Assembly: GCA_024684055.1 (NCBI GenBank)
Contig: JAIKXN010000009.1
Coordinates: 1 to 45,202 of the forward strand
Length of the DNA: 45,202 bases
Reading direction: 5' to 3'
DNA from: Lachnospiraceae bacterium
Lineage (GTDB): Bacteria; Bacillota; Clostridia; Lachnospirales; Lachnospiraceae
The first letter of the stretch is position 1; every line of letters starts with the position of its first letter. Shown piece after piece: positions 1-45,202 of the stretch. The position numbers and the translations under genes are program-made. The notes beneath the pieces are model-generated. The model saw only the letters and a list, made by a program, of their open reading frames with translations, ran no database searches and was not told where the DNA came from.

Positions 1-91
1 GTATATGTTGCTAATCTAGTCTGGTATTGAAAAATACTTGATCAAAAAAAGATAAAATATCTCTAGGGGATATCTAGAAAATTTGCAATAA

Positions 92-118
92 AAAAGGCGG
101 CCGTTAAGACCGTCTTTT
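92..118. terminator. Bidirectional hairpin terminator
   Basis: Arms AAAAGGCGG (92-100) and CCGTCTTTT (110-118) pair with one wobble position around a nine-base loop. A run of T follows on either strand, so it can end transcription of the minus-strand zinc-ribbon gene and of anything entering from the left. The rest of 1-168 shows no gene. Confidence 0.7.
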
Positions 119-168
119 CTTTACCCCTGGGGGATATCAAATACTTTCGCAATATTTTACAACTTTAA

Positions 169-765
169 TTACTTATAATTTATGGTAAAATATAAAATTT
201 TATCTAACGGATCCGGATATTCAATTTCTATCTCTTTATTATCAATTCGCCAATAATAATAATTCCCAAAAATATTATTTTCATTATATGGTCCATATCG
301 TTTTGTTATGCCATCTTTATATTTTTCAATTAGTTCCATGGCCTCTTCTGAATTATTGCATCGGTATTTTAATTGTATTTCATCTATTCTTCCATTAAAA
401 TAACTAAAAACGTATATCTCAAAAAATACCCCATCCAACTTACGAGCAAGTAGATATTTATTGACATACGATCCTTCCGAATTTTGCTTAACAAATGGAT
501 AACCCAAATCTCCCAAAATATTTTCTACACCTTCATAATCATTCTGTTCGGTCAATCTCAAAAAATCAGGGCATATAATTACTTTGGGTATATAATAAAA
601 TTTAACAAATAAAACAGACAGAATAAAAAAAGATAAAATAACTGTCCCTACAATTATTCGCGTTTTTTTAGGATTTGCTCTTTTTATTTTATAACCGCAG
701 TGTGGACATACTTTTGCGGAATCTGAAACGTCATTTTGACATTCTGGACATTGTATAAGAGCCAT
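169..765 (-). CDS. Zinc-ribbon, single-pass membrane protein of unknown function
   Basis: The product is 198 residues from the ATG at 763-765, which has a GGGGG ribosome site just upstream. A longer reading to 834 exists but has no ribosome site. The N-terminus carries a zinc ribbon with C6-x2-C9 and C20-x2-C23 (CPEC...CPHC). A basic stretch and one membrane helix (about residues 36-57) follow, then an extracytoplasmic domain of about 140 residues rich in Asp, Glu and Tyr. The architecture matches the many zinc-ribbon membrane proteins of Clostridia. I do not recognise the outer domain. It is a single gene with its own terminator. Confidence 0.75.
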   Translation of the reverse strand: MALIQCPECQNDVSDSAKVCPHCGYKIKRANPKKTRIIVGTVILSFFILSVLFVKFYYIPKVIICPDFLRLTEQNDYEGVENILGDLGYPFVKQNSEGSYVNKYLLARKLDGVFFEIYVFSYFNGRIDEIQLKYRCNNSEEAMELIEKYKDGITKRYGPYNENNIFGNYYYWRIDNKEIEIEYPDPLDKILYFTINYK

Positions 766-898
766 GATTATTCCCCCTTCAAATTGATAAGTATAATATC
801 GGCATAATTCATCAAAACTTAATCTTCTGCACATTAAGCCATATTTTTTACTCGTTATAGAATTATAATTGGTAAGAAACTAAAAACCTTTTTATCTA

Positions 899-937
899 AA
901 CCAAAAAGACATCGATCCAATCGATGTCTTTTTGGTT
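899..937 (-). terminator. Perfect 18-bp hairpin terminator
   Basis: Arms 899-916 and 920-937 are perfectly complementary (core AAAAAGACATCGAT) around a CCA triloop. On the minus strand the stem ends in CTTTTTGGTTT. It would end a minus-strand transcript covering the GC-rich element at 940-1080. A second copy of AAAAAGACATC lies at 1095-1105, so the whole element is flanked by that direct repeat. Confidence 0.75.
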
Positions 938-939
938 GT

Positions 940-1080
940 TATCATCCTGGACTCGAACCCGGGGTTCGAGGTCTCCGCTTCGCTGTCTTCGTTCCACTAC
1001 GGTCGTTGCAAAACCGACATCCACCGGATGTCGTGCAACGGTCGGCGCAAAACCGATGTCCACCGGACATCGTGCGCCCC
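940..1080 (-). ncRNA. Candidate structured RNA or repeat element, with tRNA T-arm-like palindrome
   Basis: Read on the minus strand, two tandem compound hairpins (1044-1078, then 1005-1039) come first. A palindrome CTCGAACCC-G-GGGTTCGAG (952-970) then contains the T-loop-like sequence GGGTTCGAGTCC, and the perfect terminator at 899-937 follows. The two hairpins share an AAAC bulge and an ACC loop (plus-strand letters). They differ in four base pairs, all compensated. No acceptor, D or anticodon arm can be drawn, so this is not an intact tRNA. It could be a tRNA-derived repeat, a transcribed structured RNA, or a dispersed palindromic repeat. That it is an RNA is an inference. Confidence 0.4.
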
Positions 1081-1128
1081 GTCTATCGCTCGATAAAAAG
1101 ACATCTATTTATATCGGTGATTTTTTTA

Positions 1129-1157
1129 TTGACATTCTTTTTTTACCATGTTATAAC
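1129..1157 (+). promoter_or_regulatory. Sigma-A promoter of the GntR/ABC operon
   Basis: TTGACA at 1129-1134 and TATAAC at 1152-1157 are separated by 17 bases. The start codon lies 35 bases further on. Confidence 0.75.
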
Positions 1158-1180
1158 TGTACTAACACAGGTAGTACAGT
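1156..1180. promoter_or_regulatory. GntR (YtrA-type) operator
   Basis: There is a perfect 9-bp inverted repeat, ACTGTACTA (1156-1164) and TAGTACAGT (1172-1180), with a 7-base spacer. It overlaps the -10 box and start site of the promoter for the adjacent YtrA-type regulator. This arrangement is expected for autorepression. The match of regulator and site is inferred from position and symmetry. Confidence 0.7.
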
Positions 1181-1192
1181 TGAGGTAGTAAT

Positions 1193-1561
1193 ATGATAAA
1201 TATTGATTACAAGAGCGATCTCCCCATTTACGAACAGATTATAGAACAATTTAAGATTAATATCATGAAAGGTGTATTTTCTGCAGGTGATTCGGTTCCG
1301 AGTGTACGGAAAATGGCTGCTACTCTTGGAATTACTCCTTCTACCGTTGCGAAAGCATACGCTGAATTGGAACGTCAGGGAGTAATCGAAACTGTCAGAG
1401 CAAAAGGAACTTTTATAGCTGCAAATGCCCCTGAAAGCGTTCCGTTGAATATAGAAAAAAACAAATCAAAGATGCTTAGCGAAATAATCGAACTTAAGCA
1501 TGCCGGATATTCACTCAGTCAAATTCAAAGCATTGTAAAAGAATTGTATGAATCCATTTGA
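1193..1561 (+). CDS. GntR family regulator, YtrA type
   Basis: A short (122-residue) GntR protein. The winged helix-turn-helix occupies residues 1-75 (PIYEQIIEQFK..., SVRKMAATLGITPSTVAKAY), and only a small helical tail follows instead of the large effector domain of FadR or HutC types. This is the YtrA architecture, whose members usually repress a linked ABC transporter and their own gene. The ABC ATPase starts 12 bases downstream. A perfect palindrome over the promoter is the likely operator. The ribosome site is weak (GAGGT), consistent with low expression. The ligand is unknown; in related systems it is often a cell-wall-active antibiotic. Confidence 0.9.
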   Translation: MINIDYKSDLPIYEQIIEQFKINIMKGVFSAGDSVPSVRKMAATLGITPSTVAKAYAELERQGVIETVRAKGTFIAANAPESVPLNIEKNKSKMLSEIIELKHAGYSLSQIQSIVKELYESI

Positions 1562-1573
1562 AAGGAGCCATAA

Positions 1574-2437
1574 ATGATAAAGACAAACAATTTATGCAAA
1601 GGATATACACAAGAATACATACTTAAAGATATAAATCTCGAATTTGAAAGCGGCAAGATTTACGGGCTCGCAGGTTCGAATGGATCAGGTAAAACTACTC
1701 TTCTGAAATGTCTTTCCGGAATATATAAACCTGATTCCGGCAAAGTAATTTTGGACGGAAAAGCTATATACAATAACACTGCTTCAAAAGAAAAAATCGG
1801 ATTGATTTTTGATAATCATAATTTCCTGACTTTTTCGACAATTAAATCTTATTCGAGATATTATGCTAAGTATTATGACAGTTTTTCTTTTGACAAATTC
1901 AAAGAAATATGTAAGAAATTCGGCTTACCTGCCAATGCACAAATCGATCAGCTTTCATTCGGACAAAAGAAGAAATTTCAACTGGCTTTGGTCTTATCAA
2001 GGAATACAGAATATTTAATAATGGATGAACCTGAAAACGGTCTCGACAACGAAAACAGGGAGTTTTTGAGGGATTTAATCAGAGAGCTTTCGGATAACGG
2101 AATGTGTGTAATTATATCCTCTCACGACCTTGTAAATATAGAGAATATGTGTGATGAGCTTATTCTTATCGACGAAGGTAATTTGAAATTCAACGGTACG
2201 ATAGATGACTGTCTTTCAAATATTCAAAAATGGAGAGTCAAAGCAGATAAGGAAGCTTTAAAAGATTTTGTGATAAAAGAAGACTTAGGTAATCTCTTCA
2301 CGGTTTTAACCAAAGGAGTGAAAGCCGAAAACGAAAATGTTTTGAAAGAAAAAGGCATTGAAATAATAGACATCGAAAAGGTTAGCGTGGCAGACGCTTA
2401 TACGTATATGAGAAAGGACGGTGCGGCTAATGGCTGA
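1574..2437 (+). CDS. ABC transporter ATP-binding protein (YtrB/BcrA-like)
   Basis: A 287-residue nucleotide-binding subunit. Visible motifs are the Walker A GLAGSNGSGKTT (31-42), the signature LSFGQ (127-131), the Walker B YLIMDEPENGLD (147-158) and the switch histidine H184. The signature is LSFGQ rather than LSGGQ, and DEPENGLD is typical of the small Firmicutes exporters linked to YtrA regulators. It follows the regulator by 12 bases with an AAAGGAG ribosome site and overlaps the permease gene. It should power the next gene's membrane protein. The substrate cannot be read from the sequence. Confidence 0.92.
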   Translation: MIKTNNLCKGYTQEYILKDINLEFESGKIYGLAGSNGSGKTTLLKCLSGIYKPDSGKVILDGKAIYNNTASKEKIGLIFDNHNFLTFSTIKSYSRYYAKYYDSFSFDKFKEICKKFGLPANAQIDQLSFGQKKKFQLALVLSRNTEYLIMDEPENGLDNENREFLRDLIRELSDNGMCVIISSHDLVNIENMCDELILIDEGNLKFNGTIDDCLSNIQKWRVKADKEALKDFVIKEDLGNLFTVLTKGVKAENENVLKEKGIEIIDIEKVSVADAYTYMRKDGAANG

Positions 2438-3356
2438 TTTATTCAAAGAAACCAAAAGAAACAAAAATTTTATTCTTTTTGAAATCATAGTCTGGATTAT
2501 AGTATCGGTTGCGGCATTGTTTTATTTAAAAGATATTAATCTGATAGCCACGTTGATTAAAACAATTCCGGAATACAGAAATGCGGGTCATGTTGTATGG
2601 CTTTCAGCATTATATATTTCACAGACTTCCTATGGAGTTTTGATACCGGTAATTTTCGGATGCATGATCCTAAGATATGCTGTATTCGAAAATAAAAAAC
2701 AACAGCTTATAAAAGCCTCATTTCCGATCAGTATGACCGGCGAGAGTCTTTTTGAACTCCTAAACGGCATTGTTCCGATACTTCTTATGTTCTTTATAAG
2801 GAATATACTGTCTTTACTCGGATCGTATACCGTAGCGGTAAATACGGTTAATCAAAGAAATCATTTTCACGTAATGGATTTTCTTTATCAGATAGACGAA
2901 CTCTTACTGGTTATTTTAATATATACAATTTTGGTTATCTCTAAACGAGTAGCATCGAATGTCTGCGGAATGCTTTTGTTTTTCATACTGTCATCGTATG
3001 CTTTAACAGGATTATATACCATAATAACGGATATTTTTTTCTTACAAAATATAAAGATTCCCACAAGTGTTATAATTGCCGTTCCCATAATGATATTTTC
3101 TGTTTTGACATTACTGCTGTTTTTCATAATAAAGAAAGTTGACATATCAAAAGGCGGAACATATTATTTTAAATCAGTTCATATTTTTGTAATAATCGCT
3201 TCCGGAGTATTTTCATACCTTTTCATAATAGAATATGCAAAAATGAACTTCGACAGTATAAATCCGCTTATGGTGATTACATCTTTAATTGTATCAGCCC
3301 TGATATCCCTTGGTATCTGGTATCTGACTAAATCACATTATAAATCAAGAGCTTAA
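2430..3356 (+). CDS. ABC transporter permease, six-helix type
   Basis: I chose the ATG at 2430 (308 residues), which overlaps the ATPase gene by 8 bases. A GTG at 2421 would add three residues and has poorer ribosome-site spacing. The protein is very hydrophobic, with about six membrane segments (near 15-38, 65-90, 110-135, 155-180, 200-230 and 250-300). It has no recognisable solute-binding motif. Together with the upstream ATPase it forms a two-component exporter of the YtrBC/Bcr kind. Export of a peptide or antibiotic is an inference from the regulator type. Confidence 0.85.
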   Translation: MADLFKETKRNKNFILFEIIVWIIVSVAALFYLKDINLIATLIKTIPEYRNAGHVVWLSALYISQTSYGVLIPVIFGCMILRYAVFENKKQQLIKASFPISMTGESLFELLNGIVPILLMFFIRNILSLLGSYTVAVNTVNQRNHFHVMDFLYQIDELLLVILIYTILVISKRVASNVCGMLLFFILSSYALTGLYTIITDIFFLQNIKIPTSVIIAVPIMIFSVLTLLLFFIIKKVDISKGGTYYFKSVHIFVIIASGVFSYLFIIEYAKMNFDSINPLMVITSLIVSALISLGIWYLTKSHYKSRA

Positions 3357-3380
3357 TTCAATACACTCAGAACTAAAACG

Positions 3381-3412
3381 AAAAAGGACCCGGATGACTC
3401 CGGATCCTTTTT
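3381..3412 (+). terminator. Terminator after the ABC operon
   Basis: Arms AAAAAGGACCCGGA (3381-3394) and TCCGGATCCTTTTT (3399-3412) pair with one mismatch around a TGAC loop, 24 bases after the permease stop. Confidence 0.85.
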
Positions 3413-3432
3413 AAGTTTTGTCAAACAATTAT

Positions 3433-3569
3433 TTATTCTGCAATAATTATCTCTGCAAGTTTTTGCGCCTCTTCCTCAGACAAAGCACTTTTCGTTATTC
3501 CAAAACCAATATAGTCGTATAGACTTCTGGGCTTTGATATTTCTTTTCTAAATAATTCCGATCATTCAT
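3433..3569 (-). pseudogene. Possible small peptide gene, split between two frames, after the clostripain gene
   Basis: An ATG at 3567-3569 overlaps the clostripain stop (ATGAATGA) and has GAGG upstream. It opens a 24-codon frame to 3495 starting MNDRNYLEKKYQSPEVY. The adjacent frame, in phase with the clostripain gene beyond its TGA, stays open from 3561 to 3433 and ends with GFGITKSALSEEEAQKLAE before TAA. Joining the two would give one plausible small protein with a KKYxSPEV start like short Lachnospiraceae peptides. It may be a frameshifted remnant, two frames used by chance, or a real coupled small gene. The evidence is thin. Confidence 0.3.
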
Positions 3570-5748
3570 CTTCCTCAATGTAGAATGAAAGCTCTCCGTT
3601 CTCATCGACATTAAATGTTACGGTATCTGTTACAAGATAATCTCCGTAAATATCATCGATGCAGAATGCATACATATAATCTCCGCTTATCATAAGGCTG
3701 TAATTAATCTCAGGTGTTCCTGATACTGTATATTCATTGCCTTCATAAGTGTATTCGTCTTCGCTGTTAAGGCTGTATGCATAATAAAGGGGAACGATCT
3801 TGTCACCTTTCTGGAGTTTGATAATATCTCTTGATGCGGCACCGTTTTCATCAATACCGTCCCATGCACCTTCAATTACAACTGAGCCGTCTTCGAAATA
3901 CTGATAGAATCTTAAGTTAGTGTCTTTGCCGTTTAACATGATGGGCGAAGTATAAACAACGTATTCATCAGTGATATCAACAATATATGTTGCAAGATTC
4001 TGTCCGTCGGGAAGTGAAAGCCAGTAGCCGTCGAAATTGTCTTTGAAAATTCCGTTATCCCAGTCAGAATCAACATCAATTGTCTCACCAAGCTCGATCA
4101 TTGCTGATTCATCATCAAGAATTTCATAAATCAACGCACATACATCTGCAGTATTGTTGTAGCCTGCATCATCGAGTTGGAACGTATATACTCCGTCATC
4201 ATCTATGTAAGGAGCCTGTTCAAATGTGATATGACTGCTTTCGCCTGTCGGTTCATATTCGTCCATGTAATCCCAATGATCGTCATCTTCATTTCCGAAA
4301 TTCCAATCACCGTCTTCATCAAAAAGTTCTGCCTCATCATATCCGTTATCAGAAAGTTTGCCTGCACCGTACTGACCCTGTCTGTCTACCAGAGCAAGAT
4401 AATAAGGACTTACGCAAACCTGTCCGAATGTGGAAAGTTCATTGGAGCCTTCGATTCCGAGAGGATAATACATTGCCATTCCCGAAGCACCCTGATGTGT
4501 GGAACCCGTTACATTGTAAACAACCAGAGAATCAAGATTCTTTCTCACATCTGCCGCTTTGGATGATGCCACACTTCCTGCCTCGATGATACCGCCCATA
4601 TCTACCATATTGGTATATCCTTCGCTCTTGTCATTTCCGCCGAAATTGTCTGCTGCTTCAATACCACGAACGAGTTTCGCTCTTACCGAAGCATCTTCTG
4701 TTGCTTCATATATTTCCTTTGAAAAATCGTTGAATGATACAAGGAAATCATCAACCTTTGAAAGATCAATTACAGAAAGTGTTGTAAGCGCGTCATCTTT
4801 CTGTGCCGCACAGCATGCAAGGAAACTGTCGCATACAACCTTACCGAGATCGGCACCGTTTGCACTCGTATTTGATGCAAGGTAACTTCCTATTGCGGTA
4901 TAATCCCATCCGCTTCCGGGTTCAGTCTCTTCAGAACCGTACATGTAATCAGCATATGTGGCAAGAATATTAGCCGTCTCAATCGTACCCATAAGACAAG
5001 CGTCAAAACCGATAAAATCAAATTTTCTTCCGCTTACTTCATAGCCTTTATACAAGCCATCGTCAATTTCCGCAAGGCTCAAAGAATCACCGTCATTATT
5101 TTCGTCAAAACATACTCCCGAAATACTTCCGCCGCCATGGTTCCAGAAAATAAGTCCCATGTGCTCGGATGCATAATTCTGTGTACCCCACTGAATGAAA
5201 TCGGCAAGGGTGTCGGAGTTGCCCATAGCTGCCTCAGAAGTCTCGTTAACAAGTTCCTTTTGAGCGCCTTTTACCATATAGCGCTGAATCTTGCTGCTAT
5301 CTACAAATTCGTTCCTCCACTGGGAAGTTCCGCCGGTCTGTACTATAAATCTTACATTTTCGCTCGATTCGGCCTTAGCCATTTCTTCAAAATCGGCCGT
5401 ACCCATTCCGTTAAAAGATTCAAGGTCTGTACCGCACATATAAATAAATATCGTCCATACCCCGTCATCACCTTTAATCGGTTCAACATTGGATTCAGCA
5501 CGTTTAATCGTGAGTTCTCCCGAATTCTGAGCGACTGACATTTTAAGTCCTCTGATAGCTCCTGCGGACCTTAAATCAACATTGCTCTGCTCTTCGGTTT
5601 CTTCAGGTTCAGTGGTTTCAGTCTCTTCAACATACTCATCATCTGTTTCAATGTAACTTTCATCTGACCAGTCGCTGTCATCACATGCTGTTAACATCGA
5701 TACAGATAAAACACCGGATAATAAAATCGCTAATAGTTTTCTTTTCAT
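3562..5748 (-). CDS. Clostripain-family (C11) cysteine protease lipoprotein
   Basis: The start is the ATG at 5746-5748 (728 residues) with AGGAA upstream. A longer frame to 5835 lacks a ribosome site and would bury the signal peptide. Residues 1-21 form a lipoprotein signal with lipobox LTAC (Cys22), followed by an acidic linker. The C11 fold begins near residue 97 (WTIFIYMCGTDLES). The catalytic pair is visible as His204 in FWNHGGG and Cys251 in GFDACLMG. The C-terminal 250 residues are Asp/Tyr-rich beta-type sequence. It should be anchored on the outer membrane face and cleave after basic residues, as clostripain does. The neighbouring gene encodes a lipoprotein with a related N-terminus. 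Confidence 0.92.
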   Translation of the reverse strand: MKRKLLAILLSGVLSVSMLTACDDSDWSDESYIETDDEYVEETETTEPEETEEQSNVDLRSAGAIRGLKMSVAQNSGELTIKRAESNVEPIKGDDGVWTIFIYMCGTDLESFNGMGTADFEEMAKAESSENVRFIVQTGGTSQWRNEFVDSSKIQRYMVKGAQKELVNETSEAAMGNSDTLADFIQWGTQNYASEHMGLIFWNHGGGSISGVCFDENNDGDSLSLAEIDDGLYKGYEVSGRKFDFIGFDACLMGTIETANILATYADYMYGSEETEPGSGWDYTAIGSYLASNTSANGADLGKVVCDSFLACCAAQKDDALTTLSVIDLSKVDDFLVSFNDFSKEIYEATEDASVRAKLVRGIEAADNFGGNDKSEGYTNMVDMGGIIEAGSVASSKAADVRKNLDSLVVYNVTGSTHQGASGMAMYYPLGIEGSNELSTFGQVCVSPYYLALVDRQGQYGAGKLSDNGYDEAELFDEDGDWNFGNEDDDHWDYMDEYEPTGESSHITFEQAPYIDDDGVYTFQLDDAGYNNTADVCALIYEILDDESAMIELGETIDVDSDWDNGIFKDNFDGYWLSLPDGQNLATYIVDITDEYVVYTSPIMLNGKDTNLRFYQYFEDGSVVIEGAWDGIDENGAASRDIIKLQKGDKIVPLYYAYSLNSEDEYTYEGNEYTVSGTPEINYSLMISGDYMYAFCIDDIYGDYLVTDTVTFNVDENGELSFYIEEDE

Positions 5749-5847
5749 ATTTTTTTCCTGTATTTTAAATTTCCTGATAGTATTGGATATTCTTAAGTCT
5801 TTCCGAATAAAAATCTTTATCGACTGTCTGAACACCTGTTTCTAAAA

Positions 5848-7365
5848 TTAGTAGTTACCAAGTTCCCATTCACCGGTCTCGGCATTCAGCCAGTAAACAT
5901 TTTCCTGATTGTCTTCTGTCATAGCACCGTAAACACCTTCTTCTTCAAGATATAAATAGATGTATCCGGTTGCCTCATCATAAATGTACCAGTAACCTCC
6001 TTCTTCCGTATAAGCCCAGTCATCCTGTGTCCAGCTCGGATCAAGAAGATTCCACCAGTCACTTTCATCGCCGTAATCATCATATTCGTAGTAATCAGGA
6101 TTGTTGTAATAGTCATCATTACCGTAGTCATCCGAGTAGCCGGATTCATCGTCATCATAACCGTAATTACCGTATCCGTCATCACCGTTAGTCGGAACCT
6201 GCTCAGGCATTACACCCTGAATGGCATCAAAGTTGGTTCCGTATGCGTTACCGCCGAAATAATTCTGGAAATTGCATCTGGTTCCTGTTGCCTGAGGAAG
6301 GTTGCAGGAAATATTTAAACCGTTATATCCTCTTGTGTGATCTTTGGATATCTGAGCATCCGTAATATTGTAATAAGTATAATAATACGCACCGGGTTGT
6401 CCATTTACAGGGTCATCCCACGTACAATCCATTACATAGTATTCGCCATCAAGAAACAAAATATTCCATGCATGTGCTTCACCTGCAAAACCTGTAAGAA
6501 GAGCACACGGAATGCCCATTTTATGCATCATGTATGCAAAACATCTTGCATATCCGGCACAAACAGTCTGTTTCCATACAAATCCTGAGTATGCCGACTG
6601 GTCCATGTTATTGTGCTGATACGTGATCGTACTTGTAAGATAATCATGTGCGTATTTAACTTTTTCGGCATCATTGGAAAGAGCCCACATATCGGCAAGA
6701 GCCTCGTTAACACTATTGTTAACATCATTTTTAAATGCCTCAGGACTGCCCTGGTAATATTCAGGTCTGACAACTGTTACTATTCCGTTCTGATTGTAAC
6801 TGTAATTAACATTTGGACCTGCCCAGAAAAGTTCGGGATGATCAAATGTAACGGAAAAATAAATATCTGAAATAACATCCTGAGGAACAGCCACGTTCAT
6901 GACAATTTCCGCCTCACCGTTTGAAATTCCCTTGCAGATCTGATCATAAGCCATCTGATACTGTTCGGGAAGAATGCTCCTGTACATATAAAAATCTTCA
7001 GGAAGCGGAGTTCCGTCAAGCATCGTTCCTACTGTCTGATTGATGTGTTTTGTGCTTCTTCTGACGGCTCTGGTAGGGTTCTCATCAAGTGCGGATTCCA
7101 TCTCCATAACAAATCCGCCGCTTGCGAGTTCGATGTTTTCATCCATCACACCTTCCTCACCCAAAGCCACATACTCAACTTTGCCTCCGGATACGGTATC
7201 ACCCGGGGCCGATTCATCAACCGCATCAGTTTCTTCGACTGATTCTGCTACTGTTTCCTGGTTCACAGGTTCTTCATCAACCCAGTCTTCATCCGAACAA
7301 CTTATAAGCGTCGAAACGGATAATGCACCTGCGAGAACCAGAGCCATTAATTTTCCCTTTTTCAC
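5848..7365 (-). CDS. Transglutaminase-like domain lipoprotein
   Basis: A 505-residue protein from a GTG start with AGGAGG nine bases upstream. The signal peptide ends in lipobox LISC (Cys23). After an acidic linker, a transglutaminase-core domain spans about 215-330 with the triad Cys269 (TVCAGYARCF), His298 (EAHAWN) and Asp313 (VMDCTWDD). Residues 390-445 are extremely rich in Asp, Gly, Tyr and Asn. The last 60 residues have repeated Trp/Tyr-Gly motifs (YWYIYDEATG) resembling surface or wall-binding repeats. It could crosslink or hydrolyse surface proteins, but many such domains in gut Clostridia have unknown substrates. It probably shares a transcript with the protease gene 99 bases downstream. 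Confidence 0.88.
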   Translation of the reverse strand: MKKGKLMALVLAGALSVSTLISCSDEDWVDEEPVNQETVAESVEETDAVDESAPGDTVSGGKVEYVALGEEGVMDENIELASGGFVMEMESALDENPTRAVRRSTKHINQTVGTMLDGTPLPEDFYMYRSILPEQYQMAYDQICKGISNGEAEIVMNVAVPQDVISDIYFSVTFDHPELFWAGPNVNYSYNQNGIVTVVRPEYYQGSPEAFKNDVNNSVNEALADMWALSNDAEKVKYAHDYLTSTITYQHNNMDQSAYSGFVWKQTVCAGYARCFAYMMHKMGIPCALLTGFAGEAHAWNILFLDGEYYVMDCTWDDPVNGQPGAYYYTYYNITDAQISKDHTRGYNGLNISCNLPQATGTRCNFQNYFGGNAYGTNFDAIQGVMPEQVPTNGDDGYGNYGYDDDESGYSDDYGNDDYYNNPDYYEYDDYGDESDWWNLLDPSWTQDDWAYTEEGGYWYIYDEATGYIYLYLEEEGVYGAMTEDNQENVYWLNAETGEWELGNY

Positions 7366-7678
7366 CTTTCAAATCCTCCTTTTTTTTACATTATAAAGCC
7401 CGGGTAGAATTTTTCTGTCAGAATCAATTAGCCCGGGTTTTTTATATACTATTATGCACATTCGAGAAATAATTTTACTCTTTTAATGTTCGTTTGTCCA
7501 TCAAAAATAATATTAAAAATTCAAACAAATAGTCTGCTGTCTTAAATATTTCAAACAAATGCAAATAATCAGTAAACTTCAAATCAAATACATTAAGAAA
7601 ATATCACGAATAAATCCATGAAGTTTTCTTAGAATAATACATTAAGAAAATATTCACGAATAAATCCATGAAGTTTTC
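7366..7678. other. Intergenic stretch: hairpin and tandem repeat
   Basis: These 313 bases contain a CCCGGG-based hairpin near the transglutaminase gene, an AT-rich middle without features, and a tandem duplication against the end of the next gene. No open frame of note is present. Confidence 0.7.
7395..7443. terminator. CCCGGG hairpin, possible terminator
   Basis: Two CCCGGG blocks (7399-7404 and 7432-7437) flanked by AAAG and TTTTTT can pair around a 27-base loop. It sits between the Cys-rich gene and the transglutaminase gene. The T-run is on the plus strand, the wrong side for the minus-strand genes, so the role is uncertain. Confidence 0.35.
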
Positions 7679-7686
7679 TTAGAATA
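7588..7686. repeat. Tandem 49/50-bp duplication over a gene's 3' end
   Basis: Copy one (7588-7636) and copy two (7637-7686) begin ATACATTAAGAAAATAT and differ by one inserted T. Each contains TAAGAAAA and TTTTCTTA arms that can form a hairpin. Copy two overlaps the stop codon of the minus-strand gene at 7679, so copy one is a duplicate of the gene's last codons plus its hairpin. Confidence 0.9.
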
Positions 7687-8593
7687 TATCCAGCGAACTG
7701 TCCAGATAAATCTCTTCTCTCACATTAAGGATAAATTCGGGTTTCGTCATATAGTAAAGCAGGAATTCAAGAATCATCGCACTTCCCAGGCTTCTGCCTT
7801 CAATCTTAAATTGCGAGAAGCCTTTCGGAACATAAATATTTAAAATATCATCCGTACCGATAAACCCGGGATTTTTCATTGCTTCGGAAAAACGATATCC
7901 GTCTTCGGCATTCGGTGAAACACAAATATGATCTTCACAATCCTCTCCCAGACTTTTCCTGCTGACATTTTCATAACAGTTCTTTCTGTCAAAACAATCA
8001 AACCGGCAGCATTCGTTGCAAAGAAATTCTACTTTGTTTTTCTGTTCTCCGCTTAATTTATTCAGTTTTTCGAATTCTTTGTTTAATCTGAAATCGGGAA
8101 CAATGAATCTGAAATCACTTCGATTTAATTCATTTTCAAATTCGTCAAAACCGGTAAGTACTTTTGTAGTCGAAGAAACAAAATAAAACCCGGGATAATG
8201 CTTCTTAATATATTCAAGAAGCAGATCCGAATAAATAATTATTCCGTTTTCAGCCTCACCGTTATGTTCAAATGTTTCGCACAAACGATTGCATTTTTTG
8301 TCGTTTAAATGTTCTTCTTTAAGCAGCGAATTGCTGAAAGTAAGACGTGAGGAAATGTTATATTCTCTCATAAGTAAAGCGGCATCTTCAGCTTTTGCAT
8401 CGCCGAATCCCACTCTCCCGCCTCCCCATATACAATCAGCCGGAGCTCCGTATACGGAACCGATTTCGCACCATTCATAAAAATATTCCCTGTGTTCCCT
8501 GAATAAAGGAAGAAAAACTTTATAAAACTCATAAAACTCAAAGAGCCCCGGGAGATGGTAATAAACCTTAGTTTCTTTAAACATACTTTTCAC
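7679..8593 (-). CDS. Cys-rich protein, possibly U32-peptidase/TIM-barrel-like, function unknown
   Basis: A 304-residue cytoplasmic protein with a GTG start; an ATG three codons later is an alternative, and the ribosome site is weak. The first 70 residues contain GSVYGAPADCIWGGGRVGF. A cysteine cluster LCNECCRFDCFDRKNC near residues 190-205 looks like a metal or Fe-S site. The middle reads like alternating beta/alpha barrel elements (IIIYSDLLLEYI, FYFVSSTTKVL). Overall it resembles U32-peptidase-like proteins with C-terminal cysteines, but I cannot make a firm family call. It stands alone, and its 3' end lies in the tandem duplication at 7588-7686. Confidence 0.55.
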   Translation of the reverse strand: MKSMFKETKVYYHLPGLFEFYEFYKVFLPLFREHREYFYEWCEIGSVYGAPADCIWGGGRVGFGDAKAEDAALLMREYNISSRLTFSNSLLKEEHLNDKKCNRLCETFEHNGEAENGIIIYSDLLLEYIKKHYPGFYFVSSTTKVLTGFDEFENELNRSDFRFIVPDFRLNKEFEKLNKLSGEQKNKVEFLCNECCRFDCFDRKNCYENVSRKSLGEDCEDHICVSPNAEDGYRFSEAMKNPGFIGTDDILNIYVPKGFSQFKIEGRSLGSAMILEFLLYYMTKPEFILNVREEIYLDSSLDIF

Positions 8594-8711
8594 TCGGTAT
8601 CTTTAATCCTATTCTTTCTTTCAGATGATTATATCATACTGCTGTCTTTAGTAAAAAATAAACCGTTAAAAGTTCTATGGAACCCCGCTTCTGACATGCG
8701 GCATTTAAACC

Positions 8712-8746
8712 AAAAAAATGAGAGGAAAACTTTCGCTTCCTCTCAT
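8712..8746 (-). terminator. Terminator of the PadR operon
   Basis: A perfect 10-bp stem, ATGAGAGGAA (8718-8727) with TTCCTCTCAT (8737-8746), is followed on the minus strand by TTTTTTT, 32 bases past the DUF4097 stop. Confidence 0.9.
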
Positions 8747-8777
8747 CCGTTTAATGTAAAAAGGGTATATATTGATA

Positions 8778-9797
8778 TTATTTTGTGAATGTTACGTTAA
8801 AATCTCCTGCAGATACTTTTGCTTTAATATTCTTGTCTGCGCCGTTGTCATCCTTGAAATCCTGTACGTGAGTTCCGTCAATTTCAATATCGCCTGCCGA
8901 AGCATCAATATCATAGTTAAAATCATCTTTCTCACCTATAATATTTAAGCTTATCGATCCGGCCGAAATTTTTGCATCAACCGATCCAACCTCTGAATTT
9001 TTCGCACTGAAATCTCCGGCAGAATTTTCCAGTTTGCAGTCTCCGAGTTTTGAGTCCGAAACTTTGGTATCTCCGCTCGAAGAATGAATATACAGATTTC
9101 CGAGTTCACACTTGTCGAAACTGTTGCTTCCTGCAGAAATATTATCTGTATAATCTTCTGCTTTAAAGTTTGTAAAAATCGAATCACCTGCTGACTGCTT
9201 CTTTTCAAACTTCGTAAATGAAGAGTCGCTTATCTGAATTTCGCCGGCACTGATATGAATAAATAAATCTTCACCGTTTTCGCTGTCTTTGATCACAACT
9301 TCGCCTGCTGACGAATGAATTTTTCCTTTAACATCAAGACCTTCGATCGTAAAATCGCCCGATGACTTGCTGATATCCAGATTTTTCAAACTGTCCTTCT
9401 TTACAGTGATTTCGATAATATTGTCTTCTTCGTTATAGACGTCAATACCTACCTTTACGTACAATCCATTTTCTTTGTTATTTACGCTGAGTTTTCCGTT
9501 CTCGCAATTAATTTCAGGTTCAAGTCTTTCCGCAACTTTATAGTAAACCTCATTTTTATCACCCGGTTTAACTTTAACATCAACCTCTGTTGTGTAAACC
9601 GAAAGATCATCAAAATCTTCAATTTCTATTGTTTTTTCCACCATTTTCTGATTGTCAAGCGATAAGATTTTATGATCCTTTAAGTCATATGCAAAACTAA
9701 GCGAACCACCAAGGCACTTTCCTGCCATCAAAACTCCGACGCCTATTACAAGGATTCCCAAAGCACCTAATGCAATCCATTTTAAAACTTTATTCAT
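8778..9797 (-). CDS. DUF4097-type beta-strand repeat membrane protein
   Basis: A 339-residue protein with one N-terminal membrane helix (residues 8-28). A long repetitive domain follows in which short Gly-Asp-rich units recur (SSAGEVVIKDSENG, SAGEIQISDSS, SSSGDTKVSDS, SSAGDIEIDG). The repeating SAGD-x-hydrophobic pattern is that of DUF4097, a right-handed beta-helix-like fold facing the outside. It is the last gene of PadR-DUF1700-DUF4097, with its ATG overlapping the DUF1700 stop (TAATG). Such operons are commonly linked to envelope stress, but no molecular function is established to my knowledge. Confidence 0.85.
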   Translation of the reverse strand: MNKVLKWIALGALGILVIGVGVLMAGKCLGGSLSFAYDLKDHKILSLDNQKMVEKTIEIEDFDDLSVYTTEVDVKVKPGDKNEVYYKVAERLEPEINCENGKLSVNNKENGLYVKVGIDVYNEEDNIIEITVKKDSLKNLDISKSSGDFTIEGLDVKGKIHSSAGEVVIKDSENGEDLFIHISAGEIQISDSSFTKFEKKQSAGDSIFTNFKAEDYTDNISAGSNSFDKCELGNLYIHSSSGDTKVSDSKLGDCKLENSAGDFSAKNSEVGSVDAKISAGSISLNIIGEKDDFNYDIDASAGDIEIDGTHVQDFKDDNGADKNIKAKVSAGDFNVTFTK

Positions 9798-10378
9798 TAC
9801 TGATTCCTCCTGCTTATCATCTTTTTACAAATGAAAACTAAAAGTTTTATTGTAAGTTCTGCGATTCCGATTGCCAAAAGTGTAAGCAATACGCCAACCG
9901 CAAGCATTATCAAACCTGATCCGATCACTACGAGTTTCTGCGCAAACCCCGGGGAGACAAGAGATATAATAACCATAAATATAGCTGTTACGATCAAACC
10001 GATACCTGCCGCTCCAAAGGAAAGTACCAAACTTGCGATTACCACCAGAACGCTGAAAAGTACAGCTATAAGGGCGATTGCTATCGGAAGCGTCACCGGT
10101 AAGGAGCAGATCATAAGAATTGTCATCCAGATTATCCTGGCTCCGTTCTTGGCTGATTTTTTCTCATCCCGTTTATCAATCTGCTTCTGCGTACATTCTG
10201 CGATGATGTTTTTTGCAATCTCCTTTGGATTTCCGAGTCTGTCTTCAACTTTTTCGCCTTCCGCAAACTGCATTTCATCTATGTACTCGGAATAATAATC
10301 CAGAGCATCCTGTCTGTCTTCTTTGGGCAGATACTTTAATTGCTTTTCCAGACTGCCCATGAATTCTTTTTTATTCAT
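9797..10378 (-). CDS. DUF1700 membrane protein
   Basis: The 193-residue protein starts with the DUF1700 hallmark (MNKKEFMGSLEKQLKYLP, then RQDALDYYSEYIDEM). An amphipathic cytoplasmic N-terminal part of about 75 residues precedes three to four membrane helices (about 85-185). It overlaps the PadR gene by 8 bases and the DUF4097 gene by one, so the three are translationally coupled. The family often acts as a partner of the PadR-controlled envelope module. A modulator or anti-factor role is an inference. Confidence 0.88.
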   Translation of the reverse strand: MNKKEFMGSLEKQLKYLPKEDRQDALDYYSEYIDEMQFAEGEKVEDRLGNPKEIAKNIIAECTQKQIDKRDEKKSAKNGARIIWMTILMICSLPVTLPIAIALIAVLFSVLVVIASLVLSFGAAGIGLIVTAIFMVIISLVSPGFAQKLVVIGSGLIMLAVGVLLTLLAIGIAELTIKLLVFICKKMISRRNQ

Positions 10379-10688
10379 TTACATCTCCTCCTATCAGTCT
10401 GTCTACCTTCGTTTTGTAGTCCGCCCATTCATTTCTGTAAAACTCAAGTAACTCATTTCCTTTATCTGTTATTGAGTAATATCTTCTGTTTCTGCCTTCA
10501 AAAGGCTGATCGTATGTGGTCAGAAATTCTGATTTCTGAAGTCGTCTCAGAACCGGGTAAAGTGTTGATTCCGATATGTCTACGACTTCCTTGACTCTCT
10601 GTGTAAGCGTGTACCCGTAAGCATCGCTTTGTGCCACGATACCGAGCACGCAAGCGTCTAACAGCGGCGCCGTAAGTTGATAAGTCAT
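10371..10688 (-). CDS. PadR family transcriptional regulator
   Basis: A 105-residue PadR-s1 type winged-helix repressor. The DNA-binding part covers residues 5-80 (LDACVLGIVAQSDAYGYTL, STLYPVLRRLQKSEFL, wing GRNRRYYSITDKG), and a short dimer helix ends the protein. A strong AGGAGGGAG ribosome site precedes the ATG. It is the first gene of a three-gene operon and has palindromes over its own promoter, suggesting autorepression that is relieved under envelope stress. The inducer is not evident. Confidence 0.93.
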   Translation of the reverse strand: MTYQLTAPLLDACVLGIVAQSDAYGYTLTQRVKEVVDISESTLYPVLRRLQKSEFLTTYDQPFEGRNRRYYSITDKGNELLEFYRNEWADYKTKVDRLIGGDVNE

Positions 10689-10747
10689 ATCCGCTCCCTC
10701 CTGTTTAGTTTTTATATTCGAATTGAAACTTTATATCTCTTGCTTAC

Positions 10748-10783
10748 GTATAATACTATACGGCGTATAATATTGTTTGTCAA
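10748..10783 (-). promoter_or_regulatory. Promoter and palindromic operator of the PadR operon
   Basis: On the minus strand TTGACA (10778-10783) and TATAGT (10755-10760) are 17 bases apart. Around the -10 box, TATAC-GGC-GTATA (10757-10769) and the neighbouring GTATA/TATAC repeat form overlapping inverted repeats, a likely PadR site. Confidence 0.65.
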
Positions 10784-10899
10784 CACATATTATATAAATT
10801 TAAAAAAATTTTTCGAATAGCCTGAATTCCGCATAAAACAGCCATTTCTGCGTCATTTATTCTCTTTATCATAAAAAAATATCTGCCCTTTAACATTAT

Positions 10900-10932
10900 A
10901 AAAAGGGCCTTCCTTTTTCAGGAAAGCCCTTT
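10900..10932 (-). terminator. clpB terminator
   Basis: The arms GCCCTTT (10926-10932) and AAAGGGC (10902-10908), with an inner TCCT/AGGA pair, form a stem. It is followed on the minus strand by TTTTTATAATG, just after the clpB stop. Confidence 0.8.
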
Positions 10933-10942
10933 GTTTTGTGTT

Positions 10943-13519
10943 TTAATATGCTGTAAATTCACCATCTTTAACATCGATGGTTATTGTGTCGCCCTCTTTC
11001 AGATTGCCGCCAAGGATAAGTTTAGCTGCCAGTGTTTCAACTGTTTTCTGTACATATCTTTTAAGAGGTCTTGCTCCATAGTTGGGATTATATCCTTCAT
11101 TAATTACTTTCTCTTTCGCGGCATCGGTTAACATAACTTTGTATTCTCTGTCCTCAAGTCTCTTATTAAGGTCATTAATGATAAGATCGAGAATACCGCT
11201 GATTTCTTTCTTGCCGAGAGGCTTGAAAAGAATCGTTTCATCGATACGGTTAAGGAATTCAGGTCTGAAGAACTTGTGAAGCATGCCTGTTACGGTCTCT
11301 TCGACATTATCTTCAAATTCACCGTTTTCATTTATTCCTTCAAGCAAAACATCCGCGCCGATATTTGATGTCATTATAATAATGGTATTTTTAAAGTCGA
11401 CCGTCTTGCCGTGCGAATCGGTGATACGTCCGTCATCAAGTACCTGAAGAAGTACGTTGAATACATCGGGATGCGCTTTTTCCACTTCATCGAAAAGAAC
11501 AACCGAATAAGGTTTTCTTCTTACCGCCTCGGTAAGCTGTCCGCCCTCATCATATCCCACATATCCGGGAGGCGCTCCGATCAGTCTCGATACGCTGTAC
11601 TGCTCCATGTACTCACTCATATCGATTCTTACTATATTATTTTCATCATCAAAGAGCGATTCGGCGAGTGCTTTGGCAAGTTCCGTCTTACCTACACCGG
11701 TAGGTCCGAGGAAAAGGAATGAACCAATGGGTTTTGTGGGATCCTTGATTCCGGCTTTCGATCTGATGATAGATTCGGTAACTTTAGTTACTCCGTCATC
11801 CTGACCGATCACTCTCTTATGAAGTTCATCTGCCAGATGAAGAACCTTGTTTCTCTCCGATTCGTTGAGTTTGGCTACCGGAATGCCGGTCCACCTTGAG
11901 ATAATACGGGCAATTTCCGTATCGGTTACTCTCTCGTGAACCATCGAATCGTCTTTCTTTTCGGCCATCTTCTCTGCTTCGTCAAGACTTGCTTTGAGTC
12001 TGGGCAGTTCGCCATAAGTAAGTTCGGCAGCTTTTGCGAGATCGCCTTCACGTTTTGCTATTTCTATCTTCGAATTAAGGGCATCGATTTCCTCTCTCAT
12101 CTTGGAGAGTTTGTCTACCGCACTCTTTTCATTCTCCCATTTTGCCTTTGCATTTGCAAAATCTTCCTTTTCAACAGCAAGATCCGCCAGAAGATCCGAG
12201 AGTCTCTGAGCACTCTGGCTGTCTTCTTCTTTCTTTAAAGCCTGAACTTCGATTTCCATCTGAAGAATCTTACGCTGTTTTTCATCAAGCTCCGTGGGAA
12301 GCGAATTTAATTCCGTCTTTATAAGAGCACATGCTTCATCCACAAGGTCTATGGCTTTATCCGGAAGGAATCTGTCCGAAATATATCTGTCTGAAAGAAC
12401 GGCAGCCGCAACCAGGGCATTATCCATTATCTTTACTCCATGATATACTTCGTATCTGTCCTTTATACCTCTTAATATTGAAATTGTATCTTCAACTGTA
12501 GGTTCATCAACAAGAACAGGCTGGAATCTTCTCTCAAGCGCGGCATCCTTTTCGATATACATTCTGTATTCGTCAAGTGTCGTTGCGCCGATACAGTGAA
12601 GTTCACCTCTTGCAAGCATGGGCTTTAACATATTTCCGGCATCCAGTGCACCGTCAGTTTTTCCCGCACCTACAATTGTATGAAGTTCATCGATGAAAAG
12701 TATTATTTCACCGTTAGAAGATTTAACCTCATCCAGAACTGCTTTTAATCTTTCCTCGAATTCACCCCTGTATTTGGCACCCGCAATAAGCGAACCCATA
12801 TCAAGAGCAAAAATGGTCTTATTCTTAAGATCGTCGGGAACATCCTTGTTAACTATTCTCTGTGCAAGCCCTTCGACTACTGCCGTTTTACCGACACCCG
12901 GTTCTCCGATAAGAACAGGGTTGTTCTTTGTCTTACGGCTTAATATCCTGATAACGTTTCTTATTTCGCTGTCCCTGCCGATGACGGGATCCATCTTTCT
13001 GTTCTTTGCTTTTTCGACAAGATCGGTACCGTATTTGTTGAGTGCGTCATATGTTCCTTCGGGATTGTCGCTCGTAACCTTCACATTTCCTCTTACACTT
13101 GAAAGCGCTGTAAGGAATCTTTCCCTGGTTATTCCGTATTCCCTGAAAATCTCAGCTATTTCCTTGTTGGGATGGTCGATTATAGACAGGAAAAGATGCT
13201 CAACGGAAACATACTCATCGCCCATTTTCTTGGCCTGGTTTTCCGCAGTAATGAGAACTTCGTTAAGTTTCTGTCCGATTCTCATCTCACCGCCGCTGAC
13301 CTTAACTCTTTTCTCTATAGCCTGCTCAACCCTGCGGGTGAATTCATCGCAGTTTATCTCCATCTTCTCGATAAGCTTTAAGATAAGACTGTCATCAATC
13401 TTAAGCAAAGCATATAAAAGATGTTCTTCTTCTATTTCCTGATTTCCGTACTCAACAGCGAACTGCTGAGCCATATTTACTGAATTTTGTGAGTTTTGTG
13501 TAAATTTCGCTATATTCAT
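10943..13519 (-). CDS. clpB: ATP-dependent disaggregase ClpB
   Basis: This is 858 residues from the ATG at 13517-13519, with AAGG upstream; the frame runs on to 13588 without a ribosome site. The N-domain (1-150, [19 protein letters not shown]) is followed by AAA-1 with Walker A GEPGVGKT, a coiled-coil middle domain (about 400-525, rich in Glu/Lys/Ala) and AAA-2 with GPTGVGKT. It is a hexameric unfoldase that rescues aggregated proteins with DnaK. The middle domain separates it from ClpC, and no ClpP-binding loop (IGF/L) is obvious. A CIRCE operator overlaps its promoter, so HrcA should control it. Confidence 0.97.
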
Positions 13520-13610
13520 AAAATCGCCTTCTTTCAAAAATTTCGCCCTGAAGCAAAACCCTGAATGTCTTTTTAACCATTGAAACACGCATATCTTTTA
13601 AGACAATATT

Positions 13611-13639
13611 ATAATAATACACATTTTAGCACTCGTCAA
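13611..13639 (-). promoter_or_regulatory. clpB promoter
   Basis: On the minus strand TTGACG (13634-13639) and TATTAT (13611-13616) are 17 bases apart. The -35 box lies inside the spacer of the CIRCE element. Confidence 0.65.
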
Positions 13640-13652
13640 GAGGGAGTGCTAA
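13626..13652. promoter_or_regulatory. CIRCE operator (HrcA site)
   Basis: A perfect TTAGCACTC-N9-GAGTGCTAA lies 107 bases upstream of clpB. It is the exact consensus for the HrcA heat-shock repressor. Confidence 0.96.
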
Positions 13653-13702
13653 CAAAATTTATTTTTTCATCAGATATGCATATATATAATGAAATTTATT
13701 TG

Positions 13703-13731
13703 TTGTAACTGAATGTCAAAAATGATAAAAT
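13703..13731 (+). promoter_or_regulatory. Promoter of the diguanylate cyclase gene
   Basis: TTGTAA (13703-13708) and TAAAAT (13726-13731) are separated by 17 bases and lie 30 bases before the start codon, divergent from clpB. Confidence 0.6.
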
Positions 13732-13761
13732 GTTAGTGTATGTAGCCTTATGGGAGAAGAA

Positions 13762-14883
13762 ATGGACTGGCTTAAAAATTATATCAATTACATACGGGAA
13801 GTTATGCGCGGAGAAGAGTATCTTTCTGAAAGGGAAAAATTTACTCTTATTCTTCATATTTGCGCTTTTTCGCACCTTATGTTTGCCGTCCTCTTTTTCT
13901 GTTTTGATAATATCCTTCTGATGTTATATAATCTTCTCTCGTTTTTGATTTACGAATCAATGATCTCATTTGCAAAAAACAAACGATTCAAAGTGATTAC
14001 TTTTGCCATGTCGTTCGAAGTATCGCTGTTCGTTATATTAACGACGCTCGCTTACGGAAGCGGACTTCATTTCAATCTCTTCTGCTTCCTTATGATACCC
14101 GCGACATTTTATGTGACCAATTCGACAAAGGCATTCAAGCATCCTTATCTGGTATCTTCCGGCATCAGTATCATATCGCTTGGAACCTACATTTTTTCCA
14201 TAATGTACAAAACCGAAAGATATCAGGCGCTTTTTGAAAAATCGCCAAAACTCGTTACGGCGACTTCTATTATAAATATTTTTATTACCGTTCTTCTTCT
14301 CGCACTCTTCTCTGCCATATTTACAATAGAGATGAAAAACAGCACGCTTACTCTGGAGAACCGTACAAAACAGCTTAAGGCTTTATCAAGTATCGATCCT
14401 CTCACCAAGCTTGCCAACAGAAGAAGCATGACCGAAAAACTTAACATCGCCATGCATCTTTTAAAGAAAGACAAAAAAGTATTCAGTCTCATTCTCGGTG
14501 ATATAGATGATTTCAAAAAAGTTAACGATACATACGGTCATGACTGCGGAGACAAAGTTCTCGTAATGGTTGCTGATACGATCACTTCGCAGCTTCGTGA
14601 CGGAGATTTCGTTTGCAGATGGGGAGGCGAAGAAATCCTGATTCTTGTAAACGGAAATATCGACGCAGCAAGATCTCTCGCCGAGAGAATTTTAGCCAAG
14701 ATTAAAGCTACTGATGTAGTTTATGAAAATAAAAAAGTATATGTAACCATGACATTCGGTGTTGCCGAAGCCAATGAAAGTCTGAGGATTGAGGATTTCA
14801 TCCAGAAAGCCGATAACAGACTTTACTACGGCAAGTCACACGGAAAGAGTCAGGTTGTGGCTCAGAACCCTCCCGTGGTCTGA
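13762..14883 (+). CDS. Membrane diguanylate cyclase (GGDEF)
   Basis: I chose the ATG at 13762 (373 residues) because GGGAG lies 8 bases upstream; an ATG at 13750 has no ribosome site. Five to six membrane helices fill residues 20-200. A short coiled linker leads into a GGDEF domain from about residue 210. The active-site signature is GGEEI (288-292), a functional variant. The inhibitory I-site RDGD (279-282) sits five residues before it, so product feedback is likely. ILGDIDDFKKVNDTYGH carries the metal Asp residues. The protein should make cyclic di-GMP in response to a signal at the membrane. The ABC-F gene follows 21 bases later. Confidence 0.9.
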   Translation: MDWLKNYINYIREVMRGEEYLSEREKFTLILHICAFSHLMFAVLFFCFDNILLMLYNLLSFLIYESMISFAKNKRFKVITFAMSFEVSLFVILTTLAYGSGLHFNLFCFLMIPATFYVTNSTKAFKHPYLVSSGISIISLGTYIFSIMYKTERYQALFEKSPKLVTATSIINIFITVLLLALFSAIFTIEMKNSTLTLENRTKQLKALSSIDPLTKLANRRSMTEKLNIAMHLLKKDKKVFSLILGDIDDFKKVNDTYGHDCGDKVLVMVADTITSQLRDGDFVCRWGGEEILILVNGNIDAARSLAERILAKIKATDVVYENKKVYVTMTFGVAEANESLRIEDFIQKADNRLYYGKSHGKSQVVAQNPPVV

Positions 14884-14904
14884 GCTGACGGAAAGGAAAA
14901 AGAA

Positions 14905-16542
14905 ATGATAAGTGCAAACAACGTATCTTTACGCTTCGGAAAGAAAGCTCTTTTTGAGGATGTAAACATAAAATTCACAGAAGGAAACTGCTACGGTATT
15001 ATCGGAGCAAACGGCGCCGGTAAATCCACATTCTTAAAGATTCTTTCAGGTGAACTCGAAACTACCACAGGTGATATTTCCATCACACCCGGACAGCGTT
15101 TAAGTGTTCTCGAACAAGACCACTTCAAGTATGATTCCTATACTGTAATGGATACCGTTATTCTCGGTAATCCCAGACTTTATGAGATCATGAAGGAAAA
15201 AGATGCGATCTACGCAAAAGAAGACTTTTCCGACGAAGACGGAATCAGAGCCAGCGAACTCGAAGGAGAATTCGCGGAACTTGACGGATGGGAAGCAGAA
15301 TCAAACGCAGCCAACCTTTTAAACGGTTTGGGTATTGAAACGGAATTACATTATTCAATGATGTCGGACCTGGGCGGTAACGAAAAAGTTAAAGTACTTC
15401 TCGCCAAGGCTTTGTTCGGTAACCCCGATATCCTTCTTCTCGACGAACCTACAAACCACCTCGATCTCGATGCCATCGCATGGCTTGAAGAATTCCTGAT
15501 CAACTTTGAAAATACCGTTATCGTAGTATCTCACGACAGACATTTCCTTAACAAGGTTTGTACACAGACTGCAGATATCGACTACGGCAAGATCCAGCTT
15601 TACGCAGGCAACTACGATTTCTGGTTCGAATCTTCCCAGCTTCTCGTTAAACAGATGAAAGAAGCCAACAAGAAAAAAGAAGAAAAGATCAAGGAATTAC
15701 AGGAATTCATCAATCGTTTCTCCGCAAACGCTTCCAAATCAAAGCAGGCTACTTCCAGAAAAAGAGCTCTTGAAAAAATCGAACTTGAAGAAATCAAACC
15801 TTCAAGCAGAAAATATCCTTACATCGATTTCAGACCTGACAGAGAAATCGGTAACGAAGTTCTTCAGGTTGAAAACCTTTCAAAGACAATCAACGGAGAA
15901 AAGGTACTCGACAACATTTCTTTCATTTTAAACCGTGAAGACAAAGTTGCATTTGTCGGAAGTAATGAAATCGCAACAACTACACTCTTCCAGATTCTCG
16001 CAGGAGAAATGGAACCCGATGAAGGAACTTACAAATGGGGCGTAACCACATCACAGGCTTATTTCCCCAAGGATAATACAAACGAATTCAACACTGATGA
16101 TATCATTACAGACTGGCTCATGGGCTACTCTCCCGTTAAGGATATCACTTACGTAAGAGGTTTCCTCGGAAGAATGCTCTTCTCTCAGGACGATGCTCTT
16201 AAAAAAGTTAAGGTTTTATCCGGTGGTGAAAAGGTAAGATGTCTTCTTTCAAAGATGATGATTTCAGGCGCTAACTGCCTCATCCTCGATGAGCCCACAA
16301 ACCACCTCGACATGGAATCAATTCAGGCATTAAACAACGGCCTTATCAGATTCTCAGGCGTAGAACTTTTCTCATGCCACGATCATCAGTTCATCGAAAC
16401 AACTGCCAACCGTATCATGGAAATCATGCCCGGCGGCCAGTTAATCGACAAGATTACAACATACGACGATTATCTTGCAAGCGATGAAATGGCAAGAAAG
16501 AGAACCATTTACATAGCAAAGAAGGAAGAAGACGAAAACTAA
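14905..16542 (+). CDS. ABC-F family ATPase (YbiT/YkpA-like)
   Basis: A 545-residue soluble twin-ATPase with no membrane segment. Domain one has Walker A GANGAGKST and Walker B ILLLDEPTNHLDLD. A charged linker follows (KKKEEKIKELQEFINRF), then domain two with signature LSGGEKVRCLL and Walker B CLILDEPTNHLDME. The Walker A of domain two is degenerate (VGSNEIATTT, no Lys), and the first signature reads LGGNEK. I recall this asymmetry from YkpA/YbiT-type ABC-F proteins, which bind the ribosomal E site. It is not clearly a resistance type. Its stop codon abuts the next gene's ATG. Confidence 0.9.
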   Translation: MISANNVSLRFGKKALFEDVNIKFTEGNCYGIIGANGAGKSTFLKILSGELETTTGDISITPGQRLSVLEQDHFKYDSYTVMDTVILGNPRLYEIMKEKDAIYAKEDFSDEDGIRASELEGEFAELDGWEAESNAANLLNGLGIETELHYSMMSDLGGNEKVKVLLAKALFGNPDILLLDEPTNHLDLDAIAWLEEFLINFENTVIVVSHDRHFLNKVCTQTADIDYGKIQLYAGNYDFWFESSQLLVKQMKEANKKKEEKIKELQEFINRFSANASKSKQATSRKRALEKIELEEIKPSSRKYPYIDFRPDREIGNEVLQVENLSKTINGEKVLDNISFILNREDKVAFVGSNEIATTTLFQILAGEMEPDEGTYKWGVTTSQAYFPKDNTNEFNTDDIITDWLMGYSPVKDITYVRGFLGRMLFSQDDALKKVKVLSGGEKVRCLLSKMMISGANCLILDEPTNHLDMESIQALNNGLIRFSGVELFSCHDHQFIETTANRIMEIMPGGQLIDKITTYDDYLASDEMARKRTIYIAKKEEDEN

Positions 16543-18207
16543 ATGCAGGCTATAGACTTACATGTTCATTCAACATTTTCAGACGGCACATTAACTCCTT
16601 CGGAGCTTGTGGATCTGGCTTTAAAATCCAACCTTGAGGCTTTCGCTCTCACCGACCACGATACCACGGAAGGTATTAATGAAGCCATAAGTGCCGCCAA
16701 AACAAAGAATCTCGAAGTAATACCCGGAATAGAATTTTCTACGGATTACAACAAAAAAGACATTCATATTCTCGGTTACTATATAAATCCCTTTAATACC
16801 GAATTCTGTGAAAAAGTTGCGGAATTCAGAAATTCAAGAGAAATAAGAAACGTAAAAATGTGCAAAAAATTATCGGAACTGGGAATCGCAATCGACTACG
16901 ATTCCTTCATTTCCGAGTTTCCGGACTGTGTTATCACCAGAGCACATTATGCTAAATATCTTGTTAATCACGGATACGTCAAAACCATTGAAGAAGCTTT
17001 TGAAAAATACATCGGCGACCACTGCCCCGGTTTTATCCCGAGAGAAAAGATCACTCCCGCGCAGGCAGTAGGACTTATTCTTCAAAACGGCGGAATTCCT
17101 GTTCTCGCGCATCCCATTCTCTACAAATATTCGGATAAAGATCTCGAAAAACTCGTTTCCGATCTTAAAAGAGTCGGACTGGTCGGAATTGAAACCATCT
17201 ATTCCACCTACTCTGCCGATGACGAGAAACACATAAGAAAACTTGCAAGCAAGTACAAGCTTATCATTACAGGCGGTTCGGATTTCCACGGTAGCAACAA
17301 GCCCAATCTTTCACTGGGCTGCGGAAAAGGCAATCTCTACATTCCCGCCAAACTCCTCACATCTCTTAAGAAGGAATACTTACGCGGTTTCGTTTCAAAC
17401 CGTGCTATTCACTGTGCCCTCTTCTTCGATCTTGACGGAACGCTTTTGAATGATGAGAAAATCATCACTCCCATTACGAAAGCTCTTCTCACCAAAGCAT
17501 GCGAAAAAGGTCACAAATTCATTATCAATACAGGAAGACCTCTGGCATCCGCTCTTCAGATTGTCGAAAGACTCGGTATTGAGGATATCTGCGATTATAT
17601 TGCTGCGTTTAACGGCGGAATGGTATATAACTTCAAGACAAAACAGATAACTCACAAAACTACCCTCAAAAAAGAATTCTGTGAAGCAGTCAAAAAAATA
17701 GCAACCGAAACAGGCTGCCATTTCCATACTTACAGCGATTATGAAATTCTTACCGAGAAAGCTACCGAGGAAGTTGAGTATTATACAAATTACGTCGGAC
17801 TTCCCTACAGAGTTATCCCCGATGTGATCAAAGAAGATACACCCTACAAATTCCTTATAATGAATTTTAATAATCCTGATAAACTTCTTACTGCAAGAAA
17901 GAAAATCGAGGAAGAATTAAAAGACAATGTTCAGGTTTTGTTCTCAAGCGATAAATTCCTTGAAGTCATCCCCAAAGAATCCGGTAAAGGAAACGCGCTC
18001 AGAGCAATCGCAAAGACCTGCCAGATAAAAGAAATTCACACCTACGCTTTTGCCGATGAAGAAAATGATATTTCTCTTTGCGAAGCAGCAGGAAAAAGCG
18101 TCTGCCTCATAAACGGCAACCCTAAATTAAAAGCAGTCTGCGATTACATCACGTTTAAAGATAACAACAATGACGGTCTCGCAGACTTCCTTGAATTCTT
18201 TTCATAG
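16543..18207 (+). CDS. PHP phosphoesterase fused to Cof-type HAD phosphatase
   Basis: A single 554-residue frame contains two hydrolases. Residues 1-275 are a PHP domain of the YciV/TrpH type (IDLHVHSTFSDG, ALTDHDT, PGIEFS, HILGYYI), which in relatives cleaves 3',5'-nucleoside bisphosphates. Residues 290-554 are a HAD-IIB (Cof) phosphatase with nucleophile D296 in FDLDGTLLND, NTGRP, and the terminal FADEENDISL metal loop. Both sets of catalytic residues look intact and no frameshift signature is seen at the junction (near 17400). It starts directly at the ABC-F stop, without its own clear ribosome site. Confidence 0.88.
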   Translation: MQAIDLHVHSTFSDGTLTPSELVDLALKSNLEAFALTDHDTTEGINEAISAAKTKNLEVIPGIEFSTDYNKKDIHILGYYINPFNTEFCEKVAEFRNSREIRNVKMCKKLSELGIAIDYDSFISEFPDCVITRAHYAKYLVNHGYVKTIEEAFEKYIGDHCPGFIPREKITPAQAVGLILQNGGIPVLAHPILYKYSDKDLEKLVSDLKRVGLVGIETIYSTYSADDEKHIRKLASKYKLIITGGSDFHGSNKPNLSLGCGKGNLYIPAKLLTSLKKEYLRGFVSNRAIHCALFFDLDGTLLNDEKIITPITKALLTKACEKGHKFIINTGRPLASALQIVERLGIEDICDYIAAFNGGMVYNFKTKQITHKTTLKKEFCEAVKKIATETGCHFHTYSDYEILTEKATEEVEYYTNYVGLPYRVIPDVIKEDTPYKFLIMNFNNPDKLLTARKKIEEELKDNVQVLFSSDKFLEVIPKESGKGNALRAIAKTCQIKEIHTYAFADEENDISLCEAAGKSVCLINGNPKLKAVCDYITFKDNNNDGLADFLEFFS

Positions 18208-18215
18208 AACTTAAT

Positions 18216-18233
18216 TCTGTTTACGGAAACAGA
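18216..18233. terminator. Hairpin between convergent genes
   Basis: TCTGTTT-ACGG-AAACAGA is a perfect 7-bp stem, followed by the palindrome CAATAATTATTG. There is no T-run, so the terminator role is uncertain. Confidence 0.35.
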
Positions 18234-18288
18234 TCAATAATTATTGAATCGAGTTTATCGATACATTCTCATGTATTACGAATGCACA

Positions 18289-18990
18289 TCAGATTTCCGA
18301 TTCTTCATTTCTGATTTCTTCGTATTCTTTGCATATTGGAAAATTATTTTTAACACACAATTCATCCAAAAGAGAGAGCAAAAATCTGCTTTCTCTTTTT
18401 CTGTTAAGATTATAAAGAATAACCACTTCATTATTCTTAAGATAACTTACCAGGAAATTGAGTTCTCCCATCGATTCAACCTGAGCCATGAGATTATTGC
18501 AGTAATTCCTGTAAGCTTCTTCTTTCGCAGCGTTTCTTGCCGCAATCGCATCCGCATTGTCAGCTGCCGCCGCTCTTCTCATCGAGCCTGAAGAAGCTGA
18601 TGAAGAATTTTTACCGGCGTCAGCCTGAGCTTTATCAGTATCTTTAACTGATTTTCTGCCCGTTTTTGATTTTCCGTTTTCGTCTTTTGAAGACTTCCTG
18701 CTTTCTTTAGTTTTTCCTTCTTTAGACTTTCTTTCTTTTGCAGTTTTGTCAGCATCTTTCGAAGCCTTTTTACCCGACTCTTTGATCTCGGGATATTCAA
18801 TGTCGCCGATAATCTCCTCTGCCGTCATTCCGAGAATATGTCCGAGTCTGATAACAGTTTCCGCGGAACATTTAAGAATATCCGACTTACCCGTACAGAT
18901 ATCGCATATGGTAGAATACGGTACACCCGATTGTTTTGACAGTTTATATTTACTTATTTTTTTCTCTTCAAGAAGTTTGCTGAAATCCAT
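18289..18990 (-). CDS. XRE-type HTH protein with Lys/Ser-rich linker
   Basis: The 233-residue protein has three parts. An XRE helix-turn-helix covers residues 5-65 (KYKLSKQSGVPYSTICDICTG). A highly charged low-complexity linker, about 70-150, consists almost only of Lys, Ser, Asp, Glu, Ala and Gly. A compact C-terminal domain of about 80 residues (YRNYCNNLMAQVESMGELN, VVILYNLNRKRE) closes it. The linker may be disordered or bind nucleic acid. The C-terminal domain is unknown to me. It is a lone minus-strand gene between the fusion hydrolase and maf. No target operator is visible. Confidence 0.75.
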   Translation of the reverse strand: MDFSKLLEEKKISKYKLSKQSGVPYSTICDICTGKSDILKCSAETVIRLGHILGMTAEEIIGDIEYPEIKESGKKASKDADKTAKERKSKEGKTKESRKSSKDENGKSKTGRKSVKDTDKAQADAGKNSSSASSGSMRRAAAADNADAIAARNAAKEEAYRNYCNNLMAQVESMGELNFLVSYLKNNEVVILYNLNRKRESRFLLSLLDELCVKNNFPICKEYEEIRNEESEI

Positions 18991-19062
18991 TTTTCCGACC
19001 CCAATATATTTATTACACCTTCTATTATTTTATAAAACTTTATATAAAAAGTATATAAGCTT

Positions 19063-19650
19063 TTATTCCGACTGATTAATCATTTTGATCGTTTCGTATA
19101 TTGCCGAAACAGGAAGCCCTACAACATTGTTGTAATCTCCGTCAATCTTCTCAACGTATTTTCCGAAAAGCCCCTGAATACCATACGCTCCGGCTTTATC
19201 ATAAGGCTCGTCGGAGGATATGTAACTCTCAATTTCTTCACCGCTCATTTCATATACATAAACTTTTGTTTCCACGCTTTCGGATATATGTTTTCCTTGA
19301 TGATCAATAAGGGTAAATCCTGTAAATACCGAATGCACATTTCCGGATAAAGCCCTGATCATTGCGCGTGCATCTTCTTTGTCCTTCGGCTTTCCGAGTA
19401 TCTTTCCTTCGGCATATACTACCGTGTCCGCCCCGAGAATATAATCTCCTTTATTTAATAAAGGATTTCCTTCTTCCTTTATCTTTTTATAAACAGCATC
19501 CGCTTTGATTGAAGATAATTCGAGTACGAGTTTTTCAGGATCGGTTTCATTTATGTTCTCATCCGCTTCGGATACGATTATTAAAGGCTTGATACCTATG
19601 TTTTCAAGAAGTTCTTTTCTTCTCGGTGATTTCGATGCCAGTATTATCAT
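19063..19650 (-). CDS. maf: Maf-like nucleotide pyrophosphatase
   Basis: This has 195 residues from the second of two adjacent ATGs, which gives the better spacing to the AGAGG site; the first adds one Met. The family signature ILASKSPRRKELLE opens the protein. DYILGADTVVYAEGKILGKPKD and GAYGIQGLF are the conserved nucleotide-binding blocks. Maf proteins hydrolyse non-canonical or excess nucleoside triphosphates (dTTP/UTP class) to monophosphates. It lies downstream of alaS, separated by a hairpin terminator, so it may be transcribed by read-through or from its own weak promoter. Confidence 0.95.
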   Translation of the reverse strand: MIILASKSPRRKELLENIGIKPLIIVSEADENINETDPEKLVLELSSIKADAVYKKIKEEGNPLLNKGDYILGADTVVYAEGKILGKPKDKEDARAMIRALSGNVHSVFTGFTLIDHQGKHISESVETKVYVYEMSGEEIESYISSDEPYDKAGAYGIQGLFGKYVEKIDGDYNNVVGLPVSAIYETIKMINQSE

Positions 19651-19672
19651 CATTAACCTCTCTAATCTATAA

Positions 19673-19701
19673 AACCGGCCCGGAAATATACCGGACCGGT
19701 T
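19673..19701 (-). terminator. alaS terminator
   Basis: AACCGGTCCGG and CCGGGCCGGTT (minus-strand reading) pair with one wobble position, followed by TTTAT, 21 bases after the alaS stop. Confidence 0.8.
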
Positions 19702-19721
19702 CAAAATTCTTTTCTTTCAGA

Positions 19722-22424
19722 TTATAACATCTTTTCCATTTCTGCCTTAACCGCATTGATCGCATCATCAATACCTGCAGGATTCTTGCCGCCTGCCTGA
19801 GCCATGTTGGGACGTCCGCCGCCGCCTCCTCCCACGATGGGAGCAACTGCTTTGATAAGATTTCCCGCATGCGCGCCGGCTTTAACTGCACCATCGGTAG
19901 CCATGGCAACCATGTTGACTTTTCCGTCCTGTGTCGAGAAAAGAACAACCACGCCTTCACCGATCTTTGTCTTAAGCTGATCGCCCAGATCACGAAGACC
20001 GTTCATGTCAACGCCTTCAATCTTTGCAGCAAGTACTTTCGTTCCTTTGACCTCAACCATCTGATCGGTTACATCTCCGAGAGCTTCTTTTGCAGCCTTG
20101 CTCTTTAATGATTCAAGTTCCGAATTAAGAGCCTTGACTTCGCCGAGAAGATGAGTAATCTTATTTGCAAGGTCGTTAGGATTTACCTTTGCGGCCTTTG
20201 CAGCTTCCATTAAAGTATTTTCGATCTCACTGTAGTACTTGATCACTCCGTCGCCCGTAAGAGCTTCGATACGTCTTACTCCTGCAGCAACACCCGATTC
20301 GGAAAGGATCTTGATGTACTGAATATCAGATGTATTCTTAACATGAGTACCACCGCAAAGTTCTACGGAAAATGCTTCTTTGTAATCAGCTTCAGTATCG
20401 CCTGTTTCGCCTTTACCCATACTTACGACTCTTACTGTATCGCCGTATTTTTCTCCGAAAAGAGCCATTGCTCCGGTCTTCTTTGCATCGTCGATGCTCA
20501 TCTCATCCGTATTAACATCAAGTGCCGCAGCAATTTCTTCATTTACGATTTTCTCAGCAGCTTTAATCTGTTCTTCAGTCATTGCTTCGCCGTGAGAGAA
20601 GTCAAATCTGAGTCTGTCGGGTGTAACAAGCGAACCCTTCTGCTCAACATGATCTCCGAGAACAGTCTTTAATGCTTTCTGTAAAAGATGTGTTGCGGAA
20701 TGGTTTCTGCATGTTCTGTTTCTGACAGATGTATCTGTGCTTATTAATGCTTCTGCATCTTTTGAGATCGTTCCCTTTGCAACATATCCGATATGTCCGA
20801 TAAGATTCGAATTGATATGTACTGTTTCTTTAACAACGAATTCGCCGTCTTTGGTAGAAATGATACCTGTATCACCCTGCTGACCGCCCATTGTTCCGTA
20901 CATACATGTCACATCGGTTACAACAATACCGTTCTGCTTTTCACCGAGTGAATCTTTTGCAGATGTTTCGTTATTTTCTTCAAGTGCGAGAGCAAGGATC
21001 TTTGCACCGCACTCAAGCGTATCATATCCTACGAACACAGTCTTAACCGAATCATCAAGTGAAGAAAATGCATCTGCGCCGTTTGAAAGTTTAGCTGAGA
21101 AGTTCTGGTTGTCTCTGGCTTTCTGCTTCTGTTCTTCCATTGCTGCTTTGAAGCCTTCTTCATCTACGCTTAAGCCTTCTTCGCCCGCAAGTTCAACGGT
21201 AAGTTCGATGGGAAATCCGAACGTATCATAAAGATAAAATGCGGATTTTCCGTCGATTTCCTTCTTGTTTGCGGCAAGGTTTTCATCAAGGATCTTCTTG
21301 AATTCCTTCATACCGTTTTCAAGTGTACTTTCGAAACGCTCGATTTCCTTTGTAAGCTCGTTAAGAACGAATTCTCTGTTCTTTACAAGTAAAGGGTAGC
21401 TTTCGTTATAAATCTCATCAATAAAAATCGTAGCGATCCTGATGATGTTTTCTTTCTTAAGATTAAGTGCTCTTGCATGTCTTACGGCACGACGGATAAG
21501 ACGACGAAGAACATATCCTGCTCCCGCATTTGAAGGAACAAGCTTGGCAGCATCACCGATAAGCATAACACTTGTTCTTGTGTGATCCGCGAGTATTCTC
21601 ATGGATTTTGTGAGTTTTTCGTCACTGTTGTATTTAACCTTTGATACCTCTTCGATGTACGAAATAACGGGTACGAAAAGGTCAATCTGGTAAACATCTC
21701 TTGAACCGTTTAAGAATGCAAGGATTCTCTCGAGTCCCCATCCCGTATCAACGTTCTTCTGCTTAAGAGGTGTGAGTGAACCGTCCTTGTGCTTCTCGTA
21801 CTGCATAAAAACGTCGTTTCCGAGTTCAGTATATTTTCCGCAGGAACATCCGGGTCCGCAGTCAGGTCCGCAGTCAGGTCTGTCAGCAATGTAGAACATT
21901 TCACTGTCAGGTCCGCAGGGGCCGTACTCAAGTCCCCACCAGTTATCTTCCGCGGGAAGGTAATAAATGTTTTCTTTTTTGAATCCCGATTCTATTCTGT
22001 ACTGAGCGCCTTCTTCGTCTCTGGGTGCATTCTCATCGCCTGCGAAAACTGTTGCTGCAAGATGATCTGCATCAAATCCGAATACTTCGGTAAGCAACTC
22101 GTAACTCCACTTTGTTCTTTCTTTTTTGAAATAATCGCCGAGGCTCCAGCTTCCCATCATTTCAAAGAAAGTTACGTGACTTTTATCTCCGACTGAATCA
22201 ATATCATTTGTACGAACACAACCCTGAACATTGCAGAGTCTTGTTCCCATGGGATGCTTCTGTCCGAGTAAATAAGGCATAAGAGGCTGCATTCCGGCTA
22301 CATTAAAAAGAACACCTGTTGAACCGTCAGATACGAGCGAAACCGCACCTACGTCAACATGTCCTCTCTCGATGTAGAACTGCTTCCATGTTTTTCTCAA
22401 TTCGTTTGAGGTAAATTGTCTCAT
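19722..22424 (-). CDS. alaS: Alanyl-tRNA synthetase
   Basis: A 900-residue enzyme of normal length that charges tRNA-Ala. The class II core (1-240) includes FNVAGMQPLMPYLLG and GPCGPDSEMFY. An editing domain follows with HSATHLL and the zinc-type CGGTHV, which clears Ser/Gly mischarging. The C-Ala domain ends in a Gly-rich stretch (GGGGGGRPNMAQAGG). The ribosome site AAAGGAG stands upstream. No T-box leader is seen, because only 47 bases separate it from the CAP lipoprotein gene. Co-transcription with that gene is plausible. Confidence 0.97.
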   Translation of the reverse strand: MRQFTSNELRKTWKQFYIERGHVDVGAVSLVSDGSTGVLFNVAGMQPLMPYLLGQKHPMGTRLCNVQGCVRTNDIDSVGDKSHVTFFEMMGSWSLGDYFKKERTKWSYELLTEVFGFDADHLAATVFAGDENAPRDEEGAQYRIESGFKKENIYYLPAEDNWWGLEYGPCGPDSEMFYIADRPDCGPDCGPGCSCGKYTELGNDVFMQYEKHKDGSLTPLKQKNVDTGWGLERILAFLNGSRDVYQIDLFVPVISYIEEVSKVKYNSDEKLTKSMRILADHTRTSVMLIGDAAKLVPSNAGAGYVLRRLIRRAVRHARALNLKKENIIRIATIFIDEIYNESYPLLVKNREFVLNELTKEIERFESTLENGMKEFKKILDENLAANKKEIDGKSAFYLYDTFGFPIELTVELAGEEGLSVDEEGFKAAMEEQKQKARDNQNFSAKLSNGADAFSSLDDSVKTVFVGYDTLECGAKILALALEENNETSAKDSLGEKQNGIVVTDVTCMYGTMGGQQGDTGIISTKDGEFVVKETVHINSNLIGHIGYVAKGTISKDAEALISTDTSVRNRTCRNHSATHLLQKALKTVLGDHVEQKGSLVTPDRLRFDFSHGEAMTEEQIKAAEKIVNEEIAAALDVNTDEMSIDDAKKTGAMALFGEKYGDTVRVVSMGKGETGDTEADYKEAFSVELCGGTHVKNTSDIQYIKILSESGVAAGVRRIEALTGDGVIKYYSEIENTLMEAAKAAKVNPNDLANKITHLLGEVKALNSELESLKSKAAKEALGDVTDQMVEVKGTKVLAAKIEGVDMNGLRDLGDQLKTKIGEGVVVLFSTQDGKVNMVAMATDGAVKAGAHAGNLIKAVAPIVGGGGGGRPNMAQAGGKNPAGIDDAINAVKAEMEKML

Positions 22425-22471
22425 TATCTCTTGTCTCCTTTATCTGCAAACCCTTTGCAAGGTTTAATTAT

Positions 22472-23527
22472 CTAATCCGTAAAAATCTGTACCCAGTAAT
22501 TACCGTATTCTCCGCCGGAAATATATCCGACTCCGATCTTTGAGAATGACGGATTTAAAATATTCGCTCTGTGTCCGTAAGAATTCATCCACGCTTCAAC
22601 CACATCTTCGGGGGTGGGCTGTCCGGCTGCTATATTTTCGCCGCATGCACTCCATGTAACATCCGAAAGCATTGAAGTAAACTCGCTTCCGTCAGGTCTT
22701 TTATGGTCGAATTTTCTTGTGATCTCTTCCGCTCTTATTTCGGCTTTTTCATCAAGAACTATATCTACAGTAAGCGGATCAAGTCCGAGTTCCGCTCTCT
22801 TTTCATTGCAGATTTCAATAACCCTGTCGGTAAATAAATTGTAGTCTTCGTTTACGTCACTTACTGCATCTTCACTGTCTGCAGCATTTTCGGGAGCACC
22901 GGTATTTTTGGCATTTTCGCCTGCCTCATTTTTACCGGTTATTAAATCTTCTGCTTCTTCAGAATGCTCCTTATCATAAGTTTCCTTATTGATCAGGAAT
23001 TTCTGGAAAGTAAAACCTTCTTCCGAATCATATTTAAATCTGTACCATCCGTTGGTACTTTCACCTGTCAGTTCAACAACATCGCCTATCGTCAGTGTGC
23101 CGAGTTTGGCAAAATCCGTCGAAGGACCTTTTCTGACAACAGCATTCTTAACCACTACCATCTCGCCCTGAGTGGCAGTGATTTCAAAATCCTCTATAAA
23201 CGGACCGTCATCTTCTTTTCCGGAATCCTGCTTGTCATCATTTGCAGTTTCTGTTTCAGCGCTCCCGTTTTCATTGGCATTTGCACTGTTATCCGGATCA
23301 TTTTCTTTTAATTTTTCCGATTCACGATCTTCGTTAACGTTATCTTTATTATCATCGACATTTTTAATGTCGTTATTTTCAACTAAATTGACTATAGGAC
23401 TACTTTCTGCAGCAATCGGACCGCCGGCACCGTTTAAATCATACGTACCGGAAACCTGAAAATTCGCGCACGCCGTAGCCATCGAAACCATAAGCGCAAG
23501 TGTGACGCAGCAAATCCGGTTTTTCAT
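22472..23527 (-). CDS. SH3b and CAP/SCP domain lipoprotein
   Basis: The 351-residue protein starts after GGGGGA. The signal peptide ends with ATAC, a lipobox (Cys20). A 70-residue acidic Asn/Glu linker follows, then a bacterial SH3 domain (about 118-180, VVKNAVVRKGPSTDFAKLGTL). The C-terminal CAP domain (about 228-350) shows AEEITRKFDHKRPDGS, SACGENIAAGQ and YGHRANILNPSF. SH3b domains usually bind cell wall. CAP domains in Clostridia are secreted proteins of uncertain activity. It is the third secreted lipoprotein in this window. Confidence 0.9.
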   Translation of the reverse strand: MKNRICCVTLALMVSMATACANFQVSGTYDLNGAGGPIAAESSPIVNLVENNDIKNVDDNKDNVNEDRESEKLKENDPDNSANANENGSAETETANDDKQDSGKEDDGPFIEDFEITATQGEMVVVKNAVVRKGPSTDFAKLGTLTIGDVVELTGESTNGWYRFKYDSEEGFTFQKFLINKETYDKEHSEEAEDLITGKNEAGENAKNTGAPENAADSEDAVSDVNEDYNLFTDRVIEICNEKRAELGLDPLTVDIVLDEKAEIRAEEITRKFDHKRPDGSEFTSMLSDVTWSACGENIAAGQPTPEDVVEAWMNSYGHRANILNPSFSKIGVGYISGGEYGNYWVQIFTD

Positions 23528-23580
23528 ATACTGTCCCCCAACATTTTATGAAATAAGCCTTCTCTTTATATAACGAAACG

Positions 23581-23612
23581 GCACCCGAAGCCTCTTTCGA
23601 GACTTCGAGTGC
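23581..23612 (-). terminator. Hairpin after the hydrogenase operon
   Basis: On minus-strand RNA a 14-bp stem (arms 23599-23612 and 23581-23594, two G-U pairs) closes a GAAA tetraloop about 95 bases past the hydA stop. There is no U-run. It may stabilise the 3' end of the mRNA or act as a weak terminator. Confidence 0.5.
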
Positions 23613-23706
23613 ACAATCAAAATGCTCTCAAGCGCCGTATTTACGGGCTTTTCACACTTCGTAAATCTTTTTTTGATAATTAACCCAAAACTATGAATTA
23701 ATCAGA

Positions 23707-25464
23707 TTAGATTTCATGAATCTTTCTCTGTACATATTTTGTATGAAGAACTTCATGAGCTCTGTGGCTGTTAGGCTCGCCAAAGTATTCAGCATAAAGC
23801 TTCTTAACAGATTCGTTCTCATGAGATTTTCTTCTGGGCATGTTCTCATCATAGTTGTAAAGCGCTTTAGCTCTTTCAGCTCTGATGTCTGTGAAGTTAC
23901 GAACAGAAGCAGGAACCTGAGGCTGACCGCCGCCGTTTACGCAACCGCCGGGACAAGCCATGATTTCAACGAATGTGTAATCTGCTTCGCCTGCACGGAT
24001 CTTATCCATGATAACTCTTGCGTTTGCAAGACCTGAAGCAACAGCAACCTTAACGGACATGCCTGCTACTTCGTATGTAGCTTCCTTGATACCTTCTACG
24101 CCACGTACTTCCTTGAACTCAAGAGGAGAATCATTTGTTTCGCCTGTGAGTTTCCAAACTGCTGTACGAAGAGCTGCTTCCATAACACCGCCGGTAGCAC
24201 CGAAGATAACTGCTGCACCTGTTGACTCACCCATGGGATCGTCAAATGCTTCATCCGGAAGTCTCTTGAAGTCGATACCGCATCTTTCGATAAGTCTTGC
24301 AAGTTCTCTCGTTGTCATTGTGTAATCAAGATCGGGAACACCTGCTGCTGACTGATCGGGTCTGCCGATTTCAAACTTCTTGGCTGTACAAGGCATTACT
24401 GATACGGAAACGATATCCTTGGGATCCCATCCCATCTTCTCTGCATAGTATGTCTTTAAGATACCGCCGAACATCTGCTGAGGAGACTTGCAGGATGATA
24501 AGTGATCAAGCTGATCGGGATAGTAATGCTCGCAGAACTTGATCCATCCGGGTGAACAGGATGTAATCATGGGAAGTACACCGCCGTTTGTTACTCTGCC
24601 GAGAAGCTCTGTAGCTTCTTCCATGATTGTAACGTCTGCTCCGAAATCTGTATCAAATACTTTCTCGAATCCGATACGACGAAGAGCTGCGGCCATCTTT
24701 CCTTCAACACCTGTACCCATTTCGTATCCGAAAGGCTCACCAAGTGCTGCTCTTACAGCGGGAGCTGTCTGAACAACAACGTGCTTTGAAGGATCAGCGA
24801 TAGCTTCCATGATCTTGTCAACATCTGATTTCTCGTAAATAGCACCTGTAGGACAAACTGCGATACACTGACCACAGCATACACATGCTGTTTCGCCAAG
24901 ACCCATTCCGAAAGGAGAAGCGATCTCTGTGATGAAACCTCTGTTGTTGGCACCGATAACGCCGATACCCTGTGTCTTTTCACATGCTGCAACACAACGA
25001 CGGCAGTTGATACACTTGTTGTTGTCTCTTACCATGTGAGCTGCTGAATAGTCGATTTCAAACTCATTTGTAACACCGGCATACTTGTTCTCATCATCTA
25101 CGCCGAAGTCTTTACATAATTTCTGAAGTTCACATTTGCCTGAACGAACACATGAAAGACATTTCTTGTCATGGTCAGACAAAATGAGCTGTAATGTTTT
25201 CTTTCTGTACTCAAGTACTTTGGGAGTATTGGTATAAACCTTCATTCCCTCTGTGATGGGGTATACGCAAGAAGCAACAAGTCTTGCTCCTCTTCCTTCG
25301 TCTGCCTCTACCAGACAGATACGACATGCACCGATTTCGTTGATCTCTTTTAAGTAACAAAGAGTAGGAATGTCGATGCCTGCGATCTTTGCAGCCTGAA
25401 GAATAGTGGATCCCTTGGGAGCTTCAACCGCCATACCATTTATTGTAATATTAATGGATTCCAT
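23707..25464 (-). CDS. hydA: NADH-dependent [FeFe] hydrogenase catalytic subunit HydA
   Basis: A 585-residue catalytic subunit producing or consuming hydrogen in the cytoplasm. The N-terminal [2Fe-2S] domain has C36, C47, C50 and C66. A His-Cys3 site follows (H98, C102, C105, C111), then two [4Fe-4S] sites (C151/154/157/161 and C194/197/200/204). The H-cluster domain shows L1 TSCSPGW (Cys303), L2 VMPCTAKKFE (Cys359) and L3 MACPGGCVNGGGQP (Cys504, Cys508). L1 has Ser where TSCCP is the common form. As last gene of a hydC-hydB-hydA operon it is the trimeric, probably electron-bifurcating type coupling NADH and ferredoxin to H2. The bifurcation itself is inferred. Confidence 0.96.
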   Translation of the reverse strand: MESINITINGMAVEAPKGSTILQAAKIAGIDIPTLCYLKEINEIGACRICLVEADEGRGARLVASCVYPITEGMKVYTNTPKVLEYRKKTLQLILSDHDKKCLSCVRSGKCELQKLCKDFGVDDENKYAGVTNEFEIDYSAAHMVRDNNKCINCRRCVAACEKTQGIGVIGANNRGFITEIASPFGMGLGETACVCCGQCIAVCPTGAIYEKSDVDKIMEAIADPSKHVVVQTAPAVRAALGEPFGYEMGTGVEGKMAAALRRIGFEKVFDTDFGADVTIMEEATELLGRVTNGGVLPMITSCSPGWIKFCEHYYPDQLDHLSSCKSPQQMFGGILKTYYAEKMGWDPKDIVSVSVMPCTAKKFEIGRPDQSAAGVPDLDYTMTTRELARLIERCGIDFKRLPDEAFDDPMGESTGAAVIFGATGGVMEAALRTAVWKLTGETNDSPLEFKEVRGVEGIKEATYEVAGMSVKVAVASGLANARVIMDKIRAGEADYTFVEIMACPGGCVNGGGQPQVPASVRNFTDIRAERAKALYNYDENMPRRKSHENESVKKLYAEYFGEPNSHRAHEVLHTKYVQRKIHEI

Positions 25465-25478
25465 TATCTTCCCTCCTA

Positions 25479-27293
25479 TTATTTCTTAGAAATAGCTTTG
25501 AACTTACATGTAGCCATACAAGCACCGCACTTAACACACTTGCTGGAATCGATTTCCATTGCAGGTAACTTCTTACCGGGTGCAATGTAATCTGTCTTCG
25601 AAATTGCAGAAGCGGGACACTGCTTAGCACACATTCCGCATCCGATACATTTTTCTTTGTCGATAGAGAAGCTTAAGAGATCCTTACATACGCCTGCAGG
25701 ACATCTCTTCTCAACAACGTGAGCGATGTACTCGTCTTTGAAATAACGAAGAGTAGAAAGTACAGGGTTGGGAGCTGTCTGTCCGAGACCGCAAAGTGAG
25801 TTAGCTTTGATGTAGTAGCAAAGCTCCTCTAACTTGTCGAGATCTTCGAGAGTAGCCTGTCCCTTTGTAATCTTGTCGAGCATCTCGTACATTCTCTTTG
25901 TACCGATACGACAAGGTGTACACTTACCACATGATTCGTCTACTGTAAATTCAAGGAAGAATTTAGCAATATCAACCATACAGTTATCTTCATCCATTAC
26001 GATAAGTCCGCCGGATCCCATCATGGAACCGATCGAAATAAGGTTATCGTAATCAATAGGAATATCAAAATGCTCTGCAGGGATACATCCGCCTGAAGGG
26101 CCACCGGTCTGAGCAGCTTTGAACTTCTTGCCGTTAGGGATACCGCCGCCGATATCTTCGATAACTTCACGAAGTGTTGTTCCCATGGGAACTTCTACAA
26201 GACCTGTATTGTTAATCTTTCCGCCGAGAGCGAATACCTTGGTACCCTTGCTCTTTTCTGTGCCCATTGAAGCAAACCATTCAGCGCCGTTTAAGATGAT
26301 ACGGGGAATGTTAGCGTATGTTTCAACGTTATTAAGTACAGTAGGCTTTGCAAAAAGACCTTTAACTGCAGGGAAAGGAGGACGGGGACGAGGCTCACCG
26401 CGGTTTCCTTCGATGGAAGTCATAAGAGCTGTCTCTTCACCGCAAACGAATGCACCTGCACCGAAACGAAGGTCGATATCGAAATCGAAACCTGTTCCGA
26501 AGATGTCCTTACCAAGTAATCCGTATTCTCTTGCCTGCTTGATGGCGATCTGAAGTCTCTGGATAGCGATGGGGTACTCTGCACGAACGTAGATGTAACC
26601 CTGGTTGGCACCGATTGTGTAACCTGCGATAGCCATTGCTTCAAGTACTACATGAGGATCGCCTTCAAGTACGGAACGATCCATGAATGCTCCGGGGTCA
26701 CCCTCGTCAGCATTACAGCAAACATATTTCTGATCGGCATCGGGAACGAGTGTTCTAGCGAGTTTCCATTTCTGACCTGTAGGGAAACCTGCACCGCCAC
26801 GTCCTCTTAAGCCTGCTGCAAGAAGTGTATCGATAACCTGCTCAGGTGTCATTTCGGTAAGAACCTTTGCAAGAGCCTGATAACCGTCTACAGCGATATA
26901 TTCGTCGATATTTTCAGGGTTGATTACACCACAGTTACGAAGAGCAACTCTCTTCTGCTTCTTGTAGAATCCTGTCTCAACAAGGGGAATAACAGTATCC
27001 TCTTTAACTGTCTCCTGATAAAGGAGTCTTGTAACAACTCTACCTTTGAGCAAATGCTCGGAAACTATCTCGGCAACGTCTTCTTTCTTAACCATTGAGT
27101 AGAAAGAACCTTCGGGATAGATAAGTACGATGGGTCCCAATGCGCAGAGACCGTGACAACCGGTACGTACAACTGCAACTTCTTCTGATAAGCCGTTCTT
27201 TGCAATCTCAGCTTCAAAAGCATCGATGATTGCCTGGCTTCCGGAGGAAGTACATCCTGTACCACCGCAAACTAATACGTGTGAACGATACAT
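25479..27293 (-). CDS. hydB: NuoF-like hydrogenase subunit HydB
   Basis: The 604-residue diaphorase subunit passes electrons between NADH and the hydrogenase. Residues 1-95 are a thioredoxin-like [2Fe-2S] domain (C9, C14 and a GCHGLCALGP pair). The NuoF core has the NADH/FMN motifs GRGGAGFPTGQKWK and GAGAFVCGEETALMTSIEG, and the [4Fe-4S] site ESCGKCTPCRIG. Two C-terminal [4Fe-4S] ferredoxin motifs (CIGCGMCAKQCP and CVKCGACMATC) complete it. The length and domain order are those of HydB in trimeric bifurcating hydrogenases. It lies 14 bases before hydA. Confidence 0.96.
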   Translation of the reverse strand: MYRSHVLVCGGTGCTSSGSQAIIDAFEAEIAKNGLSEEVAVVRTGCHGLCALGPIVLIYPEGSFYSMVKKEDVAEIVSEHLLKGRVVTRLLYQETVKEDTVIPLVETGFYKKQKRVALRNCGVINPENIDEYIAVDGYQALAKVLTEMTPEQVIDTLLAAGLRGRGGAGFPTGQKWKLARTLVPDADQKYVCCNADEGDPGAFMDRSVLEGDPHVVLEAMAIAGYTIGANQGYIYVRAEYPIAIQRLQIAIKQAREYGLLGKDIFGTGFDFDIDLRFGAGAFVCGEETALMTSIEGNRGEPRPRPPFPAVKGLFAKPTVLNNVETYANIPRIILNGAEWFASMGTEKSKGTKVFALGGKINNTGLVEVPMGTTLREVIEDIGGGIPNGKKFKAAQTGGPSGGCIPAEHFDIPIDYDNLISIGSMMGSGGLIVMDEDNCMVDIAKFFLEFTVDESCGKCTPCRIGTKRMYEMLDKITKGQATLEDLDKLEELCYYIKANSLCGLGQTAPNPVLSTLRYFKDEYIAHVVEKRCPAGVCKDLLSFSIDKEKCIGCGMCAKQCPASAISKTDYIAPGKKLPAMEIDSSKCVKCGACMATCKFKAISKK

Positions 27294-27309
27294 TTATTTT
27301 TCCTCCTAA

Positions 27310-27681
27310 TTATTTTAAAGCATTGCCGATTGTATATTCGGTAATAACCTGACCGCGAAGAAGATGCTTGTCAACTACTTCAAGCGCTTTCTCGGGAGTC
27401 ATCTTGATATATGTAACTTTTTCCTTACCGGGCTGAATAACTTCAACGATAGGCTCGTACTGGCAAAGTCCGATACAACCTGTCTGTGTAACAGCACAAT
27501 CAGGAACCTGCTTCTGCGCAACCGCATCAGCTAAAGCTGTAAGAACAGGTCTTGCTCCGGAAGCGATACCGCATGTAGCCATACCTACGACTACTCTTGT
27601 GCCTGCTTCTGATTCAGCACGAAGTCCGACCTGACCCTGCATTTTGTCTCTTATTGCTTTTAATTCTTCAAGAGATTTCAT
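27310..27681 (-). CDS. Small [2Fe-2S] thioredoxin-like ferredoxin
   Basis: Start at the ATG at 27679-27681 (123 residues), chosen for its AGGAGG site; a longer frame to 27714 overlaps the upstream gene's end. The fold is that of the [2Fe-2S] ferredoxin domain found at the N-terminus of HydB, with cysteines C37, C62, C69 and C73 (MATCGIASGARP, TQTGCIGLCQYEP). It lies between the GHKL ATPase and hydB and probably carries electrons in the hydrogenase complex or a related step. Such a fourth gene is common in clostridial hyd operons. Confidence 0.9.
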   Translation of the reverse strand: MKSLEELKAIRDKMQGQVGLRAESEAGTRVVVGMATCGIASGARPVLTALADAVAQKQVPDCAVTQTGCIGLCQYEPIVEVIQPGKEKVTYIKMTPEKALEVVDKHLLRGQVITEYTIGNALK

Positions 27682-27697
27682 TAGCTTTCCTCCTAAA

Positions 27698-28255
27698 CTA
27701 GAATTTTTTACCATTATCTGTTTTGAATTTGTTTTCTGAAAGATATTCTTTGATGTATTCGGAAACCTCCGGATTGTTTAAAGGAACGTCCCCGAGAATC
27801 TCTCTGAATTCTCTCGTGTCCATGGTGAACGAATTGCCGTTGAAAATATACTTATAAACAAAATCCGTTTCAGGGTGATAAATCACCAGCTGATGAACAG
27901 TACCGTTTATGTCTCCAAGTGGCATTCTGTCAATATTGCTCAATTGAAATTCAGCAGTTACCTTTGTTCCGACTCCTACTTCCGACTCTATTTCAAATTT
28001 TCCGTTAGCCTGAAGCGCCGCTTCGCGGAAAAACGGAACACCGAGACCTACCTTCCTTGTGGTCCTCGTGGTAAAAAAAGGATCTTTCACCGAAGCAAGC
28101 TGTTCCTTACTCATTCCGCACCCGTCGTCTTCAATGATAACAACGAGCAAATCTTTTTCTTCATCTGCTTCAACGGTAATGTGAACAACTTTTGCGCCTG
28201 CCCTGGTGGAGTTCTCGGTAATATCAAGTATATTAAGTGAAATTTCGGTCATCAT
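27698..28255 (-). CDS. Stand-alone GHKL ATPase in the hydrogenase operon
   Basis: The 185-residue protein is a histidine-kinase-type ATPase domain without a phosphorylatable His domain. An N-box-like segment (NILDITENSTRAG, around N15), a G1 box (IEDDGCGM) and a G2-like GLGVPF are visible in residues 8-110. The last 70 residues form an unassigned tail. It is the second gene of the hyd operon, between hydC and the small ferredoxin. It could switch, phosphorylate or remodel a partner in response to ATP. Such genes recur in clostridial hyd operons as I recall, but the function is unproven. Confidence 0.82.
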   Translation of the reverse strand: MMTEISLNILDITENSTRAGAKVVHITVEADEEKDLLVVIIEDDGCGMSKEQLASVKDPFFTTRTTRKVGLGVPFFREAALQANGKFEIESEVGVGTKVTAEFQLSNIDRMPLGDINGTVHQLVIYHPETDFVYKYIFNGNSFTMDTREFREILGDVPLNNPEVSEYIKEYLSENKFKTDNGKKF

Positions 28256-28284
28256 GGGCTCATCTCCTATAAATAGAGAGATTC

Positions 28285-28779
28285 TTAGTTAAACTGCTCT
28301 AAGATTCCTTTTACGTCATCGGGTTTAAGACGTCCGTAAACTTCATCATTGATCATCATTACGGGCGCAAGTCCGCAAGCTCCGACACATCTGCATGCGT
28401 CAAGCGAGAACTTACCGTCAGGTGTGCATTCGCCACCCTTAATTCCGAGGATCTCTTCGATCTTAGCATAAACATCGCCTGATCCTTTAACGTAACATGC
28501 GGTACCTAAACATACCGAAATCTGATATTTGCCCTTGGGATTAAGAGCAAACTGGGAATAGAATGTTGAAACTCCGTAAACCTTTTCGAGAGGAATACCC
28601 ATTCCGTCCGCGATCATCGTCTGAACTTCGATGGGAAGATAGCCGTAAATGTCCTGTGCCTGCTGCATAACGGGCATTAAAGCTCCCTTCTGGCCTTTGT
28701 TTTCAGCGATGACTTTCTTAAGTGCTTCCTCTTGCTCTTTGGTTCCGGCAAAAGGGACAGTTGTTTTCTTGGAACTCAT
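28285..28779 (-). CDS. hydC: NuoE-like hydrogenase subunit HydC
   Basis: A 164-residue [2Fe-2S] subunit of the trimeric NADH-dependent hydrogenase. Its cluster cysteines C90, C95, C131 and C135 are in VCLGTACYVKG and CRCVGACGLAP. The N-terminal helical part (LMPVMQQAQDIYGYLP) is the usual NuoE helix bundle. It is the first gene of the operon hydC - GHKL ATPase - ferredoxin - hydB - hydA, with strong AGGAGG. A Rex-like palindrome lies just before the ribosome site. Confidence 0.96.
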   Translation of the reverse strand: MSSKKTTVPFAGTKEQEEALKKVIAENKGQKGALMPVMQQAQDIYGYLPIEVQTMIADGMGIPLEKVYGVSTFYSQFALNPKGKYQISVCLGTACYVKGSGDVYAKIEEILGIKGGECTPDGKFSLDACRCVGACGLAPVMMINDEVYGRLKPDDVKGILEQFN

Positions 28780-28792
28780 CCTAAAAACCTCC

Positions 28793-28810
28793 TTGATAAT
28801 TTTTTAACAA
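28793..28810. promoter_or_regulatory. Rex-like operator before hydC
   Basis: TTGATAA-TTTT-TTAACAA differs at one position from the clostridial Rex consensus TTGTTAA-N4-TTAACAA as I recall it. It overlaps the leader just upstream of the hydC ribosome site. Rex represses fermentative and hydrogen genes when NADH is low. No rex gene is in the window. Confidence 0.5.
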
Positions 28811-28843
28811 AGCCATTTCTCAATAGCCGTACATACCATATAT

Positions 28844-28874
28844 ATTATCACAAGGCAATGTATATTTCTATCAA
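28844..28874 (-). promoter_or_regulatory. Possible hydC promoter
   Basis: On the minus strand TTGATA (28869-28874) and GATAAT (28844-28849) are 19 bases apart, longer than ideal, so this is a weak call. Confidence 0.3.
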
Positions 28875-28972
28875 AAATTGTAAATTTTTACAGAATTTTT
28901 GGAGCCTCAAACGCCCTATTCACCTATGATTTTAATAGGTTTTTATGTTCTGCTTCCGCTCTCTCGATTTGC

Positions 28973-29001
28973 TTGAAAATTTCACTCCCGATTGTTATAA
29001 T
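28973..29001 (+). promoter_or_regulatory. Promoter of the sensory hydrogenase operon
   Basis: TTGAAA (28973-28978) and TATAAT (28996-29001) are exactly 17 bases apart. Transcription would begin near 29008, leaving a leader of about 200 bases before the first gene. Confidence 0.75.
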
Positions 29002-29210
29002 ATTAAGGTAATTGAATTCAAAGGGAATAAAAATTTGTCCCTCACGAATTCGGTTTACATAACAAGTATTTCGTCGAAACCGTTCCGTGATCTTCTTTCA
29101 CAGGTTCAGCCGGATGTTTCTTGTGTAATATTGGGGGTTTATATCGGACATTTTCTTGTCGGTCTTTTTTTGCATAACATTTCCCCCCTTTTTATGATAT
29201 GGAGGTTTTT

Positions 29211-29564
29211 ATGACAGTTAATGATATTCTTGATATTCTCGAGGCTAAACCCATAGCCGGAAAAGACGGTCTTAACAATGAAGTTAAAACCGCATGCGGT
29301 TCGGATATGATGAGCGATGTTCTTGCATTTGCGAAAACCCAGTGCGTTCTTCTTACCGGTCTTTGCAATCCTCAGGTTATAAGAACTGCGGAAATGATGG
29401 ACATCGTTGCCATTATTTTTGTACGCGGCAAAATGCCTGACGAAACCATGATCGGCATGGCTGACGAAATGGGGCTTCCCATCGCGGTTACCCACCACAG
29501 AATGTTTTCATCATGCGGCATGTTATACGAAAAAGGGTTGACGGGAGGTATCATAGATGGCTGA
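29211..29564 (+). CDS. DRTGG domain protein 1
   Basis: I chose the ATG at 29211 (117 residues), preceded by GGAGG; an in-frame ATG at 29199 overlaps that ribosome site. The protein is a single DRTGG-type domain (MTVNDILDILEAKPIAG, then IRTAEMMDIVAIIFVRGKMP). This small nucleotide-like fold is often found beside [FeFe] hydrogenase genes and in phosphotransacetylase N-termini. It is the first gene of the sensory operon and overlaps the next gene by 8 bases. A sensory or adaptor role is inferred from context. Confidence 0.85.
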   Translation: MTVNDILDILEAKPIAGKDGLNNEVKTACGSDMMSDVLAFAKTQCVLLTGLCNPQVIRTAEMMDIVAIIFVRGKMPDETMIGMADEMGLPIAVTHHRMFSSCGMLYEKGLTGGIIDG

Positions 29565-29979
29565 AGTAATGGAGCTTAACTACACTATTTCCAACGAAGA
29601 TTTTACCCGCGCAGGAGAAGCTTCAAGTGACGTAAAAAAGAAATTAAAACAGCTCGGCGTTTCCCCCGATGCGATCAGAAAAGTTGCTATCGCTCTTTAT
29701 GAAGGCGAGATCAATATGATAATTCACGCATACGGCGGAAAAATAACGGTAACGATCAGCGAAGACGCCATCACTCTCGTACTCGCCGACAAAGGACCCG
29801 GTATTGCGGATGTCGAAAAAGCAATGCAGGCCGGTTTCTCTACCGCTCCCGACAAAGTCAGATCTCTCGGTTTCGGAGCAGGCATGGGACTTCCCAATAT
29901 GAAAAAGAATTCCGACGAGATGGATATCAAAACAGAAATCGGTGTCGGAACAACCGTAACAATGGTAATCAGAATTTAG
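29557..29979 (+). CDS. RsbW/SpoIIAB-like GHKL ATPase
   Basis: The 140-residue protein is a minimal serine-kinase-type ATPase domain. The N box reads AIALYEGEINMIIHAYGG, the G1 box LVLADKGPGIAD, and the G2 box GFGAGMGLPNMKKNSDE. These are the marks of the RsbW/SpoIIAB anti-sigma kinases. No sigma factor or STAS antagonist is nearby; instead it lies between a DRTGG protein and a sensory hydrogenase. It may phosphorylate a partner in this module. GGGAGG precedes the start within the upstream gene. Confidence 0.88.
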   Translation: MAEVMELNYTISNEDFTRAGEASSDVKKKLKQLGVSPDAIRKVAIALYEGEINMIIHAYGGKITVTISEDAITLVLADKGPGIADVEKAMQAGFSTAPDKVRSLGFGAGMGLPNMKKNSDEMDIKTEIGVGTTVTMVIRI

Positions 29980-30005
29980 CTATATCGATTTTTCGGAGAA
30001 AAAAA

Positions 30006-31292
30006 ATGGATCACTACAGCAACTCGGTATACTTGATCGAGAATCTATGTAAAGGATGTACAAACTGTATCAACAGATGCCCTACCCAGGCAATACGAGT
30101 AAGAAACAACAAGGCAATGATCACACCCGGTCGTTGCATTGACTGCGGCGAATGCATTCGTATCTGTCCTCATCACGCCAAAAAAGCAAGACGTGACTTT
30201 ATAGACGCAACCGACAAATACAAATATACGGTTGCCCTTCCCGCTCCCAGTCTGGCAGCTCAGTTTAACAACCTCGAGGACATCAACATTCTTCTTACCG
30301 CCATCAAAAACATTGGATTTGATGACGTTTTCGAAGTGAGCGCCGCTGCTGAGATCGTATCCGAAGAATCAAGAAAATATATCGCAGCCCACAGGGACCA
30401 GTGGCCTCTTATTTCCACTGCCTGCCCTACCGTTGTAAGACTCGTTCAGGTTCGTTTCCCGAATCTTTGTGACAAGCTTCTTCCTCTTATCACTCCCGCT
30501 GAACTCGCAGGAGATCTTGCAAGAAAAAGAGCCGTCGAAAAAACAGGCTACAAACCCGAAGAGATCGGTATATTCTTCTTATCGCCCTGCGCAAGCAAAG
30601 TAACGAGTGTAAAAAACCCCATAGGAATAGAAAAGAGCAATATAGACGAAGTACTGGCAATAAAAGATATTTATCCCGTACTTCTTTCCGTAATGCCCAA
30701 ATTCGTCGAGCAGCCCGAAGATCTGTCACAGTCGGGTAAGATCGGATTAAGCTGGGGCATTACGGGCGGTGAAGTCGGCGGTCTTCTCTCCGACTCATGC
30801 GTTGCTGCTGACGGAATCGAAAACGTAATTCACGTGCTTGAAGATCTCGAGGATGACAAATTCTCCCAGAACCTCGAGTTTATCGAACTTAATGCATGTA
30901 ACGGCGGATGCGTCGGCGGAGTAATGAACGTTGAGAACCCCTTTGCCGCAAAAGCCAAAATGCACCATTTAAGAAAATATCTTCCCGTTGCGGCCACAAG
31001 ATCCGATTCTTACGGCGAGTACAACCCCAACTGGACAACACAGGTCGAATACCAGCCCGTATTCGAGCTTGCAGATAATCTTAAAGAATCAATGGAAAAG
31101 ATGAACCGCATTGAAGAACTCACGAGAGAATTCCCGGGACTCGATTGCGGCTGCTGCGGTGCGCCCACCTGTAAGGCCCTTGCCGAAGATATCGTAAAAG
31201 GCATCGCCAAGAAACAGGACTGCATCCACGTTTTAAGAGAATACATCCATAAGCTTTCCGAAGATATTGCGGAATTAAGCGAAGGATTTTAA
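30006..31292 (+). CDS. Sensory-type [FeFe] hydrogenase-like protein (HydS-like)
   Basis: A 428-residue protein starts with two [4Fe-4S] ferredoxin motifs (C15/18/21/25 and C44/47/50/54). A reduced H-cluster domain follows, with L1 STACPT (Cys140), L2 SPCASK (Cys195) and L3 LNACNGGCVGG (Cys298, Cys302). A C-terminal cysteine motif (CGCCGAPTC, 381-389, plus C406) resembles an extra [4Fe-4S] domain. All four H-cluster ligands are present. The residue before the L1 ligand is Ala instead of the proton-relay Cys, and the L2 and L3 surroundings are altered. This matches the low-activity sensory groups (HydS). It likely reports H2 or redox state to its neighbours. Confidence 0.9.
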   Translation: MDHYSNSVYLIENLCKGCTNCINRCPTQAIRVRNNKAMITPGRCIDCGECIRICPHHAKKARRDFIDATDKYKYTVALPAPSLAAQFNNLEDINILLTAIKNIGFDDVFEVSAAAEIVSEESRKYIAAHRDQWPLISTACPTVVRLVQVRFPNLCDKLLPLITPAELAGDLARKRAVEKTGYKPEEIGIFFLSPCASKVTSVKNPIGIEKSNIDEVLAIKDIYPVLLSVMPKFVEQPEDLSQSGKIGLSWGITGGEVGGLLSDSCVAADGIENVIHVLEDLEDDKFSQNLEFIELNACNGGCVGGVMNVENPFAAKAKMHHLRKYLPVAATRSDSYGEYNPNWTTQVEYQPVFELADNLKESMEKMNRIEELTREFPGLDCGCCGAPTCKALAEDIVKGIAKKQDCIHVLREYIHKLSEDIAELSEGF

Positions 31293-31317
31293 TAACGTCT
31301 TTAAGGAGAACAAATAA

Positions 31318-31641
31318 ATGACTGTCAGAGATTTAGCAAATATTGAAGAATTTAAACAGGTGTCCGATATGACGGATACTGAGATTACCAAGGTTTTCTG
31401 CTGCGACCTTTTGTCTATTGCAATGGGCAAGGCACCCGCAGGAAGTGCCTGGGTAACCGTTATGGCCAATGTCAACACTCTCGCCGTTGCGACACTGACT
31501 GATGTGGCATGTATAATTCTCGCAGAGGGCGTTTCTCTGGAAAACGATCTTATCGAAAAAGCAAAGGAGGAAGGAATTGCAGTATTAAAAACAGATCTTT
31601 CTATTTTTGATTCTGCACTTCTCATTAATAAGTCGCTATGA
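31318..31641 (+). CDS. DRTGG domain protein 2
   Basis: A 107-residue single-domain protein (MTVRDLANIEEFKQVS, ending ALLINKSL), a divergent second copy of the DRTGG-type domain at 29211. It contains SAWVTVMANVNTLAVATLTDVACIILAEG in the core, so the fold is alpha/beta. AAGGAG lies upstream. The stop overlaps the PHP gene start (ATGA), so the two are coupled. It probably pairs with the first DRTGG protein or the sensory hydrogenase. Confidence 0.78.
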   Translation: MTVRDLANIEEFKQVSDMTDTEITKVFCCDLLSIAMGKAPAGSAWVTVMANVNTLAVATLTDVACIILAEGVSLENDLIEKAKEEGIAVLKTDLSIFDSALLINKSL

Positions 31642-32372
31642 TTCCGCTTCATTACGATTTGCATCTTCATTCCTGCCTCTCTCCCTGCGGCGATAACGAA
31701 TCGACACCGGGAAACATCGTGGGAATGGCGTTCATCAAACAACTTGATGTTATAGCTCTTACAGATCACAATACCTGCAAGAACTGTAAGGCTGCCATGG
31801 CAATCGGCGAACAGTACGGAGTAACCGTTATTCCGGGTATGGAACTGACTACCGCCGAGGAAGTACACGTAGTCTGCCTATTTCACAATCTCGAAGACGC
31901 CATGGCTTTTGATGCATACGTTGAAAAAAGAATCCTTCCGATCCCAAACAATCCAAAAGCCTTCGGCGATCAGTTTATCTGTGACGAAAACGATGAAGTA
32001 GTCGGAACCTTCCCCACTCTTCTTATTTCCGCCACGGACATTTCTTTTGATAAAGTGGACAGTGTTTTAAAAGAATTTAACGGCGTAATGATACCTGCAC
32101 ATATCGACAAGAATTCTTTTTCACTCACTTCCAATCTCGGTTTCGTACCTCCGGGTTCCACATTCAAATGTTTCGAACTCGCGGATATGTCCAATCTTCA
32201 CAGACTCCAGAATGAAAATCCGTATCTGAAAACATGCAATGTAATAACCGATTCGGATGCGCATTATATTGAAAAAATAAATGAAGCGGTCAACACCTTG
32301 TATGCAAGATCAAATACGATCGACGATGTGTTAAACGCACTCACCGATAATTCGACCTTGAAAAGCGTATAA
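31638..32372 (+). CDS. PHP-domain phosphoesterase
   Basis: The 244-residue PHP protein has the metal-binding pattern YDLHLHSCLSPCG (H-x-H), ALTDHNT, PGMELTT, a mid-protein IPAHIDK and the terminal ITDSDAHY. It is the last gene of the sensory hydrogenase operon, and its start overlaps the DRTGG gene by four bases. PHP genes accompany HydS in other Clostridia as I recall. The substrate is unknown; a nucleotide or phosphorylated signal molecule is possible. Cysteines in CLSPCGDN and CKNCKAA near the metal site are unusual and might be redox-sensitive. Confidence 0.88.
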   Translation: MIPLHYDLHLHSCLSPCGDNESTPGNIVGMAFIKQLDVIALTDHNTCKNCKAAMAIGEQYGVTVIPGMELTTAEEVHVVCLFHNLEDAMAFDAYVEKRILPIPNNPKAFGDQFICDENDEVVGTFPTLLISATDISFDKVDSVLKEFNGVMIPAHIDKNSFSLTSNLGFVPPGSTFKCFELADMSNLHRLQNENPYLKTCNVITDSDAHYIEKINEAVNTLYARSNTIDDVLNALTDNSTLKSV

Positions 32373-32496
32373 TATGAACGTCATCGGTTAAACAATCGCC
32401 GATCATTCGCCTTAAAGTTATTAATATCTCAAAAGATATATCATTAAATTCCGTTTTCAGAAATAATAAAACAAGGAATACAGACAGAGGAAAAAT

Positions 32497-33225
32497 ATGA
32501 GCAAAAATGTTTTGATAACCGGAGCAAGCGGCGCCATAGGAAGTGCGGCCGCAATGGAATTTGCAAAAGAAGGATTTAATCTTTTTCTGGTTTGCAATTC
32601 AAGAATAAACGAACTCGATGAATTTGCCGACAAGCTCTCCGGCAGTTATGACATTGAGGTTTTCACCGCATCGATCGACTTTGCCGATACGACAAGAGCC
32701 AGAGACAGACTTGAAGATTTTCTCGGACAGACCACGATCGATATCCTCGTAAACAATGCAGGTATTTCCTATGTCGGTCTCTTTCAGGATATGAAACCGT
32801 CAACGTGGAACAATATCGTAAATATCAATTTGAACAGTGTTTATGCAACCTCTTCCGTTGTCATTCCCGGAATGATCAAAAAGCAGTCCGGAAAGATCAT
32901 AAACATCTCTTCCGTCTGGGGCAATGTGGGCGCCTCATGCGAAGTGGCTTACTCCGCAACCAAAGGCGGCATCAATTCATTTACAAAAGCGCTCGCAAAA
33001 GAACTTGCGATATCCGGAATAAGCGTTAACGCATTATCTCCCGGACTTGTTGATACACCGATGAATTCGCATCTTTCCGATGAGGAAATGAACGAGCTCT
33101 TCGATCAGATTCCTATAGGAAGAGCCGCAACTCCGATTGAAATTGCCAGATGCATAGTCAAATTATCGGAAATGCCCTCTTATGTCACAGGTCAGATACT
33201 TACCGCCGACGGTGGATGGACATGA
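32497..33225 (+). CDS. SDR oxidoreductase, FabG-like
   Basis: A 242-residue short-chain dehydrogenase/reductase. The cofactor site is ITGASGAIG (residues 7-15), NNAG lies at 86-89, and the catalytic set is Ser139, Tyr152 and Lys156 (YSATK). SPGLVDTPM and TADGGWT complete the family marks. It resembles the FabG/YmfI type of NAD(P)H 3-oxoacyl reductases, but it stands outside a fatty-acid cluster, so the substrate is open. GAGGAAA precedes the ATG, and it has its own terminator. Confidence 0.9.
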   Translation: MSKNVLITGASGAIGSAAAMEFAKEGFNLFLVCNSRINELDEFADKLSGSYDIEVFTASIDFADTTRARDRLEDFLGQTTIDILVNNAGISYVGLFQDMKPSTWNNIVNINLNSVYATSSVVIPGMIKKQSGKIINISSVWGNVGASCEVAYSATKGGINSFTKALAKELAISGISVNALSPGLVDTPMNSHLSDEEMNELFDQIPIGRAATPIEIARCIVKLSEMPSYVTGQILTADGGWT

Positions 33226-33248
33226 TGTTTTAAGGATTTCAATAAATT

Positions 33249-33297
33249 AAAAAGATCGGATTTGATATACATGACATATCGCTTTCCGATCTTTTTT
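33249..33297 (+). terminator. Terminator after the SDR gene
   Basis: AAAAAGATCGGA (33249-33260) pairs with TCCGATCTTTTT (33285-33296), with an inner GATAT/ATATC pair and trailing T-run, 23 bases after the stop. Confidence 0.9.
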
Positions 33298-33312
33298 AAT
33301 GCATGTATTTTT

Positions 33313-34554
33313 TTACGAAGCACCTGCCTCACTGTCAGCAGGCTTCTTTGCTCTAATCGCATCTATTCTCTGTGCAAGCGTAGGATGTGAATGCTCAAGT
33401 GCAACTACGAAAGGATGAGGGTTAAGGTTCGAAAGCGAATCTTTACTTAGTTGCTTTAATGCACCAACAAGCGGTTCGCCATACCCTTCTTTCGCAGCAA
33501 ATGCATCAGCCTGATATTCAAACGTTCTCGAAATCTTATTAGATATCAGATCAAATAACCTGCTTAAGGGCCAGCTTATCATCGAAAGAATCGTAAATGC
33601 AAAATAATAATTGACCTCTCTGAATCCAAAAGCTTCGCAAATCTGAGGGAAGTTTAAAATAACTCCGAGTGCAAGAATCAGAATAATAATTCTGAAAAAA
33701 GCAAACCACACGGTCTTTGCGTTATGCTTGTGTTTTGCGTGACCGAACTCATGTGCAAAAACAGCAACGATCTTGTCAGTCGAATAATTATTTACAAGGT
33801 TATCGTCAAGCGAGATTGTTTTCTTCGAAAAGCCCGTACAAAACGCATTTGCCCTTGTTGTTCTTTTTGAAGCATCCATCACGTAAATCTGCTTGATCTT
33901 CACATTGTACTTATCACAAAGCTTCGTCAGTTCGTCTCTTAATTCACCTTCTTCAAGCGGCGTGAATTTATTGAATATCCTTAAAAATGTCATCGAAAAA
34001 ATCGCCATGAAAAGATTGAAAAGAATAACCGCAACGCAGGCTAAAAGTATTCCGTAATTCCCCAGCTTTTCATAAAGGAACATTATTCCGAGAAGAAGTA
34101 TTATCGAAAGAACAAAATCGATAACAAATGACTTTATTATATCAATGATAAATGTTTTGACACTCGATTTGTTAAAGCCGTATTTCTCTTCTATCACGAA
34201 ATTCTGATAATAATCAAACGGAATCGAAATGATCGTCCCCAAAAGAGAAAAGATCAGAATAAAGATAAGATAACTTACATATCTGTTTATGGTAAAGAAA
34301 TTGAATACCAGCGAATGTACATTAAAAATCAGCAATCCAAGCGTAACACCGGCTGAAACAAGTGTCTGAATCGCGCTGAATTTCTTGGTATCGTTTCTGT
34401 AATTAATCCATTTATTATACTTCTCTTCATCGTAAACATCCTTAACGCTTTCGGGCAAAGGCTTTTTGACATACGAATCGTTAAGTTTTACGAGAACAAA
34501 ATCAAAAACATTTTCCAGTATATATGAAATCAGTAAAATAATTTTTATAATCAT
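33313..34554 (-). CDS. M48 membrane metalloprotease (Ste24-like)
   Basis: A 413-residue protease with several membrane helices (about 5-25, 60-110, 140-195, 285-330). The zinc motif is HEFGH (268-272) in VFAHEFGHAKHKHN, with the third ligand Glu346 in RTFEYQADAFA. The overall layout matches M48A/Ste24-type proteases rather than HtpX, being longer and with an N-terminal helical part. It probably degrades or processes membrane proteins. It is preceded by GAGG and lies 15 bases after the DUF436 gene, forming a two-gene operon. Confidence 0.92.
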   Translation of the reverse strand: MIIKIILLISYILENVFDFVLVKLNDSYVKKPLPESVKDVYDEEKYNKWINYRNDTKKFSAIQTLVSAGVTLGLLIFNVHSLVFNFFTINRYVSYLIFILIFSLLGTIISIPFDYYQNFVIEEKYGFNKSSVKTFIIDIIKSFVIDFVLSIILLLGIMFLYEKLGNYGILLACVAVILFNLFMAIFSMTFLRIFNKFTPLEEGELRDELTKLCDKYNVKIKQIYVMDASKRTTRANAFCTGFSKKTISLDDNLVNNYSTDKIVAVFAHEFGHAKHKHNAKTVWFAFFRIIILILALGVILNFPQICEAFGFREVNYYFAFTILSMISWPLSRLFDLISNKISRTFEYQADAFAAKEGYGEPLVGALKQLSKDSLSNLNPHPFVVALEHSHPTLAQRIDAIRAKKPADSEAGAS

Positions 34555-34569
34555 TGCAACCTCAAAAAA

Positions 34570-35133
34570 CTACATAAGTTTCTCATCATAGATCGCTCTC
34601 TGACCACCGACATATTTGGGACGGTGGCGAGCGCAGATAATAGGAGCTTTGCCGATCGCTCTTAACGAAATACGCATGGGAACAACTACCGAATGCATAT
34701 GCATTCCGATCATAGTACCTCCGATATCGATTCCGGCATCCGCTTTTGCATTTATGCTCTCTACCAGAACGGGATCTTTGAATCTTTCAAAACAAACCGT
34801 TGCAAATGCCCCGCCTGCATGATTGGGCTGAGGAATTGCATTCACCTGTTCAAAGCCGTATTTTTCCATCGTTTCTCTTTCAACAACAAGAGCTCTGTTA
34901 AGATGCTCGCAGCACTGTGCTGCAGCAAAAATACCCTTCTCATTAAGAACGGGAATGATACCGTCATAAACTGCATTTGCGGATTCAAGATTCGTGGCAG
35001 TTCCGATCTGGTCTCCGAGTATCTCACTCGATGAACATCCGATAACAAAAATATCGCCTTTTTTAAGCCTTGCACCGTTTAATATTTCGGTTACAGCCTG
35101 TCTGCTTTCTTCTGTAATTTTATTCAAATCCAT
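34570..35133 (-). CDS. DUF436 family protein (YwlG-like)
   Basis: The 187-residue protein matches the DUF436/TIGR01440 family of Firmicutes: VIGCSSSEILGDQIGT, FAAAQCCEHLNRALVVE, QPNHAGGAFAT and GGTMIGMHMHSVVVPMR. Conserved Cys and His residues (CSSSE, CCEH, MHMH) suggest a metal or catalytic site, but no function is established to my knowledge. AAAGGAG precedes the start, and the M48 protease gene follows. Confidence 0.93.
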   Translation of the reverse strand: MDLNKITEESRQAVTEILNGARLKKGDIFVIGCSSSEILGDQIGTATNLESANAVYDGIIPVLNEKGIFAAAQCCEHLNRALVVERETMEKYGFEQVNAIPQPNHAGGAFATVCFERFKDPVLVESINAKADAGIDIGGTMIGMHMHSVVVPMRISLRAIGKAPIICARHRPKYVGGQRAIYDEKLM

Positions 35134-35320
35134 ATTCGTTCTCCTTTATAAAAAACTGATATGTTATAGCTTAAATAAAAAATGCTTCTGTTTTAATACA
35201 GTCAAAAATATCATACAGATATGAAAATATTATGATCCAATTTGTTTCATATCTCTTTCGATAAAATATCTTATTATCAATCACGTAATTTTGCAAGGTT
35301 TCAGGCGATATTGCGCATAA

Positions 35321-35350
35321 AAAAGCCCCGGATTTATATTTCCGGGGCTT
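35321..35350 (-). terminator. Aquaporin gene terminator
   Basis: AAGCCCCGGA and TCCGGGGCTT form a perfect 10-bp stem with an 8-base loop, followed on the minus strand by TTTTTT, 22 bases past the stop. Confidence 0.93.
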
Positions 35351-35372
35351 AATAAACTTATATAATTATTTA

Positions 35373-36065
35373 TTATTTTGCTGCTTCTTTTGTGAAGAAC
35401 TTATATGTAAGTGCTGCAAGAGCTGCACCTGCAAAAGGAGCAAGAATGAAAATCCAGAGAACTTTGATAGGTCCTGAATTTCCTGCAAAAAGAGCAACGA
35501 GTGCGGGACCGAAGCTTCTTGCGGGATTTACGCTTGTTCCTGTAAGTCCGATACCGAAGATGTGAATGAGCACAAGCGAAAGACCGATAATCAATCCGCC
35601 GAATGATCCATGTCCTGCCTTGCTGTCGGTAACACCGAGAATAACAAGTACAAATACATAAGTAAGAATAAGTTCAACTATAAGACCGACAACGATGCTT
35701 CCGTTTACGCCGCCGAGCCCGTTGGAACCGAATCCGCCGGTTGCATCGGGAATAGCTGCTACTCCGAAGATAAGTGCAAGAATTCCTGCACCGAGGAAAG
35801 CGCCCATGCACTGCGCAAGTACATAAAGACAAAAATCCTTTGCGCTCATACCCTTGTTGATCAAAACAGCCAAAGATACGGCAGGATTAATGTGACAGCC
35901 CGAAACATTGCCAACGCAGTATGCCATGCCAACAATTACAAGACCGAAAGCAAGTGCGGTAAGAAGATATCCTCCCCAATGTTCGCATCCCGTAATCATT
36001 GCTGTTCCGCAACCGAATACTACAAGTACACATGTTCCGATTAATTCAGCAACAAATTTTTTCAT
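35373..36065 (-). CDS. aqpZ: Aquaporin Z-like water channel
   Basis: A 230-residue MIP-family channel with six helices and two half-helices. The NPA motifs are at 60-62 (HINPAVS) and 180-182 (SVNPARS). His168 in LVLIHIFG and Arg183 after the second NPA match the narrow selectivity filter of AqpZ. This favours water over glycerol. A strong AGGAGG lies upstream. Its leader (36066-36120) holds two small hairpins, GATGC/GCATC and GCCGC/GCGGC. Confidence 0.94.
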   Translation of the reverse strand: MKKFVAELIGTCVLVVFGCGTAMITGCEHWGGYLLTALAFGLVIVGMAYCVGNVSGCHINPAVSLAVLINKGMSAKDFCLYVLAQCMGAFLGAGILALIFGVAAIPDATGGFGSNGLGGVNGSIVVGLIVELILTYVFVLVILGVTDSKAGHGSFGGLIIGLSLVLIHIFGIGLTGTSVNPARSFGPALVALFAGNSGPIKVLWIFILAPFAGAALAALTYKFFTKEAAK

Positions 36066-36151
36066 ACAAATCCTCCTTTGTATATAATAATCCGATGCTT
36101 ACGCATCAAACCGCCGAAGCGGCATTATACACGTTTTTTGACACAACGAAT

Positions 36152-36352
36152 TTAACTTTCCTCGACAGCCTGAACTTCTTTTTTCTTAAATTTCTCTTTG
36201 ATTGAATCAAGGATTTTTTCAGGAAGAGAAAATACTGTCTCAATAACCAAATCAAGCAGTTTTTCAAAAAGTGAAAAGAATACCCTGGTCAGGATAAAAA
36301 CAAGAATAAAAGGTGCCGCAGCACTCAGAAGAATAATGGTAAGCGTAATCAT
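36152..36352 (-). CDS. Small membrane protein, unknown
   Basis: A 66-residue protein with a strong GGGAGGGG ribosome site. It has one N-terminal membrane helix (residues 3-28), an amphipathic segment (FEKLLDLVIETVFSLPEKIL) and a basic-then-acidic tail (KEKFKKKEVQAVEES). It lies upstream of the aquaporin gene on the same strand. No family is recognised. The clear ribosome site and charge layout argue that it is real. Confidence 0.65.
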   Translation of the reverse strand: MITLTIILLSAAAPFILVFILTRVFFSLFEKLLDLVIETVFSLPEKILDSIKEKFKKKEVQAVEES

Positions 36353-36570
36353 ATACCCCTCCCGTAATCAGTTGCATCAAATGACACATTCCACACCCCT
36401 TTTTGATGTATCACATGTCAAAATTTTATAGAAAAAACAAACATCACAATATGGATTATTATATATCATTTCAGTAAATTAAACAATTAAATTGCCAATG
36501 TTGATATAATTCAAATATTCAAATCTGTATTTCCGTTCTTTCTCGGACTTCCTGATAAAAAAAACTTTAC

Positions 36571-37146
36571 TCATATCAAATTATCCTCATTTGCACTCTT
36601 TTCTAATAAGAGTTTTCCGTCATAATCTATTTCATAATAATGATTGATAAAATCATAAAGGCAGATTCTGTCTTCTTTCATTTCAAAAGCAGGTTCGTCT
36701 CCTTCGTATCTGACAAATATATCTCTTGCCGAAAAAATCCATTTAACTTCAAGATTTCTGTCGATTCTGTATATTTCCACTTCCCCGTAAAGGATAAAAT
36801 CATCTTTATAAGCATATGCGCCAAACATCGTTCCCGTCGGATTGATACGCTTTTCTTTAACTATTTTGACACCTTGCGGATCAAAAATGCATAAGATATC
36901 ATTAAACATCAGAAAGACCTTATCGCCTGCACTAACAGCAAATTCCGACGGCGTGAAATACGGAACCACAAAAGCAACTTTATTAATATCCACTCCGTCA
37001 TATATCTCCGCAACTAAAGTTTTACTAAAAGTTTCATTCTCAACGATAATGACATCATCATAAGGTAAATTATCTACAGAATTCTTATCATAATCCTGCG
37101 TCTGGTAAAACGTAATATCAAATTTTCCTGCCTTAATTTTCTGCAT
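36571..37146 (-). CDS. Hypothetical protein, beta-rich
   Basis: A 191-residue soluble protein with AGAGGAAA before the ATG. It has no signal peptide or membrane helix. The sequence is rich in short beta-type stretches with aromatic residues (ITFYQTQDYDKN, FLMFNDILCIFDPQGVKIV, YEIDYDGKLLLEK) and reads like part of a beta-propeller or WD-like fold. I do not recognise the family. It stands alone on the minus strand. Confidence 0.65.
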   Translation of the reverse strand: MQKIKAGKFDITFYQTQDYDKNSVDNLPYDDVIIVENETFSKTLVAEIYDGVDINKVAFVVPYFTPSEFAVSAGDKVFLMFNDILCIFDPQGVKIVKEKRINPTGTMFGAYAYKDDFILYGEVEIYRIDRNLEVKWIFSARDIFVRYEGDEPAFEMKEDRICLYDFINHYYEIDYDGKLLLEKSANEDNLI

Positions 37147-37274
37147 ATAATTTCCTCTTGCGCCTTTTTAATACTAAGCTGCTTCTAAAGTATAACACCA
37201 AATGAATAACAACAAAAATATAATAAATGAACCTCTGTCATTCTTGCACATGGTCCTTATAGGTAATAAAAAAA

Positions 37275-37349
37275 TTTCAGCAGATTATAGAGCATTTTTT
37301 GCTTATATTCTGCTGAAACTTGTCAAAAAACATATATTTCAGCAGATTA
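37275..37349. repeat. Inverted repeat plus third copy of its arm
   Basis: The arms 37275-37294 and 37300-37318 both carry TTTCAGCAGA and pair over 19 positions with one mismatch and one bulge. A further direct copy, TTTCAGCAGATTA, lies at 37337-37349. Confidence 0.75.
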
Positions 37350-37454
37350 AAGCGAAGGTGAAGTTTTTACATCAAATTTTTGAAATAACTTATAAGTCTT
37401 TTTTTAGTCAAAATTTCACAAATTCCTCTTCATATTCTGTTTCTTTTATTTTTA

Positions 37455-37476
37455 CTTTGTGATATAATTCACAAAG
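37455..37476. promoter_or_regulatory. Palindromic operator over the -10 box (Rex- or CRP/FNR-like)
   Basis: CTTTGTGA (37455-37462), then TATAAT as the six-base spacer, then TCACAAAG (37469-37476) form a perfect palindrome with the -10 hexamer in its centre. TTGTGA-N6-TCACAA fits the Rex consensus TTGTGAA-N4-TTCACAA at all but one position and also fits CRP/FNR-type sites. A repressor site is the natural reading. Confidence 0.65.
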
Positions 37477-37517
37477 ACAAGCAATTGAAACAAATTCATT
37501 AGATAAGGATACAAAAT

Positions 37518-37766
37518 ATGGAAACACGCGCAGCCGTGATTGCCATAATCGTTAAAAACAATGAATCTGCTAATGAAATAAACAAGCTTCTTCACGAGTA
37601 TCGCGATTCGATCATCGGAAGAATGGGTATCCCTTACAAGGAAAAAGGCATAAGCATTATAAGCGTTGCCATCGATGCCACACAGGATACCATCAGTTCT
37701 CTCGCAGGCAAGATCGGCCGAATCGAAGGCGTTACCGCCAAGACAGTTTATTCACCTGCAGAATAA
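37518..37766 (+). CDS. TM1266-type iron-only hydrogenase system regulator
   Basis: An 82-residue ACT-like protein (ETRAAVIAIIVKNNESANEINKLL, GRMGIPYKEKGISIISVAIDA, GRIEGVTAKTVYS), the single-domain family named after TM1266 that accompanies [FeFe] hydrogenase genes. AAGGA lies upstream. It is separated from the hyd operons by about 5 kb. The promoter carries a perfect palindrome over the -10 box. The family is thought to be regulatory, but its ligand is not known to me. Confidence 0.88.
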   Translation: METRAAVIAIIVKNNESANEINKLLHEYRDSIIGRMGIPYKEKGISIISVAIDATQDTISSLAGKIGRIEGVTAKTVYSPAE

Positions 37767-37864
37767 AGTTTTCAATTCAAATTCCGAATCAGTTTTCTGA
37801 CATCAAAACCTCTAAATGAGCTTGCGATGGAAGTGTGCGCAATATGTCATATCAGGATATTTCT

Positions 37865-37896
37865 GCACTCTTTCCACGTGATCGAGTGCTTTTTTA
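37865..37896 (+). terminator. Terminator of the hydrogenase-system regulator
   Basis: GCACTC (37865-37870) pairs with GAGTGC (37884-37889), followed by a run of seven T. It lies about 100 bases after the regulator stop. Confidence 0.6.
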
Positions 37897-37918
37897 TTCC
37901 TTGTAAGCAATGATATTT

Positions 37919-38023
37919 GGTTAACATAATTTATTCAAATAATTGGTCGACATAATTGGTTTGCAATAATCAGTCAACATAATTGGTTGTCATAAAGAGT
38001 TTGCATAACGCGTTGACATAAAT
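37919..38023. repeat. Eight contiguous 13-bp iterons
   Basis: Units begin at 37919, 37932, 37945, 37958, 37972, 37985, 37998 and 38011, all 13 bases except one of 14. The consensus is GGTYRACATAATT, for example GGTTAACATAATT, GGTCGACATAATT, AGTCAACATAATT and CGTTGACATAAAT. A weak ninth unit may precede them. The repeats are directly adjacent, unlike CRISPR. Confidence 0.85.
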
Positions 38024-38041
38024 ATCTAACACGGTTATCAA
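38013..38041 (+). promoter_or_regulatory. Possible promoter of the first nitrogenase-like operon
   Basis: TTGACA (38013-38018), inside the last iteron, and TATCAA (38036-38041) are 17 bases apart. The -10 match is partial. Confidence 0.4.
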
Positions 38042-38071
38042 AAGTTTTATATACAGCTGATTGGTATTTTA

Positions 38072-38158
38072 TTCATCGATAGTTTAAGCTTGTGCATCGA
38101 TAATTTAATCTTTATACATCAATAATCAAAGCTTCATACATCGATAATCGGGCCCTTG
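38072..38158. repeat. Four tandem 21/22-bp repeats
   Basis: Units start at 38072, 38093, 38115 and 38137 with consensus TNCATCGATAATTTAAGC. The third has CATCAAT. The period is two helical turns. They lie in the leader of the nitrogenase-like operon, after the iterons. Confidence 0.8.
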
Positions 38159-38249
38159 CATTATGTAAACCAAGCCGCCATCTATCTGATTTGAAAATGA
38201 ATTAATTTATCGATTTTGGTACATCACACACAAATGAAAAGGAACACAC

Positions 38250-38999
38250 ATGATTAAATTCGCTATTTACGGCAAGGGAGGAATAGGAAAATCCACTCTC
38301 TCATCCAACTTAAGCGCCGCTTTGGCAAAAAGGGGCCTGACGGTTATGCAGATCGGATGCGATCCCAAAGCCGATTCCACATCACTTCTCTGTCCGAAGG
38401 AAAAAATAACATCCGTACTCGACCTGGTTCGTTCTTCCAAACCATTCACGCTTGAAGATATGGTAAAAGAAAGCGAATCCGGTGTTCTTTGCGTTGAAGC
38501 AGGCGGTCCCGTTCCGGGCCTCGGATGTGCAGGCAGAGGAATAATAAATGCACTCGAATCTCTTGAAAACAAGGGTGCTTACAAAGTTTATAAACCGGAT
38601 GTCGTTATCTACGATGTACTCGGCGATGTCGTATGCGGCGGTTTCACAATGCCCATGAGAAAAGGCTTTGCGGATAAAGTTTATATCGTTACTTCCGGTG
38701 AAAAAATGTCGATTTACGCAGCCGCAAACATAGCAATGGCCATTGAAAATTTCAAGAAAAGAGATTATGCGAAACTCGGTGGAATAATCCTTAACTGCAG
38801 AGGTGTCGAAAACGAGGAAGAAAATGTTGCCGAACTTGCAAAAGACTTCAACACTTCGGTACTCGCCAAAATCGAAAGAAGTCCTCTCTTCGCACAGGCA
38901 GAAGCAAAAGGAAAAACGATCGTTGATCTTTTCCCCGATAGCGATATCTGCAAAACACTTTTAGGTCTCGCTGATACAATCACTTCGGATTTCAATTAA
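38250..38999 (+). CDS. NifH-like reductase 1 of a nitrogenase-like system
   Basis: A 249-residue P-loop reductase, shorter than NifH (about 290). Walker A is GKGGIGKST (8-16), with switch residues in CDPKADST. The two cluster cysteines that bridge the dimer are Cys93 (GLGCAGRG) and Cys129 (GDVVCGGF). It should hydrolyse ATP to pass single electrons to the next two gene products. AAGGAA precedes the ATG. The family also includes BchL/ChlL, CfbC and other group IV proteins, so nitrogen fixation is not implied. A 16-bp piece of its 3' end (CTGCAAAACACTTTTA, 38948-38963) is repeated after the stop at 39006-39021. Confidence 0.95.
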
Positions 39000-39062
39000 A
39001 GAAAACTGCAAAACACTTTTAAGCCCTTAGAACACTGTCTCCTATAAAAGACAAGGAAAAAT

Positions 39063-40409
39063 ATGTTAAAAAGTCTCAATGAAAATATAAACAGAATACC
39101 CGAAGGAATTGCTATCAGTGAAATCGATTACAGCAATCCCTTCCACGACGGTCTTCATTACAATCCCCCTGCAAGAGGTGTTTGGAACATAGTTCATACA
39201 GGAATGCTTATTCCGGAGGCCCATCAGATTTACGTATGCGCGCAGGGGTGTTTACGCGGTGTAATACTGACTGCAGCCGAAATGAATCGCATGGAAAATA
39301 TGTCATGGGTCGCACTCCGGGAAAAAGACATGTGGAACGGCGAGATGGAATCAAGAGTTGTCGAAGGCTGTTCACATATCGTTGACGAAATGAAGGAACA
39401 TCCAAAGTGTATACTCGTATATTTAAGCTGCATGCATCTTTTCGAAGGATGCGATTTCAAAGTTATCGCAAAAGAACTCGAAGATAGATATCCCGACATC
39501 AACTGGGTCGACTGCTACATGACTCCGACCATGCGAAAGACTTTCGAGCCCGCGGTAATGATGAAAAAAAGTCTCTATTCTCCGGTTAAAAAATTACCGA
39601 AAAACGACAGGCTTATCGGACTTATAGGTTGCGATCGTTCTACTGACAAAACTTCAGAACTTTACACTATCATAAAAGAAGCCGGTTACAAAATGTGGGA
39701 TATCACCGACTGTAAAACATACGAAGATTACCTCTTGCTCGGCAGCGCTTCTCTTTTAATCTCATATCTTCCCGTAGTCGGATATGCTGCAAAAGACCTT
39801 ACATCAAGACTTGAAATTCCGCATCTGGGCATCGACTTAAGTTACGACGAAGAAGAAATAAAAGAAAACCTCTTCGCTTTCGCAAAAGAAATAAACTTCG
39901 ACGAAAACAGAGTAAATGAAATTATAAAAGAAAAAAAATCTGAAGCCGACGAAGCAATGAAAAAAGCTCTCGAAATCATAAAAGATACTCCGATAGCAAT
40001 CGATGCTTCAGCAACACCGAGAGCATTCGGTCTCGCGCTTCTTCTTTGCAGATACGGTTTTAATGTTACAAGAATCTATTCGGATGCATTCAGCCCGAAA
40101 GACCAAAAGGCGTTTGACGAGTTATGTAAACTCAAGCCCGATATTGAAGTTTTTCCCGTAATGGCTCCCGATATGCTTTTTGCAACAGAAGAAACCAAAG
40201 AAAAAGAAAACAGATATCTTTGCATCGGCCAGAACAGCGCATATTTTTGCCAGACAGACCGATTTGTAAATATCGTTGAAGGCGGCGGAATGTACGGCTT
40301 CGACGGCATACGCCACATGGCCGAAATGATGACCGATGCTTATCAGAATCTCAAGGATCTGAAGATAACCATATCATACAAAGGATTGGAGTGTGAAAGC
40401 TGCTTATGA
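39063..40409 (+). CDS. Nitrogenase component 1-like subunit A (operon 1)
   Basis: The 448-residue protein is a NifD/NifK-superfamily subunit. Candidate cluster cysteines are C59, C63 (VCAQGCLRG) and C123 (LSCMHLFEGC); C103, C116 and C130 are extra. The second domain has KNDRLIGLIGCDRSTDKTSE and the segment CKTYEDYLLLG also seen in its paralogue at 42625. Where NifD has the cofactor Cys (VHCYRS), this protein has SYLPVV. It ends in ECESCL, a C-terminal CxxC. It overlaps the next gene by four bases. With the NifH-like partner it would form a two-component reductase of unknown substrate. Confidence 0.88.
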   Translation: MLKSLNENINRIPEGIAISEIDYSNPFHDGLHYNPPARGVWNIVHTGMLIPEAHQIYVCAQGCLRGVILTAAEMNRMENMSWVALREKDMWNGEMESRVVEGCSHIVDEMKEHPKCILVYLSCMHLFEGCDFKVIAKELEDRYPDINWVDCYMTPTMRKTFEPAVMMKKSLYSPVKKLPKNDRLIGLIGCDRSTDKTSELYTIIKEAGYKMWDITDCKTYEDYLLLGSASLLISYLPVVGYAAKDLTSRLEIPHLGIDLSYDEEEIKENLFAFAKEINFDENRVNEIIKEKKSEADEAMKKALEIIKDTPIAIDASATPRAFGLALLLCRYGFNVTRIYSDAFSPKDQKAFDELCKLKPDIEVFPVMAPDMLFATEETKEKENRYLCIGQNSAYFCQTDRFVNIVEGGGMYGFDGIRHMAEMMTDAYQNLKDLKITISYKGLECESCL

Positions 40410-41677
40410 ATCAAACCGCAAGAATTATTTCAATTTATGCCGCTGATACTTCAGGCTTCTGCTCTGCCCTTTACGAATACGGCGGAATGGTTGTCATCCA
40501 CGATGCATCCGGCTGCAATTCAACATATACAACACACGACGAGCCCAGATGGTACGACAAAAAGTGCATGATGTTCATTTCAGGTCTCACCGAAAAAGAC
40601 GCAGTAATGGGAAACGACGACAAACTTATCGACGACCTTGTCATTGCTGCAAACAAACTTAAACCCGAATTTATCGCACTTTGTGCTTCGCCTCTTCCGG
40701 CAATGATCGGAACCGACCTTGATGCGATCGCATATGCGGTCGAGCAGGAAACAGGCATTCCCTCATTTCACGTCAAAACAAACGGAATGCAATCCTATAT
40801 CACAGGTGCCGGAAACGCTTTTGTAGAACTCGCCAAAAAGTTCATTGATGATAAGAGTTATCGAAATTCAGAAGCCGTGAATAAAACCGAAAAAGAAACT
40901 ACATTAAAATCCGAAAATAATGACTCGAATATTACCGGATCATCTGATATAAACGTAATAAATGAAACATCAACGATATCTGCCGCATCAGACAAGATAA
41001 AAGTCAACATCATCGGGGTTACGCCACTCGATTTTCCGAAAAAAGAAAACTGTGAAAGTTTAAAGAAATTTATTGAAGAATCGGGTTTTACCTTAAATGC
41101 CTGCATAGGTGTCGATACATCCCTTTCGGAAATAAAAATACTTCCCGATGCAGACGTAAATCTCATGGTTTCATCATCAGGAAAACCGCTTTGTGAATAC
41201 CTTTATGAGAATTATGATATTCCATTCGTCAAAGGTGTTCCTTACGGTATCAGGTTTGCAGAAAAGATTAAAGACCTTTTAAAAGAGTCAGCAAAAGAAA
41301 AAAGAAACATCGATGCCACATCCGATCTCAGAAAAGAAGGCAAAGTTGCAATACTCGGAGAAAGCGTACTTTCCTCTTCTCTCGCAGCAGCTTTTTTCAT
41401 CGATAACGGTATAAATGCCTGCGTGATCGAAACAGTCGGCGACGGTGACTTCGATATACTTAAACCCTTCGATTTCAGATGCGAAGATGAAGCATATCTT
41501 GAGGAAATCCTTAAAGATTTCGACGTGATCATAGGCGATCCTCTTTTCAAGCCCATATGTCACGACAAGCGTTTTGTTTCTCTTCCTCACGAAGCATTTT
41601 CCGGAAGATGTTTTACCAAAAACGCACCCAATTTCATATATGCTTCGCTTGATTCAATCGAAGAAAGCAATAAATAG
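40406..41677 (+). CDS. Nitrogenase component 1-like subunit B (operon 1)
   Basis: This 423-residue partner subunit aligns without gaps over its first 105 residues with the gene at 43920. Cluster-type cysteines are C19 (SGFCSAL), C37 (ASGCNST), C54 and C93 (ALCASPLPAM). The motif HDEPRWYDKK is shared by both copies. Residues 149-196 are a Ser/Asn/Thr-rich low-complexity insert missing from the paralogue, lying between the first and second domains. I take it as the K-like subunit from its position and motif pattern. No nifE/N/B gene accompanies it. Confidence 0.85.
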   Translation: MNQTARIISIYAADTSGFCSALYEYGGMVVIHDASGCNSTYTTHDEPRWYDKKCMMFISGLTEKDAVMGNDDKLIDDLVIAANKLKPEFIALCASPLPAMIGTDLDAIAYAVEQETGIPSFHVKTNGMQSYITGAGNAFVELAKKFIDDKSYRNSEAVNKTEKETTLKSENNDSNITGSSDINVINETSTISAASDKIKVNIIGVTPLDFPKKENCESLKKFIEESGFTLNACIGVDTSLSEIKILPDADVNLMVSSSGKPLCEYLYENYDIPFVKGVPYGIRFAEKIKDLLKESAKEKRNIDATSDLRKEGKVAILGESVLSSSLAAAFFIDNGINACVIETVGDGDFDILKPFDFRCEDEAYLEEILKDFDVIIGDPLFKPICHDKRFVSLPHEAFSGRCFTKNAPNFIYASLDSIEESNK

Positions 41678-41801
41678 TTATATCTAAAATAAGATTCAAT
41701 AAATGCATAACTGACCGGATGAATTGAAATATTTAATTCAATTGCACAGTCTGATTATAAACAATAATATTATTCAGTTTGAATTATTATCAATACAATA
41801 A

Positions 41802-41839
41802 AATGATTCATTCAAAATTCCTTCAAATTTTGAATCATT
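41802..41839. promoter_or_regulatory. Hairpin before the second nitrogenase-like operon
   Basis: ATTCAAAATT and AATTTTGAAT, with outer AATGATTC/CATT pairing, form a hairpin that ends 18 bases before the start codon. The 180-base gap is AT-rich. The hairpin may act on translation or mark the operon boundary. Confidence 0.45.
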
Positions 41840-41857
41840 ACAAAACGGAGAACACAC

Positions 41858-42625
41858 ATGATTAAAATCGCAGTTTACGGAAAAGGCGGCATAGGCAAGT
41901 CTACCGTCACTTCCAATTTGTCCGCCGCACTGGCGTACCTCGGCAAAAAAGTTATACAGATAGGTTGCGATCCCAAAGCGGATTCCACAGCCAATCTTTT
42001 ATCCGGAAATCCGGTTTTTCCCGTCATGAATTACATGCGTGATTATGACAAGGAACCCGAATCTCTCGAAGAGATTTCAAAGGTCGGATACGGCGGCGTT
42101 TTGTGCATAGAAACAGGCGGTCCTACTCCCGGACTCGGATGTGCGGGACGAGGAATCATAACTACATTTTCTTTACTTGAAGAGCTCTCTCTTTTCGAAA
42201 AATTCAAACCCGATGCAGTACTTTACGATGTACTCGGAGACGTTGTCTGCGGCGGTTTTGCAGCACCCATTCGCGAAGGTCTTGCAAGCAAGGTTCTCAT
42301 CGTAACATCAGGTGAAAAAATGGCACTTTACGCAGCGGGAAACATCAACAGTGCGGTTGAAAATTTCAAGGAAAGAAGCTACGCAAATGTCAGAGGTATC
42401 GTTTTTAACAGAAGAAATGTTTTAAACGAAGAAGAAAAAGTCCGTGAATTCGCGGCTTCAAGAAACCTTCCGATCATCGCCGATATTCCCAGAAGCGACG
42501 ACATCATCCGCTTTGAAGATGAAGGCAAAACTGTCATCGAAGGCGATCCTACAATGGAAGTCAGCAAAAGATTTCTGGATCTTGCAAAACTTCTTATCGA
42601 AGAAGATGAAAGAGAGAACAATTAA
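41858..42625 (+). CDS. NifH-like reductase 2
   Basis: A 255-residue second NifH-like protein with GKGGIGKST (8-16), CDPKADST, and cluster cysteines Cys95 (GLGCAGRG) and Cys131 (GDVVCGGF). It is clearly related to reductase 1 over its full length, but the region after residue 45 differs. CGGAGA lies upstream of the ATG, followed by the same ACACACATG that precedes reductase 1. Its last base overlaps the next start (TAATG). Each component 1-like pair therefore has its own reductase. Confidence 0.95.
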
Positions 42626-43908
42626 TGGAAAATGCATTTTACAAAACAGCGGCTGACATCGTTCGCGAGGGCTATGACAAACTCCCCGATGAACTGGTAT
42701 CATCCAAACATTTAATTTACAGTTCGCCCGCCACTCTTTCCTTTAACTCTCCCGGAGCAAAAGGCTTCGGAGTCAAAAGAGCCGGACTTGCGGTACCCGA
42801 ATCCGTAATGCTTCTTGTATCTCCCGGATGCTGCGGACGAAACACATCGCTTTTCAGAAGTTCACCCGAATACAAGGATCGCTTCTTTTTTCAGCTTCTC
42901 GACGATACGGATATCGTCACGGGAAGACACCTTATGAAGATCAACGATGCAGTAAAAGAAATGCTCGAATCACTCGACAAAAGACCTTCCGCGATCATGA
43001 TCTGTATCACCTGCGTGGACGCGCTTCTCGGCACAGACATGGAAAGGATCTGCAGAAAAGTTACCGAAACACATTCGATCCCGTGCGTGGCATGTTACAT
43101 GTACGCTTTAACCAGAGAAAAACGCCTCTCTCCCATGGCTCATGTAAGAACATCCGTGTATTCGCTCCTCGAAAAACAAAAAAGAGAAAACAGGGATATG
43201 AACATCCTCGGCTTCTTCACATCCTTAAACGACAACAGCGAAATATATACTCTTTTAAAAGATTCGGGAATAAAAAACATAAGAGAACTCGCAAGATGCC
43301 AAACCTTCGATGAATACAAAGAACTTTCAAAAGCAAACTTCAACCTTGTATTAAATCCCGAAGCAAGACATGCGGCACTCGATATGCAAAAGCGTCTTTC
43401 GATACCTTTTATCGAAATGTTAAGGCTTTATCAACCTGATAAAATACACAATCAGTACCGTCTTTTAAAAGATGCGATAGGCGCTTCATTTGATGATACC
43501 CCCTACTACGAAGAGACCAAAAAGATCATCAGTGATTTTAAAGAAAAGCACGGAAAATTGAATTTTGCTGTCGGAGAAATCTTAAACGGCGATGCGATAG
43601 AAATCGCGCTTATGCTTGTCAAAGAAGGTTTCCGTGTGGAATGCGTTTTCGCAACAGTTGGCGAACTCAATTACAGTTTCTTAAAGAAACTCGCCGAGCT
43701 TTCACCCGATACAAAAATCTATTCCAATCTCTCGCCGACAATGCTTAATTATGCAAAAGACGATGTCGACTGTTACATCGGATCCGACTGTCTCTACTAC
43801 TTTCCCGACAAGCCGGGAATCGAATGGTGCGAAGACACGGAGCCTTTCGGTTACCGCGGCGTAAACGATCTTTTTAACGCACTCGATGAAGCATTAAGTC
43901 GAAAATAA
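42625..43908 (+). CDS. Nitrogenase component 1-like subunit A (operon 2)
   Basis: The 427-residue paralogue of the 39063 product. Candidate cluster cysteines are C69, C70 (SPGCCGRN), C127 and C130 (ICITCVDALLGTD). The segment CQTFDEYKEL and the following NLVLNPEARHAALDM match the same place in the paralogue; the NifD cofactor cysteine position is Asn here. The N-terminal 55 residues differ strongly from operon 1, which suggests a different substrate or partner surface. It is translationally coupled to reductase 2. Confidence 0.87.
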   Translation: MENAFYKTAADIVREGYDKLPDELVSSKHLIYSSPATLSFNSPGAKGFGVKRAGLAVPESVMLLVSPGCCGRNTSLFRSSPEYKDRFFFQLLDDTDIVTGRHLMKINDAVKEMLESLDKRPSAIMICITCVDALLGTDMERICRKVTETHSIPCVACYMYALTREKRLSPMAHVRTSVYSLLEKQKRENRDMNILGFFTSLNDNSEIYTLLKDSGIKNIRELARCQTFDEYKELSKANFNLVLNPEARHAALDMQKRLSIPFIEMLRLYQPDKIHNQYRLLKDAIGASFDDTPYYEETKKIISDFKEKHGKLNFAVGEILNGDAIEIALMLVKEGFRVECVFATVGELNYSFLKKLAELSPDTKIYSNLSPTMLNYAKDDVDCYIGSDCLYYFPDKPGIEWCEDTEPFGYRGVNDLFNALDEALSRK

Positions 43909-43919
43909 ATGAGGTAAAA

Positions 43920-44975
43920 ATGAAAAAATTTTTAAAATATCTGTCTCCTTTCGCACCCGACCAGTCCGGTGCATGCGGAGTGTTTTATGAATTCGGCGGT
44001 CTCATCGTAATATGCGATGCAGGCGGATGTGCCGGCAATATATGCGGTTTCGACGAGCCGCGATGGTTTGACAAAAAAAGCGCCGTATTCAGCGCAGGTC
44101 TTCGCGACATGGATGCTATTATGGGACGCGATGACAAATTAATAGAAAAACTTTCAAAAGCATACGAACAGTTAGGCGGCAATTTTGCCCTTATCGTTTC
44201 AACACCCGTTCCCGCCGTTATAGCAACGGACATGAAATCTCTTGAAAGAATGGGCGAAAAGAAACTCGGAATCCCCTGCATAGCACTCGACTGCACGGGA
44301 ACACATTTCTACGATAACGGCGAAGAAAAAGCATGGCTTCGTCTCTTCGAAACTTTTGCAAAAGATGTTCTTCCCAAAGTCAAAGGAAAGACCGGCATCC
44401 TCGGCGCAACACCAATGGAAACCGGTTACAGAAACTTTTCTTCGCTTAAAGCGCTTTTGGAACAAAACGGTTATGAAAATACATTGCTTTTCTCTATGGG
44501 AACAACGCTCGATGATGTAAGAAAAGCATCCGAATGCGAAAAGAATATCGTGGTATCCCTTTCAGCATTAAAAACGGCAAAATACCTCGAAGAAAAATTC
44601 GGTATTCCCTATGAGATATGCTACCCTTTCATACCCGAAGAAATAAAGGATAAAATAACAGGCGTAAAATCAGAAAACACACTTATCATCCGCTCTCAGA
44701 TCGCAGCGAATGAAGTTAGAAAACTGATAAACGATCCTGATGCCGACTGCTTCACATTTTTTGGTTTTGAAAAATCGCTTTCATCCTCAAATGACAAAGC
44801 ATTAACCGGCGAGGACGATCTTACCGAATTGTTAAAAGCAAAAAAATACGACTGTATCATAGCGGATTCAGAAATTGAAAAACTTACACGCGACGCCGGA
44901 TTCGAAGGTGAATTCATCGATTATCCGGAATTCGCAATTTCAGGCCGCGGTTTCGATTTCACACAGTTTATTTAA
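43920..44975 (+). CDS. Nitrogenase component 1-like subunit B (operon 2)
   Basis: A 351-residue paralogue of the 40406 product, shorter because it lacks the Ser/Asn-rich insert. Cysteines C19 (SGACGVF), C32, C37 and C42 (DAGGCAGNIC) are present. The position matching Cys93 of the operon 1 protein is Val93 (LIVSTPVPAV), so one likely cluster ligand is missing or replaced by C32 or C42. HDEPRW of the other copy appears as FDEPRWFDKK. It starts 11 bases after subunit A, with GAGG. Its 3' end is the source of a tandem duplication before hypF. Confidence 0.86.
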   Translation: MKKFLKYLSPFAPDQSGACGVFYEFGGLIVICDAGGCAGNICGFDEPRWFDKKSAVFSAGLRDMDAIMGRDDKLIEKLSKAYEQLGGNFALIVSTPVPAVIATDMKSLERMGEKKLGIPCIALDCTGTHFYDNGEEKAWLRLFETFAKDVLPKVKGKTGILGATPMETGYRNFSSLKALLEQNGYENTLLFSMGTTLDDVRKASECEKNIVVSLSALKTAKYLEEKFGIPYEICYPFIPEEIKDKITGVKSENTLIIRSQIAANEVRKLINDPDADCFTFFGFEKSLSSSNDKALTGEDDLTELLKAKKYDCIIADSEIEKLTRDAGFEGEFIDYPEFAISGRGFDFTQFI

Positions 44976-45119
44976 ACAGCGGACAATTTTTAACACTTGT
45001 GGTATTCGCATATATGGAATCGGCCAAGGCTTTGGATTTGATTTCACAAAGTATTTTTAATCCGGAGGACAATTTTGAATACTTGCGTTATTCGCGTATA
45101 CGGAATCGTTCAGGGTGTC
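44949..45119 (+). repeat. 86-bp tandem duplication across the gene junction before hypF
   Basis: Copy one (from 44949) holds the end of the subunit B gene (GFDFTQFI), a ribosome site and a decayed hypF start (NTCGIRIYGIGQGF). Copy two (from 45035) repeats GFDFTKYF-stop, CGGAGGACAATTTTG and the intact hypF start (NTCVIRVYGIVQGVGF). The offset is 85-86 bases. Copy one has TTT where hypF has its TTG start. Confidence 0.8.
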
Positions 45120-45202
45120 GGTTTTCGTCCTTTTGTAAGCAGAACCTGTCTTGAAAACAACATAAAAGGCAGCGTTTCAAACAAAGGCTCCTATGTGGAA
45201 AT
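45075..45202 (+). CDS. hypF: HypF, N-terminal part (cut by the window end)
   Basis: The frame begins at a TTG with GGAGG seven bases upstream and stays open to the window end (42 codons). It reads NTCVIRVYGIVQGVGFRPFV, the acylphosphatase domain that opens HypF. In [NiFe] hydrogenases HypF transfers a carbamoyl group to HypE, the first step to the cyanide ligands. No [NiFe] hydrogenase gene is in the window. A free-standing acylphosphatase (about 90 residues) cannot be excluded from this length, but GFRPFV favours HypF. Confidence 0.75.
   Translation, partial: MNTCVIRVYGIVQGVGFRPFVSRTCLENNIKGSVSNKGSYVE

Follow-up and report, generated by a model that had tools for sequence, protein, structure and literature searches.

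Two nitrogenase-like gene sets linked to hypFCDE in genomes without HydG: a probable alternative route of [FeFe]-hydrogenase maturation

In the nitrogenase system an ATP-dependent reductase works with two component-1-like pairs, NifH serving both NifEN and NifDK. A different task, the maturation of [NiFe]-hydrogenases, is the known function of the HypCDEF pathway, which is reported to make and insert an Fe(CN)2CO group (PMC9431212). For [FeFe]-hydrogenases, a May 2026 paper states that formation of the [2Fe] subsite depends on a dedicated pathway consisting of HydE, HydF and HydG, in which HydG is the maker of an Fe(CO)2(CN) synthon and HydE takes this complex, bound to Cys, from HydG (PMC13360658). 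In the accessible text of the open-licence literature we found no description linking nitrogenase-like genes with Hyp proteins and the loss of HydG. Here we describe a conserved cluster in which these elements come together, and which we read, with a probability of roughly 0.8, as an alternative machinery of H-cluster maturation: HypCDEF and two nitrogenase-like reductases would make an Fe-CO-CN synthon for HydE and HydF in place of that of HydG. The cluster shares with the HydEFG pathway its client HydA, the retention of HydE and HydF and the presence of a TM1266 regulator alongside, but HydG, the tyrosine lyase that yields CO, CN and the iron synthon, is missing, and nitrogenase-like and Hyp proteins are found instead.

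The window, as we call the whole stretch of 45,202 nucleotides that was analysed, holds the following features of the cluster together with the presumed client:

23707..25464, minus strand: HydA, catalytic subunit of a group A6 NADH-dependent [FeFe]-hydrogenase, presumed client (NF040763, 887 bits, cut-off 765)
37518..37766, plus strand: putative regulator of the [FeFe]-hydrogenase system, TM1266 family, 82 aa (NCBIfam TIGR03959, 114 bits, cut-off 60.8)
38250..38999, plus strand: H1, NifH-like ATP-dependent reductase of set 1 (PF00142, 284 bits)
39063..40409, plus strand: A1, component-1-like subunit of set 1 (PF00148, 71 bits; nitrogenase fold in a predicted model; Cys columns)
40406..41677, plus strand: B1, component-1-like partner of A1 in set 1 (PF00148, 119 bits)
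41858..42625, plus strand: H2, NifH-like ATP-dependent reductase of set 2 (PF00142, 288 bits)
42625..43908, plus strand: A2, component-1-like subunit of set 2 (PF00148, 104 bits; predicted nitrogenase fold; Cys columns)
43920..44975, plus strand: B2, short component-1-like partner of A2 in set 2 (PF00148, 80 bits)
45075..45202, plus strand: beginning of hypF, the carbamoyltransferase gene, which the contig end truncates; recognised by overlap with contig C34 of the same genome

The original prediction of two consecutive sets in the order H-A-B was borne out between positions 38250 and 44975, where all six open reading frames are intact and the start of B1 overlaps the stop of A1 by 4 bases. 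All six proteins score above the Pfam gathering cut-offs (Fer4_NifH for H1 and H2, Oxidored_nitro for A1, B1, A2 and B2). H1 and H2 align at 53%. For A1/A2 and B1/B2, values of about 20-33% were obtained when related loci were locally aligned with the window. Across these loci the two sets are conserved together. The NifH-like cysteine pair ascribed to both H proteins was likewise recovered: C93 and C129 (H1 numbering), which we take to be the ligands of the [4Fe-4S] cluster, are invariant across 13 aligned family members. A NifH-type ATPase with cluster cysteines is thus combined with a component-1 fold, predicted by structural models for A1 and A2, as in other members of the nitrogenase-like two-component superfamily.

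This common fold and homology would also be expected if the six proteins were a nitrogenase, a methylthio-alkane reductase (MAR), a DPOR/COR or a CfbCD enzyme, a possibility that we regard as highly improbable. None of the six reaches the NCBIfam cut-offs for NifH, CfbC, BchL/X, NifD/K/E/N, BchN/B or CfbD (CfbC: 304 and 284 bits, cut-off 402; CfbD: 26 and 19 bits, cut-off 268), and the cluster has separate A and B subunits where CfbCD has a homomeric component 1. In trees with 16 rows for each component-1 subunit and with reference sequences from NifHDKEN, NflHDK and BchLNB/XYZ (none from CfbCD or a characterised MAR), the proteins form clades of their own; with respect to these families the original view of an uncharacterised system is supported. 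BchL and BchX appear as long branches inside the H tree, a placement that is probably an artefact. The genome's own NflHDK set lies elsewhere, on contig C43, and branches apart from the six genes, which also lack the nifB and NifX-like neighbours expected of the MAR/NflHDK type. The closest relatives in the trees are single H-A-B sets (L050-L053; L274 on a Treponema saccharophilum plasmid), which lie beside an ABC importer of siderophore/B12 type. Such single sets differ from the cluster in that no HypD was found in G018 and G030 and in that they coexist with HydG in G018, G030 and G085; the exception is G034, which has a single distant set only and also gives no HydG match, an observation that counts against our main reading.

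The cysteines of the component-1-like subunits match those of nitrogenase in part. Two of the three positions of the NifD P-cluster cysteines are kept in A1 and A2, the third column being lost, and B1 and B2 keep one NifK cysteine position and have proline at another; the lost column and the proline count against our main reading. The column of Rhizobium etli NifD C283, presumably the equivalent of the FeMo-co ligand C275, holds Cys in only 3 of 83 aligned subunits, and not in A1 or A2, which is a further argument against the known families. Beside the P-cluster positions, the A and B subunits have further cysteines specific to the family. In alignments of 16 rows, C63, C123, C151 and C447 of A1, C69, C70, C127, C130 and C225 of A2, and C32, C37 and C42 of B2 occur in every row, and C59 and C444 of A1 in 15. 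Resemblance to NifH-NifEN and NifH-NifDK is found in the use of two component-1-like pairs per system and in the single H of the loci in G011 and G022; the differences are the lack of the FeMo-co ligand and of nifB/E/N, the separate clades, and a presumed product that would be an Fe-CO-CN unit rather than FeMo-co.

In agreement with the original prediction, no nifB/E/N or tetrapyrrole genes were seen among the reading frames read alongside the two sets. Its description of them as lacking cofactor-assembly genes was misleading, since hypF begins at about 45075, the TM1266 regulator precedes the sets and the HydA gene lies upstream; this context was missed because the window stops inside hypF. 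Contig C34 starts with 141 bases identical to window positions 45062-45202 and continues the operon with the whole of hypF followed by hypC, hypD and hypE (HypF 735 bits, cut-off 466; HypD 396, cut-off 193; HypE 442, cut-off 252; a HypC frame was seen). Among the best 80 loci, which span Lachnospiraceae, Ruminococcus (including R. albus and R. bicirculans), Eubacterium, Lentisphaeria, a Synergistaceae MAG and Clostridiaceae BL-3, the usual order is TM1266-HydF-HydE-H1-A1-B1-H2-A2-B2-HypF-HypC-HypD-HypE, and HydG is absent from the operon. HypF directly follows B2 or A2 in all 73 loci where it is in view, and both HypF and HypD occur in 54/54 loci with at least 7 kb downstream. On the other side, TM1266 was matched in 55 of the 80 loci, many of which are incomplete. 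Where at least 8.5 kb is available upstream of A2, HydE, HydF or TM1266 is present in 48/48 loci and HydE or HydF in 37/48; the remaining 11/48 have neither HydE nor HydF, which counts against our main reading. In the window genus both are located elsewhere, outside the cluster locus. Several Lentisphaeria loci seemed to have lost H1, B1, H2 or B2, but overlong overlapping frames are present there (they were listed in 13 loci, including two H1-A1 fusions), and most of these apparent gaps may stem from the overlap filter.

The Hyp proteins of the cluster have the features of the Fe(CN)2CO pathway. Curated cut-offs were passed by all proteins tested (HypF, HypD and HypE 3/3 each, HypC 1/1; likewise HydE 5/5 and HydF 3/3), and the residues that we take to have known roles in that pathway are kept, namely Cys2 of HypC (MC in 63/64), the C-terminal cysteine of HypE (PRIC in 56/56) and the cysteine motifs of HypD (both in 64/65). 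What sets them apart from the HypCDEF of [NiFe]-hydrogenase maturation is their linkage to six nitrogenase-like proteins and HydE/HydF and the lack of a [NiFe]-hydrogenase match in most carriers. It could still be supposed that HypCDEF serves an ordinary [NiFe]-hydrogenase, its established client, and lies beside the nitrogenase-like genes by chance. The large subunit (PF00374) was matched in none of the 31 genomes of the window genus and in none of 45 of the 51 further carriers, which already refutes this idea for most carriers; partial matches occur in the other 6 of the 51, where Hyp could serve two clients. Moreover, hypD is confined in the genus to genomes that carry the cluster (13 of these 14, against 0 of the 17 others), the gene order is kept across phyla, and any additional gene family within the cluster span recurs in at most 7 of the 80 loci (plus-strand frames of at least 80 aa). 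For the carriers as a whole this explanation can be set aside almost entirely.

The distribution of HydG was surveyed in 65 genomes with the cluster, 14 of the window genus and 51 further ones, and in the 17 genomes of the same genus without it (31 same-genus genomes in total). HydG was not found above the cut-off of the profile search in any of the 65 cluster genomes (0/14 and 0/51), and it is present in 15 of the 17 same-genus genomes that lack the cluster. No genome of the 31 has both, and the two that have neither are 69% and 81% complete. Fisher's test gives p = 5e-7 for this exclusion, a value that overstates the independence of the genomes because those of one genus are related. Hidden HydG homologues were considered and rejected, the strongest sub-threshold matches being ThiH in 6/6 tested.

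The rest of the [FeFe] machinery is retained in cluster genomes. The HydA domain (PF02906) was matched in 14/14 genus and 50/51 further genomes (64/65; no match in G135, and only fragments or a divergent copy in G008, G026 and G104), and HydF above its cut-off in 14/14 and 49/51 (63/65; none in G124 and G147); the few missing or partial matches may reflect genome incompleteness. For HydE the evidence consists of the proteins tested and the loci. The HydA of the window has TSCSPGW, SPQQM and EIMACPGGCVNGGGQP, which we take to be the H-cluster motifs, and these agree between 12 cluster genomes and 8 of 11 HydG genomes; in the other three (G001, G006 and G027) the copy that was aligned belongs to a different HydA type, whose motifs differ. 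By our own criterion the 12 and the 11 cannot be told apart at any alignment column, so that an altered HydA in cluster genomes was rejected. A HydE signature at positions 98 and 277 (numbering of the genome's own HydE) did not hold up either. Position 277 is D in 58 of 61 cluster-labelled sequences (these include L112 from G028, not a cluster genome) and A in 7/7 sequences from the HydG side, but D is also carried by the solved HydE chains, presumably from Thermotoga maritima, an organism with HydG, and by 3 of another 15 HydE regions, all taken from genomes with HydG (2 have A and 10 do not match the pattern).

Taken by themselves, the six genes had suggested a stand-alone substrate-reducing enzyme. 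The conserved HypFCDE neighbours, the presence of HydE, HydF and TM1266 in many relatives and the lack of HydG in carriers point instead to a machine that assembles the cofactor of [FeFe]-hydrogenase. Alternatively, the six proteins might form an end enzyme of a new kind, either a nitrogenase-like reductase or a hydrogenase, with its own Fe-CN-CO site supplied by HypCDEF, in which case HydE, HydF and TM1266 would be co-regulated neighbours and HydG would have been lost owing to another H-cluster route encoded elsewhere. The conserved interface cysteines of the component-1-like pairs and their tight linkage to the Hyp genes would suit such an enzyme, but it demands another HydG substitute in every carrier, while among the families searched it is the cluster that tracks the loss of HydG in the genus, with 51 other carriers also without HydG. 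Two component-1 pairs beside maturases also seem to resemble assembly more than catalysis, and we consider an end enzyme quite improbable.

With regard to the chemistry, the proposed maturation route could proceed as follows. HypF and HypE would produce cyanide from carbamoyl phosphate, and HypC-HypD would build an Fe(CN)2CO-type unit. Since Hyp makes Fe(CN)2CO but HydE takes Fe(CO)2(CN), the route would require a change of ligands, a point that speaks against it. The H2-A2-B2 complex, whose genes lie directly before hypF wherever hypF is visible, may receive or remodel the unit through electron transfer that depends on ATP. Its completion might fall to the H1-A1-B1 complex, whose genes usually lie beside hydE or TM1266; this complex would probably provide a second CO (for example from CO2) and/or take away one CN and reduce the iron. 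The result would be an Fe(CO)2(CN) synthon equivalent to complex B of HydG, to be dimerised by HydE, carried by HydF and received by HydA. A simpler division of labour is that HypCDEF alone replaces HydG as the supplier of CN and CO, the nitrogenase-like sets performing another maturation step such as reducing iron, sulfur or the donor of the bridging ligand. The insertion of Fe(CN)2CO by HypCDEF speaks for this, as does the report that activation of HydA by HydF matured without HydG doubled on adding CO or CN (PMC9431212). We nevertheless hold it to be unlikely, for Hyp yields two CN per CO and HydE needs two CO per CN, and the retention of duplicated, energy-consuming reductases in the operon suggests a central redox step. 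The most specific form of our proposal, that nitrogenase-type chemistry builds the [FeFe] site in many anaerobes, with two ATP-driven low-potential reductases converting the cyanide-iron unit of HypCDEF into Fe(CO)2(CN), for instance by reducing CO2 to CO on iron, is tentative, and we give it slightly less than even odds.

If the main reading is true, such a route in anaerobes of gut and rumen would explain how [FeFe]-hydrogenase can be matured without HydG in Ruminococcus albus and its kin, and it would give a function to an orphan clade of nitrogenase-like proteins. It would also bear on the source of CO ligands in anaerobes and offer biotechnology a different set of enzymes for hydrogenase production. 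In the most specific form of the proposal, the nitrogenase scaffold would also serve to assemble an organometallic cofactor, a use that merges the machineries of [NiFe]-hydrogenase, [FeFe]-hydrogenase and nitrogenase.

At the end of the window lie the six genes H1-A1-B1-H2-A2-B2, two consecutive sets of a NifH-like reductase (H) and two component 1-like subunits (A and B). All six are intact and score above the Pfam gathering cut-offs, which bears out the original prediction of a doubled nitrogenase-like set, and none of their products passes the curated cut-offs of characterised nitrogenase-like members. The arrangement is operon-like, with overlaps of 4 bases between A1 and B1 and of 1 base between H2 and A2. 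A frame opening at about 45075, 3' of B2, is cut off by the contig end. The last 141 bases of the window (45062-45202) are identical to the start of another contig of this genome (C34), which holds a complete hypF followed by hypC, hypD and hypE, the same four genes that come next in relatives. The HypF, HypD and HypE encoded on C34 score above their equivalog cut-offs, as does the HypC of another genome (G020) above its subfamily cut-off. Upstream of the six genes, the window carries:

37518-37766, regulator of the TM1266 family, iron-only hydrogenase system
23707-25464, HydA, group A6
25479-27293, NuoF-like protein adjoining HydA, score below the cut-off
up to 28779, smaller genes, read by eye as HydC-like

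A second HydA-like protein (30006-31292, 428 aa, PF02906 at 110 bits) has ferredoxin-type cysteines and altered H-cluster motifs. It may be a sensory [FeFe]-hydrogenase, and the gene after it, read by eye, is PHP-domain-like.

A1 matches were found in 20 of 99 genomes (own and relatives). Both A-B sets are present in 14 genomes of the same genus and in G055, distant single sets in G018 and G030 (same genus), G034 and G085, and G059 gives a weak match. When named genome contigs were scanned with the A2 alignment, 341 of 395 candidate stretches were confirmed and the best 80 loci retained. These 80 include Lachnospiraceae, Eubacterium, Ruminococcus (among them R. albus KH2T6 and AR67 and R. bicirculans 80/3), Lentisphaeria, Victivallales, one Synergistaceae MAG and Clostridiaceae BL-3, and their usual order is TM1266-HydF-HydE-H1-A1-B1-H2-A2-B2-HypF-HypC-HypD-HypE. 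Where 8.5 kb or more of sequence precedes A2 (48 loci), A1, B1 and H2 each occur in all 48, H1 in 45, TM1266 in 43, HydE in 35, HydF in 28 and HydE or HydF in 37; every one of these loci has TM1266, HydE or HydF. Where 7 kb or more follows A2 (54 loci), HypF and HypD occur in all 54, B2 in 52, HypE in 51 and HypC in 47. All five HydE proteins tested (from the own genome and four loci) score above the HydE cut-off, and all three HydF proteins tested (R. bicirculans, R. albus, G055) above that for HydF. Any further gene family inside the cluster span is found in at most 7 of the 80 loci.

Variants of this order are also found. HypF directly follows B2 or A2 in 73/73 of the best 80 loci that show it. 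A1-B1 directly follows HypE in G011 and G022, with one H only within the fetched loci, and in L190 and G055 HypE is followed by TM1266 and then H1-A1-B1; in L184, hypC-hypD lies between the two sets. H1 and A1 are fused in one frame of 706 aa in Clostridiaceae BL-3 (L188 5982-8102), and probably also in L185 (6006-8102, 698 aa). In G015, close to the end of the contig, B2 is split between two frames that overlap (L062 389-1416), probably a frameshift or assembly error.

The reading we favour is that HypCDEF and the two nitrogenase-like sets would replace HydG in H-cluster maturation of the [FeFe]-hydrogenase HydA. Among 31 same-genus genomes, 14 have the cluster and another 15 a HydG that exceeds the cut-off; the two never occur together, and 2 genomes, 69% and 81% complete, have neither (Fisher's p 5e-7, relatedness ignored). 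G028 and G012, both incomplete, have a HydA-domain match with neither HydG nor the cluster. HypD is encoded in 13/14 cluster genomes and in 0/17 without it; the sole exception is G015, whose contig stops inside the cluster. The [NiFe]-hydrogenase large subunit was found in none of the 31, and PF02906 in 30, including all 14 cluster carriers (in G008 and G026 as contig-end fragments and divergent copies). The 51 further carriers are G055 and 50 genomes, counted regardless of kinship, reached via the 80 loci; the searches took in 50 of the 69 loci whose contigs differ in length from those of the genus genomes. In none of the 51 did HydG exceed its cut-off. PF02906 matched 50 of them, G104 with no more than a fragment, and six gave a partial match to the [NiFe] large subunit. 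These six are frames of 357-366 aa (G116, G121, G132, G133, G137, G138), perhaps Ech-like. HydF, searched in 80 of 82 genomes, was above cut-off in 14/14 genus cluster genomes and 49/51 further carriers. Sub-threshold HydG matches were considered as hidden HydG, and all six tested were ThiH.

The HydA client looks unchanged in cluster genomes. HydA has the same H-cluster motifs in 12 cluster genomes as in 8 of 11 HydG genomes, while the other three HydG genomes are represented in the alignment by another HydA type; on the cluster side, G136 has the variant motif TAKSPQQM. No alignment column separated the 12 from the 11 sequences by the criterion used, which together with the shared motifs suggests the same H-cluster reached by a different route. 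Judged from its residues, the Hyp and A/B machinery seems to be in working order. All 56 HypE sequences ending within the locus have a C-terminal PRIC, HypC has MC in 63/64 and HypD both cysteine motifs in 64/65. Of the three NifD P-cluster cysteine positions, A1 and A2 keep two (R. etli NifD C98 and C164, corresponding to C88 and C154 in A. vinelandii) and lack the third; in B1 and B2 one position is kept and another is proline. The column of the FeMo-co cysteine ligand has Cys in 3/83 aligned subunits.

Among the 50 matches listed for each, the predicted models of A1 and A2 (mean pLDDT 78 and 83) align with subunits of nitrogenase, NifEN, MAR and DPOR at TM 0.5-0.7 (query length) and 11-19% identity. 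An unrooted tree sets A1, A2 and importer-linked A off from all else (support 100) and unites B1, B2 and importer-linked B in a clade (support 100); R. etli NifDKEN, NflDK from the own C43 and BchN/B/Y/Z fall outside. On this topology, an H-A-B unit was probably duplicated to give the two sets. Their closest relatives are the single sets L050, L051, L052, L053 and L274, beside siderophore/B12/heme-type ABC importers in clostridia and, in one case, on a plasmid of Treponema saccharophilum. Such sets occur together with HydG in G018, G030 and G085 (G034 has the set without HydG), and HypD was found in neither G018 nor G030; therefore the duplicated set, and not the single ones, is tied to Hyp and HydG loss. 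The own genome also has a separate NflHDK/MAR-like cluster adjoining an ABC importer (C43 12000-30000), perhaps for sulfur-compound reduction. Its order, read mostly by eye, is a radical-SAM nifB-like gene (match below cut-off), two NifX-like, NifH, CysK-like, D, K, CysK, serine acetyltransferase and an Rrf2-type gene.

Passages of PMC13360658 describe how HydG converts tyrosine to CO and CN and supplies the Fe(CO)2(CN) synthon, which HydE converts to a diiron unit completed on HydF; a passage of PMC9431212 gives Fe(CN)2CO as the HypCDEF product. Cyanide supply would thus be solved, and per iron one CN fewer, one CO more and reducing power would be needed. The two NifH-driven reductases would match this need. 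Reduction of CO2 to CO is within the reach of NifH-type proteins, and nitrogenase reduces cyanide. Set 2 would process what the Hyp proteins make, and set 1 would pass a complex-B-like unit to HydE, an order proposed from gene neighbourhood. In the open-licence literature, nothing was found joining nitrogenase-like genes, Hyp and HydG loss. On the same sequence evidence, the HydG-free route may be counted as a variant of H-cluster maturation or as categorically new in kind; we would call it new because two known machineries, combined and unrelated to HydG, would take the place of this radical-SAM enzyme.
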